Source: Thermoplasmata archaeon (GTDB lineage: Archaea; Thermoplasmatota; Thermoplasmata; Lutacidiplasmatales; UBA184). Taken from it: 64,000 bases of DNA. Position numbers and translations under genes: made by a program. Position 1 is the first letter of the stretch; every line of letters starts with the position of its first letter. This document shows, one piece after another, positions 1 through 64,000 of the stretch. The stretch is taken from assembly GCA_022750195.1 (NCBI GenBank), contig JAKIWE010000001.1:866672-930671 (forward strand), in the 5' to 3' direction. The notes under the pieces are model-generated. The model was not told where the DNA came from and searched no databases. It was given only the letters and a program-made list of their open reading frames with translations.

Positions 1-1
1 G

Positions 2-427
2 TTCGGCGAGGATCGCGCCGGGCTCGTCCGGCTGCTCAACCGGGAGGCCGGACTTTGGGCCTTGTCCGGAGGGACCAGCGACATGAAGACGCTCCTCGCC
101 CGTCAGGGTTCGGACACAGGGGCCGCAGACGCCGTGGAGAGCTTCTGTTACCAGGCCCGAAAGTACCTCGGGGCCTACGTCGCCGTCCTCGGGGGGCTCG
201 ACACGCTCGTCTTCACCGGAGGCATCGGGGAGAATTCTGAGGAGATCCGGGCCCGCGTCTGCGCGGGATGGGAGTTCCTCGGGCTTCGACTCGATCCGGT
301 GGCGAACCGTGCCGGGGCTTCTCTCATCTCCTCCGGAGCGAGCTCGGTGAACGTGCGGGTGATGAAAACGGACGAGAACCGGGTCGTGGCCCAGCACCTT
401 CGAACCTTCCTCGAGAAGGCTCCGTGA
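2..427 (+). CDS. ackA: Acetate kinase, C-terminal part (5' end outside window)
   Basis: Acetate kinase interconverts acetyl-phosphate plus ADP and acetate plus ATP in the cytoplasm. The frame is open from base 2, so the TTG at 62 in the ORF track is internal and the gene begins upstream of the window. The visible 141 residues contain the family segments LSGGTSDMK and LVFTGGIGENS near the C-terminal ATPase half, followed by the usual short tail. The stop lies 3 nt before the phosphoketolase start, so the two are almost certainly co-transcribed: phosphoketolase makes the acetyl-phosphate that this enzyme uses for ATP synthesis. Butyrate kinase is a related alternative, but the partner gene favours acetate kinase. 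Confidence 0.9.
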   Translation, partial: FGEDRAGLVRLLNREAGLWALSGGTSDMKTLLARQGSDTGAADAVESFCYQARKYLGAYVAVLGGLDTLVFTGGIGENSEEIRARVCAGWEFLGLRLDPVANRAGASLISSGASSVNVRVMKTDENRVVAQHLRTFLEKAP

Positions 428-430
428 CGC

Positions 431-2869
431 ATGTTCCGATTTGACCCGACCTACTCGAGCGCCGTCCCGGCCGACGGCGAGCCGGAGCCAACTCCGCCGG
501 CCTCCGGGCCCCTCTCCGAGAGCGAGCTGCGCCTGATCGACCGTTACTGGCAGGCCGCGAATTACCTGACGGTCGGCCAGATCTACCTCCTCGCGAATCC
601 GCTGCTCCACGAGCCGCTCCGACGCGAACACCTCAAACCACGGCTGCTGGGCCACTGGGGGACCTCCCCCGGGCTGAGCTTCATCTACGCCCACCTGAAC
701 CGGTTGATCCGGTCGACCGACGCGAACGTGATCCTTCTCGCCGGACCGGGGCACGGCGGGCCGGCGATCCTCGCGAACGTCTACCTCGAAGGAACGTACT
801 CGGAAGTCTACCCCGCGATGCCGACGAACGAGGAGGGCCTGCGTCGGCTGTTCCGTCAGTTCTCGACCCCGGGGGGCGTACCGAGCCACGTGAGCGCCCC
901 GACGCCCGGTTCGATCCATGAGGGCGGGGAGCTCGGTTACGTCCTCCTCCACGCCTTCGGTGCCGCGTTCGACAACCCGGAGCTGCTCGTCGTGGCCGTG
1001 GTCGGCGACGGGGAGGCCGAGACCGGCCCGCTCGAAGGGTCGTGGAAGGGGATTCGTTTCCTTCATCCGGCGCGGGATGGGGCGGTGCTGCCCATCCTTC
1101 ACTTGAACGGCTACAAGATCGCCGGTCCGACCGTCCTCGGCCGGACCTCGGACGCGGACCTTCGCGCCTGGTTGCAGGGGCTGGGATACGAACCGACCTT
1201 CGTGGAGGGCGACCGCCCCGAGTCCGTCCATCAGCAGTTCGCAGCGGCCCTCGACGCCTGCCACTCGCGCATCCGGTCGATTCAGTCGGAGGCGCGCGCC
1301 CGCGGGGTGGTGGGGCGGGTCACCTGGCCAATGATCGTCCTTCGAACGCCGAAAGGCTGGACCGGACCGGACGAGCTTGACGGGGTTCCGATCGAGGGTA
1401 CGTTCCGGGCCCACCAGGTCCCGCTGGCGAACGTGCGAACCGACCCTGAACAGCTCCGGCGACTGGAGGCATGGCTGCGGAGCTACCGACCCGACGAACT
1501 GTTCGACGCCGCCGGGACCCTCGTCCCAGAGCTCCGGGCTCTGGCACCCGTGGGGGGGCGCCGGCTCGGGTCGAACCCGCACGCGAACGGTGGGGGCCGG
1601 CCGATCGACCTGTCGCTGCCGGAGTATGCGGCCTACGCGCTGCCCGTAGCCCACCCCGGGGTCGAAACGGCGGAGTCCACCCGCCAACTCGGTCGCTGGC
1701 TGCGGGACATTTACACAGCGACCGCCACGGACCGGAACTTCCGGCTGTTCTGCCCCGACGAGGCGAACTCGAACCGTCTGGGCGACGTCTTCAGCGTCGA
1801 GAAGCGCTGCTTCGTCGGACCGGTCCTCTCCGTCGACGACCACGTCGCTCCCGAAGGGCGAGTGATGGAGGTGTTGAGCGAGCACAACTGCCACGGGTGG
1901 CTCGAAGGGTACCTTCTCACTGGCCGTCACGGCCTCTTCGCCACGTACGAGGCGTTCGCCATGGTCTCCGCCTCGATGACGGTCCAGTTCTCGAAATGGC
2001 TCGAGGAGGCGGCCGGACTTCCCTGGCGAGTCCCGATCCCCTCGCTGAACATCCTCCTCACGTCGACCTGCTGGCGGAACGACCACAACGGCTTCAGCCA
2101 CCAGGGACCGGGACTGATCGACGTCGTCCTCTCCAAGAGGGGGACCGTCGCCCGGATCTACCTACCCCCGGACGCGAACTGCCTGCTCTCGGTCGCCGAC
2201 CATTGCCTTCGCTCGCGCAACTACGTGAACCTCATCGTCATCGACAAGCAGCCCCAACTCCAGTGGCTCAGCCTCGAGGAGGCGCGCGCGCACTGCGCGC
2301 GAGGCGCCTCGACCTGGGCGTGGGCGGGCCATCTCGACGACGGGTCCCCCGACGTGGTCCTCGCCTGCGCGGGCGACATCCCCACGCTCGAGACCGTCGC
2401 GGCGGCGTGGTGGCTCCGCCGTTTGGCTCCGGACCTCAAGGTCCGGGTGGTCAACGTCGTCGACCTCATGGCCCTCTTCCCGCCGGAGTACCACCCTCAC
2501 GGCCTCGACGAGGCCCGGTTCGTCGAGATGTTCACCGCCGACCGGCCGGTCGTCTTCGCCTTCCACGGCTACCAGCGGGCGATCCACGAGATCATCCACG
2601 GCCACCCGAACGTCGACCGGTTCCACGTGCGCGGCTTTTGCGAACAGGGAACGACCACGACCCCCTTCGAGATGGTGGCGCTCAACGGGATGAGCCGCTT
2701 CCACCTCGCGAGCGAGGCGGTCCGGCGGGTCGGGCGGCTGAAGGATCGCGCGCCGGCGATCCTCGCGGAGCTCGAGGCGAAACTGACCACAGCGAGCGCC
2801 TATGCTCTCGAACATTTCGAGGACCCCGAAGAGATACGGTCCTGGACGTGGAGCTCCGACGCCCCGTAG
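431..2869 (+). CDS. xfp: Phosphoketolase (xylulose-5-P / fructose-6-P)
   Basis: This thiamine-diphosphate enzyme cleaves xylulose 5-phosphate (and often fructose 6-phosphate) with phosphate to give acetyl-phosphate and a sugar phosphate. The 812-residue length matches the family (about 790-830). The N-terminal domain shows RYWQAANYLTVGQIYLL and LLGHWGTSPGL (residues about 36-80), then AGPGHGGPA and the ThDP/metal motif GDGEAETGPLEGSW, followed by HLNGYKIAGPT. The C-terminal transketolase-like part has NDHNGFSHQGPG and FHGYQRAIHEI. The ATG at 431 follows the ackA stop by 3 nt. Together with AckA it completes a phosphoketolase route to acetate and ATP. Whether the fructose-6-phosphate activity is present cannot be told from sequence alone. 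Confidence 0.95.
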   Translation: MFRFDPTYSSAVPADGEPEPTPPASGPLSESELRLIDRYWQAANYLTVGQIYLLANPLLHEPLRREHLKPRLLGHWGTSPGLSFIYAHLNRLIRSTDANVILLAGPGHGGPAILANVYLEGTYSEVYPAMPTNEEGLRRLFRQFSTPGGVPSHVSAPTPGSIHEGGELGYVLLHAFGAAFDNPELLVVAVVGDGEAETGPLEGSWKGIRFLHPARDGAVLPILHLNGYKIAGPTVLGRTSDADLRAWLQGLGYEPTFVEGDRPESVHQQFAAALDACHSRIRSIQSEARARGVVGRVTWPMIVLRTPKGWTGPDELDGVPIEGTFRAHQVPLANVRTDPEQLRRLEAWLRSYRPDELFDAAGTLVPELRALAPVGGRRLGSNPHANGGGRPIDLSLPEYAAYALPVAHPGVETAESTRQLGRWLRDIYTATATDRNFRLFCPDEANSNRLGDVFSVEKRCFVGPVLSVDDHVAPEGRVMEVLSEHNCHGWLEGYLLTGRHGLFATYEAFAMVSASMTVQFSKWLEEAAGLPWRVPIPSLNILLTSTCWRNDHNGFSHQGPGLIDVVLSKRGTVARIYLPPDANCLLSVADHCLRSRNYVNLIVIDKQPQLQWLSLEEARAHCARGASTWAWAGHLDDGSPDVVLACAGDIPTLETVAAAWWLRRLAPDLKVRVVNVVDLMALFPPEYHPHGLDEARFVEMFTADRPVVFAFHGYQRAIHEIIHGHPNVDRFHVRGFCEQGTTTTPFEMVALNGMSRFHLASEAVRRVGRLKDRAPAILAELEAKLTTASAYALEHFEDPEEIRSWTWSSDAP

Positions 2870-3021
2870 GCCGCTGACGGAGCCTGCCTCGGCGCGGGGA
2901 GAGACGTCGAGATCAACCCCGGCTACGCGAGGGCCGCGAACCGGGCCAAACTCTCTATAGCGTGGGCCGCTTGGCGACGCGTCGGGCGCGGGGGGTTTCC
3001 AGCCCTCCTCCCGGTGGCATC

Positions 3022-3471
3022 ATGAACGCATCAGCGAAGGGATCGAAGCCGGCGGGCGCGACGGGCGGATCGGGAGCGGGCACCAGGGACCGGCCGTGGA
3101 AACTCACGACCCCGAGCGGAGGATCGGAGTTCCTGGCGTTCAGGGACGAGAGCCTGTCGCCTCCGGCCCTGGTCGTTCAAGTGGGCAAGACCGAACTTCG
3201 CTACCAGTTGCGGTGCCTCGACGACCTCCGTGTCTATCTGAAGTCGAAAGGGGACTGGGTTCCCCTCGGCGGCGCCGATGAGCTAAAGCCCGCCGCGGAC
3301 GGGACGGTGGAAGCGTGGGGTCGGTCCCCGAAGAATCCGGTGGGCGGCTGGTATGGGCTGAAGAAAGGCCTGCGCGGACGGTTCGGGGTCTACGTCCCAC
3401 CGGTCATGAAGGTCCTCGGCCTCGCCGAGGTCGAGAACAACCCCAAGAACAACCGAATGCGGGCGATTTGA
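3022..3471 (+). CDS. Small conserved protein of unknown function
   Basis: A 149-residue soluble protein with no membrane segment. The first 25 residues are low-complexity (Gly/Ala/Ser/Thr). The rest is an ordered domain with TPSGGSEFLAFRD, a central QLRCLDDLRVYLKSKGDWVPLG, and a basic C-terminus NPVGGWYGLKKGLRGRFGVY then NNPKNNRMRA. This resembles a widespread small family of unknown function (possibly DUF6855; from memory, not checked). I place the start at ATG 3022 rather than the upstream GTG 2962, because a TATA-like TCTATAG at 2954-2960 would put the transcript start near 2983, downstream of 2962. A weak GGTGG lies before 3022. Confidence 0.7.
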   Translation: MNASAKGSKPAGATGGSGAGTRDRPWKLTTPSGGSEFLAFRDESLSPPALVVQVGKTELRYQLRCLDDLRVYLKSKGDWVPLGGADELKPAADGTVEAWGRSPKNPVGGWYGLKKGLRGRFGVYVPPVMKVLGLAEVENNPKNNRMRAI

Positions 3472-3624
3472 GGCCGCCGCGCGTCGCGTGGGCGACCACC
3501 GGGCGTCGCTCGCCGACGGCCTCCACGGCGTTGGTTCGTGAGGCTGAGCGCTCCTGCAGCGGAGAGCCGCGGAAGGTGGAAGGCTGCCGGTGCGCGCCTT
3601 GTAAGTAGGAACGGATTTCTCTCG

Positions 3625-6267
3625 ATGACGATGCGCTGGAATCGCCTGCTCGCGGTGACCGCGCTCGTCCTCCTGTTGCCGGCGGCGTCGGGGGCAGGAG
3701 CTGCCCCCCACGGAGCCCACGCTCCGACCGCGTCGCTCGGGACCGTCCGTCCCGGAACGCTGCATCGTCCGACCGTTCCACCGTCCGGCTACCCGGTCGA
3801 CTCTTGGCCGACCTACCTCTCGAATCCGGAGCGCACGGGGGCGAATCTCGGAGAGCGGACGATCGCGGTCTCGAACGCTTCGAACCTCTCGATCCTCTGG
3901 TCGATCAAGACCAACGGCTCCGGGTTCGGTTCCCCGACCATCGTCAACGGCACCGTGTTCGCCGGAGCCTGGGACGGCTACGAGTACGCGCTGAACGCCT
4001 CGACCGGCCACATCCTTTGGAAGGCGAAGCTGGGAACGGACCCGAACTGCAGCTGGGGGAACCCGATGGGCATCGACGGAAGCGCCGCCGTGTGGAACGG
4101 CACGGTGTTCGTCGGGGGCGGCGACGATTACTGGTACGCGCTCAATGCAGCGAACGGTTCGGTCGACTGGCGGGTGAAGGTCGGGGACAACAGCCCGTCC
4201 GGCGGGAACTTCAACTGGGCGAGCCCGCTGATCTACCACGGCTTCGAGTACATCGGCATCGCCAGCTGCATCGATAGCCCCCTGGTGCAGGGGAAGCTCC
4301 TCATGGTCAACCTCTCCGGGACCCACGGCATCGTCCACAGCTTCGACTTCGTTCCGAACGGCCAGACCGGCGGAACGATCTGGACGACCTCCGCGGTCGA
4401 CCCGGCGACCGGACGGATCTGGGTCTCGTCCGGCAACGACGACGGCTCGTCGAGTCAGCCGTACACGGAGGCGATCGTCGCGCTCAACGCCTCCAACCTG
4501 TCGCTGGTCGGGCACTGGCAGGTGCCCGGGGTCGTGGGCACCGACTCCGACTTCGGTGCCGGGCCCACGCTCTTCAACGACAGCACCGGCCGTACCCTCG
4601 TCGCCGCGACGAACAAGAACGGGGTCCTCTACGCGCTCAACCGCAGCAACGTGACGGAGAACGGCAGCTGGGCGCCGGTGTGGACCCTGACGACCGGGGG
4701 CGGGTTCTCGCCGGCGGCGTTCGACGGCAGCACGCTGTACGCCGGCGGCGGAGCGGTCACGGTCGGTAGCACGAACTTCGCCGGCTCGGTCCGGGCGGTC
4801 GACCCGGCGAACGGGAGCGTCCGATGGACCCACGGCACCTCGGCGCTCGTCTACGCGGGCCTCGCGTATGCGAACGGGCTCGTGGTCGATGGTTCCGGCG
4901 CGACGCTCGAGGTCCTCGACGCCGCGAACGGCACGGCGCTCAAGACCCTCTCCATCGCCAGCGGCCAGACGATCAACGGGGCGCCGAGCATCGCGCAGGG
5001 CCGGATCTTCTTTGAATCCGGCGACTCGTCGACGACCGGCTACTTCTACGCGGTCGGGCTCCCGCTCGGCCTCGCCGCGAACGAGACCCCCACGAGCGGC
5101 TCCGCGCCCGTGGGCGTCCGTTTCACCGGGAGCCCGACGGGCGGGATGCCGCCGTACAACTTCTCCTGGTCGTTCGGGGACGGGAGCGTCGGATTCGGAA
5201 GCCCTACGGTCCATTGGTACTCGCTGGGCGGCACGTTCAACATCTCGCTCCAAGTACGCGACTCGGCCAACGCGAGCCGAAACGCCACCCTCCAGATCGT
5301 GGTCGGCGCTCCCCTGACCACGTCCATCGAGCTCGTCCCTACCTCCGGAGTGGCCCCCTTGACGGTCTCGCTCACCGCCGTGGCGCAGAACGGCGCCGGG
5401 GCCCCGTACAACTTCAGTTGGGATTTCGGCGACGGCTCACCTGTGACGTTCGCGGCGACCACGAGCCATCGGTTTGGTTCGGCCGGCACCTACACGGTCG
5501 GGTTGGAGGCACGCGATCCGGTGGGCCATACGGCGAACGCAACGGCCGTCGTGAGCGTCGGCGCTCCGCTGTCGGCCACGGCGCACGCGTCCACGCTCGC
5601 GGGCGTGGCTCCGCTCCAGGTGTTGTTCATGGCCTCGGCGCTCAACGGGTCGTCGCCGTACCGATTCACGTGGAACTTCGGCGACCAGAGCCCCGAGTCG
5701 ACGCAGAGCACCGTCTACCACACATTCCTGCAACCGGGCCAGTATACCACGACGCTCGAGGTTCGGGACCAGGTGAATGCCGACGTGACCCAGAGCTTCC
5801 ACATCAACGTGGGCGCACCCCTCGCGTCGGCCCTCTCCGCGCCGGTGGCGTCGAACGAGAGTTGCCCGGCCCACGCGATCGAGGTCACGTTCCACGCCTC
5901 CGCCACCGGGGGCGGGCCGCCCTACACCTACGGTTGGCAGTTCGGCGACGGTAGCTCGAACGCTCCGGCGGGAGCCACCGTCGCCCACAACTACACCCGG
6001 AACGGAACGTTCGCCGTCAACGTCACGGTGCACGATACGAACGGTTCGCTCGCGAGCTCCTCCACGTCGACCACGATCGTCCTGGTCGCCTGCCCGGGGT
6101 CGGTGCACCCGGTGCTACCGCCGACCCCGAAGAACAGCTCCAGCACCGTGACCACCGAAGAATGGATCGGGGCCGGGCTGATCGTCGGCGCTGCCGGCGT
6201 CGTCGCGACGCTCTGGCTCGCGACTCGACGGGCCCCCCCGAGCGGTGGGGAGCCCCGGACGCCGTAG
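3625..6267 (+). CDS. Secreted PQQ-type beta-propeller protein with PKD domains and C-terminal anchor
   Basis: An 880-residue predicted surface protein. The ATG at 3625 is followed directly by a signal peptide (RWNRLLAVTALVLLLPAASG); the longer ORF start at 3538 would bury it. Residues about 60-490 form a PQQ-like (BamB/quinoprotein-type) beta-propeller with repeats such as LNASTGHILWKAKLG, LNAANGSVDWRVKVG and VDPANGSVRWTHG. Then come four PKD-type Ig-like domains marked by FSWSFGDGS, FSWDFGDGS, FTWNFGDQS and YGWQFGDGS. The C-terminus has one hydrophobic segment (WIGAGLIVGAAGVVATLWLA) and basic residues, a typical archaeal cell-surface anchor. Many NxS/T sequons fit glycosylation. There is no catalytic dehydrogenase signature, so binding or scaffolding is likelier than redox catalysis. 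The gene converges on the Kelch gene at 6313. Confidence 0.85.
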   Translation: MTMRWNRLLAVTALVLLLPAASGAGAAPHGAHAPTASLGTVRPGTLHRPTVPPSGYPVDSWPTYLSNPERTGANLGERTIAVSNASNLSILWSIKTNGSGFGSPTIVNGTVFAGAWDGYEYALNASTGHILWKAKLGTDPNCSWGNPMGIDGSAAVWNGTVFVGGGDDYWYALNAANGSVDWRVKVGDNSPSGGNFNWASPLIYHGFEYIGIASCIDSPLVQGKLLMVNLSGTHGIVHSFDFVPNGQTGGTIWTTSAVDPATGRIWVSSGNDDGSSSQPYTEAIVALNASNLSLVGHWQVPGVVGTDSDFGAGPTLFNDSTGRTLVAATNKNGVLYALNRSNVTENGSWAPVWTLTTGGGFSPAAFDGSTLYAGGGAVTVGSTNFAGSVRAVDPANGSVRWTHGTSALVYAGLAYANGLVVDGSGATLEVLDAANGTALKTLSIASGQTINGAPSIAQGRIFFESGDSSTTGYFYAVGLPLGLAANETPTSGSAPVGVRFTGSPTGGMPPYNFSWSFGDGSVGFGSPTVHWYSLGGTFNISLQVRDSANASRNATLQIVVGAPLTTSIELVPTSGVAPLTVSLTAVAQNGAGAPYNFSWDFGDGSPVTFAATTSHRFGSAGTYTVGLEARDPVGHTANATAVVSVGAPLSATAHASTLAGVAPLQVLFMASALNGSSPYRFTWNFGDQSPESTQSTVYHTFLQPGQYTTTLEVRDQVNADVTQSFHINVGAPLASALSAPVASNESCPAHAIEVTFHASATGGGPPYTYGWQFGDGSSNAPAGATVAHNYTRNGTFAVNVTVHDTNGSLASSSTSTTIVLVACPGSVHPVLPPTPKNSSSTVTTEEWIGAGLIVGAAGVVATLWLATRRAPPSGGEPRTP

Positions 6268-6312
6268 CGCCGGAACAGCGCCCGACCGCCGCCGAGCGCT
6301 CGGAACGTCGCC

Positions 6313-8592
6313 CTAGCGCCGCGGGCGCGAGAGGATCACGGCGGCCGCGATCACGACCGCCCCGACGACCGTACCGACAGCGATCCATTCCGCGCTCACC
6401 GTGCCCGAGCCGGCCGAGGTGGTCGGGGTAGAGGGCGGTGGAGGCAGGGACCGCGTCGGTCCTGGGCCGATCGTCAACGTGACGGACTGAGCGCTGGTCC
6501 GGCCGTTCGAGTCGACGACGGTGAGCGTCGCCGTGTAGGTGCCGGCGTTCTGGTAGGCGTGGGTGGTGTTGAGCTGGGCGGAGCCGAGGCCGTCGCCGAA
6601 GTTCCAGGCCTCGAAGTAGGGTCCGGTCCCCCCGCCGACGGAGCCGAGGAAGGTGACGTTCGTCGTCGCTCGGGCGGTGAGGGGTTCCGCGAGCGCCTCA
6701 GCCCATAGCCCGGTCGTCACCGTGAGATTGACGAACGCCACGTGTTGGGTTCCTCGGGCGTCGACCGCCAAGAGCGTGACCCCGATCGACCCGCTGGCGT
6801 TGAACGTGTGCTGGACCGTGGGCTGGGTGGACAGTGTACCATCCCCGAAGTTCCATCGCAGGGTGTACGGCGCGAAACCCCCGGCGACGTTCGACGCGAA
6901 CCAGACCGAGAGCGGCGCGGGTCCCGACACCGTCGAGGCGGTCGCCACGACGGAGAGTGGTACGACCGTGGGCGCGATCACGTGGATGGTGAAGCTGTGG
7001 TCCTGGCTCGCGCCCACGGTGTCGGTGACGGTCACGGTCGCCACGAAGACGCCGGCGGCCGGGTAGACGAAGGTCGGCGAGGCGAGCGAGCTCGGGCTCC
7101 CGACTCCGGAGCTCCAGGAGTAGGTGTACGGCGCGGTTCCCCCGGTGGCTATGGAGGAGAACTGCACGGACAGCGGCGCCGTCCCGTTCACCGGGGAGGC
7201 GAGGGCGGTCAGCTCCAGGGGGATGATGACGTCGACACTGAAGTGGGCCACGGCCGACGCACCGTTCGCGTCCATCACGGTGGCCGACGGGAAGTACATC
7301 CCGGCCGTGGTGTAGACGACCCCGGCGGTCGCGTTGTCGACGACCTGGCCGTTCCCGAGATCCCAAGCATAGGTGAAGGGAGCCAGTCCACCGGCCTCCG
7401 AGGCGGTGACGTTCACCGTGAGCGGCGCCGCCCCCCCGTTCGCGGTGATCGACGCCGTCAGGTTGAGGCCGTAGTACTCCCAGGTATCGTCCAAGCTCGA
7501 GGCCCCGCTCCCGCTGAACAGAACGAGCACGGAGTCCACCGGGTCGTCGGCCATCTCTCCAAAGAGACGGCCGGGCGGCGAAGCGATCGAGCTCTGCTCG
7601 GTCCACCGGCCTGCCGAAAACCACCAGGTGTCGCCGAGGTTGTAGGAGTAGGTGCCCGCTCCCCCGTAGATCACGACGGCGGGGATCGTCGGGTCGAACG
7701 CGGCGCTCGCCTCGGAACGCGCGGTCGGGTGAACGATGGCCGTGTTCTCCGTCCAGTTGCCGGCGTTGAACGTCCACGTGTCCCCGTCGTAGTTGCTCCC
7801 GTAGTCATCCCCGCCGAACAGTACCGTGGTGTTGTCGGCCGGGTCGCTGACCAGCGACGGATTCTCCCGAGCCGACGGCGACGGGCTGGGATGGAGTTGC
7901 GTCCAGTTGCCGTTCACGAACGTCCACGTGTCGCCGATCGCACCGCCGGCGCAACCGCCGAAGAGCAGGATCTCCTGGTCGGCGGAGTCCCACGCCATCG
8001 ACGAGGCCCAGCGGGCGGAGGGATGGCTCGTGGGGGCGAGCTCCGTCCAGTTGCCGTGCAGGAACGTCCAGGTGTCGGAGAGGTCGCCGCCACTGTTCGA
8101 TCCGCCGAAGAGGACCAGGTAGCCGTCGATCGGATCCCACGCCAGCGTCGAATGGTCGCGTCCCGGGGGCGAGGTGTGCGGGTGCAGCTGCGTCCACTTC
8201 CCGGCGTGGAAGGCCCACGTGTCGGCGAGGTAGCTCCCCACGTACCCGCCGAACATCAGAAGGTAGTTGTCGACCGGGTCAAACGCGAAACTTCGACCGT
8301 AGCTACGGTAGGGGGGAGTGCTCCCGGTGGTGCCGGTCAGGTTCGCCCATCCGGGGAGGCTCGAACCGTTCTCGGTGACCGGCCCGAAGCTGAGGGGATG
8401 ACCCTGCGGTTTCGCCGGCGCGGTCAGGACGGACAGGGCGGCCGCCCCCGAGCTGGGCGACAGGCCCGGAGGAGACCGGTGGACCGAACTGGTCGGAACT
8501 CCCTGAGTGGCCACCATCGTGGCAGCCGCCAGGAGGAGAATCACAAGCGCGAGCCGGGACGGGCGGACGGTGGTCAGCGTTCGTACGGTCAT
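6313..8592 (-). CDS. Secreted Kelch-repeat protein with PKD domains (paralogue of 15116-17389)
   Basis: A 759-residue predicted surface protein. The signal peptide (RLALVILLLAAATMVATQG) follows ATG 8592; the ORF-track start at 8601 is a TTG three codons earlier. Residues about 90-370 hold six Kelch-type repeats with the pattern LFGG...DTWTF..GNWT, folding into a beta-propeller. Then come four PKD-type domains (for example YAWDLGNGQ, LRWNFGDGT, EAWNFGDG) and a C-terminal membrane anchor (WIAVGTVVGAVVIAAAVIL) ending in RPRR. It is closely similar in order and motifs to the 15116-17389 gene, indicating duplication. No enzyme signature is visible; extracellular adhesion or polymer binding is an inference. 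Confidence 0.85.
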   Translation of the reverse strand: MTVRTLTTVRPSRLALVILLLAAATMVATQGVPTSSVHRSPPGLSPSSGAAALSVLTAPAKPQGHPLSFGPVTENGSSLPGWANLTGTTGSTPPYRSYGRSFAFDPVDNYLLMFGGYVGSYLADTWAFHAGKWTQLHPHTSPPGRDHSTLAWDPIDGYLVLFGGSNSGGDLSDTWTFLHGNWTELAPTSHPSARWASSMAWDSADQEILLFGGCAGGAIGDTWTFVNGNWTQLHPSPSPSARENPSLVSDPADNTTVLFGGDDYGSNYDGDTWTFNAGNWTENTAIVHPTARSEASAAFDPTIPAVVIYGGAGTYSYNLGDTWWFSAGRWTEQSSIASPPGRLFGEMADDPVDSVLVLFSGSGASSLDDTWEYYGLNLTASITANGGAAPLTVNVTASEAGGLAPFTYAWDLGNGQVVDNATAGVVYTTAGMYFPSATVMDANGASAVAHFSVDVIIPLELTALASPVNGTAPLSVQFSSIATGGTAPYTYSWSSGVGSPSSLASPTFVYPAAGVFVATVTVTDTVGASQDHSFTIHVIAPTVVPLSVVATASTVSGPAPLSVWFASNVAGGFAPYTLRWNFGDGTLSTQPTVQHTFNASGSIGVTLLAVDARGTQHVAFVNLTVTTGLWAEALAEPLTARATTNVTFLGSVGGGTGPYFEAWNFGDGLGSAQLNTTHAYQNAGTYTATLTVVDSNGRTSAQSVTLTIGPGPTRSLPPPPSTPTTSAGSGTVSAEWIAVGTVVGAVVIAAAVILSRPRR

Positions 8593-8618
8593 GGTTCTCA
8601 ATTGAGGGCCGACCGAAC

Positions 8619-8632
8619 GAGGGGGTTATCGA
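8619..8632 (-). promoter_or_regulatory. Shared GGGGGTTATCGA box upstream of Kelch paralogue 1
   Basis: Read on the minus strand this is TCGATAACCCCCTC. Its 12-base core GGGGGTTATCGA (plus strand, 8621-8632) is repeated exactly before the second Kelch gene (17420-17431). It lies 29 nt before this start codon and 31 nt before the second. The GATAAC part could be the TATA element, and the flanking C-run a BRE-like or operator sequence. Confidence 0.4.
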
Positions 8633-8840
8633 ACTATGCAACGGTTATCGCGACTCGGTAAGGCTTTGCTCCTCCGAACCAGGACTGCGCGCGGCTCCCC
8701 GGGTGGTTCCCTCCGAGGGCACCCCGCCGACCTCGGGCGCCGGCCCGTACGAACCGGCGGTGTGCTCGGGGCGGAAGACCATGCCGGTCGGCCGGGGCGA
8801 GGCTCGTTCGCGTCGCCACACGGAAGCCGGTTTAGTGCGT

Positions 8841-9788
8841 CTACAGTCCTGGTGCGGGCGGAACCAGGCCCAGGTCGCTAAGGGTCTGGCGTGCGGCATC
8901 CTCTACCGTTGGGACCGGACCGAACAGTTCCGCCTGCATCCGAGTGTCGGCAATGTACTGTCCGGTCGCAAAGAACCGACCCATGGCCATCATCCCCCGC
9001 GTCGAGGGGCTGAAGACAGCAGCGATCCGACCGAGGAGCTGAAAGCCGGGCCCGCTCATCGAACGGGTCGTCATCGGACGCCCCAAGAGTCGGCCGATCA
9101 GCTCGGTAAGCTCGGGGCCGGAGAGCGGGCGATCGGAGCCGAGGTCGATCCGCTGGCCGAGCGCGCGCGGCTCGTCGACCGCGAGGGCCAAGGCCCGCGC
9201 GACCTCGTCGGGGGCGATGAACGACATGCGGACCCCGGCGGGGGTCAGTCCCATGACCCGGCCTTTTCGAAGTCCGTCCAGCATCCACTCGCGGTTGGAC
9301 CCTTTAGGTGCCCCGAGGAAGGCACCGGGGCGAAGCGACACGAACGGCACCCCCTGGGACTGAAGGTAGTCCTCGGTCACCTTCTTCGCCCAGAAGTGGG
9401 GCACGTTCGGGGCCCTCTCGCTAGCGAGGATGCCCAGGAACACGAATCTCGGGACCGCCGCGTGCTTCGCGGCGTCGACCAGGTTCCGGTTCCCCTCGAA
9501 GTCGGTGCGCAGCGAGTCCCCTTTCTTGCGGCGGGAGTAGCCGATGGCCGTGCTGACGACGGCGCTCACGCCTGCCATAGCGCGGGTGAGCGACGTCGGG
9601 TCGAGCATGTCGCCGGGAACGATCGTCACGCCCTCCTTCGGGAGCCCGCTCACGTCGCTCCCAGGTCGTACGAGGGCTCGGACGCTCTTGCCCCGAGCGA
9701 GGAGGGCTTGGAGCGTCCGTCCCCCCAGGTCGCCGGTGGCGCCCACGAGCAGCACCGGGAGGGCCCCCGTCGCCGCCGAGGTTGGCAT
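8841..9788 (-). CDS. NmrA-like / atypical short-chain NAD(P)-binding protein
   Basis: A 315-residue Rossmann-fold protein. The N-terminal LLVGATGDLGGRTLQALLARG is the GxxGxxG dinucleotide-binding loop, followed by VRALVRPGSD and a VVSTAIGYSRR strand-turn typical of NmrA-like and SDR_a5 proteins. A downstream segment FVSLRPGAFLG also fits these families. The classical YxxxK catalytic pair is not evident, so it may act as a redox sensor, isomerase-type enzyme or quinone/flavin-linked reductase; the substrate is unknown. A TATA-like ATATAG at 9811-9816 lies about 26 nt before the ATG at 9788, suggesting a leaderless transcript. Confidence 0.8.
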   Translation of the reverse strand: MPTSAATGALPVLLVGATGDLGGRTLQALLARGKSVRALVRPGSDVSGLPKEGVTIVPGDMLDPTSLTRAMAGVSAVVSTAIGYSRRKKGDSLRTDFEGNRNLVDAAKHAAVPRFVFLGILASERAPNVPHFWAKKVTEDYLQSQGVPFVSLRPGAFLGAPKGSNREWMLDGLRKGRVMGLTPAGVRMSFIAPDEVARALALAVDEPRALGQRIDLGSDRPLSGPELTELIGRLLGRPMTTRSMSGPGFQLLGRIAAVFSPSTRGMMAMGRFFATGQYIADTRMQAELFGPVPTVEDAARQTLSDLGLVPPAPGL

Positions 9789-9936
9789 GCCGCGGCAAGA
9801 TCCCGTCGCGATATAGTCCCGAGGTCCCGCCCCCCTTTCTCGATTCTTGGTTGCCGGTAGGGAGGAGTTTCCCCGGCTCGCCCCGGGTGTCGTTCCCTGC
9901 CCTAGGGAGGCCTCGTCGCTTTTCTGGGGGAAGTGC

Positions 9937-10353
9937 GTGCGCCGTGGCGTGGAGGAGCCGCACCCCGAACCGACCTTCTTTGGCCCCCTGCTGGTGGCGA
10001 GGGATTTCGAGCTGACGGTGAGCTTCTACCGCACGGTGCTCGGGCTGCCGGTCACGGGATCCGCGCCGTACGCCAAATGCGTCTCCAAAAGCTCGACGTT
10101 CTCCATCGTCGAAGCCGGCTGGTGGGCCCGGGTCAACGCCTCGGATCGCCCCCCGCAGAGCGAGGCCCCCCTCTCGAACACCGTCCTGGCGGTCCAGGTC
10201 GCTGACCTCGACGAGACCTTCGAGCGACTGAGCGTTACCGGGACACGGTTCCTGAGTCCACCGGCTCCTCGCGAGCCGATGGGGGTCCGGAACGCGTTCC
10301 TCCGCGATCCTGACGGCCGGATTGTGATGCTCACGGGGCCGCTCCTAACGTAG
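9937..10353 (+). CDS. VOC-superfamily (glyoxalase/bleomycin-resistance-like) protein
   Basis: A 138-residue protein with the paired beta-alpha-beta-beta-beta units of the vicinal-oxygen-chelate fold: FFGPLLVARDFELTVSFYRTVLGLPV at the N-terminus and VQVADLDETFERLSVTG followed by FLRDPDGRIVMLTG at the C-terminus. I choose GTG 9937 because GGGGG lies 6 nt upstream and the ORF-track start at 9847 adds about 30 residues not expected for the fold. VOC proteins include lyases, dioxygenases and antibiotic-binding proteins. The metal ligands cannot be assigned confidently, so the substrate is unknown. Confidence 0.75.
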   Translation: MRRGVEEPHPEPTFFGPLLVARDFELTVSFYRTVLGLPVTGSAPYAKCVSKSSTFSIVEAGWWARVNASDRPPQSEAPLSNTVLAVQVADLDETFERLSVTGTRFLSPPAPREPMGVRNAFLRDPDGRIVMLTGPLLT

Positions 10354-10449
10354 GCCGGACCCAGGTCCACCCGCGCTTCAGGAGCAACTTCCGTCGAGGG
10401 GGAGCAACCACTCTCCGGGCTCCCGGGACAGCTCGGGCGATTTCGGGAG

Positions 10450-12354
10450 CTACGTCGCCAGATGGAGGCGCGCTCGGAACGCCTGGAAGCGTGCGTCGTT
10501 CCTCAACCGCTCGAACGTGGGATGGACGCCGACGACCGAAGGCCAGGCATGCATCTCTTCGAGTCGTCGGAGCGCCTCGAACGCCCGGTCGAGGTCGCCC
10601 AGGGCCGACCGGACGAAGAGTTGGGCGTTGAGCTGCCCCGCACCTTGGGCGCTTTCCCCAATCTCGGCCAATCTCCGTTCCGCTTCCTTCCGATCGCCGT
10701 CCAAGGCGAACAGCACAGCCATGTCAACCCGGAGCGCTTCGTCCTCGGGGCTCTCCCTCAATCCCCGCTCGAACGCTTCCCTCGCTTTGGAGAGATCCCC
10801 CTTCAGCCGATAGTACTCGCCCACCGCATCGGACACGCTCGCGTTCGTTGGGTTGAGCCGGTGCATGCGGTCGATGACGGCCCATGCCTCCGCCTCGTGG
10901 CCCGCCAGTTGAGCAAACCACGCGTACAAGAGCGCCGCCCGGAGACCGAGCGGGTCGAGCTCGAACCCCTTGCGGAAGGACTGTAGGCTGGCCTCGAGCC
11001 CATGGACGTTCACGAGCTGGCGACCGAGGGTTTCGTACGCCTCGGCCAGGTTCGGATTGAGGTCGATCGCCCGCTGCGCCTCCACGATCCCCTCCTCCGT
11101 GCGGTCCAACATCCCGTGGATCTCGGCGAGCGCAGCATGACCTTCGGCCGAATCGGGCGCCAGCTCCAACGCGCGCCGGGCCGCCGGTTCAGCCTTCGTC
11201 GTGACGTCGGTGTACTCTGCGCCTCCGCGCATGACGAGAGCGTCACAGGCTCGCGCCAGTCCGACGTACGCACGGGCGAAGGCCGGGTCCTCGGAGATGG
11301 CCCGCTCGAAGAGCGCGACCGATTCCCTCAGCCGGGGTACGTCGTCCTCGTGCAACAGCTGGACCGCACGAAGGTAGTAGAGGTAACCCTCCACGCTGGC
11401 GGTCTCCTTCGTCGGGAGGGGGCCAAGGACACTGCGGGAGAGCGAGCTCGCCACCCGGGAGGCGACCTCGGTCTGGATGGCGAACACGTCGTCGAGTTCG
11501 CGATCGTAGGTCTCCGCCCAGACGGGCTCTTCCGTGCTCACGCTCACCAGCTGCACGGCGATGCGCAACCGGCGGCCCGCCTTGCGCACGCTCCCCTCGA
11601 GCAACGAGGCGACGCCGAGCTCCGCCCCGATCTGCGCCGCCGACTTCGGCGTGGCCTTGTACTGGGCCACGGAGGTCCGGGCGATCACCCGCAGGTCCCT
11701 CAGCTTCGAGAGCGTCCCGATCAGCTCCTCCGTGAGGCCGTCCGCGAAGTACTCATCGCTCGGGTCGGGGCTGATGTTGGCGAACGGGAGCACGGCCATC
11801 CGCGGCGGCCCGTCCGGATCGGGCGATGGGCGGGGCGGTTCCCCCGAAAGGGCGATCCGGTAGACCTCGAACGGGAACTTCACGCCCTTCAGGGCGACGG
11901 TCGGCAGCCGATCGATCCGGTTCGGTATCTTGTTCCGAACCTGACGGAAGACCTCTCCGGAGATGCAGATCCCTCCGGGCGCGGCCAGCGGTTCGATGCG
12001 CGAGGTCAGGTTCACAGCGTCCCCCACGATGTCCGAGCCTCGCGGCTCTACGTCCCCGAGATGGATTCCGATCCGGAGGTCGATCGGGGCCACGCCCGGG
12101 ACCGAATTCCGAACGCGCAGTCGCGCCTGAATATCGACCGCGCACTCGACGGCCCGCAGGGCGCTGTCGAACTCCGCGAGGAACCCATCGCCCATCGATT
12201 TGATCACGCGACCCTGGTGGGCCTCGAACAACGGCCGCAGCAGCGCGTCGTGCTCACGGCCGAGGGCGAGCGCTGACGATTCGTCGGCCTGGGCGGCGGC
12301 CGTCGAGTTCACCAAGTCGGTGAACATGATCGCGGCGAGCCGTCGTGGCGCCAT
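10450..12354 (-). CDS. Class III adenylate/guanylate cyclase with TolB-like and TPR domains
   Basis: A 634-residue soluble protein. Residues 1-170 are a class III cyclase homology domain with all expected catalytic positions: metal Asp in MFTDLVNS, Lys in RVIKSMGDG, second metal Asp in GDGFLAEF, base-selecting Asp in SDIVGDAVN, and the Asn and Arg of AVNLTSRIE. This predicts an active cyclase, probably for ATP. Residues about 195-310 are a TolB-N/FlgO-like domain (MAVLPFANISPD, YFADGLTEELI, LLEGSVRKAG). The rest is tetratricopeptide repeats. The start is GTG 12357 or ATG 12354; a TTTAAG at 12381-12386 sits 26-29 nt upstream. It is the second of two tandem cyclase genes. Confidence 0.88.
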   Translation of the reverse strand: MAPRRLAAIMFTDLVNSTAAAQADESSALALGREHDALLRPLFEAHQGRVIKSMGDGFLAEFDSALRAVECAVDIQARLRVRNSVPGVAPIDLRIGIHLGDVEPRGSDIVGDAVNLTSRIEPLAAPGGICISGEVFRQVRNKIPNRIDRLPTVALKGVKFPFEVYRIALSGEPPRPSPDPDGPPRMAVLPFANISPDPSDEYFADGLTEELIGTLSKLRDLRVIARTSVAQYKATPKSAAQIGAELGVASLLEGSVRKAGRRLRIAVQLVSVSTEEPVWAETYDRELDDVFAIQTEVASRVASSLSRSVLGPLPTKETASVEGYLYYLRAVQLLHEDDVPRLRESVALFERAISEDPAFARAYVGLARACDALVMRGGAEYTDVTTKAEPAARRALELAPDSAEGHAALAEIHGMLDRTEEGIVEAQRAIDLNPNLAEAYETLGRQLVNVHGLEASLQSFRKGFELDPLGLRAALLYAWFAQLAGHEAEAWAVIDRMHRLNPTNASVSDAVGEYYRLKGDLSKAREAFERGLRESPEDEALRVDMAVLFALDGDRKEAERRLAEIGESAQGAGQLNAQLFVRSALGDLDRAFEALRRLEEMHAWPSVVGVHPTFERLRNDARFQAFRARLHLAT

Positions 12355-12439
12355 CACGGGACGGCGACGACCTCGGGCAGTTTAAGCCGCGCAGGGCGGG
12401 TCTAGGCGGTCCGAATGTCTGCCAACGGCGTCGGGGCGT

Positions 12440-13447
12440 CTAGTTGGGGATGAAAGGAGGTCGTGCCCGAAAGTTCCGCAATCCGGGGGGGATCCGGGCC
12501 ACGAGCTTCCCCTGGAGCACCGACGAGACACAACGCGCGATCTCGTCCTGGATGGCGAGCACATCGCTCGCCTCGCGGTCGAACCGACTCGCCCACAGAT
12601 GCTCCTCCGTCCCGGCGTCGATCAGTTGGACTGCCACGCGGAGGGTGGTGGAGGAGCGCCGGACGCTGCCCTCGAGGATCGAACCGACCCCGAGCTCACG
12701 CCCGATCTCCCGGATCCCCTTCCGGACCCCTTTGTAGGGCATGACGGAGGTCCGAGCCACGACGCGCAGCGCCGTGCCGGTGGAGAGGTGAACGATCAGC
12801 TCCTCCGTGAGGCCGTCGGCGAAGAACTCGTCCGCCGGGTCCGGGCTCATGCTCGCGAACGGGAGGACGGCCACGCGGGTGTACGAGGCCGGCTCCGTCG
12901 GGCCTCCAGGGACGGGGTTCCCGCCCGCGCTCTCCGCGAGTCGGTACGCTTGAACCGGGAACTCGACGTTCTTCATGTGGGGCGCAACGAGCTGCTCCCA
13001 GTTCTCGGCCATCTTGTTGCGGACCTGATCGAGCACCTGCTGAGAGATGCAGATGCCTCCCGTCGGGGCCAGCGGTTCGAGTCGGGAGGCCACGTTGACC
13101 GCGTCGCCGACGATGTCGCCTCCCTGATCGATGACCTCGCCGACGTGGATGCCGACCCGCAGCATGAGCTCCGGACGCTCCCCAGCCGAGCGGTTCCGGC
13201 GGACGACGGCCGCCTGGATCTCGCGGGCGCACCGCACCGACTCGAGCGCGCTCGTAAACTCAACAAGAAAGCCGTCGCCCAGGGTCTTGACCACCCGCCC
13301 TCCGTAGGCGGTAAACGCGGGGAGAAGAAGCGCGCGGTGCTCTTCGAGGAGTCGTACCGCCGCCGCTTCGTCCCGCTGGGCGAGCGTGGTGAAACCCACG
13401 ATGTCGGTGAACATGATCGCCGCAAGCCGGCGGGCAGCCCGAGGCAT
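12440..13447 (-). CDS. Class III nucleotidyl cyclase with TolB-like domain, no TPR region
   Basis: A 335-residue paralogue of the neighbouring cyclase. The catalytic residues are again complete: MFTDIVGFT, RVVKTLGDGFLVEF and GDIVGDAVNVASRLE. A TolB-N-like part follows (VAVLPFASMSPDPADEFFADG and ILEGSVRRS). The protein then stops (RARPPFIPN) where its relatives start their tetratricopeptide repeats, so it is either a natural short form or a truncation. ATG 13447 is preferred over the TTG at 13468 in the track: GTTAAC at 13471-13476 lies about 27 nt upstream. It lies 85 nt upstream of the 10450-12354 gene. Confidence 0.86.
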   Translation of the reverse strand: MPRAARRLAAIMFTDIVGFTTLAQRDEAAAVRLLEEHRALLLPAFTAYGGRVVKTLGDGFLVEFTSALESVRCAREIQAAVVRRNRSAGERPELMLRVGIHVGEVIDQGGDIVGDAVNVASRLEPLAPTGGICISQQVLDQVRNKMAENWEQLVAPHMKNVEFPVQAYRLAESAGGNPVPGGPTEPASYTRVAVLPFASMSPDPADEFFADGLTEELIVHLSTGTALRVVARTSVMPYKGVRKGIREIGRELGVGSILEGSVRRSSTTLRVAVQLIDAGTEEHLWASRFDREASDVLAIQDEIARCVSSVLQGKLVARIPPGLRNFRARPPFIPN

Positions 13448-13662
13448 CGCCTCCTCAGCTTCCCTCAAGAGTTAACCTCGCGGTCCGCCACCTATCCGGC
13501 GTCGTCTGGGCCAGCAACTTGCGAGTTCCCGAGGCTGTCCCGCGCCCATGGAATCTCGTAGGGTCCGGGCCGATCCCGTTGCCGCGGGCTCGGCCGTAGC
13601 GGTTCCCCCGGGCGCGGGCGCGACTTCGTCGATGGGTGAACGTAGGTGTTCGCGCCGTCCGA

Positions 13663-14793
13663 CTAGCCGGGCCCTGCGACGGAGACCGAGTGGATCAACG
13701 GAAACTGGTACGGCACCTGGTCCCAGCTCTTGCCCGCGTTGGGGCTGTAGAACAGCTGGCCGGTCGTGGTCCCGACATAGATCCCCGCGGGGTCGAGCGT
13801 GTCGGTCGCCAGGGCCTCCCGGTGCGTTCCGAAGTCCCCCGGGAACCGGCTGGGGGGCATCAGCGTGCTCCACTTCTTGGTCGACTGGCTCCACTCGTAG
13901 ACCTGTAAGCCGCCCTTGTAGGTCATTCGGTTCTCGTTGTGGAGCGGGACGAAGAAGGCCCGGCCGGGGAGACTCTTCGCCGACGCCACCACGAAGCCGA
14001 AGTCGTCGTCCAGCGATTTTCCGATCCGCTCCCAACGTTCCCCGGCGTTCGTGCTGACGTAGATTCCGCCGTGGTCCTGACGGTAGAGCACGTCGGGCTT
14101 CGCCGGGTCGATGGCGACCTTGTGCACGCACTGTCCGACCTCCGGGAACTTCTCCGGGCTATACGGGGTTTCCACCCCTTTGTTCGCCAGCGCCCAAGTG
14201 TCGCCCCCGTCGTCCGTGCGGAAAAGTCCGGCCGCGGAGATGCCGGCGTAGATCCGTTCGGGGCGGGAGGGATCGATGATCACGGTGTGGAGGCACGGGC
14301 CCCCGTTGCCGGGATTCCACTTGCCCTTCGTCGGGTGGTCGTTGAGTCCAGTGACCGGACTCCACGTAGCGCCCAGATCGTCGCTGCGGTGCAGCGAGTA
14401 GGGGTCCAGGCCCATGAACAACGTGTCGGGCTCGGACGGGTGACCGGGTTCCAAATGCCAGAGGTTCGCGACCGGGTAGGTCGGAGCCGGTGCCTCCGGA
14501 TTGTCCGGGTCGAAACGGGGCTTTCGCGCGGACTTCGCCGAGAGCATCGGGGTTCCGATCTCGGTCCACTTCTTCCCGTAGTCGCGGGAACGGTAGAGCG
14601 CCGGACCCCAGAGCCAGGAGTTGACACACGCATAGACATCCCCGGGATGACGAGGGTCGGCGGCCATGTGGAACACCTCGTAGCCGGTCTCGAACGGGGG
14701 AGCGACCTTCCACTCCTTCCGGGAAGTGTCGCCTTCCACGACATAGGCCCCTTTCCGCGTGCCGACGAGGATCCGCATCTTCTTGCCCGCCAT
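13663..14793 (-). CDS. BNR/Asp-box repeat protein (sialidase- or sortilin-type beta-propeller)
   Basis: A 376-residue protein beginning MAGKKMRILVGTRKGAYVVEG. It carries at least five Asp-box-like turns (YRSRDYGKKW, HRSDDLGATW, FRTDDGGDTW, YVSTNAGERW, FYSPNAGKSW), each ending a four-stranded propeller blade. There is no evident signal peptide, which is odd for a BNR protein and suggests a cytoplasmic or non-classically exported protein. Proteins of this layout are often annotated as exo-alpha-sialidase or glycosyl hydrolase, but the Arg triad of true sialidases cannot be assigned here. ATG 14793 is chosen over the track's 14946, which adds 51 non-conserved residues. A TATA-like TATTTTAGG lies at 14851-14859. 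Confidence 0.75.
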   Translation of the reverse strand: MAGKKMRILVGTRKGAYVVEGDTSRKEWKVAPPFETGYEVFHMAADPRHPGDVYACVNSWLWGPALYRSRDYGKKWTEIGTPMLSAKSARKPRFDPDNPEAPAPTYPVANLWHLEPGHPSEPDTLFMGLDPYSLHRSDDLGATWSPVTGLNDHPTKGKWNPGNGGPCLHTVIIDPSRPERIYAGISAAGLFRTDDGGDTWALANKGVETPYSPEKFPEVGQCVHKVAIDPAKPDVLYRQDHGGIYVSTNAGERWERIGKSLDDDFGFVVASAKSLPGRAFFVPLHNENRMTYKGGLQVYEWSQSTKKWSTLMPPSRFPGDFGTHREALATDTLDPAGIYVGTTTGQLFYSPNAGKSWDQVPYQFPLIHSVSVAGPG

Positions 14794-15115
14794 ATCCGGT
14801 CCACTTTCCGACGCCGCGAGGCGACGTGCAGCTCCTGAGCGGGGTTGCGGTATTTTAGGTAGATAGGCAGGGCTCGAAACGCCCCCCAGAGTTCTCGGTT
14901 CGATGGATTCTCTCGACCTTCCCGTTCGGGCGGTCTCGATTCCCAACTACGGAGAGATTCCTAGCGCGCAGGGGCTCGCTCTGGCTGCGCAGCCAAACCG
15001 GAGGCTTGGAAGGACTCCTCCGAGAACGCGGCGTCGACGCTCTCGCTCGAACCCCCGATTGCGGACCGCTCCCCGAGGGGACAGACAGAACGGTCGCGGA
15101 GGGGCCGGGGTCACG
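14794..15115. other. Intergenic stretch, promoter only
   Basis: About 320 bases between the BNR gene start and the end of the second Kelch gene. Apart from the TATA-like ACCTAAAATA (minus strand, 14851-14860), which would start the BNR transcript about 35 nt before its ATG, I see no coding or RNA feature. Confidence 0.5.
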
Positions 15116-17389
15116 TCACCGCCGGGAGCGGGCCAGCACAATCGCAGCCGCGACGATGACGGCCCCGACCACGATCCCGATCACGACCGAAGTGGTGCCC
15201 GGGCCATTGGCGTTGCCGCTCACCGGCGTGGCCGTCGCGGGCGGGGGGACGACTGCGGCGGGGGTGATGGTCAACGACAGGCTCTGGTTCGCTGTGTGCC
15301 CGAGCGAATCAACCACCGTCAGAGTCGCGGTGAAGGTCCCGGCCGACCGGAACTCATGAGTCGTGTTCAGTGCCGTCGCTCCGGCCCCGTCCCCGAAATT
15401 CCAGATGGTGATGTACGGGGCGGTGCCGCCTCCGGCCGCCCCGAAGAACGAAATCGAGGTCATCGCCGCCGCGGTCGTCGGCTCTGAGGAAGCGTGGGCC
15501 CAAACCCCGGGCGTGGGGGCGATGGTCAGCGTCGCGCGGGCAGCCCCGCCTCTAGCGTCGTGCACCGTCAGGGTGACCGGGAAGCTGCCCACGGCGTTGA
15601 ACGAATGCTCCACGTCGGGCGCGGTCGAGCGAGTCCCATCGCCGAAATTCCAGTCGAGGCTGTACGGGGCGGTGCCCCCGACGACGGAGGAGCGGAAGAT
15701 CACGATGAGCGGTTCGGGTCCGGTCAACGTCGACGCCGAGGCGGTCACCTCCAGGGGAGCGATGACCTGAGCCTGCACCTGGATCGAGAAGCTCCGGTTC
15801 AGAACGACGCCCATCGCGTCGGTCACGAGCAGGGTGGCGACGAACGACCCTGGAGCACCGTACGTGAACGCCGGCGATGGGAGGGAGCTCAGGTTGCCGG
15901 TTCCGGACTCCCATCGGTACGTGTACGGCGCGCTCCCGCCCGAAGCGATCGCCGCGAAGGAGACCGTGAGCGGGACCGTCCCGTTCGTGGGGGTCGCGAG
16001 GGCGGCGAGGGAGAGCGGAACGCCCACCAGGAGTACGAACGACGCCGACGCCGTGGCGCCGTACTCATCAATAACGCTGATCGTGGGGAAGTAGCTCCCG
16101 GGTTGGGGGTACAGGTAGGTAGCCGTCGCATTGGAGCTCCCGTTGCCGTCGCCGAACGACCACTGGAAAGTCGGGTTGTCCCCTCCGGTCTCGTTGGCCA
16201 CGAAGCCGACGGTCAAGGGTGCCGAACCGCCGCTCGTCGAGATCGATGCGGTCAGGTTGAAGCCTCGAAACACCCAGGTGTCGTTGTAGGAGAGAGTTCC
16301 CGAGCCGCCAAAGAGGACGAGCTCGGAATCGGCCGGGTCGTCCGACATCATGCCGAAATATCGGCCGGCGGGGGACTGCGAGGGGGTTACCTGGCTCCAG
16401 TTCCCGCGGTGGAACAACCAGGTGTCTCCGAGAGCGCCGTACGACGCGCCCGAGCCTCCGAACACCACGACGCCGGGGATCGCCGGATCGTACGCGATGC
16501 TCGCCATGGACCGGGCCTCGGGGTGCAGGGGAGTGGTCACCTGCGTCCAGTTGCCCGCGTTGAACGTCCAGGTATCCCCGGCGTAGCTCCCTCCGTAATC
16601 GTCGCCGCCGAACAGGACCGTCGTGTTGGCCGCGGGGTCCGAGACCAGCGAGGGGTTCTCGCGCGCTGGGGGCGAGCTCGCAGGATGGACCTGGGTCCAG
16701 TTGCCGTGGACGAACGTCCACGTGTCGCCGAGCGCCGCCCCTCCGCAGCCGCCAAAGAGGAGCATCACCTGGTCGGCATAGTCCCAAGCCAGAGAGGAGC
16801 CCCAGCGGGAGGACGGATGGGTCGCGCCGTGGAGGAGCGTCCAGTTCCCACCGGAGAAGGTCCACGTGTCCGCGTCGGACGTTGAGGAGGTCGATCCCCC
16901 GAACAGGACGAGATAGCCGTCGACGGGGTCGTACGCGAGCGTGGAGTGGTCGCGCCCGGACGGGGCCACCGAGGGGTGCAACAATTTCCAGGTTCCGGCG
17001 TGGAACGTCCACGTGTCGTCCAAGTACCCCGAAGCCCCGTCGCCACCGAATAGGACGACGTAGCCGTCCTTCGCATCGTACGCGAAACTCCGGCCGTAGT
17101 CCCGGTAGTCGGGTGTGGCGCCGGTGGAGGCCGAGATATTCTCCCAACCGGGAATGCTGGACGCGTTTCGGACCTCCGGAGACCCGCTGGCGACGGCTTT
17201 CGGCGGCGAGGATGGGCTCCCCGACGAAGTCGCGGACGACGCGGCCGCGTGAGGTCCTCCTACGGGGGAGGGAGTTGCAGAGTGGCTCCACGCTGTTAGC
17301 TCCCCGCCGCCGATAATGCCCAGGGTGGCGGTGAGGAGAACCACGATCAGGAGTTTCACGCGTTGGCCCTTCCCTAGTGATCGCAACAC
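15116..17389 (-). CDS. Secreted Kelch-repeat protein with PKD domains (paralogue of 6313-8592)
   Basis: About 757 residues: signal peptide (KLLIVVLLTATLGIIGGG), six Kelch blades (LFGGDGASGYLDDTWTF, LFGGCGGAALGDTWTF and others), four PKD-type domains (FQWSFGDGNG, LDWNFGDGT, TIWNFGDGAG among the markers) and a C-terminal anchor (VVIGIVVGAVIVAAAIVLA) with RSRR. I prefer GTG 17389 to the track's GTG 17452. It leaves a short basic n-region before the hydrophobic core and gives nearly the same length (757 against 759) and the same distance to the shared upstream box as the paralogue. GTG 17359 is another option. Function unknown; the extracellular location is inferred. Confidence 0.84.
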   Translation of the reverse strand: MLRSLGKGQRVKLLIVVLLTATLGIIGGGELTAWSHSATPSPVGGPHAAASSATSSGSPSSPPKAVASGSPEVRNASSIPGWENISASTGATPDYRDYGRSFAYDAKDGYVVLFGGDGASGYLDDTWTFHAGTWKLLHPSVAPSGRDHSTLAYDPVDGYLVLFGGSTSSTSDADTWTFSGGNWTLLHGATHPSSRWGSSLAWDYADQVMLLFGGCGGAALGDTWTFVHGNWTQVHPASSPPARENPSLVSDPAANTTVLFGGDDYGGSYAGDTWTFNAGNWTQVTTPLHPEARSMASIAYDPAIPGVVVFGGSGASYGALGDTWLFHRGNWSQVTPSQSPAGRYFGMMSDDPADSELVLFGGSGTLSYNDTWVFRGFNLTASISTSGGSAPLTVGFVANETGGDNPTFQWSFGDGNGSSNATATYLYPQPGSYFPTISVIDEYGATASASFVLLVGVPLSLAALATPTNGTVPLTVSFAAIASGGSAPYTYRWESGTGNLSSLPSPAFTYGAPGSFVATLLVTDAMGVVLNRSFSIQVQAQVIAPLEVTASASTLTGPEPLIVIFRSSVVGGTAPYSLDWNFGDGTRSTAPDVEHSFNAVGSFPVTLTVHDARGGAARATLTIAPTPGVWAHASSEPTTAAAMTSISFFGAAGGGTAPYITIWNFGDGAGATALNTTHEFRSAGTFTATLTVVDSLGHTANQSLSLTITPAAVVPPPATATPVSGNANGPGTTSVVIGIVVGAVIVAAAIVLARSRR

Positions 17390-17416
17390 AACGATACTCC
17401 GACCGTGGCCACCGCG

Positions 17417-17431
17417 GAGGGGGGTTATCGA
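17417..17431 (-). promoter_or_regulatory. Shared GGGGGTTATCGA box upstream of Kelch paralogue 2
   Basis: The core 17420-17431 is identical to 8621-8632 and has the same orientation and nearly the same spacing to the start codon (31 against 29 nt). The surrounding sequence is not obviously alike, so the conservation is notable. Confidence 0.4.
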
Positions 17432-17699
17432 GCTTCTCCCCCCATATCGCACTCCCTACCCCAGCCGGACCACGCGCGTACCCGGCCGTCAAACGGCTGC
17501 CGACGTCGCGTCGTGCCCGGGGGCGATCGAGAGCCTCCCCCGCCTGACGACCCAGCTCGCTGCCCGAATTTCCCTGCCCCCTCCTCGCTGGAGCAGAGAT
17601 AGTCGAACCCGACGGTTCCGCATGCCTCGCCGAACGGACGACCACCCGTAGACAGCGGCTAGGTTGATCTTGACTTCTCCAAACCACCTCAAGGATATC
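17432..17699. other. Intergenic stretch, nothing recognised
   Basis: Between the Kelch 2 upstream box and the small membrane protein. The track ORFs here are short and overlap in several frames without a recognisable product. I see no RNA or repeat. Confidence 0.4.
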
Positions 17700-17900
17700 T
17701 CAGAACCCGACGGGATTTCGGCCGCGCCGCCTTCTGAACGACCGAATCCCCGTGAAGAACAAGAGTGCCCCGACCACGAGGAGAGTCAGTCCGATCGCCA
17801 GCACGAACGAGTTGGATGCGCCAAGAATAAACAGAGAGTACAGTATCAGAATTGCACCAACGACGGGGAACCAGATCGCAGGCTTATTCGACGGTCCCAT
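17700..17900 (-). CDS. Small two-helix membrane protein
   Basis: A 66-residue ORF starting at ATG 17900. It has two hydrophobic stretches (IWFPVVGAILILYSLFILGA and FVLAIGLTLLVVGALLFFTG) joined by a short loop, and a basic tail FRRRRGRNP, which fits a small helical-hairpin inner-membrane protein with a cytoplasmic positive end. The local base composition is AT-richer than the neighbours. No family is recognised. Small hydrophobic ORFs can arise by chance in such DNA, so the call is tentative; the ordered two-helix pattern and positive-inside tail argue for it. Confidence 0.5.
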   Translation of the reverse strand: MGPSNKPAIWFPVVGAILILYSLFILGASNSFVLAIGLTLLVVGALLFFTGIRSFRRRRGRNPVGF

Positions 17901-18023
17901 TCTGCATGATAGTCTGGAATCGGATATGAGGACCCCTTGAGGGGCGGATCCCTGCCGCTGGAGGTCCCAACGGATTCCTCGTCGAGCGAGCTCAAGCTCG
18001 CCACGTGGCGCTCGGCGTGCGGC

Positions 18024-18098
18024 CGGGCGTGGGGGGATTTGAACCCCCGACCGCCGGGTTAGGAACCCGGTGCCCTATCCAGACTAGGCTACACGCCC
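18024..18098 (-). tRNA. tRNA-Arg, anticodon CCT
   Basis: A complete cloverleaf on the minus strand. Acceptor stem GGGCGTG pairs perfectly with CACGCCC, with G as discriminator base. The D-arm is GCCT...GGGC, the anticodon stem CCGGG/CCCGG with loop TTCCTAA (anticodon CCT, reading AGG), the variable loop CGGTC, and the T-arm GGGGG-TTCAAAT-CCCCC. No intron is present and CCA is not encoded. A TATA-like GTGTAATGG lies roughly 30 nt before the 5' end. The 5' part of this gene and its promoter are copied at 21809-21943. Confidence 0.95.
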
Positions 18099-18205
18099 CG
18101 AGAATCGTGCCCTTTTCCGACCCATTACACTTGTGGACCTGGTCGCGCCTCTTCCGACCGAGACGCCGATCGACCGATCTCCACGCTACGCCACCGTAGG
18201 TCAAC
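18071..18205 (-). repeat. Source copy of a 135-bp duplication (tRNA-Arg 5' part plus upstream region)
   Basis: Matches 21809-21943 without gaps at a constant offset of 3738 bp, roughly 78-80 percent identical by eye. It covers the acceptor and D-arm of tRNA-Arg, the promoter, and about 105 bp further upstream, ending near CCACCGTAGGTC. The rest of the 18099-18397 interval shows no gene. Confidence 0.75.
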
Positions 18206-18397
18206 CCATTCGGCGGGTCCGGTCCTTCCCGGGAGGTCCCCCTTTTCGAGTCGATTCAAGGCGAGTCGCCTCGCGTACAGCGGATCGGACGCGCCCGACT
18301 CGACACGTCTCCGGGGCGAAGGAGGTGCGAATACTTCCGGAGTCGGTGCCAAATCGAGCTTCCCCTAGCGACAACAGGGCCGCTACAAGGTGCGCTG

Positions 18398-21397
18398 TCA
18401 ATCCACCGGGACTGGAGGGGACTTCCTTCGGCGACGGACGAGCACCGCCCCCACGATGCCTCCGAGCACGACCAGGCCGATGCCCCCGAGGAGAGCATAT
18501 CCCTCCAGCGGGGGCAGGCCGAGAAAAGTGGGGGCGTGGGTGGGCCCAGACATCGGCGAGAGCCGGAAGGTGATCGACACCGGCGGAGTGGCTCCCGCCA
18601 CATGCACCGACCCGCTGCTCGGGCTCGCGGCATGCCCAGCTACCAAGCTGACGTCGAACGGGAAGCTACCGTTCGCCTCGGAGAAACTGAGCGAGGGCGA
18701 GGTGGAAGTCAGCAGACTTCCGTTCAGGGTCACGCCCCAGGACGTCCGGGCGGGAAGCCCGGATTCCTCGAAGGTCACGACGTACTGACCTCGCTCGGAG
18801 GCTGCTGAGAAGTTAATGTCCTGGTGCACCGGGGCGCCATGCGCCGTCAGATTCCCGCGAGAGGGGGTGGCGGAGTATCCCGGAATCACGCCGATCACAT
18901 AGGGGTACGTTCCGTTAGGTACCGCCGCGAAGGAAACGGTGTCCGTCCCGCCATCGGTCGCACGGCTCGCCGGGAAGCCGTTGAAGCTCATCGACCACGA
19001 CTCTCCGGCGGGGAGCCCGGTTTCGTTGAACGAGACGGCATAGGTGACCTCCCGGAAGCTGATCGACACGGCGACGGGGCTCGCCCCTACGACGAAGGGT
19101 GAGGCGTAGATGGGCGCCCAGGTCTTGTTGGTCGTCGATGCCGAGAACGGGTACGTGCCGGCCGTGAGGGAGATCGATTGGGTCGCGCCCGTGCCGCTCG
19201 AGGCCCGGACCGACATCGCGGGCTCGCCGCTGATGTTCACGAACCATGTAGCGCTGCTCGGCAGCCCGGTCTCGGTGAAGGTGACCTCGAAGCTCGGAGG
19301 AGCGAGGGCCTGGGAGAGGATCGAGATCGTCCCTTGGAGGTAGTTGCTCACGTACGTGGTCCCGCTCCCGGCGTCGTACGCTACCCCGTCGGGGTTCCCC
19401 CCCACCCTGACCGTCGACGTCACGAGGTCCGTCATGTCCGAGATCACGCTGACCTTGTCGACCACGCCGGAGGTGACGAACAGCTCGCCCTGACCGGCCT
19501 CGTATGTGATGGTCTCCGGAACGCTTCCGACGGCGATAGTGGCGCCGACCGTGTTCGTCGCATCCGAGATCTCGCTGACGTTCCCGGAGTTGGAGTTCGC
19601 GACGAACACCTGGCCCTGCCCGCTGTCGTAGCTGACACCGAGGGGGTCCGCGCCGACCCCGACCGTCGCGACGACCGAGTCGGTCGAGTCCGAGATCACG
19701 CTGACGTTGGCGGAGCCGAAGTTCGTGACGAACAGCTCCCCCTTGCCTCCGTCGCAGGCGACCCCGATCGGCCCCGTTCCGACGGGAATCGTCCGGACCA
19801 CCGTGTTGGAGCTGTCGGAGATCACGCTCACATTGTTGGAGTCGAGATCCGCGACGACGACCTCTCCTCGCGCGGCATCGTACGCGACCCCTTCGGGGGC
19901 GGCCTGGACGGGGACGGTCGCCACGACCGTGTTCGTCGCGTCCGAAACGACCGAGACCGAGTTCGCCCCGTAGTTCGAGACGAAGACCTCGCTCTTGCCC
20001 GAATCGTAGACGACTGCGGTGGGTTCGATTCCGACCGGGATCGTCGCGACGACCTGCCGGGTCGTCGCAGAGACCACGTCCAACCGATTCGTCGAAGAGT
20101 CGGCGACGAAGAATTCCCGCAAGGCGCCATCGAACGCCACTCCGGTGGGGAGGTCCTCGAGCGCGATCGTGCCGACGATCGCATTCGTCGTATCCGAGAT
20201 GACGCCCACGGTGCTCGAACCGTGGTTCGCCACGACGACCTGCATATGCCCGAGGTCGTACGCTAACCCCGCTGGACCAGCGCCGATGCTGATGTTCCGG
20301 ACGACTACGTCACCGATCGTCGCGATCACACTCAGATTGTTGGTGAAGACGTGCGCGACGAAGACCTCCCCCTGATTCGGATCGAAGACGACGGCCCCCG
20401 GATACGGCGACACGGAGACCGTCGCGGCGATCTGGAAGTTCGTGTCGGAGATGACGCTCACGTTGCTCGAATTCGAGTTCGTGACGAAGACCTGGTTCGT
20501 CTGGCTCTCGTAGGCGACGCCCAGCGGCTCCGAGCCCACCGCGAAGGTCTTCAGGACCGTGTCCGATCCGGCCCCGATCACGCTCACATTGTCCGAGATC
20601 AGGTTCGCCACGAACACTTCGCCCTCCCCGGCATCGTAGGCGATCCCGTACGGGGCGGAGCCTACCGCGATGATCTTGACGACGGCGTTGGTCGAGTCCG
20701 AGATCACTTCGACCGTGTGGGTGTAGTACTGGGTCACGAAGACGGTCCCCTGGGCCGGGTCGTACGCGATCCCCCCCGGAGCGCTCGCCAGCGGGATGGT
20801 CGCCACGACCGTGTCCGTCGTGTCCGAGATGACGCTCACGCTCGCGTTTTCGTAATTCGAGACGTAGACCTCCCCCCGCCCGCTATCGTAGGCGAGCGCG
20901 ATCGGAGAGGTCCTGACCGCCACGGTCGCGACGACCACCTGCGAGGTGTCGTTGATCACGCTGACATTGCCCGAGCCCATGTCGGCCACGAAGAACTCCC
21001 CCTTCCCGCGGTCGTACGCCACAGCCGCCGGCCCCTGGCCGTGACCCGCGAGGAAGTTCCCCGCTTGCAGAGTGTCGTTCAGCAGGACTAGAGTGTCGTT
21101 CACAACGGGGGCCGGCAGGACGGTCGGGACCCGGAGGCCGTTCCCGGCGACCCCCCGAACCGCGGGCTGGGAGCGAAGCTCAGCGTGACGGACTCCGGAG
21201 GCGACGGGATCATGGAACGAGGCTCGGGCGGTCGCGTTCCCAGGTTCCACCCAGCTCGACGACGGGCCCGAATGCCCGGTGGGTGCGACGAGGGCGAAGC
21301 CGAATCCGGAAACCGTGACGAGCAAGCACCCGAGGAATGCGGTCGATCGCGCGGGCAGCCGCCTGACTCCGACCCCGGGAAGTCTGAGCCCCTCCAT
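18398..21397 (-). CDS. Surface protein: 14 YVTN-type propeller repeats, GLP-type domains, C-terminal anchor
   Basis: A 999-residue predicted cell-surface protein. ATG 21397 gives a signal-type segment (STAFLGCLLVTVSGFGFALVA); the track's GTG 21484 adds 29 residues. Residues about 110-710 contain 14 repeats of about 42 residues with the pattern P.GVAYD...GEVFVAN...NVSVISD.TN.VVATI, enough for two seven-bladed propellers of the YVTN/surface-layer type. Then follow three domains of about 85-90 residues starting VTFTETGLPSSATWFV, VSFNETGLPAGESWSM and VTFEESGLPARTSWGV. A transmembrane helix (YALLGGIGLVVLGGIVGAVLV) and RRRRK close the protein. The same GLP-type domain ends the thermopsin at 26754-29288. 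A CCTTAAGG lies about 35 nt before the ATG. Confidence 0.88.
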   Translation of the reverse strand: MEGLRLPGVGVRRLPARSTAFLGCLLVTVSGFGFALVAPTGHSGPSSSWVEPGNATARASFHDPVASGVRHAELRSQPAVRGVAGNGLRVPTVLPAPVVNDTLVLLNDTLQAGNFLAGHGQGPAAVAYDRGKGEFFVADMGSGNVSVINDTSQVVVATVAVRTSPIALAYDSGRGEVYVSNYENASVSVISDTTDTVVATIPLASAPGGIAYDPAQGTVFVTQYYTHTVEVISDSTNAVVKIIAVGSAPYGIAYDAGEGEVFVANLISDNVSVIGAGSDTVLKTFAVGSEPLGVAYESQTNQVFVTNSNSSNVSVISDTNFQIAATVSVSPYPGAVVFDPNQGEVFVAHVFTNNLSVIATIGDVVVRNISIGAGPAGLAYDLGHMQVVVANHGSSTVGVISDTTNAIVGTIALEDLPTGVAFDGALREFFVADSSTNRLDVVSATTRQVVATIPVGIEPTAVVYDSGKSEVFVSNYGANSVSVVSDATNTVVATVPVQAAPEGVAYDAARGEVVVADLDSNNVSVISDSSNTVVRTIPVGTGPIGVACDGGKGELFVTNFGSANVSVISDSTDSVVATVGVGADPLGVSYDSGQGQVFVANSNSGNVSEISDATNTVGATIAVGSVPETITYEAGQGELFVTSGVVDKVSVISDMTDLVTSTVRVGGNPDGVAYDAGSGTTYVSNYLQGTISILSQALAPPSFEVTFTETGLPSSATWFVNISGEPAMSVRASSGTGATQSISLTAGTYPFSASTTNKTWAPIYASPFVVGASPVAVSISFREVTYAVSFNETGLPAGESWSMSFNGFPASRATDGGTDTVSFAAVPNGTYPYVIGVIPGYSATPSRGNLTAHGAPVHQDINFSAASERGQYVVTFEESGLPARTSWGVTLNGSLLTSTSPSLSFSEANGSFPFDVSLVAGHAASPSSGSVHVAGATPPVSITFRLSPMSGPTHAPTFLGLPPLEGYALLGGIGLVVLGGIVGAVLVRRRRKSPPVPVD

Positions 21398-21678
21398 TGC
21401 CCGCCGGGTTCGGCAGGGGGGTCCGCGCCTTAAGGAGGCGGATTTCGGTGGGCCGGGGCGAGTGCTCCGGCTCGAACGGGGCACGGTTGGGCCCCGCCGA
21501 CTCCCCGCCGAGTGGGGCCTTGGTCCTCCCTCCGAGGGCGGCCGCCTTGGCGCCCGGGTCGATGGACGGGGACCGGATCTGGAGCGAGTCTGGGAGGGTG
21601 GAGGCCCCTCATTCGGCTCGAGGCAGGCCGACCGCCGTAGCCCGAGGAATCCTCCTACCTGAACCCGATACGTGTGGA

Positions 21679-21706
21679 GAGCCCGGGGAGGGCCGGACCC
21701 TCTGAA
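21679..21706. repeat. 28-bp GC-rich motif, copy 1 (tRNA T-arm-like)
   Basis: GAGCCCGGGGAGGGCCGGAC followed by CCTCTGAA. It matches 37531-37558 at 24 of 28 positions. On the minus strand it resembles a tRNA T-arm plus acceptor end, but the loop TCCGGCC lacks the invariant T55 and A58, so it is not a working tRNA 3' end. Confidence 0.5.
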
Positions 21707-21808
21707 GCGCTTAGAGCGCCCAAGCGGCGGAGGGTCGAGAGCCGTACGTCGGTGTCGCGTCTCCCGTCAGCGCTTCCGGGTGAAAACGGGAGGAGTTGGG
21801 AGGTGGGT

Positions 21809-21943
21809 TGCCCAACCCAGACGAGGCTACACGCCCCGAGAATCGTCTCCCTTTCCAGCGCATTACCCTTGTGGACCCGGTCCCGCCTACGCAGACCGAG
21901 AGGCCAATCGACTGATCTCTACCCTCCGTCACCGTAGGTCGAC
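21809..21943 (-). pseudogene. Truncated tRNA-Arg copy with its promoter
   Basis: Copy of 18071-18205. On the minus strand the acceptor strand GGGCGTG, TA and D-arm GCCTCGTCTGGGTTGGGCA are kept, and so is the TATA-like GGTAATG upstream. After position 26 of the tRNA the similarity stops: there is no anticodon arm, T-arm or CACGCCC. The retained promoter means a non-tRNA transcript could still be made here, but that is speculation. Confidence 0.7.
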
Positions 21944-22074
21944 ACTTTCGGAACTTCGGGAACTGCGACTACCCTCGACTTTTCGACACGGCCCGTGCCA
22001 GCTCCGGCGGATAGTTCATCACCACGATTCTGCCGACTGGGACGGCTTATTGCTCGCGCAGCGATGATGAGACC

Positions 22075-22728
22075 ATGGAGGATCGGAGTTCGGGTGGGGT
22101 TCGAGCGCCCCGAGCCGTGTGGAGGAGTCGTCTCCTCGCGGGCAGCGTTGGGGTGGTCATCGCGATCCTGTTCCTTACGTCGGCTGCGCATGCGTCCGTG
22201 TTCAGCCCTGCCGTCTTGTTCGGCAAACCTCAATCGGGCCCGTTGAGCCCCCCCCAGACCAGCTCCTCCGGACCCCACTTCAGCGCCACAACGTGCACGG
22301 CCAAGGTGTCGAACGCAACTCTGACGCAAGGGATCGTTCATCTGTACGAGGGGAACGGCAACACCTCGGGATCTGGGTCCGGGCTCATCAACCAAGGCCC
22401 GCCCGGCGTAGGCGCCTATCCGCGCGAGTCGGTCGCCGTACTGAACGTGGTCAACGGATGGTTGGCAGTCTGCGAGAGCCCCGCGTATTACGCTCTGGTC
22501 CATCAGTGGGGCGACCCGAGCTTCCCGTGGAATGCGCTAGCCCAGAACAGCTCGGGCATCTACGAGTACGTCATCGCCGTGAATTGGCAAGCACCGGCAA
22601 CCTCGTGCCCAGCGAACTCGAACTCCGGCGCACCGTGCATGGGAAGCGCCGAGTGGCTGATCAATGTCGCCTCTGGAATGGTTTCCGGCCCGAAAACCTG
22701 GTACTGGGCGATCCAGCCCGCCCTCTGA
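22075..22728 (+). CDS. Secreted protein of unknown function
   Basis: A 217-residue protein with a basic start and signal-type segment (RLLAGSVGVVIAILFLTSAAHA, residues about 20-41). A compact extracellular domain follows, rich in Asn, Ser, Gly and Trp, with four Cys residues (TTCTAKV, AVCESP, ATSCPAN, GAPCMG) that could form two disulfides. There is no C-terminal anchor, so it is probably released. ATG 22075 has a TATA-like CTTATTG at 22046-22052, about 26 nt upstream, consistent with a leaderless transcript. No family is recognised. Confidence 0.72.
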   Translation: MEDRSSGGVRAPRAVWRSRLLAGSVGVVIAILFLTSAAHASVFSPAVLFGKPQSGPLSPPQTSSSGPHFSATTCTAKVSNATLTQGIVHLYEGNGNTSGSGSGLINQGPPGVGAYPRESVAVLNVVNGWLAVCESPAYYALVHQWGDPSFPWNALAQNSSGIYEYVIAVNWQAPATSCPANSNSGAPCMGSAEWLINVASGMVSGPKTWYWAIQPAL

Positions 22729-23167
22729 AAACTACGAGGCGGGCCGGATCCCCGCCTAGCTGAGGCGGTCGGCCACCTCCAGGGTTCGGCCCGGAACAGG
22801 TCCTTACCCGGACGGCGGCCGCGGTCCGGAACGTGAGCCCTTGCTCTCCGGTGTCCGTTCATGCCTAGTCCGGTTCGTTCTGCGCTTTCTCGATGAACGA
22901 CGTTGAACCAGGATACACCCCCCCGTGCCGTTCGCAGCGGAGATGGAGCTCTCCAGAGAGACCTCCTGTCCCTCGCCCCTTTCGCGGCCCGCCGAACCGC
23001 CGACCCGAGCTGGTCTGCACGCGCCCCTCTCGGAGTTCGAAGGGTGCGGTTCGTGGCCGATCGGACCGTCGACTAGATTCAGAGGGCGCAAACGCTGGAC
23101 CATCACGAGCGCTGCCGATGGTCACCGAGGACCCGAGAGCTCCCGGCCGAGCCCTCCTCGCACCGAA
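22729..23167. other. Intergenic stretch, possible terminator hairpin only
   Basis: About 440 bases. Just after the secreted-protein stop there is a GC-rich inverted repeat (GGCGGG ... CCCGCC near 22739-22758) that could be an intrinsic termination or processing structure, though no T-run follows. I recognise nothing in the rest; the short ORFs overlap in all frames. Confidence 0.35.
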
Positions 23168-24220
23168 TCATCCCGAGCCGCGAGGCGGGAGCAACCGGTC
23201 GTACCGGTGATTTACCCAGGGCGAGATCGAGGTCACCGAGTCTTGAAGGATCTCGATGCCCTCGAGCGCGTCGCGCAATCGTGACATCGGCGGCTGGCGC
23301 TCCGCGTCGCGAGGGAAGCTGTGCGAGGATGGCCCGGCGGCCTGCCCAAGCGCCAGGATGATGAGACGACCCGACCCGGAGGCCATCAGCAGCGGAAACA
23401 CGCGTGAGGCCTGGGTAAGCGTCGCGAGCAAAGCACCCGCGGAATGTCCTTCCTTCAACGTCCCCGTGATGGCCACGAGCTGTCCGGCAGCTCGTCCTTG
23501 GTACGGCGGGATTCTCCCCGCGTCGAGGAGAACGCGGTGCCGAACGGTCCCGGCCTCGAGGAGTCGACGTTGCGACCACGGAAGTCCGAACGTTCCGATC
23601 ACGTGGCCCGGACGGCCCTCGGCTTCCGCTGCGAACGGGCGATGGACGAGCTCGAGGGCGGCCCAGCTCGTCCGTCGGGAGCTGGGACCCGGGTCGTTCT
23701 CGCCGGGCGGATTCCCTCCCAGTCCGCGAGGGTAGTCGGTGGTCCCCATCGCCCCTGCGACGTGGGACCACGCGCCCTCGTAGTCGAAATAGACCGGGAT
23801 GGATCCGCTCCGTGCGTCCGACACGACTCCGTACGACCAGCCGGCGAGACCGTTCTTGGTCGGCGAATCCACGAACTCGCGGGCCGCACGCTCGCTCTCC
23901 GCCCAAGCGACCCCCAACAGGAACTGAGGGCTGCTGGCGACCACTACGGCGGCGGGGTGGTCCGAGAGCATCTTGACGAACTCCCGGATCCGGTCCGCGA
24001 ACGGTCGAGCCGCCAGGAAGGCAACCCAGGGAAACCCGAACGCAACAGGATCCGGGACGTAGCGGTCGAGCACCCAGGACTCGGCGTAACAACGCCGACG
24101 GGCGGCGTGGTAGGTGGACCGGGGAAGGGCGATGCGTCGGAGCCGGTCGCGTTCGCCTTCGGGCACATCCGCCACCAACGCGGTGAGCACCCGTGCTTCC
24201 GCGTCGGTCAGCGACCGCAC
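23168..24220 (-). CDS. HTH-domain protein of unknown function
   Basis: A 350-residue soluble protein. The first 60 residues look like a winged or simple helix-turn-helix (LTDAEARVLTALVADVPEGE, then LRRIALPRSTYHAARRRCYA). The remainder is an alpha/beta region without a motif I recognise; it contains FLAARPFADRIREFVKMLS and a long C-terminal part with GSGRLIILALG. This suggests a transcription regulator with an uncharacterised effector domain. The start is GTG 24220, with GGGAGG about 9 nt upstream and a weak TATA-like GTGCTAAG about 30 nt upstream. It is divergent from the surface-protein gene at 24347. Confidence 0.65.
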   Translation of the reverse strand: MRSLTDAEARVLTALVADVPEGERDRLRRIALPRSTYHAARRRCYAESWVLDRYVPDPVAFGFPWVAFLAARPFADRIREFVKMLSDHPAAVVVASSPQFLLGVAWAESERAAREFVDSPTKNGLAGWSYGVVSDARSGSIPVYFDYEGAWSHVAGAMGTTDYPRGLGGNPPGENDPGPSSRRTSWAALELVHRPFAAEAEGRPGHVIGTFGLPWSQRRLLEAGTVRHRVLLDAGRIPPYQGRAAGQLVAITGTLKEGHSAGALLATLTQASRVFPLLMASGSGRLIILALGQAAGPSSHSFPRDAERQPPMSRLRDALEGIEILQDSVTSISPWVNHRYDRLLPPRGSG

Positions 24221-24346
24221 GTCCGTCGCCTCCCGGTGCCGCGACGGCTTAGCACGCTGTCCAACGATCCCAGGACCCCGTTGAACATGACCTTATGAAT
24301 CGTACTTTGACTCTTCTGTCTCAACGGAGGGAGCTTCGGCCCGACC

Positions 24347-25786
24347 ATGGGGACCCATCGAACGACGAGTTGGGCCACGGTGTTCGTCGCCACCGGCGCG
24401 ATGATCCTCCTCGGCGGACCCTTCTCGGCCCTGGCGGCCGCGGGGCCCTTGTCTCCGCCAAGCACCTCGAACGGAACCGTCCTCTGGGCGTACGGCGCTC
24501 AGGGAGGCTCCAACGTCTCCGGCGTGCACAACGGCACGATGGAATCCCGTAGTGTCTACTTCGGCTGGCACGTGATCCTGACGCAAACGAACCTCTCCGC
24601 GGCCACCTTCGAGCTCGAGATCGTCCGAACGATGGGGTTCACCGTCTACGCGACGTTCTGCAACCCGAACTGCGCCCATCCGATTCTCTACGCGAATCTC
24701 AGCGTGAAGGCGTGGGAACGGTCCGTCGGATTCGCCAACTTCACCACGACGGGCTCCGTCGAACTCAACGGCTCGGCGGTTCCGGCGCTCGCGATCGTCG
24801 ACGATCACGCCTCGGTCAACGGGAACGTGACGGAGTCGTTGACCGGGACCGTGCACCGCCTGATCGGGTCGAGCTCCACGGCGTCCGGCTACACCGCCGT
24901 GCACGACGCCGCGACGGTCTCGGTGGCGTTCTCCCCAGCGCTTGGCTTGATCCCGACCAACCTCTCTCCCCATCAGACCTGGTCGTCGACGAGCCACTAC
25001 GTCGCCACCGGCTCCTGGCTGGGCGGGTATCTCGTCGCGCGAACCGGCTTCAACGGGACGCCGGTCGGGGGGCAGAGGCTGTTCTCCGGGAGCGCGAACG
25101 GGTCCGGCAACCTCTCGGTCCAGGGTGCCTACGCGGGGAGCGAGCAGCTCAACGACGGGGCGCTGACCTCCGCCGTGCATCTCTCGATCACCGGACCGTT
25201 CGACCTTCGCGAGGGGATCCTTCTCGTCCCGCTCGGCGCGGACCTGTTCGGGGGGGCAGGCCACGACTGGAGCGGAGCCGAGTCGAGCGCCGAGACGGCG
25301 GACACCTCGGCGTTGGACCTGGCGCTCCACGGGGTCGGGCACTTCGGGCTCCTCGCGACGGCCACCGGCTACGCCGGGGCGGTCGCCAATCCGAATCAGC
25401 CGGGCTCGACGCCGTCGGTGACGCCGTCCGCGGCTCCGAGCGGCGTCCAGCTCCAGGGCCAGCCGGAGAGCGTCCAGTCGGCCCAGCAGAATTCCGACTG
25501 CCTTGTCACGTCGACCTGCCCGGGGAGCGGCCCACCGTCGGCCCTCGGCCGGGGCACGCTCGGCGGTCTCGTCGTCGCGTCCCTGCTCACCGCTGCCGTG
25601 GTCGGACTCGTCCTAACGATCGCCGCCCGGCGGAGGCCCGTTCGGCCACCGAAGCGACGGAGCGCGCCGGGCTATCCGGCCGGTGCCGCGGGACCTACCC
25701 CGGCCGCGCAGGCGACCTCCGCCGAGGCAGCTCCAGCAGTCGCCGAGACTCCCGATGCGGCCGATCCGTTAGACCACCTCTGGTAG
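24347..25786 (+). CDS. Secreted, C-terminally anchored surface protein
   Basis: A 479-residue protein with signal peptide (ATVFVATGAMILLGGPFSALAAAG), a large extracellular region rich in NxS/T sequons (for example SNVSG, TNLSA, GNVTES), a Pro/Ser linker with a Cys pair (DCLVTSTCPG), one C-terminal helix (GLVVASLLTAAVVGLVLTIAA) and a cytoplasmic tail that is basic then Pro/Ala-rich, ending DPLDHLW. No known domain is recognised. The start is ATG 24347; GGAGGGA lies 14 nt upstream and a TATA-like CTTATGAA at 24292-24299, so unlike many neighbours it seems to have a short leader. Confidence 0.78.
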   Translation: MGTHRTTSWATVFVATGAMILLGGPFSALAAAGPLSPPSTSNGTVLWAYGAQGGSNVSGVHNGTMESRSVYFGWHVILTQTNLSAATFELEIVRTMGFTVYATFCNPNCAHPILYANLSVKAWERSVGFANFTTTGSVELNGSAVPALAIVDDHASVNGNVTESLTGTVHRLIGSSSTASGYTAVHDAATVSVAFSPALGLIPTNLSPHQTWSSTSHYVATGSWLGGYLVARTGFNGTPVGGQRLFSGSANGSGNLSVQGAYAGSEQLNDGALTSAVHLSITGPFDLREGILLVPLGADLFGGAGHDWSGAESSAETADTSALDLALHGVGHFGLLATATGYAGAVANPNQPGSTPSVTPSAAPSGVQLQGQPESVQSAQQNSDCLVTSTCPGSGPPSALGRGTLGGLVVASLLTAAVVGLVLTIAARRRPVRPPKRRSAPGYPAGAAGPTPAAQATSAEAAPAVAETPDAADPLDHLW

Positions 25787-25932
25787 GCCGGCCCTGGGGC
25801 CTGCCACCGAGCATTCGAGGAGTGCAAGCCCCGGTTTCGACGTCGCCGTGGCCGGTCGGTCGGCGGTCCAGCGATGGAGTCACCCGACGAGCCTAGGGTC
25901 GCCCAGCGCCGCGCCGTGCGTCGCTCTACGTC

Positions 25933-26595
25933 TCACAGATACTGAGAATCAGCGTAACAGTACCATCGATTGTACTGTGGTATCCAGGTCGCCGGGCGCC
26001 CGCACCGAGGGCAGTTGGGGACCTGGGGAGCGTTGGAAGCGGGGGCGGGCGGCGGGGATGGAGGTGCGGCCATGGGGGCCGGGGCCGCCGCGGCCGGCCC
26101 GGGTGCGGCCGGGTACGGCGGGGTCCCATACGGGGAGGCCGCGTACGCCGGGGCCGAAGCCATCGGGCCAGGTGCGGCCGGCATGGGCACGACCCCGGCT
26201 CGTTGGACCTCTTCGAGCTTGACGTAGGCGATGAGGAGAAGGATGCCGACCAGGACGCCGAAGATCAGGGTGAGAATCGCCCAGATGACCATCCGCTCCC
26301 GCAGGCCGACGTACTGGCCTTGTTCGAACTGGGTGAGCATCGGCCCGAGCTGGAAGAAGGCGAGCAGATTGACGACGATCATGATGCCGTAGTACCCGAA
26401 CCCGACGAAGTACCCGGCCGAGTAGTACCCGAAGGTCGCGCTGAAGGCCGCTGCGGCGAGCGCGTTCAGTGCCAGCGCGACGATCCCGAGCACGGCGATG
26501 ACGAGCGCCAGGATACGGCCGACGCTGAGCAGGGACCGAACCAGCGAGACGTCCGGCGATCCCGCGTATGGGCTCCCGTACATCGGTGCTCCCAT
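25933..26595 (-). CDS. Membrane protein with proline-rich linker and C-terminal zinc ribbon
   Basis: A 220-residue protein. Residues about 20-125 hold three hydrophobic helices (LALVIAVLGIVALALNALAAAAF, YYGIMIVVNLLAFFQL, VIWAILTLIFGVLVGILLLIAY). These are followed by a Pro/Ala-rich flexible linker and a C-terminal zinc-ribbon half (CPRCGRPATWIPQYNRWYC) with two CxxC-like pairs. The layout, membrane part plus cytoplasmic zinc finger, is common in archaeal proteins of unknown role. ATG 26595 has a TATA-like GATATTAAT at 26629-26637 upstream, giving a leader of about 10 nt. Confidence 0.72.
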   Translation of the reverse strand: MGAPMYGSPYAGSPDVSLVRSLLSVGRILALVIAVLGIVALALNALAAAAFSATFGYYSAGYFVGFGYYGIMIVVNLLAFFQLGPMLTQFEQGQYVGLRERMVIWAILTLIFGVLVGILLLIAYVKLEEVQRAGVVPMPAAPGPMASAPAYAASPYGTPPYPAAPGPAAAAPAPMAAPPSPPPAPASNAPQVPNCPRCGRPATWIPQYNRWYCYADSQYL

Positions 26596-26753
26596 CGTGG
26601 CCCTCTCGAAGCACCGACCCTGGGCGTGCGATATTAATCCTTGGGCGGCGGGGTTTACGAGCTAGCCCGGGCGCCCGCCCGGGGTTGGTCGATCGAAAAG
26701 GTTCGCGGGGAGGGGCGCAGGCGCGCCTACCTCCCCGCAGTGAATTCGTTCGC

Positions 26754-29288
26754 CTAGGTCCAGGCGATGTGGACCCAGAGGGTCGTGCTCCCGACGATCG
26801 CCGCTCCGCTCGACGGGCTCGCGGTGTGGCCCGCGACCGCGCCGACCGTGTAGGCGTAGGTGCCCGCCGGCTCCCAGAAGATCAGCTCGTGACCGGTCGT
26901 CCCCTTGGTGATCCCGTTGAGCGTGACGGTCCACGCCGTGGCGGGGGGGAGGCCGGTCTCACGGAAGATCACCTTCGTCAGGGTGAACGGCGTGAGCGGG
27001 TGCTGGTCGCCGCCGACCGAGATCGCGCCCCCGTCGTTGTACGGGAGGACGCCGAACGGGTCCGTCGCCGAGCCGTAGTTCCCCCAGTAGTTCCCGCCCT
27101 CGTAGTGGAGCCCCAGGATGTTGCCGGAGAGGACCCAGCCGTTGACGGTGCGCGTGTTGGTCGCCGCTTGAAGCGCGACGTTCCACCGGTCCGTCCAGAG
27201 ACCGGGCCCGCCGGTGTAGAGGTCGAAACCGGGGGTCGCCGCGGTGAACGGCGTCGTGAACGCGTTGTTGTAGATCAGGTCGCCCGACTCGTAGTCCTCG
27301 AAGCCGATCTGCGCTCCGCCGTTGGCGATCGTCCCGGGGTTGGCCGCCGTCGTGGTCGCGGCGGAGAAGTCGTTGCCCCAGACGACGTTGTTCGTGCCTC
27401 CGACCGACAGGTAGAGCCCCTGGCTCTGAACCTGGAAGCCGTTCCCGGCGATCAGGCTGTCGCTGACGTGCCAGAACAACGCGCTCACCTGGAAGGAGTT
27501 CTGGAACCAGCCCCAGCCGGTGATCTGCGGGTTGTTGACGAGCGAGACGTGCTCGGCGTTGTAGACCTGCAGCTGAAGGTTGTTCGAGAGCGGCGTCCCG
27601 AACCGAGCCGCCTCGGCCCCCTCCGCCGGCAGCGAGTAGGAGACCGCGAAGTCGGGGAGTCCGCTGGCCGTGACGTAGGCCGTGGTGTCGGCGAGGAACA
27701 GCCCGGGGAACACGGGGAAGAAGAAGTCGTTGAACTCCCCGAACAGCGGCGAGATCGGCCCGACACCGTTGTTGTCGAGGACGTACGGGTGGGTGACCGT
27801 CCCCGTTCCGCCCGCCTGGGAGATCGCGGCGAGCTGCGCGTTGTTCCAGGCCCAGAGGGGCGTGTAGACGCCCTTGCTCGCATCGGCTACGAGGTTCACC
27901 GTGAGGTGGGAGCTCGCACTGACCGTGGAGGTCACCGCGCGGTAGTCGCTCAACAGGATCTTCCAGGTGTAGGTGCCGGGCGGGAGCTGGAAGGTAGCGG
28001 TGCCGGCCGCCGGGAACGGCGCCCAGGCCGCGTTCGCAGTGCTGAACGAACCGCCGGTCCAGGCGAAGACGAACGCGTTGGACGGCGTGACGGTCAAGGT
28101 CGTCTTCACCGAACCGCTGTGCGTCCCGACGAGGCCCCAGAGCGGCTGGAGGAGCGACGGGCCACCGCCGAGGACCGCGACCGGGTTGGTGCCACCCGCC
28201 GTCCACTCGGCGATCCCTTCGGAGGTCTCGCCGGTGTCGGTCCCGAAGCTCGAGCCTGCGGGTACGACCTTGTAGGTCGCCGACCCGTTCGGCAGCGTCC
28301 AGAGCCCCATCGTCGCGTCGATCCCGAGGAGCGTCGTCGTCGTGCCGCCGCCGGGCCCGCCGATCATCACTTCAGCGTCGTTGAGGAGGCCGAGCGGGTT
28401 GGTCGCTTTCCCGTTGATCTGGTAGACCGGCATCGGCGCGCGCGGTGGGTGCGCGAGGGCCGACGAGTTGAACTCGACCTGGTCGTAGGAGCCCTGGTAG
28501 TTCGTCCCGTTCGCCGCGGTGATGGAGTAGTTGAAGAAGATCGTCGGGCGGTTGTTCACGACGCTCGCGTTGTTCCAGAGCGCGATCGTGAACGGGGTTG
28601 GCATGTAGAACGCCGGGCCGACGGTGTAGTAGAAGACGCCCGGGACGACCTGCCCCGAGTAGCTGTAGAGGGTACTGGTCTGCATGCCGGCGGTCGGGGA
28701 GCTGAAGTTCCAGATGTTGTCCTCGATGTAGAGGACGCCCGTGCTCGCCTGGTAGACCGGCACGTTCTGGATCCAGTACTGACCGCTGGTGTTGCCCAGC
28801 ACGTCGACGTTCGTCGCTACGGTGTTCAGTTGCAGGGTAAAGTAATCCGGCGAGGTGGACGACAGGAGGAACGGGTCGACGCTACCTACGTGGACGACGG
28901 CCTCGACGCTCTTGGTGTAGGAGATCGTGCCGACGTTGACTCCGCCGGACTTGTGGACGCCGAAGTAGCCGAGCCCCATCGGAGCCGGGGCGGCCGAGTA
29001 GAGAGGCTGCACGACTCCGTTGACGACGGAGGGGTGGGAGTTGATGTTGGGCAGGAGCACGTCCCGCGTTGGAATGTGGTTCTCGCGAATCGCCGTGAGG
29101 GCCTTTTGCACGGTCGGGTTCACGGTAGCAGCGGTCGCGTGGGTCGGTACAGCGGCGCTGGCGGGTGTATGCGCCGCCGAGGCGACGTGAGGAGTCCCGG
29201 CGGCCGCACCGAGCGCGCCGGACGGGATCAGCATGATCGCCGCGAAAGCCACTGCCACCAGAACGAGACCGCGCGCTAGGGCTGTCAT
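26754..29288 (-). CDS. Thermopsin-family acid endopeptidase (MEROPS A5) with C-terminal GLP-type domain
   Basis: An 844-residue secreted protease. The signal peptide (RGLVLVAVAFAAIMLIPSGALG) follows ATG 29288. The thermopsin core begins after about residue 70 with PAPMGLGYFGVHKSGG, which corresponds to the family hallmark, and continues with IQNVPVYQASTG, IWNFSSP and MPTPFTIALW. Thermopsins are pepstatin-insensitive acid proteases, which suggests an acidic habitat. Residues 770-844 are an extra domain (VIFRETGLPPATAWTVTLNG) of the same type found three times in the YVTN surface protein. No membrane anchor is present, so it is probably released. TATAAA at 29314-29319 lies about 28 nt before the ATG, indicating a leaderless mRNA. 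Confidence 0.9.
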   Translation of the reverse strand: MTALARGLVLVAVAFAAIMLIPSGALGAAAGTPHVASAAHTPASAAVPTHATAATVNPTVQKALTAIRENHIPTRDVLLPNINSHPSVVNGVVQPLYSAAPAPMGLGYFGVHKSGGVNVGTISYTKSVEAVVHVGSVDPFLLSSTSPDYFTLQLNTVATNVDVLGNTSGQYWIQNVPVYQASTGVLYIEDNIWNFSSPTAGMQTSTLYSYSGQVVPGVFYYTVGPAFYMPTPFTIALWNNASVVNNRPTIFFNYSITAANGTNYQGSYDQVEFNSSALAHPPRAPMPVYQINGKATNPLGLLNDAEVMIGGPGGGTTTTLLGIDATMGLWTLPNGSATYKVVPAGSSFGTDTGETSEGIAEWTAGGTNPVAVLGGGPSLLQPLWGLVGTHSGSVKTTLTVTPSNAFVFAWTGGSFSTANAAWAPFPAAGTATFQLPPGTYTWKILLSDYRAVTSTVSASSHLTVNLVADASKGVYTPLWAWNNAQLAAISQAGGTGTVTHPYVLDNNGVGPISPLFGEFNDFFFPVFPGLFLADTTAYVTASGLPDFAVSYSLPAEGAEAARFGTPLSNNLQLQVYNAEHVSLVNNPQITGWGWFQNSFQVSALFWHVSDSLIAGNGFQVQSQGLYLSVGGTNNVVWGNDFSAATTTAANPGTIANGGAQIGFEDYESGDLIYNNAFTTPFTAATPGFDLYTGGPGLWTDRWNVALQAATNTRTVNGWVLSGNILGLHYEGGNYWGNYGSATDPFGVLPYNDGGAISVGGDQHPLTPFTLTKVIFRETGLPPATAWTVTLNGITKGTTGHELIFWEPAGTYAYTVGAVAGHTASPSSGAAIVGSTTLWVHIAWT

Positions 29289-29313
29289 GGGTCGGGCGGA
29301 CGTATAACCCCTC

Positions 29314-29319
29314 TATAAA
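29314..29319 (-). promoter_or_regulatory. TATA box of thermopsin gene
   Basis: TTTATA on the minus strand, centred about 28 nt before the ATG, as expected for leaderless archaeal transcription. Confidence 0.6.
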
Positions 29320-29374
29320 CCTCGCTGTTTCGCTCACTCGTGAGAGCGGCGGGCGCCCCTGACAGCGGTGTTCG

Positions 29375-30670
29375 TCAGCTTGCCTTTGCCGCCGCCGAGG
29401 GCGGCGGAGAACCGCGTACCTGCGGCAGGGGGTACCGCAGGATCGCTGCCACGCCCGCGAACGCCTTCTGCAGCATCTCTCCTTCTTCACTCTCGCTTGA
29501 GATGAGTCGGATCTTGGCGCCGGAAGTCTCCGCACGACGGAAGAGCCCCTCGACGTAGTCTTCCTCCGCGGTCTTCGTCAGCGCGGGCTGACCGCACTGC
29601 GGGCACGGCCCGTCAAGGAGCTTGTCGACCTCCTCGTCGGGTACGGTTCGGTGGAATTCGCGGCCGCACTGGGCGCACTTCAGGTCGAGGCGGCGTCGAC
29701 GGAGCCCTTCGGAGAGCAACAGGGTGTCGACGGCGCCCGCGTCGAGCGCGCGCTGGACGTCGGCTTCGCCGTACGCCGCGAGACCCTCCTCAGCGCGGCG
29801 GATCTCGCCCATCAGCTTCTGGATGATGCGCTTCTCCTCCGTCAGTTCGATGCCGTGGAGCGTCTGCGTCGCCCGTTCGACGAGTTCCTTGAGTCCGTAC
29901 TCGTCGGTGTACCCGACGTCGAACAGCGGCTGGACGACCTTCTGCTGGAGCTCGTAGTGGAGGTAGTTCTCCTTGTAGAAGTACTCCTTCGTCGCCCCCG
30001 GTCCCCCGAGGAGGATCCCTTTGAGCTGGTCCTTCTTCGGCAGGAACAGGTCGTTCGACATCTCCCCACATTTGACGAAGAACTCGTGGGCCGCGTGCTC
30101 GATCATCCGCTCGAACCGGTGGGCCGACTGACCTCCGCGGCCGTGCTTGGAAGGGACCAGCGACTGCCGGTTCTTCACGGTCTCGATGCGTTTGCCGCGC
30201 AGCCAACCGAGCGTCACTTCGGCGCGGTCCATCACGACGAGCCCCCAGAGGTCCGGCTCGTGGACCATCGAGAGCAGCGGGTCGAGGTAGAAGGTCGAAT
30301 CGCACCGGTAGAGGTAGGTGTTGAGCGGCTCGGGCGGCTCGACGATGTAGGTGACGTTCTCCGTCTTGTCCGCGCCGATCGCCTTCGCGCCGACGAAGAA
30401 CGCGACGCCGTTCGTCGGCGGGGTCTTGAAGGCCCGGACGCGGCCCATGAGCGATTCGATCGCCCACATGACGTTCTTCCGGGTCGTGCGGCTCTTGATG
30501 TTCGAGCTCTGCGCGTACTCGTTCCGCAGGTAGCCCATCACTTCGGCGATCTGCCGGGTGGGCGAGACGTAGAGCGAGATCAGCTCGGTCGCGCGCCCGC
30601 GGCAGGCCTTGATCTCATCGAGCTTGCGCTGGAAGGAGTACCGCGCGAGCTGCGTGTCGGGGGTGCTCAT
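29375..30670 (-). CDS. prf1: Peptide chain release factor aRF1
   Basis: A 431-residue translation termination factor of the eRF1/aRF1 family, recognising all three stop codons in the ribosomal A site and triggering peptidyl-tRNA hydrolysis. It has NIKS at residues 57-60 and YxCxxxF (YRCDSTF, 121-127) in the codon-reading N domain, GGQ at 179-181 (HGRGGQSAHRF) in the M domain, and a C domain with a CxxC...CPQCG zinc-ribbon-like insertion, as in many archaea. The intact stop-reading motifs argue for standard termination, which matters for the in-frame stops elsewhere in this window. Start ATG 30670. Confidence 0.95.
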   Translation of the reverse strand: MSTPDTQLARYSFQRKLDEIKACRGRATELISLYVSPTRQIAEVMGYLRNEYAQSSNIKSRTTRKNVMWAIESLMGRVRAFKTPPTNGVAFFVGAKAIGADKTENVTYIVEPPEPLNTYLYRCDSTFYLDPLLSMVHEPDLWGLVVMDRAEVTLGWLRGKRIETVKNRQSLVPSKHGRGGQSAHRFERMIEHAAHEFFVKCGEMSNDLFLPKKDQLKGILLGGPGATKEYFYKENYLHYELQQKVVQPLFDVGYTDEYGLKELVERATQTLHGIELTEEKRIIQKLMGEIRRAEEGLAAYGEADVQRALDAGAVDTLLLSEGLRRRRLDLKCAQCGREFHRTVPDEEVDKLLDGPCPQCGQPALTKTAEEDYVEGLFRRAETSGAKIRLISSESEEGEMLQKAFAGVAAILRYPLPQVRGSPPPSAAAKAS

Positions 30671-30765
30671 TGCACGCGCCCCCGGAACTGGCCCGCTACA
30701 CCGCGCGGGAGGTCACGTGCACCACCGGACCCGAATGGGGAGGCCCCCTCGCCGGGGCGGTGCAG

Positions 30766-31089
30766 TCAGAGGAGCTTGCGAATGTGCTCGTCGATGACCT
30801 CTTCGGGGTACGCCCCGACGATCCGGTCGACGAGCTTGCCTTCCTTGAAGAACAGCAACGTGGGGATGCTCATGATCCCGAGGGCGCCGGCCTTGTCGCC
30901 GTGGTCATCGCTGTTGAGCTTGCCGAAGGCGACCTTTCCGTTGTACCGGTCGCTGAGCCGGTCCACGATCGGAGAGACCATCCGGCAGGGGCCACACCAC
31001 GGCGCCCAGACGTCCACGACCGCGACCTTGTTCCCGGAGGCGAACTTGTCGAACCCTCCCCCGTCGAGTTCTTGGACCGGCATGGACAT
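30766..31089 (-). CDS. trxA: Thioredoxin
   Basis: A 107-residue thioredoxin with the active site WAPWCGPCRM (WCGPC at residues 31-35), the buried Asp (VVDVW) and the cis-proline loop MSIPTLLFFKEGK. It reduces disulfides in the cytoplasm with a thioredoxin reductase that is not in this window. ATG 31089 (or the ATG two codons later) has an ATTTATA box at 31115-31121 about 29 nt upstream, so it is probably leaderless. Confidence 0.95.
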   Translation of the reverse strand: MSMPVQELDGGGFDKFASGNKVAVVDVWAPWCGPCRMVSPIVDRLSDRYNGKVAFGKLNSDDHGDKAGALGIMSIPTLLFFKEGKLVDRIVGAYPEEVIDEHIRKLL

Positions 31090-31114
31090 CCTCGACGAAT
31101 CAGGCCCGGCCGGC

Positions 31115-31121
31115 TATAAAT
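31115..31121 (-). promoter_or_regulatory. TATA box of thioredoxin gene
   Basis: ATTTATA on the minus strand, about 29 nt before ATG 31089. On the plus strand it reads TATAAAT, so it could also serve the divergent methyltransferase gene with a longer leader. Confidence 0.6.
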
Positions 31122-31211
31122 CCGTTGGGCTGTGGGTTGAGCGCGATTCATCTGGTGGCGGCCGCGTCGGCACCGGAGCTTGTCGGTGGATACGTCGTCT
31201 TCCGACAATCT

Positions 31212-32045
31212 ATGACCCGGAACGACTATTCCTCCCGGATGACACGAAATCCTTCGCCGGAGCTGGATCTGGTCCCCACCGCCTCGCCAGGCGCCACCGT
31301 CCCCTCCGGAGTGGGCCTCCCTCGGTCGCCCCTCCTCCTCACTCCTGCCGCGCGCAAGGGGATGCGACACCGGATGCTCCTCCTTCGGCAGGCCGGAGTC
31401 GACCGAGTGCAACAGCTGACGGGCGCCTCGTCGACCGACCTCAAGGTTTGGCGCCACGAGCTTCAGGAGAGCGCGTTGCCGGACCTGCTGTTGCAGCGCG
31501 GGGCCGGCCTCGCCTTTGCGCGCGAGCTTCCCCAGGGGCCCCTCCTCTACCTCCTCGTTCGAGCCCTTCGCCCTCGAAAGATCGTGGAGACTGGGGTCGG
31601 TCCCGGCTACTCGACCGCGTGGCTGCTCGCCGCGCTCAACGATAACGGCGGCGGCGAACTCGTGTCGATCGGCCCGGGGCCGATCGCCGGTCGGCCCTCG
31701 GGCGTCCACGACTACAGCGTCGGCCAATTCGTACATCCTTCGCTCCGAGCCCGGTGGACGCTCGTGCTCGGCAACACGGAGGAGCGGGTCCGCCAGATCC
31801 TGAACGGTGGTGGACCTATCGACCTGTTCTTCTACGACAACGGACCGAGCGCCGACCGGGCCCGGTTCGAGCTCCGAACGGCGTGGGGTTCCCTGAGCGA
31901 GCGGGCCGTCTTGCTGGCTCACCATGTCGACGCCAATCCGGTGTGGGCGGAGTTCTGCACGGCGCAAGGATCGGCCGCGCAGATCCTCGACCCCGGACCG
32001 CCCCCCATGGGCGCGGTGTCCGTGCGATCGGGTGCGCGGTTCTAG
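31212..32045 (+). CDS. Class I SAM-dependent methyltransferase (Methyltransf_24-like)
   Basis: A Rossmann-fold methyltransferase of about 277 residues. The SAM-binding motif I is IVETGVGPGYSTAWLLAAL, followed by an acidic-strand region (LVSIGPGP) and a later DLFFYDNGPSADRARFELR segment resembling the DxxHxY part of O-methyltransferase and Methyltransf_24 proteins. Substrate unknown. The start is uncertain: the track begins at 31125, but ATG 31212 or 31239 is more likely because the first 30 residues look non-conserved. It is divergent from thioredoxin. Confidence 0.72.
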   Translation: MTRNDYSSRMTRNPSPELDLVPTASPGATVPSGVGLPRSPLLLTPAARKGMRHRMLLLRQAGVDRVQQLTGASSTDLKVWRHELQESALPDLLLQRGAGLAFARELPQGPLLYLLVRALRPRKIVETGVGPGYSTAWLLAALNDNGGGELVSIGPGPIAGRPSGVHDYSVGQFVHPSLRARWTLVLGNTEERVRQILNGGGPIDLFFYDNGPSADRARFELRTAWGSLSERAVLLAHHVDANPVWAEFCTAQGSAAQILDPGPPPMGAVSVRSGARF

Positions 32046-32569
32046 CGCTCGAGCTCCTCGACGAGGTGCTGGACCGACGGCAGGATCAGCTTGTCGAGCG
32101 CGGTGCGCACCGCGCGCTCGGAACCCGGTAGAGCGAAGACCGGCTTGCCCCGGACCAGGAAGAGCGTGGCACGGCTGAGGAGCGCGAGCGGGCCCACCTC
32201 GGCGAAGCTCAGGGAGCGGTAGAGCTCGCCGAAGCCCGGCAGCACCTTGCCTCCCATCGCCTCGAGCGCGTTGACCGTCAGGTCCCGCGAGCTCACGCCC
32301 GTCCCTCCGACCGTGACGACCGCCTCGACGGGGATCTCCCCCAGGTACGGGTCGAGCTTCTCGCGAACGTCGGCGACCGAGTTCGCGACGAGGTCGTAGT
32401 GGACCTTCTTGTGGCCGGCATGGGAGATCAGCTCCACCGCGAGGTGGCCGGAGACGTCGTCCTCCTCGGTATGCGTGTCGGAGACCGAGAGGATGACGAA
32501 GCCGATCGAGCGGCCTCCGCCGAGGTGGTGGCGGGAGGCCGGGCTCGCCTCCGGGTGCGGTTCGCTCAT
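32042..32569 (-). CDS. moaB: Molybdenum cofactor biosynthesis protein MoaB/MogA
   Basis: A 175-residue MoaB/MogA-type molybdopterin adenylyltransferase, which activates molybdopterin with ATP before metal insertion. Family motifs are present: ILSVSDTHTEEDDVSG at the N-terminus, the nucleotide-binding VTVGGTGVSSRDLTVNALE and the C-terminal FALPGSERAVRTALDKLILP. ATG 32569 overlaps the moaC stop in an ATGA arrangement, so the two are translationally coupled; the track's upstream start at 32680 lies inside moaC. The stop overlaps the convergent methyltransferase stop by 4 nt. Confidence 0.92.
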   Translation of the reverse strand: MSEPHPEASPASRHHLGGGRSIGFVILSVSDTHTEEDDVSGHLAVELISHAGHKKVHYDLVANSVADVREKLDPYLGEIPVEAVVTVGGTGVSSRDLTVNALEAMGGKVLPGFGELYRSLSFAEVGPLALLSRATLFLVRGKPVFALPGSERAVRTALDKLILPSVQHLVEELER

Positions 32570-33018
32570 CGGCCCTTCGGCATCGCGCGCTTCACTTTCT
32601 GCGTGACGCGGATGCCGTCGATGCGCGCGATCGGGTAGAGGCCCTTTGCGTCCTTCTCGAGGTACTTCACCATGTCCCACACCGTCAGCAGCGACACCGT
32701 CGCGCCGACCAGCGCCTCCATCTCCACGCCGGTCCGGCCGACCGACTCCGCCTCCGCCGCGACGCGGACGTCGCGGGAGCGGAGCTCGATCTCGACGGAG
32801 CTCCCGGTCAGGGGCAACGGATGACAGTGAGGGATCAGTTCAGCGGTCCTCTTCATGGCGAGCAGCCCCGCGAGCTCGCCGGTATGGAGAGCGTCGCCCT
32901 TCGCGACCTTGCCCCGCCGGATCGCCTTGAGGGTCCGGGGTCGCAACCGAAGCGTTCCACGGGCCACGGCCCGACGGTACACGACCGGCTTGGCGGAGAT
33001 CGCGCTCTGACGGACCAT
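32566..33018 (-). CDS. moaC: Cyclic pyranopterin monophosphate synthase MoaC
   Basis: A 150-residue MoaC, which converts 3',8-cyclo-GTP to cyclic pyranopterin monophosphate, an early molybdenum cofactor step. The motifs KGDALHTGELAGLLAMKRTAELIPHCHPL and GRTGVEMEALVGATVSLLTVWDM include the conserved histidines, Lys and Asp. Start ATG 33018 is 5 nt after the rfcS stop. It was hidden inside the long shadow ORF 32566-33984; only this C-terminal segment is real. Its partners MoaA, MoaD and MoaE are not in the window. Confidence 0.94.
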   Translation of the reverse strand: MVRQSAISAKPVVYRRAVARGTLRLRPRTLKAIRRGKVAKGDALHTGELAGLLAMKRTAELIPHCHPLPLTGSSVEIELRSRDVRVAAEAESVGRTGVEMEALVGATVSLLTVWDMVKYLEKDAKGLYPIARIDGIRVTQKVKRAMPKGR

Positions 33019-33023
33019 CGGGC

Positions 33024-34010
33024 TCACGCCCCGCTCGGCCGCGTGAGGGCGAGCTTGGCGAGGACCGCCTCGAGCTGAAGCCGGTCGCTGGCCCCTTGGG
33101 CGAGGCGGAAGTCGATCTCGGCGAGGTACTCGACCAGCCGGATCTTGTCGAGCGGAGAGATCGTCGCGTCGGGGAGCGACGGCAGGTAGCTGTGGATCGA
33201 CCGGATGATATCCTCCCCGGAGGCCCCGCGGTCCGCGATCAGGGCCAACAGGCGCGTCCGTGCCCCCGGAAAGTCGCCCCGGAGGGCGCTCAGCAGCATC
33301 CCCTCGACCTCCGAACGGAGCGGGACGGTCGCGCATTCGGCGATCGTCGCCTCGGTGATGTGTTCGGCGTACGTGGCGGCGAGCTGCAGCAAGTTGATCG
33401 CGCGCCGAAGGTCGCCGTCGCTCGCCGCCAGGATCGCGGCGTAGGCGCCCGCGTCGACCTTCTTGTCCTCCGCCGCCACGATGGTCTCGAGACGGCGCTG
33501 CATGTCCTGCGGCCCGAGCGACCGGAATCGGAACACGGCACACCGGGACTGGATCGGCTCGATGATCCGGGAGGAGTAGTTGCAGGAGAGGATGAACCGA
33601 CAGGCGGCGCTGTGTCGCTCCATCAGGCGGCGGAGCGAGGCTTGGGCCTCTTGGGTCAGGTTGTCGGCCTCGTCGAGGAACAGCAGTTTGAAGCTCGCCG
33701 CGCCCCCCATCGATGCGCTCCGGGCATAGTTCTTGATCGTCGTTCGGACGGTCTCGATCCCCCGCTCGTCGGAGGCGTTGAGCTCGAGGAAGCTCTGACG
33801 CCAGCTCTCGCCGTACAGGTCTCGGGCGAGCGCCAGCGCGGCCGTCGTCTTGCCGGTGCCCGGCGAGCCCGCGAACAGGAGGTGGGGGAGGGACTTCTTC
33901 TCGGCGTACGCCGTCAGGAACGGGACGATCCCTTCCTGCCCCACCATGTCCCGGAGCGAGTGGGGTCGGTACTTCTCGACCCACACTACGTCGGTGGTCG
34001 ACGCTGCCAC
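33024..34010 (-). CDS. rfcS: Replication factor C small subunit
   Basis: A 328-residue clamp-loader AAA+ ATPase that opens the PCNA ring and loads it on primed DNA. It starts with the family WVEKYRPHSLRDMVGQEGIV, has Walker A GSPGTGKTT, Walker B LLFLDEADNLT, the SRC arginine-finger motif (QSRCAVFRF) and the C-terminal collar helices. GTG 34010 is used as the start; GTG within VVWVEKYRP is an alternative. It heads a compact rfcS-moaC-moaB run, an unusual mix of replication and cofactor genes. The large subunit is not in the window. Confidence 0.95.
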   Translation of the reverse strand: MAASTTDVVWVEKYRPHSLRDMVGQEGIVPFLTAYAEKKSLPHLLFAGSPGTGKTTAALALARDLYGESWRQSFLELNASDERGIETVRTTIKNYARSASMGGAASFKLLFLDEADNLTQEAQASLRRLMERHSAACRFILSCNYSSRIIEPIQSRCAVFRFRSLGPQDMQRRLETIVAAEDKKVDAGAYAAILAASDGDLRRAINLLQLAATYAEHITEATIAECATVPLRSEVEGMLLSALRGDFPGARTRLLALIADRGASGEDIIRSIHSYLPSLPDATISPLDKIRLVEYLAEIDFRLAQGASDRLQLEAVLAKLALTRPSGA

Positions 34011-34141
34011 GATTCGCCGCCGGGCGGTCGTGGAGGGGGCGGCCTCTTTACGGTTTGCCCCGGCGCAGCGGCCTGCGTGGTGGCTCGCATGCCACCGAGG
34101 GATTATCGGGGTCGCGGGCTTCGTGGCCCGAGGTCCTTCGC

Positions 34142-34930
34142 TTGCGCGAACTGCTCGCCCACATCCAATTCCGCGGCACCATTCGCGAACGGTCCGTCGA
34201 GCCGTTCCTCCGGATGTTCGCCGCCCTTCGGACCAAGCGGCGCGTTCGGGGCGTTCTGTTCGATATCTCGAGCGGCGGTGGCGGGAGCGTACCTTCGACG
34301 GACCTGTACCTGGCGGTCAAGCGACTGAACGCGGTCAAGCCGGTCGTCGCGTCGATCGGGTCGATCGGCGCCTCGGGCGCCTACCTGGCCGCGCTCGGCG
34401 CGCGGAAGATCTTCGCGTACCCGGAGTCCGGGGTCGGCTCCATCGGCGTCGTGCTCCCGCACATCGCCGTCGGGGGGCTCCTCGACAAGCTCGGCGTACA
34501 GGTCGAGCTCATCCACCAGGGACGCCACAAGGACGCCTACCAGGGGTTGCGCGCCCTGACCGACGAGGAGCGTACGAAGCTCCTCGCGGTGACCGAGCAG
34601 AACTACCGTTCGTTCGTCGAGGTCGTGGCCCGCGAGCGGAACAAGTCGATCTCCGACGTCCTCCCTCTCGCCACCGGGGAGTTCTGGAGCGGGCAGCAGG
34701 CGCTCGGGCTCGGCCTCGTGGACGCGCTCGGCGACCGGGAGGCCGCCCTCGAGGAGCTCGGGCGACTGACCGGGGTTTCGACGAAGCGAACCGTGTTCGT
34801 GGCTCCTCGTCGTCCGTTCCTCGAGCGCGTCCTCGCCGGGACGGCGGCTCCGCTGATCGCACCGGCGGTCCGCGGTTTGGGCGAGCTGGTCGAGGACGCG
34901 GTGCTCGACCAGATCCTCGGTCGACCCTAG
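34142..34930 (+). CDS. sppA: S49-family (SppA-like) serine protease
   Basis: A ClpP-fold protease of about 262 residues, of the signal-peptide-peptidase A family. The nucleophile is the Ser in SIGASGAYLAALGA and the general-base Lys is in QGRHKDAYQGLRALT. FDISSGGGGSVPSTDLYLAV and GVGSIGVVLPHIAV fit the family. No N-terminal membrane helix is visible, so it may be soluble or peripheral. The start is uncertain: the track's TTG 34055 adds 29 odd residues, and I suggest TTG 34142 (MRELLAHIQFRG). A weak ATTATC lies near 34101-34106. Archaeal SppA helps clear signal peptides; the substrate here is not known. Confidence 0.8.
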   Translation: MRELLAHIQFRGTIRERSVEPFLRMFAALRTKRRVRGVLFDISSGGGGSVPSTDLYLAVKRLNAVKPVVASIGSIGASGAYLAALGARKIFAYPESGVGSIGVVLPHIAVGGLLDKLGVQVELIHQGRHKDAYQGLRALTDEERTKLLAVTEQNYRSFVEVVARERNKSISDVLPLATGEFWSGQQALGLGLVDALGDREAALEELGRLTGVSTKRTVFVAPRRPFLERVLAGTAAPLIAPAVRGLGELVEDAVLDQILGRP

Positions 34931-35124
34931 CGCCCGATCCCGCTCGGAGGGGACCTCGACGGTCCCCCGACGGACGGGGAGTTACCGCAGCACGACCATC
35001 CGAGTCCTCGGTCGGAGGTCGGAAGGCCGTTCGCTCGTCGACCCCCTCCGCCCTTCGGACGCGACCCGAACGTCGAGCTAGCCCCAGCGCGAAGCGCCTG
35101 GTCCTACGAACGCCTGGCGGATCG

Positions 35125-36612
35125 TCACGACTTGCGTTTTCCCATCCAAGGAACGGCCCACAGTAGGAAGTCCTGCTCGGACGGTGGAACCGATCCCCCG
35201 GCCTCCCGAATGCGGCTGAGCTCGTCCTCGATCCGCTGACGTTCCGTGATGTCCAGGACGGTCCCGGTGATCTTGGCGGCATGGCCGTCCTCGACCCCGG
35301 TGATCTGGAGTTTGCCCACCACCGTGCGCCGCTCTCCCCCGGGGAGGAGGAGTCGATACCGGTTCTCCTTGGCGACGTGATTCCGTGGGTCCGTCGAACG
35401 CATGGCCGCTCGGAGCTCCGTGAGAAACGGTTCCTGGTCGTCGGGGTGGACATGTTCCAGCGCCCTCGACAGGACGACCGAAAACCGCTCTTCTCCGTAG
35501 CCGAAGATCCGGTACATCTCCTCGGTCCACACTGTCTTCCGGGAGGCGACGTCGAACGTCCATTGCCCGACGTTGGCGAACGACCGGGCTTCGTCGAGCT
35601 GAACGGTGCGCTCCCGCAGCATGAGCTGCAGCTCTTTGCGGGCGTGATTCAGTTCGCCCTCGACCCGGTCGTGTTCAGCGACATCGGCGGCTACGAGGAG
35701 CGCCGTCAACGCGAGCGACCCGATGAAGACGCGGAGCGCGAGCAGCGAAACGGACGTGGGCAAGGTCGCGAACGGGCCTAGCCCCGACACCGTGGCTGCG
35801 ATGGCGACCACCGACACGACGCTCGTCGAGACGGCCGCCCCGGCGGGGCCGAATCGGAAGGCGGCCCACACGATCGGCGGCAGAACGAGGAAGACCAGCG
35901 GATATCCGCCGAGCACCGATCCGGGACTCCGCGCGAACACGAGCAACGCGGTACTGACGGTGATCAGCCCGAGCGCGGCGACCTCCGGCCGGCCCGGGGT
36001 TGAGAACGCCGGGCGGGATGTCGAGCGGAGCGGGGCGACGGCCAGAAGGAGGCCCCCCACCTCGATCGCGCCGATCGAATCCCCGAGCCAGTACGGTACC
36101 CAGGTACGGAGGAGGTCCGCCGGTCGGGCCAGATGGGCCAACCACAGGCTCGTCGTGCCGACCGTTGCGGCGATGGTCGAGGCGAGGAATCCGGAGAGCA
36201 GAGCGAAAGCGAGCACCGTCTGGGGTCGCTCCAGCGCCCTTTTCCCGGAGGCGTAACGGACGGCAAGGTAGGCCCCGACGAGCCCCTCCATCGTGTTTCC
36301 TGAAGCGATTCCGAGCGTGCTCGAAAGGTCCCACGTGGTAGTGAGATTGACGAAAAAGGCACCCACAAAGACCGCGGGCCAGAGCTCGGCGCCGCCCAGC
36401 ACCAACGCGGCGATGGCGATGCCCGTCGGGGGCCAGACCGCCGAGACGCTCGCGTTCCCGGTGGCCAGGAACAGTCCGGCTTTCCCCGCTACGAAGTACG
36501 CCGCACCGAGAAGCATCAGGTTGAGGGCCAGACGAGTACGTCGGCGTCGCTTATCGGCTGGGACCGGTCCGCCGGGCGGGTCGAGCCCGTCCGCATGACC
36601 CTCTTCGACCAC
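35125..36612 (-). CDS. MASE1-type membrane sensor with PAS domain, no output domain
   Basis: A 495-residue protein. Residues 30-315 form an eight-helix MASE1-like membrane sensor (AAYFVAGKAGLFLATGNASVSAVWPPTG, then ALVLGGAELWPAVFVGAFFVN, which are family hallmarks). A short coiled segment (LNHARKELQLMLRERTVQLDEA) leads to a PAS/PAC domain (FANVGQWTFDVASRKTVWTEEMYRIFGYGEERF ... ITGTVLDITERQRIEDELSRI). Normally a kinase, GGDEF or cyclase domain follows, but the protein ends about 25 residues later (WAVPWMGKRKS). It may signal by protein contact, or be truncated. The start is GTG 36612. No kinase gene is adjacent. Confidence 0.82.
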   Translation of the reverse strand: MVEEGHADGLDPPGGPVPADKRRRRTRLALNLMLLGAAYFVAGKAGLFLATGNASVSAVWPPTGIAIAALVLGGAELWPAVFVGAFFVNLTTTWDLSSTLGIASGNTMEGLVGAYLAVRYASGKRALERPQTVLAFALLSGFLASTIAATVGTTSLWLAHLARPADLLRTWVPYWLGDSIGAIEVGGLLLAVAPLRSTSRPAFSTPGRPEVAALGLITVSTALLVFARSPGSVLGGYPLVFLVLPPIVWAAFRFGPAGAAVSTSVVSVVAIAATVSGLGPFATLPTSVSLLALRVFIGSLALTALLVAADVAEHDRVEGELNHARKELQLMLRERTVQLDEARSFANVGQWTFDVASRKTVWTEEMYRIFGYGEERFSVVLSRALEHVHPDDQEPFLTELRAAMRSTDPRNHVAKENRYRLLLPGGERRTVVGKLQITGVEDGHAAKITGTVLDITERQRIEDELSRIREAGGSVPPSEQDFLLWAVPWMGKRKS

Positions 36613-36802
36613 GGCGCATGGCCCGATCCTCTAGGAGGCCCGGGACGTCCTTAGGCTCCAAATACCGTAGCCAAAGTTAAAGAACGTATGGACGGGATTT
36701 TCCCTCGCCCCAGTACCCAGCGTGTCCCCGGACACTGCGGTCTCGGCCGGACTCGTCCGATCGCGCGGCGGAATCCCCGGCCGGGCGGCGGCACACCAGC
36801 CA

Positions 36803-36809
36803 TTTATAT
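36803..36809 (+). promoter_or_regulatory. TATA box of Sec61-beta gene
   Basis: TTTATAT, centred 27 nt before GTG 36833. It is one of the clearest archaeal promoters in the window and sets the start codon of the leaderless secG gene, since the longer ORF would start upstream of the promoter. Confidence 0.7.
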
Positions 36810-36832
36810 CCGTCCGCCGTCTCAAAATTGCC

Positions 36833-36994
36833 GTGCCCGAAAACAAGCGCAGCGGATTCCACTCCGCGGCCGGTCTCATCCAGTACTACGACATGGAGGA
36901 GACACGGGCGCTGAAGATCGACCCGTACATCGTCCTCGTGCTCGGGATCGGCGCCGCGATCCTCGTCGAGGTCCTGAACTGGAAGTTCGTTTGA
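36833..36994 (+). CDS. secG: Preprotein translocase subunit Sec61-beta (SecG)
   Basis: A 53-residue single-helix subunit of the SecYEG translocon. The cytoplasmic part ENKRSGFHSAAGLIQYYDME matches the archaeal Sec61-beta pattern, followed by KIDPYIVLVLGIGAAILVEVLNWKFV as the membrane helix. GTG 36833 is chosen because TTTATAT lies 27 nt upstream and 53 residues is the normal family size; the track's ATG-like start at 36722 adds 37 non-homologous residues. The final codons LNWKFV-stop are repeated at 38457-38477, marking this gene's 3' end as a likely integration site. Confidence 0.92.
   Translation: MPENKRSGFHSAAGLIQYYDMEETRALKIDPYIVLVLGIGAAILVEVLNWKFV
36974..36994 (+). repeat. Putative attL: 3' end of Sec61-beta
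   Basis: CTGAACTGGAAGTTCGTTTG followed by A. It encodes LNWKFV and the stop, and matches 38457-38477 at 18 of 21 positions; the three differences are all at third codon positions. The integrase remnant starts 28 bp further on. Confidence 0.65.
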
Positions 36995-37021
36995 CCTCAG
37001 AGAAGTGCCCCCTTTTCATGG

Positions 37022-37462
37022 CTACGCCTTCAGATAGGGCTCCATCGCTGCACTGAAGATTCGCATTCCGGCCCGCATCTCTTCCTCGTCCAGACCGATG
37101 TAGTGGGCGGTCATGTCCACCGATTCGTGGCCGTAGATGTTCTTCAGGTCGACGAGCGATACCCCAGCCTAGTAGGCGGCCCGACCGAACGATCGTCGCA
37201 GGTCGTGTCCAGGCACCTTCAGCCCGATTCGTACGCCCGCCGCGACCGCGTCCTTTTCGAGGGTCACGAGCGACAGAGGGTAGACGGGGTCCTCCGGCCT
37301 CTTCCCCTGGACGGCTTCTAGGAGCATCGGACAGACCACGACCGTGTCCATCGGAATCGTCCGCCACTTCTGGTAGAGGAGATTGACTCCGGTAGAGACT
37401 AGCCCGCCGACGACTGCGATGCTCAGGTCGGCAAGGTATGTCCCGATCACCGACCAATCCAT
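37022..37462 (-). pseudogene. Tyrosine recombinase (integrase) remnant, truncated and interrupted by TAG
   Basis: From about residue 33 the frame reads as the C-terminal half of an archaeal integrase: KWRTIPMDTVVV, then HDLRRSFGRAAY with the catalytic His and Arg. An in-frame TAG at 37169-37171 follows, then AGVSLVDLKNIYGHESVDMT with the second His, HYIGLDEEE with the Tyr nucleophile, and an ordinary stop at 37022. The N-terminal core-binding domain and the first catalytic Arg are missing; the first 32 residues (DWSVIGTYLADLSIAVVGG) are unrelated and hydrophobic. Truncation plus a stop codon mean it is inactive. It lies next to the repeated Sec61-beta 3' end, the usual place for the int gene of an integrated element. 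Confidence 0.82.
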
Positions 37463-37530
37463 GCCTGAGAATGAGGAAGGGTCCTCAATCGCACCTTAGG
37501 TCCGACCCGCAAATGTGGAAAATCGGGGGA

Positions 37531-37558
37531 GGGCCCGGGGAGGACCGGACCCCCCGAA
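37531..37558. repeat. 28-bp GC-rich motif, copy 2 (tRNA T-arm-like)
   Basis: GGGCCCGGGGAGGACCGGAC followed by CCCCCGAA. It matches 21679-21706 at 24 of 28 positions. It lies inside the Sec61-beta scar between the integrase remnant and the interrupted membrane gene. Confidence 0.5.
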
Positions 37559-37571
37559 ATGGTTGGCTCAC

Positions 37572-38192
37572 TTAGGGTGGGAGAGAGGCCGAGCGGAGGC
37601 GGTTGGCATACTCGCGGTTGAGGCGTTCGAGGTCGGCGTGATCCAGCGGGCAGGGGTCGATTTGGCGAAAAAGGGCAAAAGCACGATCGGATAGCCCCGA
37701 GCGGATTCGAACCTCCGTCGGGTAGTCCTCTGAGGCGGGAACTGCTCAGCGCGGGGAAACCTTCGATGCGACTCTCTCTGCCTGGAGGTTAGTGAGACGA
37801 AGACCAAACGGAAAATTCAATGTTCTTCGGGGAAGCTGGAGCCGGTTTCCCCGTAGCCTCAGCTCCTCCCAACGGTAGCCCTGCCGGAAACCGCTTCGCC
37901 TTGCATCGGGCGTGCGAATTTCCACAATCAGACCTTCAAGGGCGATCCCTAGAGTTGCTGAGGAGGGGACCAGAAACACGTACGCTAGTACCGCGGGGAT
38001 CAAGATCATCGCCTCAAAACCGGCCGCGACCAGAGCGCCTGATCCCGCCGGGAATCGCGACAAGATTCCAAAGGCGTTCGCGATCAGCGAGCCCGCGGTC
38101 ACTCCCCCCAGGAGGATCGCGAGGAACCCGGCACTCCACCGGGCAATCGAGAGCCCAGGAATCCATTCCACGCGAGGGGAGACATCGGCCAC
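37572..38192 (-). pseudogene. Membrane protein gene interrupted by in-frame TGA
   Basis: The track ORF (148 residues, GTG 38192 to TGA at 37746) has two membrane helices (RWSAGFLAILLGGVTAGSLIA and FEAMILIPAVLAYVFLVP) and a soluble part (GYRWEELRLRGNRLQLP) reminiscent of a PH-like domain. The same frame stays open after the TGA for 57 more codons (EDYPTEVRIRSGLSDRAFAL ... LNREYANRLRSASLPP) to a TAA at 37572. That segment has protein-like composition but no start codon of its own, so the original gene probably covered the whole span and was broken by a nonsense change. Alternatively the 148-residue product is complete. Family unknown. CAATTAAGG near 38213-38221 could be its promoter. Confidence 0.55.
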
Positions 38193-38526
38193 GATTCCCC
38201 GAATTCCAACCCCTTAATTGACCTGTTTGCCCGCGGAGACTCGACCTCGGAAACGTCGGTGTAACGAATGCAGGTTGCCCCGTCCCGACTGGGGGGTTGA
38301 ATGGCCGGGGGTCCAAAGACCCCCGGGAACGGGCTCACTCCTCGGTCGGGTGGAGCCAGGAGAGAGGAGTTCGAGCTAGCCGTCGGGCGAGGGTTACGAA
38401 CGCGCGATCCACGTCCGCCTCGGTCAAGTTCGGGCGACCCTCTGACGAGAAACGAACTAAACTGGAAGTTTGTCTGAGCCCGGTGCGGCGGTCCGAGAGT
38501 CGGCGCCGATAGACCCGGGGCCGCGC
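38193..38526. other. Non-coding end of the integration scar
   Basis: About 330 bases without a credible gene. It contains the promoter-like TTAATTG near 38214-38220, a strong GC-rich inverted repeat GGGGGTCCAAAGACCCCC near 38307-38324, and the repeated Sec61-beta tail (38457-38477). Confidence 0.45.
38457..38477 (+). repeat. Putative attR: displaced copy of the Sec61-beta 3' end
   Basis: CTAAACTGGAAGTTTGTCTG followed by A, again reading LNWKFV-stop. It is 18/21 identical to 36974-36994, with only synonymous differences. Upstream of it there is no Sec61-beta similarity beyond these codons. Confidence 0.6.
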
Positions 38527-39630
38527 TCAGCTGACTCGGGACAAGCTCGCCCCGCTAGGGACCAACGGAGTCCCCAGCGGATCGAGCGCCGCTCCGAGGC
38601 GCCGCCGCAGCCGGAACAGGAAGTAGACCACCAGAACGACCCCGATCAGATTGGCGACTTCGCCGAGCAGGAGCACGAGAGGGGTCCAGAGGAGCAAGGT
38701 AACCAGCAGCCCCTCGGCGATCGCGAAGCCGGACTTCAACGGGGTGTCGGTTCCGGCCCAGCGGAGGAGGGCGAAGAACGCGAGGGCGTTGGCGGCCACG
38801 ATGAGTCCGATCGTGACGACCGGCGCCGGGATGGAGCTGTGCAGGATGTACCCGAGCACCACCCAGGAGGCGAACGGGGTCGCCGCGAGCAGCGCTAGCG
38901 TTCGGGGGCGGACCCGCATCGGTCCGGCCCGGGGGGCGAACAGCTTTGGGGGCAGAGCCAGACCGAGCAGGATCAACCCTACGACCAACGCCGCGAAGAA
39001 GACGAAAGGACCGGTCGCAGGGCCGGAGCCCACGAGCAGGCCGAGGATGACGACGTCCGCGGCGTACAGTCCTCCGACTAGGCCGATCTGGCGCCGGGTG
39101 AGCCAGCGCATCGTGGACGTCTCCGGGTAGAAGAGGCGGACCAGGAGGATCGGGAGCGCGATGCTGTAGACCGCGTGGAAGATCATGAGGCCGACCGCCC
39201 AGACCCAGTTCACGCCCCAGTAATGGCCGTAGGAACCGAGGGCGCCAACTGGGCTGCCCGAGGTCATGAAGAAGGTATGGACCGCGAACCCTTCTTCGAG
39301 GATCCCGTACGCCCCACCCCAAAGGAGAACACTCGCCCAGCTTTTCTTCCACACGACCGCGGCTTCACGGATCAGGAGGACGCCGGCGCCGTAGAGCGCC
39401 AGCTCCGACGGAACGGTGAACAGCACGAAGCTGAGCGGGTTGACGAACAGCGTGTTCAGGTTCGTCGACCCGGTGAGGACCTCCGGGATTCCCACCGCCA
39501 GGGTGATCAACAGCAGGATCCAGCGCGACCGCCGCGTCAGGCCCCACCATTTCGGCCCGCTCGCGGAGGCCGAGGGGGGCTCGCGAGAGACCCCGGACGT
39601 CGCGAGGAGCGCGCCGTTCACGCTCCCCAT
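38527..39630 (-). CDS. Polytopic membrane protein of unknown function
   Basis: About 367 residues with roughly ten hydrophobic helices, for example WILLLITLAVGIPEVLTGS, LSFVLFTVPSELALYGAGVLLI, GLMIFHAVYSIALPILLVRLF and LIGVVLVVYFLFRLRRRLG. A conserved-looking GGAYGILEEGFAVHTFF segment with Glu and His residues in or near a helix recalls membrane-embedded protease-type (CPBP-like EExxxR/H) patterns, but the match is too weak to assign. The start is ATG 39630 (GTG 39633 also possible); GTTTAAG lies only about 20 nt upstream, so the true start could be slightly downstream. Confidence 0.7.
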   Translation of the reverse strand: MGSVNGALLATSGVSREPPSASASGPKWWGLTRRSRWILLLITLAVGIPEVLTGSTNLNTLFVNPLSFVLFTVPSELALYGAGVLLIREAAVVWKKSWASVLLWGGAYGILEEGFAVHTFFMTSGSPVGALGSYGHYWGVNWVWAVGLMIFHAVYSIALPILLVRLFYPETSTMRWLTRRQIGLVGGLYAADVVILGLLVGSGPATGPFVFFAALVVGLILLGLALPPKLFAPRAGPMRVRPRTLALLAATPFASWVVLGYILHSSIPAPVVTIGLIVAANALAFFALLRWAGTDTPLKSGFAIAEGLLVTLLLWTPLVLLLGEVANLIGVVLVVYFLFRLRRRLGAALDPLGTPLVPSGASLSRVS

Positions 39631-39739
39631 CACGTCGGATTCGTGGTCTTAAACCCCTCCGGCTAAATCCGCCGGCTCTCCTCAGAGCGGATCGAGTGCC
39701 CCACCCTCCGGTCACGACGGAGAGGACGCCCGCCCTGAG

Positions 39740-40699
39740 TTACCCCCCAACGCGGAGCGGTGCCCGGCCCGGAAGATATCGTTCGACGTCCTGGTGGCCG
39801 AGCAGGAGGACCTTCGATTCCCGCGATTCGTCGAGCACTTCGTAGCCCGTCCGTCCGGCCAGCTGGTGGGCGAACCCCGAGATCTCCGAGTGCTCGGGCA
39901 CGTGGTCCCGCCCGAGGCGCTGCCGAGAGCGACCCATGTACACGTACCCCTTCGGCTCGATGAAATCCGGCCGGGCCAGCCCGTCGAGCTCGGCGTACTG
40001 CTCGACCCAACCGAGGTTCCACCCGCGCACGAGCGTGTGCCGGACCACCCTCCGGGTCCGCAAGTGACGAAGGATCTCGAGCGACTCCCGCAGCCGTGAC
40101 CAGGCGTGAGGGTCGGTCGGCAACGTGAGCCGCCGGAAGACCTCCTCGTTCGGCGCGGTCACGGAGATGTAGAGCTGCGTCGGCAGCGGGTCGAGAGCGC
40201 GCAGCCCGTCCGGGTTCGTTCCGTTCGTCACGAGGAACGTCGTGATCCCCCGGGCGTGGCAGAGCTCGAGGAACCGGTTCATCTTCGGGTAGAGCGTCGG
40301 CTCGCCGGTCAACGAGATGGCGATATGCCGCGGCGACTGCGCGGCCTCCCAGCGCTCGAGCGTGACGGCCGGGTCGCCCTTGAAGCCGGAGAGCATGCGG
40401 AGCTGCGCGTCGATCGAACGGTCCAGGAGCGCCTCCGGGTCGTCGTACTCCGTCATCATCTCGTCGTTCTCCCAACCCTGGCTCCGCCAGCAGAAACGGC
40501 AGTGCAGATTGCACGAGTCGATCGCGGGCGACATCTGCACGCAACGGTGGCTCTCGATGCCGTAGAAACGGCCCTTGTAGCAGTCGCGCCCTTCTACGAG
40601 CGACTGGCGCGTCCAGTAGCAGAGCTTCACCGCCGAATGGCGACCGGTCAGCTGGTACCCTTGCCCCGCGAGCTCGGTCGAGAGGTCCTGGTCGCCCAT
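39740..40699 (-). CDS. taw1: 4-demethylwyosine synthase Taw1 (TYW1)
   Basis: A 319-residue radical-SAM enzyme that builds the tricyclic 4-demethylwyosine base on G37 of tRNA-Phe from N1-methylguanosine and pyruvate. The radical-SAM cluster is C63-x3-C67-x2-C70 (CNLHCRFC). The second iron-sulfur cluster is probably held by C27, C40 and C53, spaced as in characterised archaeal Taw1. HIAISLTGEPTLYPKMN and TFLVTNGTNP are family motifs. GATTAAGG at 40726-40733 lies about 30 nt before ATG 40699, consistent with a leaderless mRNA. It is divergent from the MFS transporter. Confidence 0.94.
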   Translation of the reverse strand: MGDQDLSTELAGQGYQLTGRHSAVKLCYWTRQSLVEGRDCYKGRFYGIESHRCVQMSPAIDSCNLHCRFCWRSQGWENDEMMTEYDDPEALLDRSIDAQLRMLSGFKGDPAVTLERWEAAQSPRHIAISLTGEPTLYPKMNRFLELCHARGITTFLVTNGTNPDGLRALDPLPTQLYISVTAPNEEVFRRLTLPTDPHAWSRLRESLEILRHLRTRRVVRHTLVRGWNLGWVEQYAELDGLARPDFIEPKGYVYMGRSRQRLGRDHVPEHSEISGFAHQLAGRTGYEVLDESRESKVLLLGHQDVERYLPGRAPLRVGG

Positions 40700-40725
40700 C
40701 GCCCGGCGGCTCGACCCGCCGCCGC

Positions 40726-40733
40726 GATTAAGG
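40726..40733 (-). promoter_or_regulatory. TATA-like box of taw1
   Basis: CCTTAATC on the minus strand, about 30 nt before the ATG. The divergent MFS gene has its own GTTAAC at 40761-40766, 29 nt before ATG 40793. Confidence 0.5.
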
Positions 40734-40792
40734 GTTTACGTCGAGCGTACCGACCGTCGCGTTAACTCGCCCGAAGGCTCCGGCGCGGACGC

Positions 40793-42034
40793 ATGGACCG
40801 GAACTTGAGGTACCTCGGGATCGGCGGTGGGTTCCGGGCCCTCGGGCTCTCGCTCGCGAGCCCCTTCTTCAGTCTCTACCTGCGCAATGTCCTGCACATC
40901 GACTACGCGACGATCGCGCTCGCATCGATCGCCGTCAGCATCCCTCCGTTGTTGATCGTGGCCTTCGGCGGGCTGCTCGCCGATCGGCTCGGGCGCCGTC
41001 GCCTGCTCTTGCTTGCGATCGCCGGCGAATCCGCCTCGATGTTCGGCGTCTCCGCGTTCATGCTCGCCGGCTCCTTTGTGGGGGTCGTAGTGGGAGTCGG
41101 GGTCCTGAGCCTCGCCGGAACCGCCGGAGGTCCGGCGCTCTCCGCCTACGTCGCCGACCTCTCCCTGAGCTCCGACCGAACGCGGGCGTACACGTGGCTG
41201 CGCGTCGGGCACAACGCGGGATTCGCCGCTGGCGTTTTCACCGGGGGCGCCCTCATCGGGTCCCTGGGTTTCGTTCCCGTCGTCCTCCTCGCGGCCGGAG
41301 TGACCGTCGTCGGCCTCGTCTTCCTCGCGAGCACGTTGGCCCCTTCGCCGTACGATCTCGCGCTTCGCGCCGGGGCCGCGGACCCGGCGACGCCTTCGGA
41401 GTTCGTTCGGCCGGGGACCATCCGACAGTCGTTGAGGATCCTCGCGCGCGACCGGCTGTTCCTGGCCTTCTGCATCGTCGCGGCGCTCGCGGAGGTCACG
41501 ACCGTGCAGTGGGGGTTCGTCATGCCGTTGTTCGTTCACCAGAATCTCCACCTCTCCTACTCGATCCTGGGCGCGGGCTTCGCGCTCAATGGCCTGCTCG
41601 TCGTCTTCGGTCAAGGACTGACCACCCGCCTCCTGATCGGCCACCGGCACACCACGGCCGCCGCCCTCGGCGCGGTGCTGTACATCGGCGCGTTCCTCCT
41701 CCTCGGCCTCGCCGGGACGGTCTCGGTGGCCCCGGTCCTCGTGTTCTTCGTCTTCGTGGTGATCGCCACGGTTGGGGAGAACGTCTTCACGGTCCCTCTC
41801 CAAACGTTGCCGTCGAACCTCGCCGTCCCGGGCGAGGTCGGTTCCTACAACGGCGCGTTCGCGACGTTGAGCGGGATCGGGCCGATGGCGGGCATCCTCC
41901 TCGGAGGCCTCGTCCTGTCCGCGGTGGCCTCCCCGTTCCTCATCTGGGTGGTGCTGGTCGCGCCGGCGGTGCCGGCGACGTTGGCATTCCTCGCGGTCGG
42001 TCGACGGATCGCCCGCGATCCCAACCGAGTCTGA
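40793..42034 (+). CDS. Major facilitator superfamily transporter
   Basis: A 413-residue protein with about twelve hydrophobic helices. The MFS loop 2-3 signature is clear (GGLLADRLGRRRLLLLA, residues about 59-75), as is the paired six-helix layout with a central loop around residue 190-215. The layout fits drug/H+ antiporters or sugar and organic-acid carriers; the substrate cannot be inferred. GTTAAC at 40761-40766 lies about 29 nt before ATG 40793. Confidence 0.88.
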   Translation: MDRNLRYLGIGGGFRALGLSLASPFFSLYLRNVLHIDYATIALASIAVSIPPLLIVAFGGLLADRLGRRRLLLLAIAGESASMFGVSAFMLAGSFVGVVVGVGVLSLAGTAGGPALSAYVADLSLSSDRTRAYTWLRVGHNAGFAAGVFTGGALIGSLGFVPVVLLAAGVTVVGLVFLASTLAPSPYDLALRAGAADPATPSEFVRPGTIRQSLRILARDRLFLAFCIVAALAEVTTVQWGFVMPLFVHQNLHLSYSILGAGFALNGLLVVFGQGLTTRLLIGHRHTTAAALGAVLYIGAFLLLGLAGTVSVAPVLVFFVFVVIATVGENVFTVPLQTLPSNLAVPGEVGSYNGAFATLSGIGPMAGILLGGLVLSAVASPFLIWVVLVAPAVPATLAFLAVGRRIARDPNRV

Positions 42035-42107
42035 TACGGAGCGACCGGGTCCGCACGTTCGCCCACCGTTCCGCATCCAGCCGACGCGGGGCCGGCCGGA
42101 GGTACCC

Positions 42108-42494
42108 CTACATTCCGGACGAGAGGAGGAACTCGTTTCCGTCGGGGTCGGCGATGACCGCCCGGACGACGGTCGAGTGGCCCCGTTGCATCGTCCAGGG
42201 CTCGTCGACGATCTTGCCGCCCTTCTTCTGGATGATGGCGCACGCGGCGACCGGGTCGGGGCAGTAGAAGGTGATCCCGCTCACGGTCCCTGGTTCGCGG
42301 CCCCCCTCGGTGGAGTCCTGCACGTGCATCAGAAGTCGGGTGGTCGTTCCGTGAAGCTTGTAGATGATCCGAGGGATGTTGGGGACCGGCCGTTCTTCCT
42401 CGAGGAGGAGGATCTTCGAGTAGAACGCTCGCGCCTTCTCTAGGTCCGTCACGTGCACCGTCACGGCTTGGAGCCCTTCGATGAACGGGGCCAT
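42108..42494 (-). CDS. VOC-superfamily protein (glyoxalase-like)
   Basis: A 128-residue two-module VOC fold: LQAVTVHVTDLEKARAFYSKIL and GITFYCPDPVAACAIIQKKGGKIVDEPW, ending AVIADPDGNEFLLSSG. It resembles small lyase or resistance-type VOC proteins; the metal ligands (likely His13 and C-terminal Glu) are plausible but the substrate is unknown. GGATTAGG at 42516-42523 is about 25 nt before ATG 42494. Confidence 0.85.
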   Translation of the reverse strand: MAPFIEGLQAVTVHVTDLEKARAFYSKILLLEEERPVPNIPRIIYKLHGTTTRLLMHVQDSTEGGREPGTVSGITFYCPDPVAACAIIQKKGGKIVDEPWTMQRGHSTVVRAVIADPDGNEFLLSSGM

Positions 42495-42515
42495 GGCAGG
42501 GCCACTCAGCCGGGA

Positions 42516-42523
42516 GGATTAGG
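42516..42523 (-). promoter_or_regulatory. CTAAT-type TATA box of VOC gene
   Basis: CCTAATCC on the minus strand, about 25 nt before the ATG. The same CTAATCC appears before the rhodanese gene (42583-42589), suggesting a lineage-typical promoter variant. Confidence 0.5.
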
Positions 42524-42582
42524 CTTCGGCCCCACGCGTCGTCGACCCCCGCGGGGTCCATGGAGGTTTCTCCGCAAAGACT

Positions 42583-42589
42583 CTAATCC
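42583..42589 (+). promoter_or_regulatory. CTAAT-type TATA box of rhodanese gene
   Basis: CTAATCC centred 25 nt before ATG 42611. Confidence 0.5.
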
Positions 42590-42610
42590 CGGCGCCGCTA
42601 CGATCGACCG

Positions 42611-42946
42611 ATGGTCGTCTCGTTGCGCGCCGAGGAGCTCGCGGAGGCCCTCGGAAAGGACGGGAAGGACCGAGGGACGCTCCTGCTGCTCGACGTCCGT
42701 GAACCGTTCGAACGAAAGACCGCGGCGATCCAACCGTCGGTGCACATCCCGATGAACGACATTCCGGAGCGTCATGCTGAGCTCCCGCGCGACCGACGGA
42801 TCGTGGTGTACTGCCACCACGGGACCCGGTCGGCGATGGTCGCCGCGTACCTCGAGAAGGAAGGGTTCACCGACGTGGCGAACCTGACCGGTGGGATCGA
42901 CGCCTGGTCCGCGAAAGTCGACCCGACGGTACCGCGATACTACTGA
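42611..42946 (+). CDS. Rhodanese-domain sulfurtransferase
   Basis: A 111-residue single rhodanese domain. LLLDVREPFERKTAAI is the CH2A-type start, and the active-site loop is YCHHGTRSAMVAAYLEKEG with catalytic Cys in CHHGTRS, ending NLTGGIDAWS. It carries persulfide sulfur between a donor and an acceptor (cyanide in vitro, thiols or sulfur-carrier proteins in cells). GlpE-like in size. The promoter is CTAATCC 25 nt upstream; no partner gene is adjacent. Confidence 0.92.
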   Translation: MVVSLRAEELAEALGKDGKDRGTLLLLDVREPFERKTAAIQPSVHIPMNDIPERHAELPRDRRIVVYCHHGTRSAMVAAYLEKEGFTDVANLTGGIDAWSAKVDPTVPRYY

Positions 42947-43064
42947 CCGAGACGCCCGCCGCCTCCGCGTGCGAGGGCGAACCTCTCAGGTCGAGCTCCC
43001 CTCGCTGGACCTTGTTCGCGGGGGTGTCGGCGGCGGCGCCGTCGCAGGATCATGCTCGTCGGGT

Positions 43065-43523
43065 TCACCGCGCTCGGGTTCGCTTCGATCGGCCCCGGGC
43101 ACTGGTCCTGCGAGCCTTGGGTAGGATCCGGCGCGCGTCCGCGGCCGGGGTCTGGATGAGCTCGATCCAAAGTCCATCCGGGTCGAGCAGGTAGAGGAGC
43201 CCGCCGTCGGGGGACGACGCCTCCTTCGGCCCGGCCTTGGCCCCGAGCTTCAGCATCTTCGCTGCGGTGCGGCGTGGGTCCGGGACTCGAAAACCCAGGT
43301 GGTCGAGGCCCTCTCCGACGACGAACGGCGTCGCGAACGGCGAGGCCGGGACGTAGTAGTTGAGCTCGAGCTTCTGTTTCGAGAGCGGGTCCTCGAGCAG
43401 GACCCAGGTGCCGAGGCCATCGGTCGACCCGCGCCGCAACTCCTTGAGACCCAGGGCCTTTCGGTAGAACCGCACCGAGCGCTCGAGGTCCGTCACACGA
43501 ATGCCGGCGTAATCGAGGAACAT
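43065..43523 (-). CDS. VOC-superfamily protein (glyoxalase I-like)
   Basis: A 152-residue VOC protein: FLDYAGIRVTDLERSVRFYRKALGL, then LNYYVPASPF, GLDHLGFRVPDPRRTAAKML and LYLLDPDGLWIELIQTP. The His in DHLGF and Glu in WIELIQ match the usual metal-binding positions, so a glyoxalase or dioxygenase-like metalloenzyme is likely. The last 25 residues are basic and low-complexity (RRTSARGRSKRTRAR). Start ATG 43523. Confidence 0.85.
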   Translation of the reverse strand: MFLDYAGIRVTDLERSVRFYRKALGLKELRRGSTDGLGTWVLLEDPLSKQKLELNYYVPASPFATPFVVGEGLDHLGFRVPDPRRTAAKMLKLGAKAGPKEASSPDGGLLYLLDPDGLWIELIQTPAADARRILPKARRTSARGRSKRTRAR

Positions 43524-43580
43524 GGCGGAGCGAGCGGGCGGAGCTATTTGGGCCGCGCCCCGACGTACGACGGTTCTGAC

Positions 43581-43883
43581 TCAGGGTCGCGGCTCGCCCA
43601 GGGGCCGGTCGAGCAGGTCCGTGAATCCCTTGAGCTTCCAGTACGCGTCCAGGAACTGCTGACCCCGCGCGGTGATGTCGAACGTCGCGTAGTCGCCGCG
43701 GTCGTCGCGCTTGACGAGGCCGAGGCCAACCAGCTTGTCGACGGCCGACCGGAGCCGGTCGACCGGCATCCCCGCGCCGTAGGAGATCCTGGTGATCCGA
43801 CCCTCCCCGTGGTGGCGCTTGACGACCTCGAGGATCGTGGCGTAGAGGTCGGTCTGTTCGCGCCGACGCCCCGCCTCCGCCAG
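43581..43883 (-). CDS. Winged-helix DNA-binding protein (ArnR1-like), probable CTG start
   Basis: The 62-residue track ORF (ATG 43769) lacks the first helices of the fold. Reading upstream in the same frame gives REQTDLYATILEVVKRHHGE and GRITRISYGAGMPVDRLRSA, the normal beginning of an archaeal winged helix, followed by KLVGLGLVKRDDRGDYATFD and ITARGQQFLDAYWKLKGF. No ATG, GTG or TTG exists between the preceding TAG (the stop of the bactofilin-like gene, in this same frame) and this region. The best start is CTG 43883 after a G-rich GGGGGGAG; readthrough of the TAG to make a fusion is the other option. With the CTG start the protein has 100 residues. Likely a transcription regulator. Confidence 0.7.
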   Translation of the reverse strand: MAEAGRRREQTDLYATILEVVKRHHGEGRITRISYGAGMPVDRLRSAVDKLVGLGLVKRDDRGDYATFDITARGQQFLDAYWKLKGFTDLLDRPLGEPRP

Positions 43884-43916
43884 GTCGCTCCCCCCTCGCG
43901 GTGGCCGGCGGCTCCC

Positions 43917-45143
43917 CTACGCCGGGGGTTCCGGGCGCTGCGCGACCTTCTCCGGCGGCGACCCGAACAGGACCTTCTTCCCGTCGACGCGGCACTCCTT
44001 CGTGTAGAGGACCTTGGCGACCTGGCTCCCGTCCTCGATCGTCACCGTGTCGGCGTTGACGGTCCTCACGAAGCAGTTCGATCCGATCCGGACCTCACGT
44101 CCATAGACATCCTCCACCATGCACCGGTCGTCGAGCTCGACGCGATCGCCGATGAGCGGGCCGGCGGCGCGCGTCCGTCGCCCGAGCTCGAGGGTCTCCG
44201 CGCGCAGCCCCTTCTGGGTGCGTACGGAGCCGCCGATCTCCGCCCTCGCATCCGCCCGGATCTCCGTCGCCTCGATCCCCCCGCCGACCTCAAGGTCCCG
44301 TGCATGGATCGTCGCTCGGCCCCGGGCGTCGCCTCCGACCTCGAGCTTTCCGGAGAGCTCGATGGTTCCCTCCGCCTCGAGGACGCCGCCGATCTCGATC
44401 GACCGGCCGGTGGACGCCCCCCCGAGCGCGACGACCCCGCCGACCTCGAGCGAGTCGAAAGTGAGGCCTGCCTGGGCCGTGAACTGTCCGCCGACCTCGA
44501 TCGAGCCGCCGGTCGAAGCTCCGCCGAGCGTGGCGGAGCCGCCGACCTCCAGCGAGCCGAATGTGAGCGGCCCCTGCACGCTGATCTTCCCGCCGACCTC
44601 GATCGAGCGTCGGACCGCACCTCCCTTGAGCTCGATCGTGCCGCCGACCTCTAGGGTCTCGAGCTCCACGAGGTCGAGCTGCCCGCGACCGCCGAGCTCC
44701 AAGCTCCGGGCCGTCAGCTTCCCTCCGATCTCGGCCGACCCCCCGACCGACAGCTCCTGACCGTCGATCGTCCCTTCGGCGCGAAGCACCCCGCCGACCT
44801 CCAGGTTCTGAACCTTCGCGGGCCCCCGGAGCTCGAGTCGACGGTCGACGTTCACATCGGCCGCCTGGAAAGCCCCGGCGATCTCCACGTCCGAATCGTC
44901 GGCGTCGACGTCCCCGCGGACGGTCACGGAGCCGGTGGCTCGGAGGTGCCCATCGCGCATCCGGATCCGGCCGCACTCGATCGGGGCTGCGATCGTGGCA
45001 TCCCCACGGATCTCGAGGGTGCCGGAGATCCGAATCGGCCCGGCGCCTTCCGCTTCGAGCGTGGCTCCGGGCCCTACCCGGACGTCGCCATCGACCTGCC
45101 CGAGGCGGGCGCGAGTACCCGGCGCGACGTCGAGGTCGCTCAT
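43917..45143 (-). CDS. Bactofilin-like polymer-forming beta-helix protein
   Basis: A 408-residue protein built almost entirely of short beta-helix turns with a repeated LEVGG/IEVGG ... LGG pattern (for example LEVGGTIELKGGAVRRSIEV, then GGKISVQGPLTFGSLEVGG). This resembles bactofilin/DUF583-type polymer-forming proteins but is about three times longer than a bactofilin core. The C-terminal part VTIEDGSQVAKVLYTKECRV suggests a capping turn. No signal peptide is present, so it is cytoplasmic, perhaps a filament or scaffold. TCTAATAC at 45169-45176 lies about 29 nt before ATG 45143. The winged-helix gene follows in the same frame after the TAG. Confidence 0.8.
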   Translation of the reverse strand: MSDLDVAPGTRARLGQVDGDVRVGPGATLEAEGAGPIRISGTLEIRGDATIAAPIECGRIRMRDGHLRATGSVTVRGDVDADDSDVEIAGAFQAADVNVDRRLELRGPAKVQNLEVGGVLRAEGTIDGQELSVGGSAEIGGKLTARSLELGGRGQLDLVELETLEVGGTIELKGGAVRRSIEVGGKISVQGPLTFGSLEVGGSATLGGASTGGSIEVGGQFTAQAGLTFDSLEVGGVVALGGASTGRSIEIGGVLEAEGTIELSGKLEVGGDARGRATIHARDLEVGGGIEATEIRADARAEIGGSVRTQKGLRAETLELGRRTRAAGPLIGDRVELDDRCMVEDVYGREVRIGSNCFVRTVNADTVTIEDGSQVAKVLYTKECRVDGKKVLFGSPPEKVAQRPEPPA

Positions 45144-45168
45144 CGAGGTGGAGTTACGGGAGGGGGCA

Positions 45169-45176
45169 TCTAATAC
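45169..45176 (-). promoter_or_regulatory. TATA-like box of bactofilin-like gene
   Basis: GTATTAGA on the minus strand, about 29 nt before ATG 45143. Confidence 0.5.
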
Positions 45177-45278
45177 GTTAGGTCACGACCCGTGAGTCTC
45201 GCTCGTTGGAACCGCGGCCGAGGACCCGGCGCTTTTCTCCGTGGGCCACCCGACCCTCTCGAGTGCCCCAATTGGGCG

Positions 45279-45289
45279 AGCATAATGCT
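45279..45289. promoter_or_regulatory. Perfect 11-bp palindrome, possible operator
   Basis: AGCATAATGCT, in the gap between the bactofilin-like gene and the plus-strand genes. It stands out as AT-rich in GC-rich DNA. Its target gene is not clear. Confidence 0.25.
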
Positions 45290-45373
45290 AGTTCGCACGC
45301 AATTCTCGCGTGGATTCGACGTCTAACGGCGCGGAAACAGAGGGGCTTATCCACCCGCCTCCATCGCCCAACG

Positions 45374-45535
45374 ATGGCGGAGACCGAGCGGGATTCGCCC
45401 GAAGCGGCGACCCGGATCACGCCCGAGGCAGAGGGGCCCGAGGGGATTCCCGCGCGGGGGTCGAGGGCTGCTGCCCCGTCCGGGACGGTCGAACCTGAGC
45501 CGGTGACCGGCTCTCGCTGGTGCGAGCCCGACTGA
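45374..45535 (+). CDS. Small acidic protein (tentative)
   Basis: A 53-residue ORF from ATG 45374 inside the longer track ORF 45206-45535: MAETERDSPEAATRITPEAE at the start and GSRWCEPD at the end. It is acidic and low-complexity, with no recognised family. A GCTTATCC at 45345-45352 about 26 nt upstream has the same placement as other leaderless promoters here, which is the main reason to list it. It could equally be a chance frame. Confidence 0.35.
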   Translation: MAETERDSPEAATRITPEAEGPEGIPARGSRAAAPSGTVEPEPVTGSRWCEPD

Positions 45536-45574
45536 TCGGAAACGCATAGCCCCGCCTGCTTTACGCGAGAAGCG

Positions 45575-45580
45575 CTAATG
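45575..45580 (+). promoter_or_regulatory. CTAAT-type TATA box of the uracil-DNA glycosylase gene
   Basis: CTAATG centred about 29 nt before CTG 45607. The spacing matches the leaderless genes in the window and supports CTG as the start. Confidence 0.45.
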
Positions 45581-45606
45581 CGGCCCCGGGGAATAGGACG
45601 CCAGAG

Positions 45607-46314
45607 CTGACATCCCTAGGTTCGATCCGCGAAGCGGTCGTCGCGTGCCAGCAGTGTCCCCGCCTACGACGGTACTGCGAATCGATCGCCCGGACGCGGA
45701 AAAAGGAGTTCCGAGACCAGACCTACTGGGCCAAGCCCGTCCCGGGTTTCGGTGACCCCAACGCCCGACTCGTCGCCGTCGGGCTCGCCCCCGCCGCCCA
45801 CGGCTCGAATCGGACCGGGCGGGTCTTCACCGGGGACCGCTCGGCAGCGTTCCTGGTCCGTGCGCTCCACGCCGCTGGCTTCGCCAACCAGCCGACGTCG
45901 ACCCACCGCGGCGACGGCCTTCGGTACTCGGACCTGTACCTGACCGCTGCCCTTCGATGCGCCCCGCCCGACAATCGGCCCAAGCCGGACGAAGAACGAA
46001 ACTGTCGACCGTACCTCGTGGCGGAGTTCCGCGCTCTCTCGAACGCGCGCGCGTATCTCGCGCTCGGGGGGATCGCGTGGGAGGCCACGCTCGACGCGGC
46101 GGCCGCCTGTCACGGCGTTCCTCGACCGAAGGTACCGTTCCGCCACGGAGCCTGCGCCGTGCTCGGCCCGGGCCGCCCGTTGGTCTACGCCTCGTTCCAC
46201 CCGAGTCCCCAGAACACCAACACCGGAAAGTTCACCCAGCCGATGCTGGTCGGCCTGCTCGACCAGATTCGAGCGTCGTGGAGCGGTGAAGCTCCCGGCG
46301 CTCGTCAACGCTAA
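45607..46314 (+). CDS. Uracil-DNA glycosylase family 5 (UDGb), probable CTG start
   Basis: The track shows only the C-terminal 98 residues. In the same frame the gene runs from at least 45607: CQQCPRLRRYC and VPGFGDPNARLVAVGLAPAA, then HGSNRTGRVFTGDRS, LRCAPPDNRPKPDEERNC and ASFHPSPQNTNTGKFTQPM. These are the motifs of UDGb, an iron-sulfur base-excision enzyme removing uracil (and often hypoxanthine or xanthine) from DNA; the four Cys for the cluster are present. No ATG, GTG or TTG lies upstream in frame before the TAG at 45547. CTG 45607 gives the expected N-terminal length and has CTAATG 29 nt before it. From there the protein is 235 residues. An undetected frameshift upstream is the alternative. 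Confidence 0.85.
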   Translation: MTSLGSIREAVVACQQCPRLRRYCESIARTRKKEFRDQTYWAKPVPGFGDPNARLVAVGLAPAAHGSNRTGRVFTGDRSAAFLVRALHAAGFANQPTSTHRGDGLRYSDLYLTAALRCAPPDNRPKPDEERNCRPYLVAEFRALSNARAYLALGGIAWEATLDAAAACHGVPRPKVPFRHGACAVLGPGRPLVYASFHPSPQNTNTGKFTQPMLVGLLDQIRASWSGEAPGARQR

Positions 46315-46340
46315 CCGAGGCGGGGGGTGGCGGCGCGCGA

Positions 46341-48317
46341 ATGACCTTCGAGCTCCTCGAGCGCGACGGGCTCGCCCGGCTGGGACGGTTGGATACGCCC
46401 CACGGCCCGATCCTGACCCCGACGCTTTTGCCGGTCGTCCATCCGGATCCGGCCCGGCAACCCATCGCCCCGTCCGAGATCCGACGGCGGTACGGTCTCG
46501 GCGCGGTGATCACTTCGGCGTACATCACCTGGCGATCCCCTCCGCTCCGGGAGCAGGCCGAAAGCTCCGGCATTCACGCGCTCCTGAACTTCGACGGGCC
46601 GGTGATGACGGACTCCGGCGCCTTCCAACAGCACGCGTACGGCCACCTCGAGGTAGGCGCCGACGCGATCCTGGGTTTCCAGCGGCGGATCGGGAGCGAC
46701 ATCGTCACGGTGCTCGACGAGTTCACCGAGCCCGACGTCGACGAGGCCGCCGCCGCAAAGGCGGTGGAGACGACGATCGGCCGGGCCCGCGCCGCCCGCG
46801 ACCTCCATCGCGGCCTGCTCGCGGTCCCGGTCCAGGGCGGCCGCCACGCCGATCTTCGAAACCGCGCGGCGGCGCAGGCGAGCGAGATCGGAGATGTCCT
46901 GGCCGTCGGCGGCGTGGTACCGCTGTTCGAGAAGTATCGGTACCCCGAGCTCGCGCGCGCGCTCTTGGCGGCCCGGCCCGCCCTGGCCCCGCAGCTGCCG
47001 GTCCACCTCTTCGGGGCAGGGCACCCGATGGTGTTCGCTTTCTCCACGCTCTTCGGCGTTGATCTGTTCGACTCCTCCGCCTACCTGAAGTTCGCGCGTC
47101 GCGGCGATCTGATGTTCCCGTCCGGTACCGTCGCCCTCGACACCCTGCGCGAGCCGTTCTGCCGGTGCTTCCTCTGCGAGAAGATGCCGCTCCCCGAGGT
47201 CGCGAAGGCCCCGCCCGACGAGCGCGTCCGTCGCGTCGCCGAACACAACCTACTCGCCTGCGCCGCGGAGGTGGCGAAGGTTCGGCAAGCGATCCGCGAC
47301 GGCGAGCTCTGGGAGCTCGCGGAGCGGCGCGCGGCGGCCCACCCCGCCCTGTTCGCGGGACTGCGAACCGCGATCCGAGGGCTCCGAGCGTTCATCCCCA
47401 CGGAGCCGGAGACCCGAGCGTCGTTCCGTGTGATCGGGGCACTTAGCGGCCTGCGCCCCGCCGCGATACGGTTCCGAGCCCGAGTGGCTCGCTGGAAGGA
47501 GTCGAAGGGGAGCTTCCGCCCTCATCCGCTCGTCCCACTCTCCCCGCTCGGCCTCCGTCACTCGCCGACCGAGACCCGATCCGGCGAGCCGATCCGTTGG
47601 GAAGCGCTGACCGGACTCGGGCCGGTGCCGGTCGAGTTGACCGAGTTGTACCCCGTCGGCTGCTTCCTCGGCCCGGAGGAGTTCGACGAAGGGCCGTGGC
47701 GACGCGTTCCGCTCCCCGCCGACATAGAGACCGGCGAGCTCCCCGTCGACCGGGATCGCGATTGGAGCGGCGCCTGGACCGAGCGACAGGTCGCGAGCCT
47801 CCTCGAGTGGCAGTACGGAGGGGAGGCGGCGCGAACGTTGGTAGCCGCGGGGCTCGTCGGCGACCGTTCTCCTCGCTCCGGTCGGCTGCGCGCGATCCGC
47901 CGGGGACCCGGAGCACCGGCGTTCGTGGTCGGTGTGGACGGTGTCCCGCGTCCTACCTGGCCGGGCGCCGAACTGCTCCGGTCGGTGCTGCCGCACCCGC
48001 AGAGCCGGATCATCGTACAACCTGACGCAGTCGAGTTCGTCGCCGCCGGGCGGAGCCTGTTCTCGACGTTCGTACAGGGCGGGGACGCCGGCCTCGTCCC
48101 GGGCTCCTCCGCCCTCCTCGTCGATCCGGACGACCGCCTCCTCGCCGTCGGCCGACTGCTGCTCGCCCCGCACGAGATGGGCCGGTTCCAGCGGGGGGTC
48201 GCGGTGCGCGTGATCGGCCACGCCCACAGTCGCGAGCCCCAGATCGAGGAGTCGGAGAGCGGACCGCGGCTCGGCGAGGCCTCCGCGCCGCCGGACCTTG
48301 CGCCGGACGATTCGTAA
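46341..48317 (+). CDS. tgtA: Archaeosine tRNA-guanine transglycosylase
   Basis: A 658-residue archaeal TGT that exchanges guanine 15 in the tRNA D-loop for preQ0, the first step of archaeosine. The catalytic core has VMTDSGAFQQHAYG (Asp91) and VLDEFTEPD as the acid/nucleophile pair, GDVLAVGGVVPLFEKYRY, and the zinc site beginning CRCFLCEK. The middle region and the C-terminal PUA domain (SRIIVQPDAVEFVAAGRSLF ... ALLVDPDDRLLAVGRLLL) match full-length archaeal enzymes. The ATG follows the UDGb stop by 26 nt; GCTAACC overlapping that stop (46309-46315), about 29 nt upstream, could be its own promoter. Confidence 0.93.
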   Translation: MTFELLERDGLARLGRLDTPHGPILTPTLLPVVHPDPARQPIAPSEIRRRYGLGAVITSAYITWRSPPLREQAESSGIHALLNFDGPVMTDSGAFQQHAYGHLEVGADAILGFQRRIGSDIVTVLDEFTEPDVDEAAAAKAVETTIGRARAARDLHRGLLAVPVQGGRHADLRNRAAAQASEIGDVLAVGGVVPLFEKYRYPELARALLAARPALAPQLPVHLFGAGHPMVFAFSTLFGVDLFDSSAYLKFARRGDLMFPSGTVALDTLREPFCRCFLCEKMPLPEVAKAPPDERVRRVAEHNLLACAAEVAKVRQAIRDGELWELAERRAAAHPALFAGLRTAIRGLRAFIPTEPETRASFRVIGALSGLRPAAIRFRARVARWKESKGSFRPHPLVPLSPLGLRHSPTETRSGEPIRWEALTGLGPVPVELTELYPVGCFLGPEEFDEGPWRRVPLPADIETGELPVDRDRDWSGAWTERQVASLLEWQYGGEAARTLVAAGLVGDRSPRSGRLRAIRRGPGAPAFVVGVDGVPRPTWPGAELLRSVLPHPQSRIIVQPDAVEFVAAGRSLFSTFVQGGDAGLVPGSSALLVDPDDRLLAVGRLLLAPHEMGRFQRGVAVRVIGHAHSREPQIEESESGPRLGEASAPPDLAPDDS

Positions 48318-48380
48318 GCGTCGAGGTTATCATGCCTCGCCCGCCTGCGGGCGCATAGCTCACCCCGTGAGGCCACTACC

Positions 48381-48608
48381 GTGCGGACCTTCCTCCTCCT
48401 GCAGCTCGACAGCGAGGGAGGCGCCTACTCCGATGTGGCCGACCTTCTCGAGGACCTCGGGTTCCGGCGGCAGGATTCCGGCTACGACTTTGTCTACGAC
48501 TGGCCCCGACCCGCGTCGGTCCGTGAGTCGCTCGAGTTCGGCGACCGGGTGCAGGCCGCGCTCCGCGGGCAGCGCGTTTACTTCCGGCTCGAGTCGACGA
48601 CCGACTGA
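48381..48608 (+). CDS. Small conserved-looking protein of unknown function
   Basis: A 75-residue ORF with GTG start: FLLLQLDSEGGAYSDVADLL, then EDLGFRRQDSGYDFVYDWPR and a tail LRGQRVYFRLESTTD. It is acidic and soluble, predicted mixed alpha/beta. GCATAGC lies about 29 nt before the GTG. It sits between tgtA and kae1 in the same direction, so it may belong to the same expression unit. I do not recognise a family. Confidence 0.6.
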   Translation: MRTFLLLQLDSEGGAYSDVADLLEDLGFRRQDSGYDFVYDWPRPASVRESLEFGDRVQAALRGQRVYFRLESTTD

Positions 48609-48665
48609 CCCAATCCCAAGCTCCCCGACCACCTTCTTCCGAGCTGGTCGCAGAGCGGTCGTCGC

Positions 48666-49661
48666 ATGATCGTCCTCGGGATCGAGTCGACCGCGCACAC
48701 CGCGTCCGTCGGCATCGTCGGAGAGAACGCCGAGGTCTTGGGCCTCGCGTCGGACATGTACCGGCCGGCGGCCGGCGGGATCCACCCTCGAGAAGCGGCC
48801 AACCACCACGTCGAACTGCTTCCCGGCCTGGTCGCCCGCGCGCTCGAAGCCGCTCATCTTCGACCCCGGGAGATCGACGCGGTCGCCTTCGCGCAAGGCC
48901 CCGGACTCGGGCCCTGCCTGCGGGCCGGCGCGACCGTCGCGCGGATGCTCGCGCTGACGTGGGAACGCCCACTGGTTCCCGTCAACCACTGTGTGGCTCA
49001 CATCGAGATCGCGCGGGTGCTGAGCGGGCTGGACGATCCCTTGCTCTTGTACGCGAGCGGGGGCAACACGCAGGTGGTCGCCTACGGCGCCGGTCGGTAC
49101 CGGGTCCTCGGCGAAACGCTCGACGTCGGCATCGGGAACTTCCTGGACAAGCTGTGGATCGCGATGGGCGGCACCTTCCCCGGTGGCCCTGCCCTCGAGG
49201 CGGAGGCGAAGCTCGGCCACGAACTGATCCCGCTCCCCTACTCGGTCCACGGCATGGACGTGGCGTTCTCCGGCATGCTCACCGCGACGCTCGGGCTCTA
49301 CGCCCAAGGGGTGCCGCGCCCGGACCTGGCGCATTCGGTCGAGGTGACCGCCTACAGCATGCTCACGGAGATCACCGAACGGGCGCTCGCGCACCGCCGT
49401 CGTACGAGCGTCGTCCTGGGCGGAGGGGTCGCGTGCAACGAACGGTTGCGGGGGATGGTGCGGGCGATGGCCGAGGGGCAAGGCGGGACCTCGTTCGCGC
49501 CCCCCAAGTCGCTCTGCGTCGACAACGGTGCGATGATCGCGTGGACCGGGGCGCTCGCCTTTGGCGCCGGGCGAGTGGTCCCGGTCTCCGCCTCCCGGGT
49601 CGAGCCCCGCCAGCGGACCGACCTCGTCGAGGCGCCGTGGCGGCTCCCGCCGGCGGGGTGA
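48666..49661 (+). CDS. kae1: tRNA N6-threonylcarbamoyladenosine transferase Kae1
   Basis: A 331-residue catalytic subunit of the KEOPS complex that transfers threonylcarbamoyl to A37 of ANN-decoding tRNAs. It shows the ASKHA ATPase fold: VLGIESTAHTASVGIV, the iron-binding HPREAANHH, AFAQGPGLGPCL, PVNHCVAHIEIARV, LYASGGNTQVV and VVLGGGVACNERLR with the later LCVDNGAMIAW. It is not fused to the Bud32 kinase, unlike in several archaea; Bud32, Cgi121 and Pcc1 are not in the window. Start ATG 48666. Confidence 0.95.
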   Translation: MIVLGIESTAHTASVGIVGENAEVLGLASDMYRPAAGGIHPREAANHHVELLPGLVARALEAAHLRPREIDAVAFAQGPGLGPCLRAGATVARMLALTWERPLVPVNHCVAHIEIARVLSGLDDPLLLYASGGNTQVVAYGAGRYRVLGETLDVGIGNFLDKLWIAMGGTFPGGPALEAEAKLGHELIPLPYSVHGMDVAFSGMLTATLGLYAQGVPRPDLAHSVEVTAYSMLTEITERALAHRRRTSVVLGGGVACNERLRGMVRAMAEGQGGTSFAPPKSLCVDNGAMIAWTGALAFGAGRVVPVSASRVEPRQRTDLVEAPWRLPPAG

Positions 49662-49728
49662 CCGCACGCGAATCGGTCCGGGGGACCCACCCCGAGGAGC
49701 GGTTGGAGGTTGGGCGAGGGCCAACGCC

Positions 49729-51660
49729 TCAGTCGGCCCGGAGCCGGACCCGACGGAGGTACTCCTGGTACCGCGGATCGCTACGGTACCGTTCGAAGAC
49801 GGGTGTCCTCGCGAACTCGGAGGGGCTCCGGGTCCCTTCGGCCGCGGCCTGGAACAACGCCTCGAACATCCGGTCCGCATCGCCCACGGCGGCGTACGCC
49901 CACACGAGCAGGACCGAAGAGACCGGGCGTTCGGCGCCGACCGCCCGCAGGCTCTCGAGCTCCCGCAGGGCTTCCTCCCGCATGCCTAGCAGCCCGTAGG
50001 CGGTCGTCGCCGCGGCGTACCGCAACGCCCCCCGGCCGGCGGGGTCGAGCGACTGGAGAGCGGCCAGGGCCTCCAACTTTTGGCCGCGGTAGGCAAAGTA
50101 CGCCATCTTGTAGAATCGGGCCAGGTCCCACTCGCCTCCGAGCTCCTCGAGCCGCTTCCATCCCGCGAGAGCGGCCGCATCGTCGCCGACGAGCCATCCG
50201 CGGAGCGCCCGGTGGAACAGGATCACCGGAGAGAGCGGGTCCGCCTCCTCGGCGCGCTCAAGTTGGTGGATCGCCTCCGCCTCCCGTCCGAGCGACATGA
50301 GATCCAAGTAGTACCACTGGCGCGCGGAGGCGTACATGGGATTGAGTTCGATCGCCCGCCGGAACTCGCGCTCCGACTCCGACCATCGGTATTGGCGGGC
50401 GAACGACAGGCCCAGGGAGGCGTGGGCCTCGGCCATGCGCGGGTCGAGCGCTATCGCCCGCTCGGCGGCCTCTTGGGCCTTGGCGCCGCCCTCTTTCGGG
50501 TCGATCCACGACTGGTTGACCAGGATCGAGTAGCAGTCGGCGATCCCGGACCAGGCGGCAGCGTATGTGGGGTCGATCCGCAACGCCTCGTCGAAGGAAC
50601 GGAGCGCCGCGCGAACGGGCTCCTCCGACCGGCGGTTCCAGAGATACCGCCCCCGAAGATAGGCGCTGAAGGCCGCGGGGTCCGGGGGGGGCCGGTGGTC
50701 CTCCGGGGCCAACGGCGGCAACGCCACGTTGAGCGCGGTCGCCACCTCCTTCGCGACGTCGCTCTGGATCGCGAAGATATCGACGAGCTCGCGGTCGTAC
50801 CGCTCCGACCAGAGGTGCTCCTCCGTTGCTGCGTCGACGAGCTGGGCGGTCACCCGGATCCGCGTGCCCGCTCGACGGACGCTCCCCTCCAGGATGCTCC
50901 CGACGCGCAGTTCCCTCCCGATCTCCGAGACACCCTTCCTCGCCCCGCGGTACCGCATGACGGACGTCCGAGCGATCACCCGAAGGCCCGGGACCCGGGA
51001 GAGCTCCGCGATGATCTCCTCGGTGAGGCCATCGGCGAAGAACTCGTCCTGAGGGTCAGGGCTCATGTTGGCCAGCGGCAGCACCGCGATCCGTCGGGCG
51101 AAGGCGCCGGGGGGGAGGCCGTCGACCACCGGCGCCAGGGCTGAATCGAGGGCCACGGCGTAGACCTCCATCGGGAACTCCACGTTCTTGAGGGCGGTCC
51201 GGGGGAGCTTGGTCATCGAGTTCGCGACCTTGTTGTGGACCTGCGCGAACACCTGCTCTGAGATGCAGATCCCCCCGGGCTCGGCCAGCGGCTCGATGCG
51301 AGAGGCAAGGTTGATCGCGTCGCCGAGGACGTCGTCCTCGGAGTGGACCACGTCCCCCAGATGGATCCCGATCCGCACGAGGATCCGGTCCGGCTCCGTC
51401 ACCCTGAGGTTGTGCTGCTGGAGCCGGCGCTGGACCTCGATCGCGCACGCGGTGGCCTCGAGCGCGCTGTCGAACTCGACGAGGAACGAATCTCCGATCG
51501 TCTTGATCTCGCGACCGTGGTAGTCGGGAAAGATCGGTCGGAGAAGCCGGTGATGCGCTTCGAGAAGTTCTAGGGCGTGGTGCTCGTCGCGCTGGGTGAG
51601 CGCGGTAAAGCCGACCATGTCGGTGAACATGATCGCGGCGAGCCGCCGAGCCGCAGCCAC
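49729..51660 (-). CDS. Class III adenylate/guanylate cyclase with TolB-like and TPR domains (third paralogue)
   Basis: A 643-residue soluble paralogue of the 10450-12354 protein. The catalytic set is intact: MFTDMVGFTALTQRDE, EIKTIGDSFLVEF and SEDDVLGDAINLASRIE. The TolB-N-like region (IAVLPLANMSPDPQDEFFAD, ILEGSVRRAG, ATEEHLWSERYDREL) is followed by TPR repeats to the C-terminus. GTG 51660 has CTAATCTA (51681-51688) about 25 nt upstream. Such proteins are common in rhizobia and other soil bacteria; three copies in one archaeal window are notable. Partner and trigger unknown. Confidence 0.88.
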   Translation of the reverse strand: MAAARRLAAIMFTDMVGFTALTQRDEHHALELLEAHHRLLRPIFPDYHGREIKTIGDSFLVEFDSALEATACAIEVQRRLQQHNLRVTEPDRILVRIGIHLGDVVHSEDDVLGDAINLASRIEPLAEPGGICISEQVFAQVHNKVANSMTKLPRTALKNVEFPMEVYAVALDSALAPVVDGLPPGAFARRIAVLPLANMSPDPQDEFFADGLTEEIIAELSRVPGLRVIARTSVMRYRGARKGVSEIGRELRVGSILEGSVRRAGTRIRVTAQLVDAATEEHLWSERYDRELVDIFAIQSDVAKEVATALNVALPPLAPEDHRPPPDPAAFSAYLRGRYLWNRRSEEPVRAALRSFDEALRIDPTYAAAWSGIADCYSILVNQSWIDPKEGGAKAQEAAERAIALDPRMAEAHASLGLSFARQYRWSESEREFRRAIELNPMYASARQWYYLDLMSLGREAEAIHQLERAEEADPLSPVILFHRALRGWLVGDDAAALAGWKRLEELGGEWDLARFYKMAYFAYRGQKLEALAALQSLDPAGRGALRYAAATTAYGLLGMREEALRELESLRAVGAERPVSSVLLVWAYAAVGDADRMFEALFQAAAEGTRSPSEFARTPVFERYRSDPRYQEYLRRVRLRAD

Positions 51661-51792
51661 GGACCCTGCATGGGGGCTCGTAGATTAGTTGGTCCCCGAG
51701 TCGCGACTCGATCGAGGCAATCGCGCAGGCCCGGACACTCTCCGTGACGAGGGCGCCGTCCCGAAGGAGTCGACGGCCCTCTGGCCCGCGCC

Positions 51793-52773
51793 CTAGCGAA
51801 GGCGAGCCAGGACCAGCCAGGTAAGACCGGTGGCGCCGAGCGCGTGCATCGAGGCCCCGACGCTCCCTCCGAAGTGCGGCAAGGGACCATCCCAGGTCAG
51901 CAGGGGAAGAAGCGGGTCCGCGATGCCGGTGGCCAGCAACGGGGTACGTTCGGAGGGAGTGAGCGCCGTGACGCCACGAGGGCCGTACACGAGGGCGATC
52001 GTGTGGCCGGTTCCGTACACTTCGCCGAGGCACGATGGGTACGGGCTGGGGGAGTAGTCGAGGGTGTTCAGTTCGAGGTTAGGTCCCGCCGGCGCTGGCT
52101 GACCGTCGACATACAGCGCGATCGAGTGCGAGCTGTCGGGCGTGTAGCCCAGAAGGTCGTTGGTGGTGTAGACGATCGGTCGGTTGGCCGCGGTGGAGTT
52201 GACCGAGACCGACGTATACGACTGGGACCAGACCGAGAAGAAGTCCGATAGATTGTAAGTGTACGGCCACGGCGACTGGAGGTAGATCGTCCCGACAGGA
52301 AGATTCGGGGGCGCCGGCGGATGCGTGGCGAGCGGGAGGTCGCACTCGTACGGAGCTCCGTTCATCGAGTACGACGTGTTCCGGCCGATCGAATCGGGGA
52401 AGGCCACCGTCTGGCCGTTGATCGAGAGCCGCACGAACGAATGGACGTTGACGGCCAGTGCCGCGCCCGGACACCAGGTGCCCGAGAAATCGGTCGTCGA
52501 GTGTGGAGGGAACGCCGGCGTCCCGCTCGGGTTGGCGGTGAACTGGAGACACGGGACGCTGAACGGGTGGAAGACCACGAGCACGACGACCACCGCGATG
52601 ACCACGCCGCTCGATCCGCCGACGACCGCCGCACGCCGCCACGGCGAGCCGACGCCCTTGCCCCCATGCTTGCCCTTCGCGGAGCGGTCGCGCCGTCGTT
52701 TCTCGCGGCGTTCCTCCGGAGTGAGCTGCTCGGGAGCCTTCTCCGGGGAACGTTGGATCCGGCGCTTGGCCAC
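51793..52773 (-). CDS. N-terminally anchored extracellular protein
   Basis: A 326-residue protein with a highly basic cytoplasmic tail (RREKRRRDRSAKGKHGGKG), one membrane helix (AAVVGGSSGVVIAVVVVLVVF, about residues 48-68) and a large external domain with four Cys (FSVPCLQF, GTWCPGA, YECDLPL, YPSCLGEV) and several NxS/T sites. No family is recognised. The start is GTG 52773; GTTTATG (minus strand, 52797-52803) lies 27 nt upstream, indicating a leaderless mRNA. The shared intergenic region drives the divergent reductase gene. Confidence 0.75.
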   Translation of the reverse strand: MAKRRIQRSPEKAPEQLTPEERREKRRRDRSAKGKHGGKGVGSPWRRAAVVGGSSGVVIAVVVVLVVFHPFSVPCLQFTANPSGTPAFPPHSTTDFSGTWCPGAALAVNVHSFVRLSINGQTVAFPDSIGRNTSYSMNGAPYECDLPLATHPPAPPNLPVGTIYLQSPWPYTYNLSDFFSVWSQSYTSVSVNSTAANRPIVYTTNDLLGYTPDSSHSIALYVDGQPAPAGPNLELNTLDYSPSPYPSCLGEVYGTGHTIALVYGPRGVTALTPSERTPLLATGIADPLLPLLTWDGPLPHFGGSVGASMHALGATGLTWLVLARLR

Positions 52774-52796
52774 GGGCGAGCGAGAGGGGGCCCCTC

Positions 52797-52803
52797 CATA
52801 AAC
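52797..52803 (-). promoter_or_regulatory. TATA box of the anchored extracellular protein
   Basis: GTTTATG on the minus strand, 27 nt before GTG 52773. The divergent gene has its own TTATCA at 52837-52842, 25 nt before GTG 52865. Confidence 0.55.
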
Positions 52804-52864
52804 CTCACCAACCCGCCCCGTGCGGTCGGGCCGCCGTTATCAAGCGCTCCGGGCTGGCTCGACC

Positions 52865-54112
52865 GTGGAGGCGGCCGACGTCGTCGTGGTCGGAGCCGGC
52901 CCGGCCGGCTCGACCGTCGCCTTCGAGCTCGCGCGACACGGTCACCACGTCGTACTGGTCGAGGAGCACGCGAGGGTCGGGCGCCCCGTGCAGTGCGCCG
53001 GTCTCGTCTCACAGCGCGTGCTCGACCTCGCCGGCTCGACCTCCTTCGTGCGCCGACCGGTGAAGGGCGCCACCGTGTTCTCGCCGGCGCTCCAGTCGGT
53101 CACGTTCCGCGCAGCGGAACCGCGCGCCTTCGTGATCGACCGGGCCGGCCTCGACATCCACTTGGCCGACCGCGCCGCGCGTGCCGGCGCGACGGTGCTG
53201 ACCGGCTGGAGGTTCGACGGACTGGACGCACCGCCGAACGGCTCCGCACGTCTCCGTCTCTTGGGACCGTCGAACGAAGCCAGATCGATCGACGCGCGAC
53301 TCGTCGTGGGGGCCGACGGGGTCGCCTCCGCCGTCGCCCGCGCCTTTCGGCTCCGACGGCCGGTCGAGATCCTCCCCGCGTTCGAATCGGAGTTCGGCGA
53401 GAGCCCGGGAGACCCGGACACGGTCGAGGTGTATCTGGGCAACGAACTTTCCCCGGGACTGTTCGGATGGTGGATCCCGGACGGGGACGGCGGCGCCCGG
53501 GCCGGAGTCGCGGTCAACGCGGGCGCGATCACGGCCCGCGAGTACTGCCAGCGGCTCGAACGCCAGATCGCCCGTCGCTTCGGTCGCCCGTTGAAGGCGC
53601 CGACCGGCTTCCTCGTCTCCGGGATCCCTATCGGCACGCTACCGCGCACGAGCGCCGATCGCGTGTTGCTCGTCGGCGATGCGGCGGCCCAGGTGAAACC
53701 GCTCAGCGGCGGGGGCATCTACACCGGCATGCGGTGCGCCCAGATCGCCGCCGAGGTCGCCCACCGTGCGCTAGGGTCGAACGACCTCTCGGCTCGTGCC
53801 CTAGCCGTCTATGACGCGAGCTGGAAGGCGGAGCTGGGGGAAGAGTTCTCGAAGGCGCTCTACCTTCGGCGGCTCTTACTGCGCCTCTCCGACGCCGACC
53901 TCGAAAAGGTCGTATCGGCCCTCAAGGGTGCCGGACTCACCGAGGTGATCGTAGCGTTCGGTGACATCGACTTCCCGACGGGCGTCGCGCGGGCGTTGCT
54001 CCGTCAGTCGCCGTCGCTCGTGCGGTTGTTCCCGAAGGCCCTGTCCGCCCTGCTCTCGTCCGGCGGCGTCCGAGCGCCGGAGCTCGACGTCGGTCCCCGG
54101 CGGAGTCCGTAG
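52865..54112 (+). CDS. Geranylgeranyl reductase-family FAD-dependent oxidoreductase
   Basis: A 415-residue flavoprotein of the family that saturates geranylgeranyl chains of archaeal lipids. FAD-binding VVVVGAGPAGSTVAFELARHG is at the N-terminus, then EEHARVGRPVQCAGLVS (the family Cys loop), ARLVVGADGVASAVAR, and VLLVGDAAAQVKPLSGGGIY near residue 275, all hallmarks of GGR/CrtI-like oxidoreductases. GTG 52865 is preferred over the track start 52820 because TTATCA lies 25 nt upstream and the Rossmann motif then starts near residue 5. Paralogues with other substrates exist, so lipid saturation is likely but not proven. The 3' end overlaps a convergent gene by 109 bp. Confidence 0.88.
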   Translation: MEAADVVVVGAGPAGSTVAFELARHGHHVVLVEEHARVGRPVQCAGLVSQRVLDLAGSTSFVRRPVKGATVFSPALQSVTFRAAEPRAFVIDRAGLDIHLADRAARAGATVLTGWRFDGLDAPPNGSARLRLLGPSNEARSIDARLVVGADGVASAVARAFRLRRPVEILPAFESEFGESPGDPDTVEVYLGNELSPGLFGWWIPDGDGGARAGVAVNAGAITAREYCQRLERQIARRFGRPLKAPTGFLVSGIPIGTLPRTSADRVLLVGDAAAQVKPLSGGGIYTGMRCAQIAAEVAHRALGSNDLSARALAVYDASWKAELGEEFSKALYLRRLLLRLSDADLEKVVSALKGAGLTEVIVAFGDIDFPTGVARALLRQSPSLVRLFPKALSALLSSGGVRAPELDVGPRRSP

Positions 54113-54813
54113 TAACCGCCTACCCCCGCGGCGATGATCGCCCCGGCGAGAAGGCCGTAGATCCAAAGGCTCTGGGTTGGCGCGAGGACCGTGACCGCCG
54201 TCTCGGGAAGGACGCCGGAAACGTTCAGGCGGCTGACGTTGAGGGACGGGAGTCCGGTCGGGGCGTGGCTGCCGTTGGTCGCGTAGCTCCAACTGCTCGA
54301 GCTGAAGAACCCCCGGGAAGCGAGGTAGAAGCCGGTCCCGTTCACCTCGAACCGCAGCGAGGTCCGCACCGCGTAGTCGCCGAGGGGTGTACCCGTAGGT
54401 ACGAGGACCTGAGTGGACCCCGACTCGCTCGACGACGACGCGAGGGAGCTGAAGGCGTAGGAGACGACGCCGGCGAACGAGCCCGAACCGTTGGAGAGCT
54501 CCGGGACGGTGCCGCCCCCGATCGGGCCGGTGGCATTCCCTGGATAGGCGTTGAAGGCGTACAGCTCGAACCGAACCACCACCTGAGCGAGGGACGAAGG
54601 GAGAGGGTCGTGCAAGGTCCACGTGAAACTCGACGAGCTGCCCGGGGCCGTCACCGGCACCGCGAGATGGGCGAGGAAGCCGTTCGATGTGGCGAGCGGA
54701 AGAACCGGGTACGCCGGGGCTCCGCTCGCCGCCGGGAGCAGGAGAACCGTCGCGAAGGCGAGAACGCCGAGAGCGCGGAGACCGCCGAGGCCCCGCCGAA
54801 GGTCGCTAGGCAC
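54004..54813 (-). CDS. Secreted, C-terminally anchored protein, third gene of the blaI operon
   Basis: A 269-residue protein with signal peptide (LRALGVLAFATVLLLPAASGAPA), a beta-rich Ser/Asn-rich external domain (TLHDPLPSSLAQVVVRFELY, NSLRFEV-type strands) with NxS/T sites, and a C-terminal helix (LWIYGLLAGAIIAAGVGGYYGLRR). GTG 54813 overlaps the end of the M48 protease gene by 8 nt, so it is translationally coupled. It may be a substrate or partner of that protease, which is inference. Its 3' end overlaps the convergent reductase gene by 109 bp. Confidence 0.78.
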   Translation of the reverse strand: MPSDLRRGLGGLRALGVLAFATVLLLPAASGAPAYPVLPLATSNGFLAHLAVPVTAPGSSSSFTWTLHDPLPSSLAQVVVRFELYAFNAYPGNATGPIGGGTVPELSNGSGSFAGVVSYAFSSLASSSSESGSTQVLVPTGTPLGDYAVRTSLRFEVNGTGFYLASRGFFSSSSWSYATNGSHAPTGLPSLNVSRLNVSGVLPETAVTVLAPTQSLWIYGLLAGAIIAAGVGGYYGLRRGPTSSSGARTPPDESRADRAFGNNRTSDGD

Positions 54814-55711
54814 TCGACGGCTCCGGAAAATTCCCGGATTCGGCCAACGCGACCAGACGCTGGATCCGGTCGAGGGCCGCCCGGCGGCCGCTCGCGCCGG
54901 TCGCGCCGAGGAACCCCGCCGCCCCGCCGCGCGCGACGCTGCTCTCGTGCGTGACGACCTTGTAGAGCGCCCTCGCCAAGGCGAGAGGGCGGCGGGTCAT
55001 CCGCACCGCTTCGTCGTCAGCACGGATCTCCTCGCGCCGAGTCAGCGATCGCGCGAGGTAGGCGAGCAACGGGTCCCAGCGCATCATCCTGGAGAACGTT
55101 CGTACGAACGTCAGGTACCGGCTGTCCAGGTCGCGGATGTGGCCCAGCTCGTGGGCGATCGCCGCGTCGCGCTCGGGGATCGAGAGGAGGTCGAGCAGCG
55201 CCGTCGACAGGAGCACGACCTCGTGCCGGTGAGGCCGGAATCCGCGGGCCGGAGCGAGCTCGACGAGCGTGAAGGAGAACGCCTCGGGCCGCGAGGACGT
55301 GTACGCGAGCAGGCTCGCGCGCTCCCGCGGGCTCGGGAGAGACTCAGGCCACGGGAGCGGGCGCGGCCGTAGGACGTGGAGGAACCCCCGTCCAACGAGC
55401 TGGTTGACGAGGAACGCGACGGTGAACACGAGCAGTGCGCCGACGGCCCCGAAGGCCCACCAGCGCAGGTACTTCGGGTCGAAGAGGAGCCACGGCGAAC
55501 GCATCAACGCCTCGATCGCAGCGAAGCCGCCGTTCGCGAGCACCCAGATCAGGGTGGTCGTCGCAAGGAGCGCCCACAGCGCGAGGAACGTCGCGGCGAG
55601 GCGCAGGACCACCGGCGGGGCGGACTTCCGGAAGGCGTACATCAGGCCGACGCCGGCGACGATCCACGCGGCGACCGGGAGGTAGAGGACCGCCACAACG
55701 GGGGGAAACAT
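54806..55711 (-). CDS. Integral membrane M48-type metalloprotease (BlaR1/HtpX-like)
   Basis: A 301-residue membrane protease. ATG 55711 gives an N-terminal helix (FPPVVAVLYLPVAAWIVAGVG) followed by two further helices (LRLAATFLALWALLATTTLIW, FGAVGALLVFTVAFLVNQLV). The zinc site is HELGHIRDLDSRYL (HExxH) with a later RREEIRADDEAV supplying the third ligand Glu. The track start at 55906 lies inside the blaI gene. It follows blaI by 14 nt, the arrangement of BlaI-BlaR1 and MecI-MecR1 pairs, but there is no penicillin-sensor domain. Proteolysis of BlaI or of surface proteins is a reasonable inference. Confidence 0.85.
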   Translation of the reverse strand: MFPPVVAVLYLPVAAWIVAGVGLMYAFRKSAPPVVLRLAATFLALWALLATTTLIWVLANGGFAAIEALMRSPWLLFDPKYLRWWAFGAVGALLVFTVAFLVNQLVGRGFLHVLRPRPLPWPESLPSPRERASLLAYTSSRPEAFSFTLVELAPARGFRPHRHEVVLLSTALLDLLSIPERDAAIAHELGHIRDLDSRYLTFVRTFSRMMRWDPLLAYLARSLTRREEIRADDEAVRMTRRPLALARALYKVVTHESSVARGGAAGFLGATGASGRRAALDRIQRLVALAESGNFPEPSSA

Positions 55712-55725
55712 GACCCGGACCGGGT

Positions 55726-56094
55726 TCAGATCTTCAGCCGCCGCCGAAGCTCCCGCTCTTCCGCGGGGTTCATCTTGGCGAGCTCCTCGTTGAGGTGGAC
55801 GACCCCCGAGGGCCCGAACATCGTCACCACGCCCCGAAGCAGGTTGCGGAGGTACCGCCGCTCGAAATCGACCGTGCGGTAGACATACCGTTCCCCCCCT
55901 TGGCACTTCTCACGACGGCGCCGGACCAGCCCCTTGTCGTGCAGTCGAGCCAGGATCGTGGCGACGGTGGTGTAGGCGACCTGCACCCCCGCCACGGCGA
56001 GCTGCTCGCGGACGTCGCGCGCCGGCCCCTCTCCGACCTCCCGGAGGGCGATGAGGGCCTCCGTCTCCAGGGAGCCGACCATGGGAGCTGCCAC
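55726..56094 (-). CDS. BlaI/MecI-family transcriptional repressor
   Basis: A 122-residue winged-helix regulator: LETEALIALREVGEGPARDV, then VAYTTVATILARLHDKGLVR, RRREKCQGGERYVYRTVDFE and a C-terminal dimerisation helix ending EERELRRRLKI. This is the typical BlaI/MecI (penicillinase-repressor) fold. GTG 56094 has GGTTAAGG (minus strand, 56117-56124) 26 nt upstream; ATG 56082 is an alternative. It heads a three-gene operon with the M48 protease and a secreted protein. The likely role is autoregulated repression relieved by proteolysis, by analogy with the bacterial pairs. Confidence 0.88.
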   Translation of the reverse strand: MAAPMVGSLETEALIALREVGEGPARDVREQLAVAGVQVAYTTVATILARLHDKGLVRRRREKCQGGERYVYRTVDFERRYLRNLLRGVVTMFGPSGVVHLNEELAKMNPAEERELRRRLKI

Positions 56095-56116
56095 GTTCGA
56101 AGAGGGGGCGGGGGCT

Positions 56117-56124
56117 CCTTAACC
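56117..56124 (-). promoter_or_regulatory. TATA-like box of the blaI operon
   Basis: GGTTAAGG on the minus strand, about 26 nt before GTG 56094. An operator would be expected here if BlaI is autoregulated, but no clear dyad is visible. Confidence 0.5.
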
Positions 56125-56226
56125 GTGACGCCCCGACTGGCTCGACGAGTACGAACTCGAACGAATTGGTTGAGCGTCGAGACGGGAACCCCGGGGAAAA
56201 TCGGGGAAGCGCTCCTCGGGCGAACC

Positions 56227-56233
56227 GTTAATT
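56227..56233 (+). promoter_or_regulatory. TATA-like box of the cysteine operon
   Basis: GTTAATT centred 26 nt before ATG 56256, the presumed promoter of the CBS-CGL-CysS-MDR run. Confidence 0.55.
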
Positions 56234-56255
56234 CGGAACCCCCCTCCCCGCCGGC

Positions 56256-57656
56256 ATGACCGCAGGCCCGGGGAGCGCCAAGTCCATCCTCGACCTGGTC
56301 GGTCACACCCCGACGGTGCCGCTCAATAGGCTGGGGAAGGGACTGCCGTACCGTCTCCTCGCCAAGCTAGAGTTCCTCAATCCCGGCGGCTCGGTGAAGG
56401 ACCGGATCGGCCCCGCGATGATCGATGACGCAGAAGCGCGGGGACTGCTCAAACCCGGGGGCACGATCGTCGAAGCGACGAGCGGCAACACCGGCGTCGG
56501 CCTCGCCCTCGTTGCGGCGGTGCGCGGGTATCGCGTGGTCTTCGTCATCCCCGACAAGATGAGCTCCGAGAAGATCCGGCTGCTCCGGGCGTACGGTGCT
56601 CGGGTCGTGATCACGCCCAGCCAGCTCCCTCCCGACCACCCGATGAGCCACTACTCGGTGGCACGGAGGCTCTCCAAAGAGATCCCGAACGCCTACTATC
56701 CCAACCAGTACGAGAATCCGTGGAACCCGGAGGCGCACCGGCGCACGACGGGGCCGGAGATCGACGCGGACGGAGGCCCGATGCTCGGCGCCGTCGTCGC
56801 GTCGATCGGGACCGGAGGGACGGTCAGCGGCATCGGCCAGTACTTCAAGGAGCATCGGCCGTCGGTGAAGATCATCGCGGTCGACCCGAAGGGCTCCGTG
56901 CTCGCCCCGTTCGCCCGGACCAAGGAGCTCGCGCGAGCCGTCCCGTACAAGGTCGAGGGGATCGGCGAGGACATGATCCCGAAGACCGTCCATTTCGAGT
57001 ACATCGACGAGTTCGTGGAGGTCGACGACAAGGAGTCGTTCCTCACCGCCCGCCGGCTGGCCCGGGAGGAGGGTCTCTTCGGAGGGGGCTCCTCCGGAGC
57101 GGCGGTCGCCGGCGCGATCAAGTGGCTCTCCACGCGACCGATCCCGGAGGGGCAGAGCGTCGTGATCGTTCTCCCGGACTCGGGGGACCGGTATCTCTCG
57201 AAGTTCTACAGCGACGAGTGGATGCGGGAGAACCGGTTCCTCGACGAAGGGGCCACCGCGGCGGACCTGATCGCGGCGAAGGAGGCCACCCCGGCACTGG
57301 TCGCCGCCGACCCGACCACGGTCGTGCGCGACGCCCTGGCCACGCTCCGGCGCGCGGGGATCTCCCAGATGCCGGTGCTCGCCGGGAAGGAGAACGTCGG
57401 GAGCGTCCACGAGGAGGACATCCTTCGGGCGACGATCGGGGACCAAACGGTGATGGAGCGAACCGTGACCGCCGTCATGGCACCTCCGTTCAACGAGGTC
57501 GCGGAGGAGTCGGCCCTCGGCGACATCCTGCATCGCCTGCGGGAAGAGCATGCCCTTCTGGTCCGGGACTCTGGGACCGGCGCTCCGGTCGGGGTACTGA
57601 CGCGTCACGACGTCGTCGCTTTCCTGTCCGTCCGAGGAACCACGCATGCGGTTTGA
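56256..57656 (+). CDS. cbs: Cystathionine beta-synthase with C-terminal CBS-domain pair
   Basis: A 466-residue PLP enzyme condensing homocysteine and serine to cystathionine (or acting as a cysteine synthase on O-acetyl- or O-phosphoserine). The PLP Lys is in LEFLNPGGSVKDRIG, the substrate loop in VEATSGNTGVGLAL, the phosphate-binding loop is SIGTGGTVSGIGQY, and GGGSSGAAVAGA follows. Residues about 340-460 are two CBS modules (ISQMPVLAGKENVGSVHEED ... PVGVLTRHDVVAFL), as in regulated CBS enzymes. It overlaps the next gene by 11 nt, and its neighbours CGL and CysS support the transsulfuration role. Confidence 0.92.
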   Translation: MTAGPGSAKSILDLVGHTPTVPLNRLGKGLPYRLLAKLEFLNPGGSVKDRIGPAMIDDAEARGLLKPGGTIVEATSGNTGVGLALVAAVRGYRVVFVIPDKMSSEKIRLLRAYGARVVITPSQLPPDHPMSHYSVARRLSKEIPNAYYPNQYENPWNPEAHRRTTGPEIDADGGPMLGAVVASIGTGGTVSGIGQYFKEHRPSVKIIAVDPKGSVLAPFARTKELARAVPYKVEGIGEDMIPKTVHFEYIDEFVEVDDKESFLTARRLAREEGLFGGGSSGAAVAGAIKWLSTRPIPEGQSVVIVLPDSGDRYLSKFYSDEWMRENRFLDEGATAADLIAAKEATPALVAADPTTVVRDALATLRRAGISQMPVLAGKENVGSVHEEDILRATIGDQTVMERTVTAVMAPPFNEVAEESALGDILHRLREEHALLVRDSGTGAPVGVLTRHDVVAFLSVRGTTHAV

Positions 57657-58791
57657 TACAAGGGTCATCCACGCCGCTCAGCCGCCGGACGAACTCACCG
57701 GCGCCGTCAACACGCCGATCTATCTCTCCAGCACGTTCGCCCAGTCGGCCCCGAACCAGAACAAGGGGTACGTGTACGGTCGGACCTCGAACCCGACGCG
57801 GACTGTCCTAGAACGTGTGCTCGCCGACCTCGAGGGGGGCCGACGGGGCCTCGCGTTCTCCTCCGGGCTCGGAGCGCTGACGACCCTCCTCGAGGACCTG
57901 CCCTCCGGCTCGCGCATCGTCGCGGGGAGCGACCTCTACGGCGGCACGCGTAGACTGTTCGAGCACCACCGGACCCAGTTCGGCCTAACGGTCGACTACG
58001 TCGCGACCTCCGAGACCGACGCCTTCGCCCGGGCTCTCGACGCCGCCCCCGCGGAGATGGTGTACGTCGAGTCGCCGACCAACCCTCTGATCGGGATCTG
58101 TGATCTCGCGCGCGTCGGGGAGCTGGCCCGGCGGCATCGGGCCCGGTTCGTCGTCGACAACACCTTCGCCTCTCCGGCTCTCCAGCGGCCGATCGAGCAC
58201 GGGGCGGGCGTCGTGCTGCACTCGACCACGAAGTATCTCGGCGGTCACTCCGACATCCTCGGCGGCGCCCTCGTCGCACGCCGGCGCGCTACGGGGGAGC
58301 GGCTCGCGTGGTTGCAGAACGCGGTGGGGGCTATCCCCAGCCCGGTCGACTCCTTCCTCGTGCTGCGGGGGATCCGGACGTTGGGCGTCCGGATGCGGCG
58401 CCACTGCGAGGGGGCCCAGGCGGTCGCCGAAGCGCTCGCGTCGAGCGGGAAGGTCCTCCGGGTTCACTATCCGGGACTCAAGGATCATCCCCAGCACAAG
58501 CTGGCCCGAAAGCAGATGGACGGCTTCGGCGGCATGCTCAGCGCCGAGGTCCGAGGAGGCGCCTCTGCGGCGGGTCGGTTACTTCGCCGGCTCCGGGTCT
58601 TCACGCTCGCCGAGAGCCTCGGGGGCGTCGAATCGCTCGCCGAGCATCCCGCGTCGATGACCCATTCGAGCGTCCCGAAGGCCGCCCGCGAGGCGGTCGG
58701 GATCACCGACGGCCTTCTCCGGTTCTCGGTCGGGATCGAGGACCCGGCCGATCTTGTCGACGATGTGGTTCGGAGCCTGAGGAGCGTGTAG
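57646..58791 (+). CDS. Cystathionine gamma-lyase / PLP-dependent Cys-Met enzyme
   Basis: A 381-residue fold-type I PLP enzyme of the Cys/Met metabolism family, splitting cystathionine to cysteine. PLP lysine in [26 protein letters not shown] near residue 45, [13 protein letters not shown] and [13 protein letters not shown], with the C-terminal [20 protein letters not shown], all match. Cystathionine gamma-synthase and beta-lyase share these motifs; the upstream CBS and downstream CysS favour gamma-lyase. The ATG overlaps the CBS stop. Confidence 0.9.
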
Positions 58792-58795
58792 GCGG

Positions 58796-60250
58796 GTGCG
58801 ACGGGTTCAGATCTACGACACCCTGACCCGGGAGACCCGGCTCTTCGTCCCGATCACGCCGCCGAAGGTCGGTCTGTTCGTCTGCGGGTTGACGCCGTAC
58901 GCCGAGGCCCACGTCGGGCATGCGAAGGTGGCGGTCGTCTTCGACGTCGTCGCGCGCGCGTTGAGCCGGTGGGGCTACCGCGTCTTCTACCTCCAGAACG
59001 TCACGAACCTGGACGACCGGCTCATCGAGCGGGGGGGCGCCACGTCCACCGACCCGCTCAAGCTCGCCGACCAGCACTTCGGCGCTTGGCGCCAGGCGAT
59101 GGACCGGCTCAACGTCCGGTCGGTGAACTACTACCCGCACGCCACCGACTACATCCCGGAGATCCTCGTCCAGGTCGGGCAGCTCGTCGACCGCGGCTTC
59201 GCCTACGCCGCGAACGGCTCGGTCTACTACGACGTGGGGAGATTCCCGGCGTACGGGAGGCTCTCCGGCCAGCGGGTCGAAGCGCTCCAGCCCGGCGCCC
59301 GCGTCGCCGTCGAAGCCGGCAAGCGTTCCCCGGAGGATTTCGTGCTCTGGAAGGCCTCCAAACCCGGCGAACCGACCTGGGAGAGCCCCTGGGGTCCGGG
59401 CCGCCCGGGCTGGCACATCGAGGACACGGCGATCACCGTCCGCCTCCACGGCCCACGGTACGACCTTCACGGAGGCGGGATGGACCTCAAGTTCCCCCAC
59501 CACGAGGCGGAGATCGCTCAGGCGGAGGCCGCGACCGGCGAGGCGCCGCTCGTGAACTACTGGATGCACGTCGGCCTCGTGACGATGAAGGGCGAGAAGA
59601 TGTCGAAGTCGCTCGGGAACGTCTACGGCCTCGACGAGGCGTTAGGCGTCCACGGCCCCGAGGTGCTCCGGTTCTACTACCTCAACGCCCACTACCGGAG
59701 CCCGCTCGACTTCGTTCCCGGCAAAAGCCTGGAGGAGGCCGGCGAGGCGTACGAGAGACTGGCCGGCCCCGCGCGACGGATCGCTGCGGCCGTTCGGTCG
59801 GCGGGGAGCGCGGCCGAAGGGGGCGAACTGCCGGAAGCTGTGACCGCAGCGTCGGAGACCGCCGTCGGAGAGCTCGACGAGCTCCTCGCGGACGATTTCA
59901 ACACCCGGGAAGCGATCGCCCGACTGTTCGTGTGGTCCCGATCGGTCGCCGAGTGGCTTCCCGGTCTTTCGAAGCTCTCGCCGAGCGCCCTCGCGACCTT
60001 GGAGGCTCCCTACCGGTGGGCGGCCGAGATGTTGGGACTGTTCGGGGTCTCGGGGGAGCCCGATGCTCGGGACGAGGCCCTCGCGCGTCTCGTCGCTGCC
60101 TCGATCGAGGCCCGCGCCGCCGCGCGCGGCCGCGGGGACTACGCGGAAGCCGACCGTATCCGCACCGAGCTTGGGCGGGCGGGCGTCCAGCTCGAGGACC
60201 ACGGCACCGAAACCGGCTGGCACCTGGTCGGGCCGTCGGATCGCCCATGA
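58796..60250 (+). CDS. cysS: Cysteinyl-tRNA synthetase
   Basis: A 484-residue class I synthetase charging tRNA-Cys. It has the zinc and HIGH region FVCGLTPYAEAHVGHAKV (HVGH variant), the HGGGMDLKFPHHEAEIAQAE block, the KMSKS loop (TMKGEKMSKSLGNV) and the C-terminal DALR-like region. The HHEAE in place of the usual HHENE is a small deviation. GTG 58796 starts 4 nt after the CGL stop. Coupling of cysteine synthesis and charging in one operon is sensible and was visible only through the overlaps. The stop overlaps the next ATG (ATGA). Confidence 0.95.
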   Translation: MRRVQIYDTLTRETRLFVPITPPKVGLFVCGLTPYAEAHVGHAKVAVVFDVVARALSRWGYRVFYLQNVTNLDDRLIERGGATSTDPLKLADQHFGAWRQAMDRLNVRSVNYYPHATDYIPEILVQVGQLVDRGFAYAANGSVYYDVGRFPAYGRLSGQRVEALQPGARVAVEAGKRSPEDFVLWKASKPGEPTWESPWGPGRPGWHIEDTAITVRLHGPRYDLHGGGMDLKFPHHEAEIAQAEAATGEAPLVNYWMHVGLVTMKGEKMSKSLGNVYGLDEALGVHGPEVLRFYYLNAHYRSPLDFVPGKSLEEAGEAYERLAGPARRIAAAVRSAGSAAEGGELPEAVTAASETAVGELDELLADDFNTREAIARLFVWSRSVAEWLPGLSKLSPSALATLEAPYRWAAEMLGLFGVSGEPDARDEALARLVAASIEARAAARGRGDYAEADRIRTELGRAGVQLEDHGTETGWHLVGPSDRP

Positions 60251-61284
60251 AAGGTCTCGGCTTCCGGGAGCATGGCGGCCTCGACCGGGTCGAGATCGTC
60301 GACATTCCCACCCCGGTGCCGGGTCCGAACGAGGTACGTATCCGGGTGCAGGCCTCCGCGTTCAATCGGCTCGACCGGTTCACCCTCGAGGGGATCCCCG
60401 GGGTACCCATCGAGCGGCCGCATATCCTCGGTTCCGACGGGGCGGGGACGGTCGATGCGGTGGGGGACCGGGTCTTCGACCTCACTCCGGGCGCGCGGGT
60501 GCTGCTCAACCCGGGGCTCTCCGACGGCACCTGCACCGCCTGCCGTGCCGGACAGGAATCGCTCTGCCGGAGCTTTCGGATCGTGGGGGAGCACACCCAA
60601 GGGACCGCGACCGAGTTCGTCGTGGTGCCCCGGTCGAACGTCTACCCGATCCCTCCCGCGATGAGCTTCGGGGAGGCGGCGGCGTTCCCGCTCGTTTTCC
60701 AGACGGCGTACCGGGCCCTTCGTACCGTCGGAGAGCTCCGCACCGGCGAGCGCGTCGCGATCATCGGCGCCGGGGGCGGGGTTGCTACCGCGGCCATTCA
60801 GATCGCTAAGGCGGCGGGAGCGAGGGTCGCGGTGACCACCCGGTCGGCGGAGAAGGGGGAGAAGGCCCGGAAGCTCGGCGCCGACGCGGTCCTGGTGGAG
60901 GAGGCCGGGACCTCCCTCGACCGACGGTTGTGGGCGTGGAGCGAGAAGGAAGGGGTCGATGTGATCTTCGACTCCGTGGGGCTCGTCACCGTTCCGCGTA
61001 CGCTTCGGGCGTTGGCCCGTGGGGGGCGCCTCGTGATCATCGGGGCCACCTCCGGCCCGATCGTGGAGGTCGACTTGCGGACCGTCTTTTGGCGCCAGGC
61101 GTCGATCCGGGGGAGCACGATGGCGAGCCGGAAGGAGTTCGAAGCGGTCCTCGCCGAGCTCGCGCACGGCACCGTCCGGCCCGTGATCGACCACGAATTC
61201 GCCTGGGACCAAGGGGCCGAAGCGCTGGCCCGGATGGAGGCGCCGGACCTGTTCGGCAAGGTCGTCCTGCGTACCGCGCCATAG
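60247..61284 (+). CDS. Medium-chain dehydrogenase/reductase (zinc-type alcohol dehydrogenase family)
   Basis: A 345-residue MDR protein. The N-terminal catalytic domain has FNRLDRFTLEGIPG, HILGSDGAGTVDAVG and a structural-zinc-like Cys cluster (GTCTACRAGQESLCRSF). The Rossmann part has VAIIGAGGGVATAAIQIAKA, then GVDVIFDSVG. The usual catalytic Cys position (SAFN) is Asn, so it is probably a quinone- or enoyl-type reductase rather than a classical alcohol dehydrogenase. The ATG overlaps the cysS stop by 4 nt. In the track it appears only as the tail of a 771-residue composite shadow ORF; a role in sulfur metabolism is not evident. Confidence 0.82.
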   Translation: MKGLGFREHGGLDRVEIVDIPTPVPGPNEVRIRVQASAFNRLDRFTLEGIPGVPIERPHILGSDGAGTVDAVGDRVFDLTPGARVLLNPGLSDGTCTACRAGQESLCRSFRIVGEHTQGTATEFVVVPRSNVYPIPPAMSFGEAAAFPLVFQTAYRALRTVGELRTGERVAIIGAGGGVATAAIQIAKAAGARVAVTTRSAEKGEKARKLGADAVLVEEAGTSLDRRLWAWSEKEGVDVIFDSVGLVTVPRTLRALARGGRLVIIGATSGPIVEVDLRTVFWRQASIRGSTMASRKEFEAVLAELAHGTVRPVIDHEFAWDQGAEALARMEAPDLFGKVVLRTAP

Positions 61285-61380
61285 CGGCGGTCGTCGGGCC
61301 GACTTTCGCCGTGCCACCGGCGGAGAACTTCGTGCTATACGGCACGATACGCGCACCGACGGCGGGCCGCTCTCGGATGG

Positions 61381-61406
61381 TATTTATACAGGGCGCTCGC
61401 CTGTAT
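61381..61406 (+). promoter_or_regulatory. TATA box with overlapping inverted repeat (candidate operator)
   Basis: TATTTATA at 61381-61388 is followed by ATACAGG-GCGCTCG-CCTGTAT (61386-61406), a perfect 7-bp inverted repeat with a 7-nt spacer that covers the TATA box and the expected transcript start. A bound repressor would block the promoter. The leader of about 55-60 nt ends with GGGGGAGG 12 nt before ATG 61465, so unlike most genes here this one is not leaderless. Confidence 0.5.
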
Positions 61407-61464
61407 TTTTCTCGTGGAGGGTACCCAAGGGCACCCTTCCCGTTGGGGGAGGTTTCATCCGCTT

Positions 61465-64000
61465 ATGCGCCCGCTCGCACGACCCTTAATTCTGGCCGCG
61501 GTGTTCGTCGGATTCCTGGCTGCCGGCTTCGTCGGAGCCTCGGCACCCGGGGCCACCGGGACCCTAGCGGCCCCCGGGCATTTCCACGCTCACCCGCTGC
61601 TCCTCGCGCCGCTGGCCAGCCGCGGCGACCTGGTGGTCGGAGCGGCCAACTCCCCGCTCATCCTCACCCCCGCGACCGTTGGCGCGAACACCTACTACCA
61701 AGAGGGGAACGTCACCGTCCTGAGCGGCGGGACGCTGATCGTCCGGAACCTGACCTTCTCCGTGGTCCAGTACGTCGGGATCGAGGGGACCGCCGCGAAC
61801 CGGCTTTCCCACCTGTACACGGTCTCGATCCAGGGGAAGGCGACGTTCGACCACTCGGTCCTCACGACCGACGTCCAGGTGATCAACGCCTACCCCAAGC
61901 TGAACCTCAACGTCACGGGCGGCGGCTCGCTGACCCTGAAGGACTCCGCCTTCCAGTTCCCCGGGAGCGTCACCGTCACCGGCGCGGGCTCGATGCTCGT
62001 CCTGAACGGAAGCGCGATCACCGGCAACCCCGCGCTCCAGACCCCGAGCTACCTGTGGAACCGGACGGTGCTCGCGAACAGCGTGTTCGCCCCCACCGTG
62101 ACGATCGCCGCGGGCGCCCACGCCTTGCTCGGGCAGAGCGCGCTGCTCCAGACCTACAAGGACAACACGTCGGTGTCGGGCGTTCCCCAGCCGGCGACCC
62201 CGATCCTCTTCAACACCACGGCCCAGACCGTGACGAACGCCCGGTGGGCGAGCTTCGGTCATCTCGTCCTGCCCCCGGACCCTGAGAACCTGACCAAGGC
62301 CGACCTGTACCCGACCATCGCCGGCGGCTCGATCATCCTGGACTACGGCACGGCGGTCGGCACCTCCGCGCCGGTCACGCTCAATTACGGCGCGTCGAAC
62401 TTCCCGATCGGCACGGCCAACTTCCCGATGGCCGGGGCCGAGGTCGTCCTTCCGCTGCCCCCGGCGACGGTCCAGGGCATCAATGCGTTGGGGTGGACCG
62501 CCTTCCTTCAGGCGACCGGCAGCTTCGGTGGCACCAGCCTCGTGAACATCGACGTCGGAACCACCGGGTCGGCGACGCCGGTCAACCTCACCTACGCCCA
62601 GTTGGTCACCGTTCCGGCGATCAGTTCGAACATCACCGTCACGGGGGCCGGGTCGATCCTGACAGCGGCCGACAGCTTCTTCGACCTCAACTTCAACCGC
62701 TCGTCGCTGACCCCGTGGGGCTCGAGCAAGCTCGAGATCACGAACGGGGCGACGGCGTTCCTCGCCAACCTCTCGCTCTCCTCACCGTGGACCGCGGTCT
62801 ACCTGAACGACTCCGCGGTGATGCCGGACGCGTCCAGCACCGCGGTGTTCTACCGGTGGGAACAGGTCCCGGTCGCCGCCTCGGCGGGCATCCCGATCCC
62901 GGGGGCCCAGGCGAGCGCGTTCTACGCGAACAACGCGATCCAGCTCAACAATGCCACGGCGACGGCGTACAACAACCTCGGCAGCGCCGACCCCGACCTG
63001 GCCACCTACGTGACCGCGTGGGACAAGCTCGACCACGTCTCCGGCTACGGGATCAGCGACTTCCACGGCAACTCGAACCTGCTGCTGGCGAGCTCCGTGC
63101 TGACCGGCCCGGGGCTCCCCGACGGGACGTATCTGGGCACCTACCACATCGCGGTCGATGTCGCCGCTCTGACGTCGAACGCGACCCAGTGGGTGTACGC
63201 CTCCACGACGCCCTACCCTGCGTCGATGGCTCCGGCGACCCCCGACGTCACGCCCGCCTTCTCCTACCCCGGGTACCTCGCCTCGATCGGTGTGGGCCAG
63301 GTCACCGTCTCGGCGGCCGGCCAGTTGACCGGGTCGGCCTCGGTCGCGATCGGACAGACGCTCACCGTCTCCGCGGTCATCACGAACACCGGGACCGCCT
63401 CGGTCGCGGCGTACACGGCGAACCTCTCCTACAAGCTCGCGGCCCCGCTTCAGCCGAAGCCGGTCGCTGCGACCCTCTCCTTCAACGCCCTCGCGCCGGG
63501 TCACAGCCAGTCGGTGAACCTCTCGTGGCTCGTCAACGAGTCGGTGACCGGGGACCACGGGAAGTTCCTCGCCAACTTCCTCCTCACCGCCACCTGGAAC
63601 GGTGGCGTGGGACCAAACGCCGGGATCGTCGATCTCCTCGTGCCCGTCACGATCCTGCCGGCCCCGATCTCCGTCACGCTCACCCCGCCCGGCACCCAGT
63701 TCGAGGTCGGCCACGACTACTTCGCTCCGGGGACGGTCAACTTCGCCGGCCGCGGCGGCGCGTACATCAACGTCACCGCGATCGGTCCGGGCGGAAGCTT
63801 CCTCCTCAACACCTTCCAGACCCCGAACGGTACCTTCGAGGCCGGGGTGTCGCCGCTCCCCACGATGGGGCCGGGGACCTACACGCTCATCGTGAGCGCC
63901 GAGTACAACACCGTCACCGCCTACGACAACTTCACGAACGCCTACACGATCCCGGGGGCGTCGAGCTCCCAGGGACCGCTCTCCTTCCTGACCAACACCC
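61465..64000 (+). CDS. Large cell-surface protein, 3' end outside window
   Basis: An open frame from ATG 61465 to the last base (at least 845 residues), absent from the ORF track because no stop is reached. It starts with a signal peptide (RPLILAAVFVGFLAAGFVGA) and continues with long beta-rich, Asn/Ser/Thr-rich segments typical of right-handed beta-helix or S-layer-like proteins (LVVGAANSPLILTPATVGAN, VTVLSGGTLIVRNLTFSVVQ, NVTGGGSLTLKDSAF). Later there are Ig- or CARDB-like domains (VSAVITNTGTASVAAYTANL and VNLSWLVNESVTGDHGKF). Many NxS/T sequons suggest glycosylation. Its controlled promoter (see operator) sets it apart. Function unknown. Confidence 0.82.
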   Translation, partial: MRPLARPLILAAVFVGFLAAGFVGASAPGATGTLAAPGHFHAHPLLLAPLASRGDLVVGAANSPLILTPATVGANTYYQEGNVTVLSGGTLIVRNLTFSVVQYVGIEGTAANRLSHLYTVSIQGKATFDHSVLTTDVQVINAYPKLNLNVTGGGSLTLKDSAFQFPGSVTVTGAGSMLVLNGSAITGNPALQTPSYLWNRTVLANSVFAPTVTIAAGAHALLGQSALLQTYKDNTSVSGVPQPATPILFNTTAQTVTNARWASFGHLVLPPDPENLTKADLYPTIAGGSIILDYGTAVGTSAPVTLNYGASNFPIGTANFPMAGAEVVLPLPPATVQGINALGWTAFLQATGSFGGTSLVNIDVGTTGSATPVNLTYAQLVTVPAISSNITVTGAGSILTAADSFFDLNFNRSSLTPWGSSKLEITNGATAFLANLSLSSPWTAVYLNDSAVMPDASSTAVFYRWEQVPVAASAGIPIPGAQASAFYANNAIQLNNATATAYNNLGSADPDLATYVTAWDKLDHVSGYGISDFHGNSNLLLASSVLTGPGLPDGTYLGTYHIAVDVAALTSNATQWVYASTTPYPASMAPATPDVTPAFSYPGYLASIGVGQVTVSAAGQLTGSASVAIGQTLTVSAVITNTGTASVAAYTANLSYKLAAPLQPKPVAATLSFNALAPGHSQSVNLSWLVNESVTGDHGKFLANFLLTATWNGGVGPNAGIVDLLVPVTILPAPISVTLTPPGTQFEVGHDYFAPGTVNFAGRGGAYINVTAIGPGGSFLLNTFQTPNGTFEAGVSPLPTMGPGTYTLIVSAEYNTVTAYDNFTNAYTIPGASSSQGPLSFLTNT

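Follow-up and report, generated by a model that had tools for sequence, protein, structure and literature searches.

The window analysed here, a stretch of 64,000 nucleotides from a Thermoplasmata archaeon, carries an intact tRNA-Arg(CCT) gene, a large surface-protein gene and a partial copy of the tRNA (Table 1). A repeat search found a 143-nt ungapped direct repeat (18071-18213 and 21809-21951, 82% identity, offset 3738 nt), composed of nt 1-28 of tRNA-Arg(CCT) and the 115 nt upstream of the gene. The first-pass annotation had described a gapless repeat of the promoter and 5' part of this tRNA at a constant offset. That repeat is real and was correctly located, but its ends, set there at 18205 and 21943, lie slightly further out. 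The identity is well above background: 13-19 of every 20 nt agree along the repeat diagonal, against at most 9 of 20 outside it.

Table 1. Features of the tRNA-Arg(CCT) locus, in window coordinates
Feature	Position	Strand	Basis or remark
Intact tRNA-Arg(CCT)	18024..18098	-	ARAGORN and Rfam RF00005, 69.2 bits
115-nt upstream segment: promoter region adjoining the tRNA and vestigial integrase C-terminal tail	18099..18213	-	Repeat partner 21837-21951; tail resemblance
Vestigial integrase C-terminal tail	codons 18128-18211, stop 18125-18127	-	Statistical resemblance to integrase tail
Surface protein gene, NHL/YNCE (YVTN-type) repeats, 1028 aa	18398..21484	-	PF01436 and PF21783; likely ATG start 21397
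tRNA-Arg 5' fragment, nt 1-28 with three changes; read as displaced, attL-like end	21809..21836	-	25/28 identity
Upstream segment of displaced fragment	21837..21951	-	80% identical to 18099-18213; same frame, two internal stops
ORF of 217 aa, hydrophobic N-terminus; extra DNA relative to relatives	22075..22728	+	No family match
Native tRNA 5' fragment, possibly displaced at an earlier date; weak candidate	23005..23026	-	GGGCGCGTGCAGACCAGCTCGG; 142 nt after the stop of the anchor gene
Syntenic anchor gene, 350 aa; orthologue directly precedes tRNA-Arg(CCT) in relatives	23168..24220	-	Synteny

The likeness of the fragment to the tRNA (25 of 28 nt) was equalled by none of 100 dinucleotide shuffles of the insert. 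Beyond nt 28 the similarity is absent (p 0.43) and no trace of tRNA nt 29-75 follows the fragment at 21809-21836; a full tRNA copy decayed at its 3' end was rejected on this count. In a search of the whole genome, the 115-nt upstream part occurs twice, both times at this locus, and a dispersed repeat was ruled out on this count. The other 102 genomes of the family gave short marginal matches only. A promoter conserved throughout the genus was also ruled out, as the upstream regions of congeners do not align with the segment. ARAGORN called in addition a tRNA-Gln(TTG) on the plus strand (18006-18081), opposite tRNA-Arg(CCT). This was rejected as an antisense artefact, Rfam retaining the Arg gene alone.

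The two copies flank the YVTN gene, as the first-pass annotation had stated. Tandem repeat units of 126 nt (42 aa) occupy 19422-21038 of this gene. The nearest relatives of its product in the family are at most 52% identical and lie mostly at other loci, the closest, in G403, being about 0.9 kb from a tRNA-Thr gene. A YVTN-type gene is located just 3' of tRNA-Arg(CCT) in G014 and G006, while in G372 and G315 large ORFs with related C-terminal parts fill the same gap between anchor gene and tRNA. Base composition does not distinguish the insert from its surroundings. Elsewhere in the window, a large ORF on the minus strand (26757-29312) has no counterpart at the corresponding place in relatives, whose flanking genes lie nearer to each other; it is another lineage-specific insertion.

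The tRNA-Arg(CCT) site in related genomes

Synteny around the tRNA was compared, as proposed in the first-pass annotation. In 42 relatives tRNA-Arg(CCT) lies 45-323 bp after the orthologue of the anchor gene, whereas the gap in the window is about 5.1 kb, and the window DNA at about 18.1-23.1 kb is therefore extra. Gaps were obtained by pairing by hand the positions from two family-wide searches, with both genes on one contig. Twelve genomes, the window included, have a gap of about 1-7 kb: 5.1 kb in the window, 5.0 in G002, 5.6 in G015, 4.3 in G315, 5.9 in G403, 6.9 in G041, 2.9 in G372, 1.4 in G246, 1.5 in G318, 1.4 in G285, 1.0 in G405 and 1.0 in G273. Among the relatives, none was found with both copies far apart and unrelated to the surface gene. 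One congener, G240, harbors two intact copies of tRNA-Arg(CCT) on a single contig, about 23 kb from each other (G240:C3; L125 624-698 and L126 13778-13852).

The congener G002 carries at the same place, beside tRNA-Arg(CCT), a 4.9-kb element. Besides ORFs of 488 and 388 aa, it encodes a tyrosine integrase of 303 aa (PF00589, E 5.6e-9), and the integrase gene terminates 26 nt short of the intact tRNA. The opposite end of the element adjoins the anchor gene and shows the original promoter, then tRNA nt 1-21 and then foreign sequence. A matching empty site is present in G001: its promoter side agrees with the displaced side of G002 at 399 of 419 nt, and its tRNA with the intact side at 80 of 84. 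In G002 the promoter and 5' part of the intact tRNA are those of the element. Compared with each other, the 5' parts of the displaced and the intact copy in G002 differ at nt 9, 12 and 13, have nt 14-21 in common (AGCCTGGA) and differ again from nt 22. Since only nt 14-21 are common and differences flank them, the strand exchange can be placed inside these nucleotides, and the crossover in G002, as judged from the alignment, lies in the D-loop. The neighbouring integrase probably carried out this exchange.

Four further integrases are related to that of G002, those of G375 (71% identity), G267 (52%), G216 (39%) and G264 (39%). PF00589 was detected in all five, with G267 just under the curated cut-off, and their alignment retains the R..K..HxxR..H..Y set. 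The integrase gene lies directly upstream of tRNA-Arg(CCT) in G375, G267 and G216, and in these genomes and G002 it ends 26-50 nt before the tRNA; in G264 it is found at the opposite end, beside the displaced fragment. Significant displaced tRNA 5' fragments, matching 21-22 nt, are present in G267 and G264. Past the match, the element side of these two keeps in part the D-stem 3' strand (GTGC), and so does the window copy (GGGC); this can explain why the similarity in the window reaches nt 28. A scan of the genome contigs with the integrase profile returned the known cases only, and a scan of the viral contigs found no relative. A more distant integrase in G004:C67 (L059, 2716-3690) lies beside tRNA-Gln(TTG) (2604-2676) and faces its 3' end, the ordinary arrangement, so the target side varies within the broader integrase family.

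At the ten other occupied sites no significant displaced fragment was detected, the best being that of G315 (p 0.03), and other ways of inserting DNA at this site must therefore exist. The idea that this integrase family made all occupied sites was dropped, as most of them are without a fragment.

Possible traces of an integrase in the window

Each window copy has a frame that ends 29 nt ahead of the tRNA; the integrase frame of the relatives stops 28 nt before it. The 28 codons preceding the stop of the intact copy resemble the integrase tail with p 0.002-0.005 (0/400 without the last three codons), and those of the displaced copy with p 0.0375 (0.0075 without the last three codons). The lowest p at 15 comparison sites was 0.0475, and a genuine integrase tail, that of G216, scores far above the window tails in the same test. 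The 17 differences between the two tail stretches fall 4, 3 and 10 times on codon positions 1, 2 and 3, and the complete 115-nt segments show 23 differences and zero gaps. This resemblance, short and statistical, suggests that both segments are ends of related elements. A 41-nt match between the upstream segment of the window and the displaced promoter in G267 was first taken as homology. It was set aside because tRNA promoters of the family share a motif and the G267 segment has no integrase tail (p 0.7-0.8).

A profile of seven integrases detected no integrase body in 18.1-23.2 kb, the interval between the copies included. At 19 kb from the tRNA, on the minus strand (37025-37495), is a broken integrase that belongs to the same broad family and is split into two pieces by a stop (profile E 1.8e-7 and 2.4e-5; PHROG integrase 1.7e-7).

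Origin of the partial tRNA copy

The partial copy in the window is probably the 5' end of tRNA-Arg(CCT), displaced when an integrative element recombined with the gene at its D-arm. The scar of an insertion had been one of several origins proposed by the first-pass annotation, and it is the best supported of them, through the synteny of the relatives and the integrase element of G002 at the same tRNA. A tyrosine integrase would recombine a site on the element, made of a promoter and a tRNA 5' part, with the chromosomal tRNA. The chromosomal promoter and 5' part would be pushed to the far end of the insert, while the element would provide a new promoter and 5' part, leaving the tRNA whole. In the window the integrase body would since have been lost. 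On this reading nt 1-21 or more of the intact tRNA were supplied by the last element, and the gene represents the attR-like end.

The window fragment is like those of G002, G267 and G264 in the tRNA involved, side, orientation, end region, order and spacing, and the event was presumably the work of the same enzyme family. Against integration count the missing integrase body, the shortness of the tail resemblance and the ten occupied sites that have no significant fragment. In addition, the two upstream segments in each of G002, G267 and G264 are unlike each other, whereas the two of the window are 80% identical, so that an extra assumption, the involvement of two related elements, is needed. 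The 115-nt upstream segment being of the same kind in both copies, two successive integrations by related elements are the simplest account: the first would have delivered 21837-21951, and the second would have displaced it and delivered 18099-18213. A third fragment is predicted by such a serial history. The candidate at 23026-23005 is a faint one, its support varying with the test: p was 0.004-0.012 when the search was confined to the region that holds the tRNA in relatives, and 0.012-0.4 in an earlier test. The stretch common to both ends in the window is longer than nt 14-21 of G002 and decayed, and D-loop sharing is thus not decisive for the window. The YVTN gene would be cargo of the element or DNA captured later. 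The window is a decayed example, and G002, G267 and G264 are better specimens.

Local duplication followed by decay, also raised in the first-pass annotation, is less likely than an integration scar, and we regard it as unlikely. The tRNA with its 115 upstream nt would have been copied across the surface gene, or that gene would have landed between tandem copies, after which the 3' part of one copy was lost, all in the absence of an integrase. Such an event would account for the likeness of the two 115-nt segments, which no other genome of the family shares; whole copies do occur, as the tRNA pair of G240 shows, and with a YVTN-type gene just downstream of the tRNA in G006 and G014, the fragment could mark an older tRNA position. 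However, it ends at the D-arm, as do the integration fragments of three relatives, and nt 29-75 are untraceable. Moreover, 23 gapless differences in 115 nt with a codon-position bias suit former coding sequence better than drifting spacer, and the known insertion of G002 at this place is an integrase element.

Homologous recombination is improbable. Here, a DNA circle or fragment of a relative, with promoter, tRNA and surface gene, would have recombined at the resident tRNA, and the repeats would have decayed on one side. The 18% divergence of the repeat suits an origin between lineages, and several relatives have surface-type ORFs near tRNA-Arg(CCT), but none of the congeners searched has a similar 115-nt segment, the nearest relatives of the YVTN protein, 52% identical at most, are encoded mostly elsewhere, and the end point at the D-arm would be left without explanation. 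Least probable is the suggestion of the first-pass annotation that the promoter was reused for a separate small RNA, with a minus-strand start near 21836. The copy does preserve the 41 nt closest to the start site, and the start site region itself, well, but the segment is not conserved in relatives, and a structured RNA was rejected on the strength of Rfam, which has no match in the copy, and of folding energies no better than those of shuffles (z -0.57, -0.78 and +0.56).

Comparison with known integration systems

Genes for tRNAs are frequent docking sites for mobile DNA, and docking at the anticodon arm, T-arm or 3' end usually leaves the host promoter in place. These are the targets of archaeal integrases, with one described exception: among archaea, only the pTN3-like integrases are reported to use the tRNA 5' half, after which expression of the tRNA proceeds from the integrase side (PMC8371274, PMC5495485). 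The pTN3/TKV4-type elements of Thermococcales resemble the present case in having an archaeal tyrosine integrase and attB in the tRNA 5' half, and in restoring the tRNA but parting it from its original promoter (PMC5495485, PMC8371274). The displaced 5' fragments in the window, G002, G267 and G264 likewise place attB in the tRNA 5' half, a resemblance in target site. In contrast, pTN3 has 41 bp in common with its target, tRNA-Leu, including the anticodon, while G002 has 8 bp in the D-loop of tRNA-Arg(CCT). Integration of pTN3 also splits the integrase gene, with attP inside, whereas in G002, G375 and G267 this gene is unbroken and ends short of the tRNA, and the window has no integrase.

The islands listed by Islander have an intact tRNA and an upstream 5' fragment in the same orientation, with DNA between them (PMC4383910). 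Such 5' fragments occur in 159 of 3919 islands, which bears out the remark in the first-pass annotation that a 5' copy is unusual; Islander places their crossovers in the anticodon loop or the T/acceptor region (PMC4383910), unlike the D-loop crossover of the relatives studied here. In the window the fragment is on the correct side and the same strand, and its distance of 3738 nt falls within 2-200 kb. The integrase that Islander also demands is present in G002, G267 and G264 and absent from the window (PMC4383910). The window is classed as a remnant and was not filed as an island, because 18.1-23.2 kb holds no integrase, only the statistical C-terminal tail. SSV-type and most archaeal integrases are similar in that a tyrosine recombinase acts on a tRNA gene that is restored, but their target is the anticodon arm, T arm or 3' end, and the fragment left is usually a 3' one (PMC8371274).

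Integration into the tRNA 5' half is already known, while a D-loop crossover is not among the sublocations listed in PMC8371274, PMC5495485 and PMC4383910. A literature search, with subscription papers mostly outside its scope, found no tRNA D-loop target. What sets the case apart is a crossover in the D-loop that exchanges the promoter; for this group no earlier report was found.

We tentatively propose, as a possibility short of an expectation, that a family of tyrosine integrases in soil Thermoplasmata recombines in the D-loop of tRNA-Arg(CCT) and replaces its promoter and 5' part, and that serial rounds accumulate DNA, including surface-protein genes, and leave promoter-bearing 5' fragments as a record. 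With docking in the D-loop, every insertion would give the tRNA a new promoter and 5' part, and expression of the host tRNA would therefore come under element-supplied sequence. If confirmed, this would add a target sublocation to those of tRNA genes and allow past insertions to be put in order in this uncultured group of archaea.

Follow-up and report, generated by a model that had tools for sequence, protein, structure and literature searches.

The interval from 36995 to 38456 of a 64-kb stretch of DNA from a soil archaeon (the window, which is the whole stretch analysed; genome G000, contig C11) is very probably the dead remnant of a tyrosine-recombinase integrative element that entered secG, the gene of Sec61-beta, and left the gene restored. 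An initial annotation of this DNA had proposed a decayed element that recombined into the 3′ end of secG and restored it, and the proposal is supported by empty sites in relatives, arm sites and a layout common to sister elements. The direct repeat, the arms, the empty sites, the integrase remnant and the common layout were all directly observed. The features of the locus are as follows.

36833 to 36994, plus strand: secG (Sec61-beta), the target gene (Pfam PF03911, E=2.8e-13; syntenic within the genus).
36974 to 36994, plus strand: attL core, the left copy of the direct repeat.
36995 to 37011, minus strand: left arm site, GGGGCACTTCTCTGAGG (rank 1 of 127,968 positions, 19.0 bits).
37022 to 37393, minus strand: C-terminal third of a tyrosine recombinase, with the N-terminal two thirds missing (PF00589; alignment; profile).
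37572 to 37712, minus strand: pA, a short frame starting in the tRNA-Gln tail, kept at element ends that adjoin intact tRNA-Gln genes.
37693 to 37720, minus strand: 3′ tail of tRNA-Gln(TTG) without the remainder of the tRNA, a tRNA-Gln-type attachment site.
37746 to 38192, minus strand: 148-aa open reading frame, probably a membrane protein (by inspection).
38335 to 38475, minus strand: pB, a short frame adjoining the right end and placed like pA with respect to the attachment site.
38431 to 38447, plus strand: right arm site, CGGGCGACCCTCTGACG (rank 2 of 127,968 positions, 12.2 bits).
38457 to 38477, plus strand: attR core, the right copy of the repeat and putatively the displaced original host secG tail, followed by the flank GCCCGGT.
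38527 to 39633, minus strand: 368-aa membrane-protein gene after secG.

The last codons of secG recur at the far end of the interval, as the initial annotation had reported. The copies at 36974–36994 and 38457–38477 have 18 of 21 bases the same, the three differences are all synonymous in the LNWKFV-stop reading, and an identical 11-base block, AACTGGAAGTT, is shared (36977–36987 in the left copy). Such a repeat is short, with only these 11 identical bases in a row, which weighs against the main reading. On both strands of the 64-kb window, the right copy was the sole place within 5 mismatches of the 21-mer. The Sec61-beta protein is identical with the left or the right tail, and the target gene is intact. 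Eighteen bases of the right copy, AACTGGAAGTTTGTCTGA, match the native end of secG in a relative (L193) exactly, and the GCCCGGT after this copy resembles the native secG flank in G007. Because of this identity and this flank, the right copy is taken as the probable old host tail and the left copy as that of the element. The present last codons of secG are therefore read as supplied by the element, which agrees with the earlier suggestion that the element brought its own secG tail. The interval is also AT-richer, as had been noted (GC 61.7% vs 68.2% in the window).

The integrase remnant proposed in the initial annotation was confirmed on the minus strand by its match to Pfam PF00589 (E=7e-8), and its stop codon lies 27 bp from that of secG. 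The remnant spans profile positions 169–291 of 294 and retains the HDLRR, GHES and tyrosine motifs. The nearest integrases of the same subfamily share 50–58% identity over the remnant, and integrase relatives occur throughout the genus and family. An internal TAG is present at 37169–37171. Among the 67 long open reading frames in the window that possess a stop, 31 end in TAG, as does the integrase itself; therefore, the internal TAG is interpreted as a stop, and its use as a sense codon was rejected. As judged from its sequence, the remnant is dead and without function. An element of the SSV type, in which attP lies inside the integrase gene, was also rejected, since the attachment site is situated 27 bp past the integrase stop and the gene is not split.

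A pattern search of 103 genomes of the family returned no intact secG-targeting element; the secG locus described here was the sole match, and no second case of a secG-type tail joined to an arm was found among them. In viral contigs, the strict pattern had zero matches and the loose pattern had three, which were not Sec61-beta. Sec61-beta was absent from the integrase-bearing loci fetched from class genomes and viral contigs. Because no intact secG element was found in the family genomes or viral contigs, a fragment is all that is known of the integrase for the secG target; this and the remnant length of 1.46 kb also count against the main reading.

Relatives of the locus were found through the neighbouring twy1-like gene and are recorded mostly as Thermoplasmata MAGs, with one Candidatus Lutacidiplasma silvani. 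The gene order in the genus is an sppA-like protease, secG, a twy1-like radical SAM gene and a transporter (names by reading of sequences). The initial annotation had called for a search of related genomes for empty sites or for a larger secG element with an intact integrase. Empty sites were found: secG is followed by the twy1-like gene after 8–177 bp in 56 of the 71 relatives with both genes on a contig, and further relative genomes examined beside the 71 have the same short layout. The larger element was not found in the 103 family genomes. The view of the interval as conserved ancestral sequence is rejected by the empty sites. The other 15 relatives have inserts of 0.45–3.6 kb at the secG site, so the spot between secG and the twy1-like gene is open to insertion. 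The inserts that were read hold a surface protein, a HAD-type hydrolase or a transporter (by inspection), and the tail repeat and integrase are absent from them. No integrase match was detected between secG and the twy1-like gene in the 71 relatives; among the relatives compared, an integrase together with a tail copy occurs at this spot in this genome only.

The same comparison bears on the position of the right border. A larger element, with its right end near 39740 and the 368-aa gene at 38527–39633 included, is improbable. In its favour, the homologues of this gene in relatives (41–61% identity) sit upstream of the sppA-like gene and not after secG, and the twy1-like gene is where the empty sites stop. 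However, the displaced tail and the right arm are found at 38431–38477, no further tail copy exists in the window, and the family of the gene, with its identity of 41–61%, is native to this region, such that the move of the gene was probably a separate event.

The shorter borders coincide with arm sites. In a number of related integrase genes, the stop codon is followed by a common motif, GGGCAnnTTCTCTGACG; in the secG interval, it adjoins the integrase stop, and an inverted copy is located at the far end. The motif was first noticed by eye and then made into a weight matrix from ten sister-element sites at other loci, none from the secG locus, and both strands of the window were scored. The two secG arms took the first and second ranks. 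With the motif already seen by eye, this ranking is an after-the-fact check, which is a point against the main reading, yet the check is a strong one. When the ends are joined within the shared block, the resulting site is CTCTGACG-AGAAACGAACTAAACTGGAAGTTCGTTTGA-CCTCAGAG, with two inverted arms 30 bp apart, which is also the inter-arm distance in the C/D-box sRNA element of G010. The inner arms form a perfect 9-bp inverted repeat, AAACGAACT / AGTTCGTTT, and the longer arms match at 16 of 19 positions, both centred on the core. Among random joins within the window, a perfect 9-bp repeat at the core position occurred at a frequency of 0.001 (0.1%) and a 16/19 match at 7e-5 (0.007%). With every centre allowed, the symmetry score did not attain significance (the same score was reached by 1540 of 20,000 random joins), so the symmetry of the joined site taken alone is moderate evidence; significance was confined to the test at the core position.

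Even less likely than a larger element is a repeat arising by chance, in which case the integrase fragment and the gap after secG would be debris of independent origin in an intergenic spot that varies. The spot is indeed variable, given the 15 of 71 relatives with other inserts, and those inserts that were read are without mobile genes. Against chance stand the uniqueness of the 21-mer match within 5 mismatches in 64 kb, the arm motif at both ends, whose ranking already contradicts chance, and the symmetric site formed by the joined ends. The chance repeat was thus rejected by uniqueness in the window, symmetry at the core position and arm ranking.

Three sister elements with both borders were identified, namely, at tRNA-Ile (G000), a C/D-box sRNA (G010) and tRNA-Gln (G007). 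The first belongs to a tandem array in the same genome (G000:C11:447715-475870; L334, L335), which begins at tRNA-Ile (447.7 kb). Repeats of 66 bp from the 3′ half of this tRNA are found again at 469.5 and 475.8 kb, two arms flank each of these two copies, and the array comprises two elements of 21.7 and 6.3 kb, after which a third begins. The first of these has an intact integrase and a cargo of large beta-propeller or Kelch-type proteins. The second sister (G010:C28:105.9-117.3 kb) is an 11.5-kb element in the 3′ end of the C/D-box sRNA with a 21-bp repeat and both arms, and the third (G007:C143) is a 9.5-kb element between tRNA-Gln and a copy of the tRNA-Gln tail. The secG, tRNA-Ile and G010 elements have a common layout: gene 3′ end, arm, gene-facing integrase, distal arm and displaced tail. 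The sister elements resemble the secG element in their related integrase, the arm adjoining the integrase stop, the integrase 3′ end near the site and the target-end repeat at the far border, whereas they target RNA genes and are 6–22 kb in size, the larger ones with an intact integrase. The tRNA-Gln element of G007 differs further in that the displaced tail, not the intact gene, adjoins the integrase.

The least likely explanation is a transposon with terminal inverted repeats and a target duplication of about 20 bp. In its favour, the two ends do form inverted repeats (19 nt, 84%), outside which lies a direct repeat. However, the direct repeat restores the gene in frame with synonymous differences that fit two different parental tails, a PF00589 integrase sits at the element end, sister elements use gene-end sites with 21–66-bp repeats, those with both borders all lie at gene ends, and no transposase or Cas1 domain was found in the open reading frames tested. 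A casposon or other transposon was likewise not supported, PF00589 being the sole match in the tested frames, although a Cas1 or transposase gene may have been lost.

For the tyrosine-recombinase element, the following course of events is proposed. A circular element would have borne an attP in which a 30-bp core, mimicking the final secG codons, lay between two inverted arm sites. The exact empty site would be a secG ending in ...AACTGGAAGTTTGTCTGAGCCCGGT directly before the gene at 38527–39633. Strand exchange by the recombinase in or next to the shared AACTGGAAGTT would have placed the element in the 3′ end of secG, so that the gene received the new tail TTCGTTTGA and the previous one, TTTGTCTGA, came to lie past the distal end of the element, with the protein sequence of Sec61-beta unchanged. 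Later decay would have removed the N-terminal two thirds of the integrase, placed a stop in its remainder and cost the element most of its cargo. The crossover direction and exact point, the former size of the element and its way of spread are parts of this course that we infer.

The inside of the interval suggests a more complex history. Since a tRNA-Gln-type attachment site lies inside the secG element, the latter is probably a composite of two elements. The frame pA has counterparts of 67–72% identity in G074 and G079 and weaker ones in others, and in several relatives it comes after intact tRNA-Gln genes as well. The resemblance of pB to pA is weak and was seen by eye only. The 148-aa open reading frame had no Pfam match and no detectable relative among the loci fetched; consequently, the second broken gene of the initial annotation was not confirmed, as this frame cannot be called broken. 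An Rfam scan of the interval returned no convincing RNA. Elsewhere in the window, at 18006–18098, ARAGORN calls tRNA-Gln (plus strand) and tRNA-Arg (minus strand) at one place, of which the tRNA-Arg looks real.

Elements of this general kind are known. Krupovic et al. 2019 (PMC6563490) described 68 thaumarchaeal integrated elements, 14 of which occupy protein-gene 3′ ends and have short repeats; the reading frame was restored in the example shown, and NitEve-E2 was located in a Zn-finger protein gene. The targets in that study included Zn-finger, AsnC, EF-2 and other genes, several of them unnamed hypothetical proteins, and Sec61-beta was not named among them. The thaumarchaeal elements share with the secG element the entry at the 3′-distal part of a protein gene, the short repeat, the supplied end of the reading frame and the verification by empty sites. 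The secG element differs in its target and host, its state as a remnant and its membership of a family with conserved arm sites. Bacterial genomic islands targeting dusA and trmE (PMC4482086, PMC8409611) likewise adjoin the end of a conserved protein-coding gene and bear an integrase; unlike the secG element, they are bacterial and use other targets, and the dusA islands enter the 5′ end. The initial annotation had listed protein-gene attachment sites as known for integrases, with none known in Sec61-beta, and nothing was found in the open-access literature that describes integration into the Sec61-beta gene. The genome paper on Lutacidiplasmatales makes no mention of integrases or viruses. 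Thus, the kind of element is known, with protein-gene targets already described in archaea, whereas the Sec61-beta target and the arm-motif family seem new within the open-access literature. Genes known to receive archaeal elements now include one for a protein-export channel subunit, and the secG remnant is tied to an arm-motif family that has intact members and is, as far as found, undescribed.

The C/D-box sRNA gene of this family of targets (L339:2834-2890; G010:C28:105.83-105.89 kb) scored 40.3 bits for Rfam sR2, with a cut-off of 42, and was matched in 60 of 78 genus genomes. According to the coordinates, about eight genomes have an integrase C-terminus facing the 3′ end of this gene, namely, besides G010, at G082:C39, G016:C84, G065:C93, G011:C133, G030:C118, G026:C39 and G069:C71. 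The gene looks like a recurrent integration site, and C/D-box sRNA genes may be new in this role, as the literature search found no report.

The arm-motif family, in which constant arm sites go with differing targets, is of greater interest than the secG remnant itself. We consider it rather likely that a single integrase family of the Lutacidiplasma lineage, with constant arms and a changing core, has moved among the ends of tRNA-Thr, tRNA-Ile, tRNA-Gln, C/D-box sRNA and Sec61-beta genes, and possibly ABCE1; the targets would have changed through exchange of the core. If true, the family offers a natural series for how integrases change target, in which natural variants with the same arms and different cores allow the study of how site-specific integrases gain targets.

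Three further loci were recorded. An E2 acyltransferase gene (G032) has a 16-bp repeat 6.9 kb away but no arms, and it is not claimed as a target. At G078:C11 near 51.65 kb (L336 / L326), an ABCE1-like gene (...GHGEYYYEPAA-stop) has an integrase of this family pointing at its 3′ end; an arm-like sequence adjoins the stop codon, and the contig ends before the other border. At G075:C51 near 9.37 kb (L330 / L338), an arm site behind a decayed family integrase extends into the start codon of an IscU/SufU-like gene, a possible 5′-end target.
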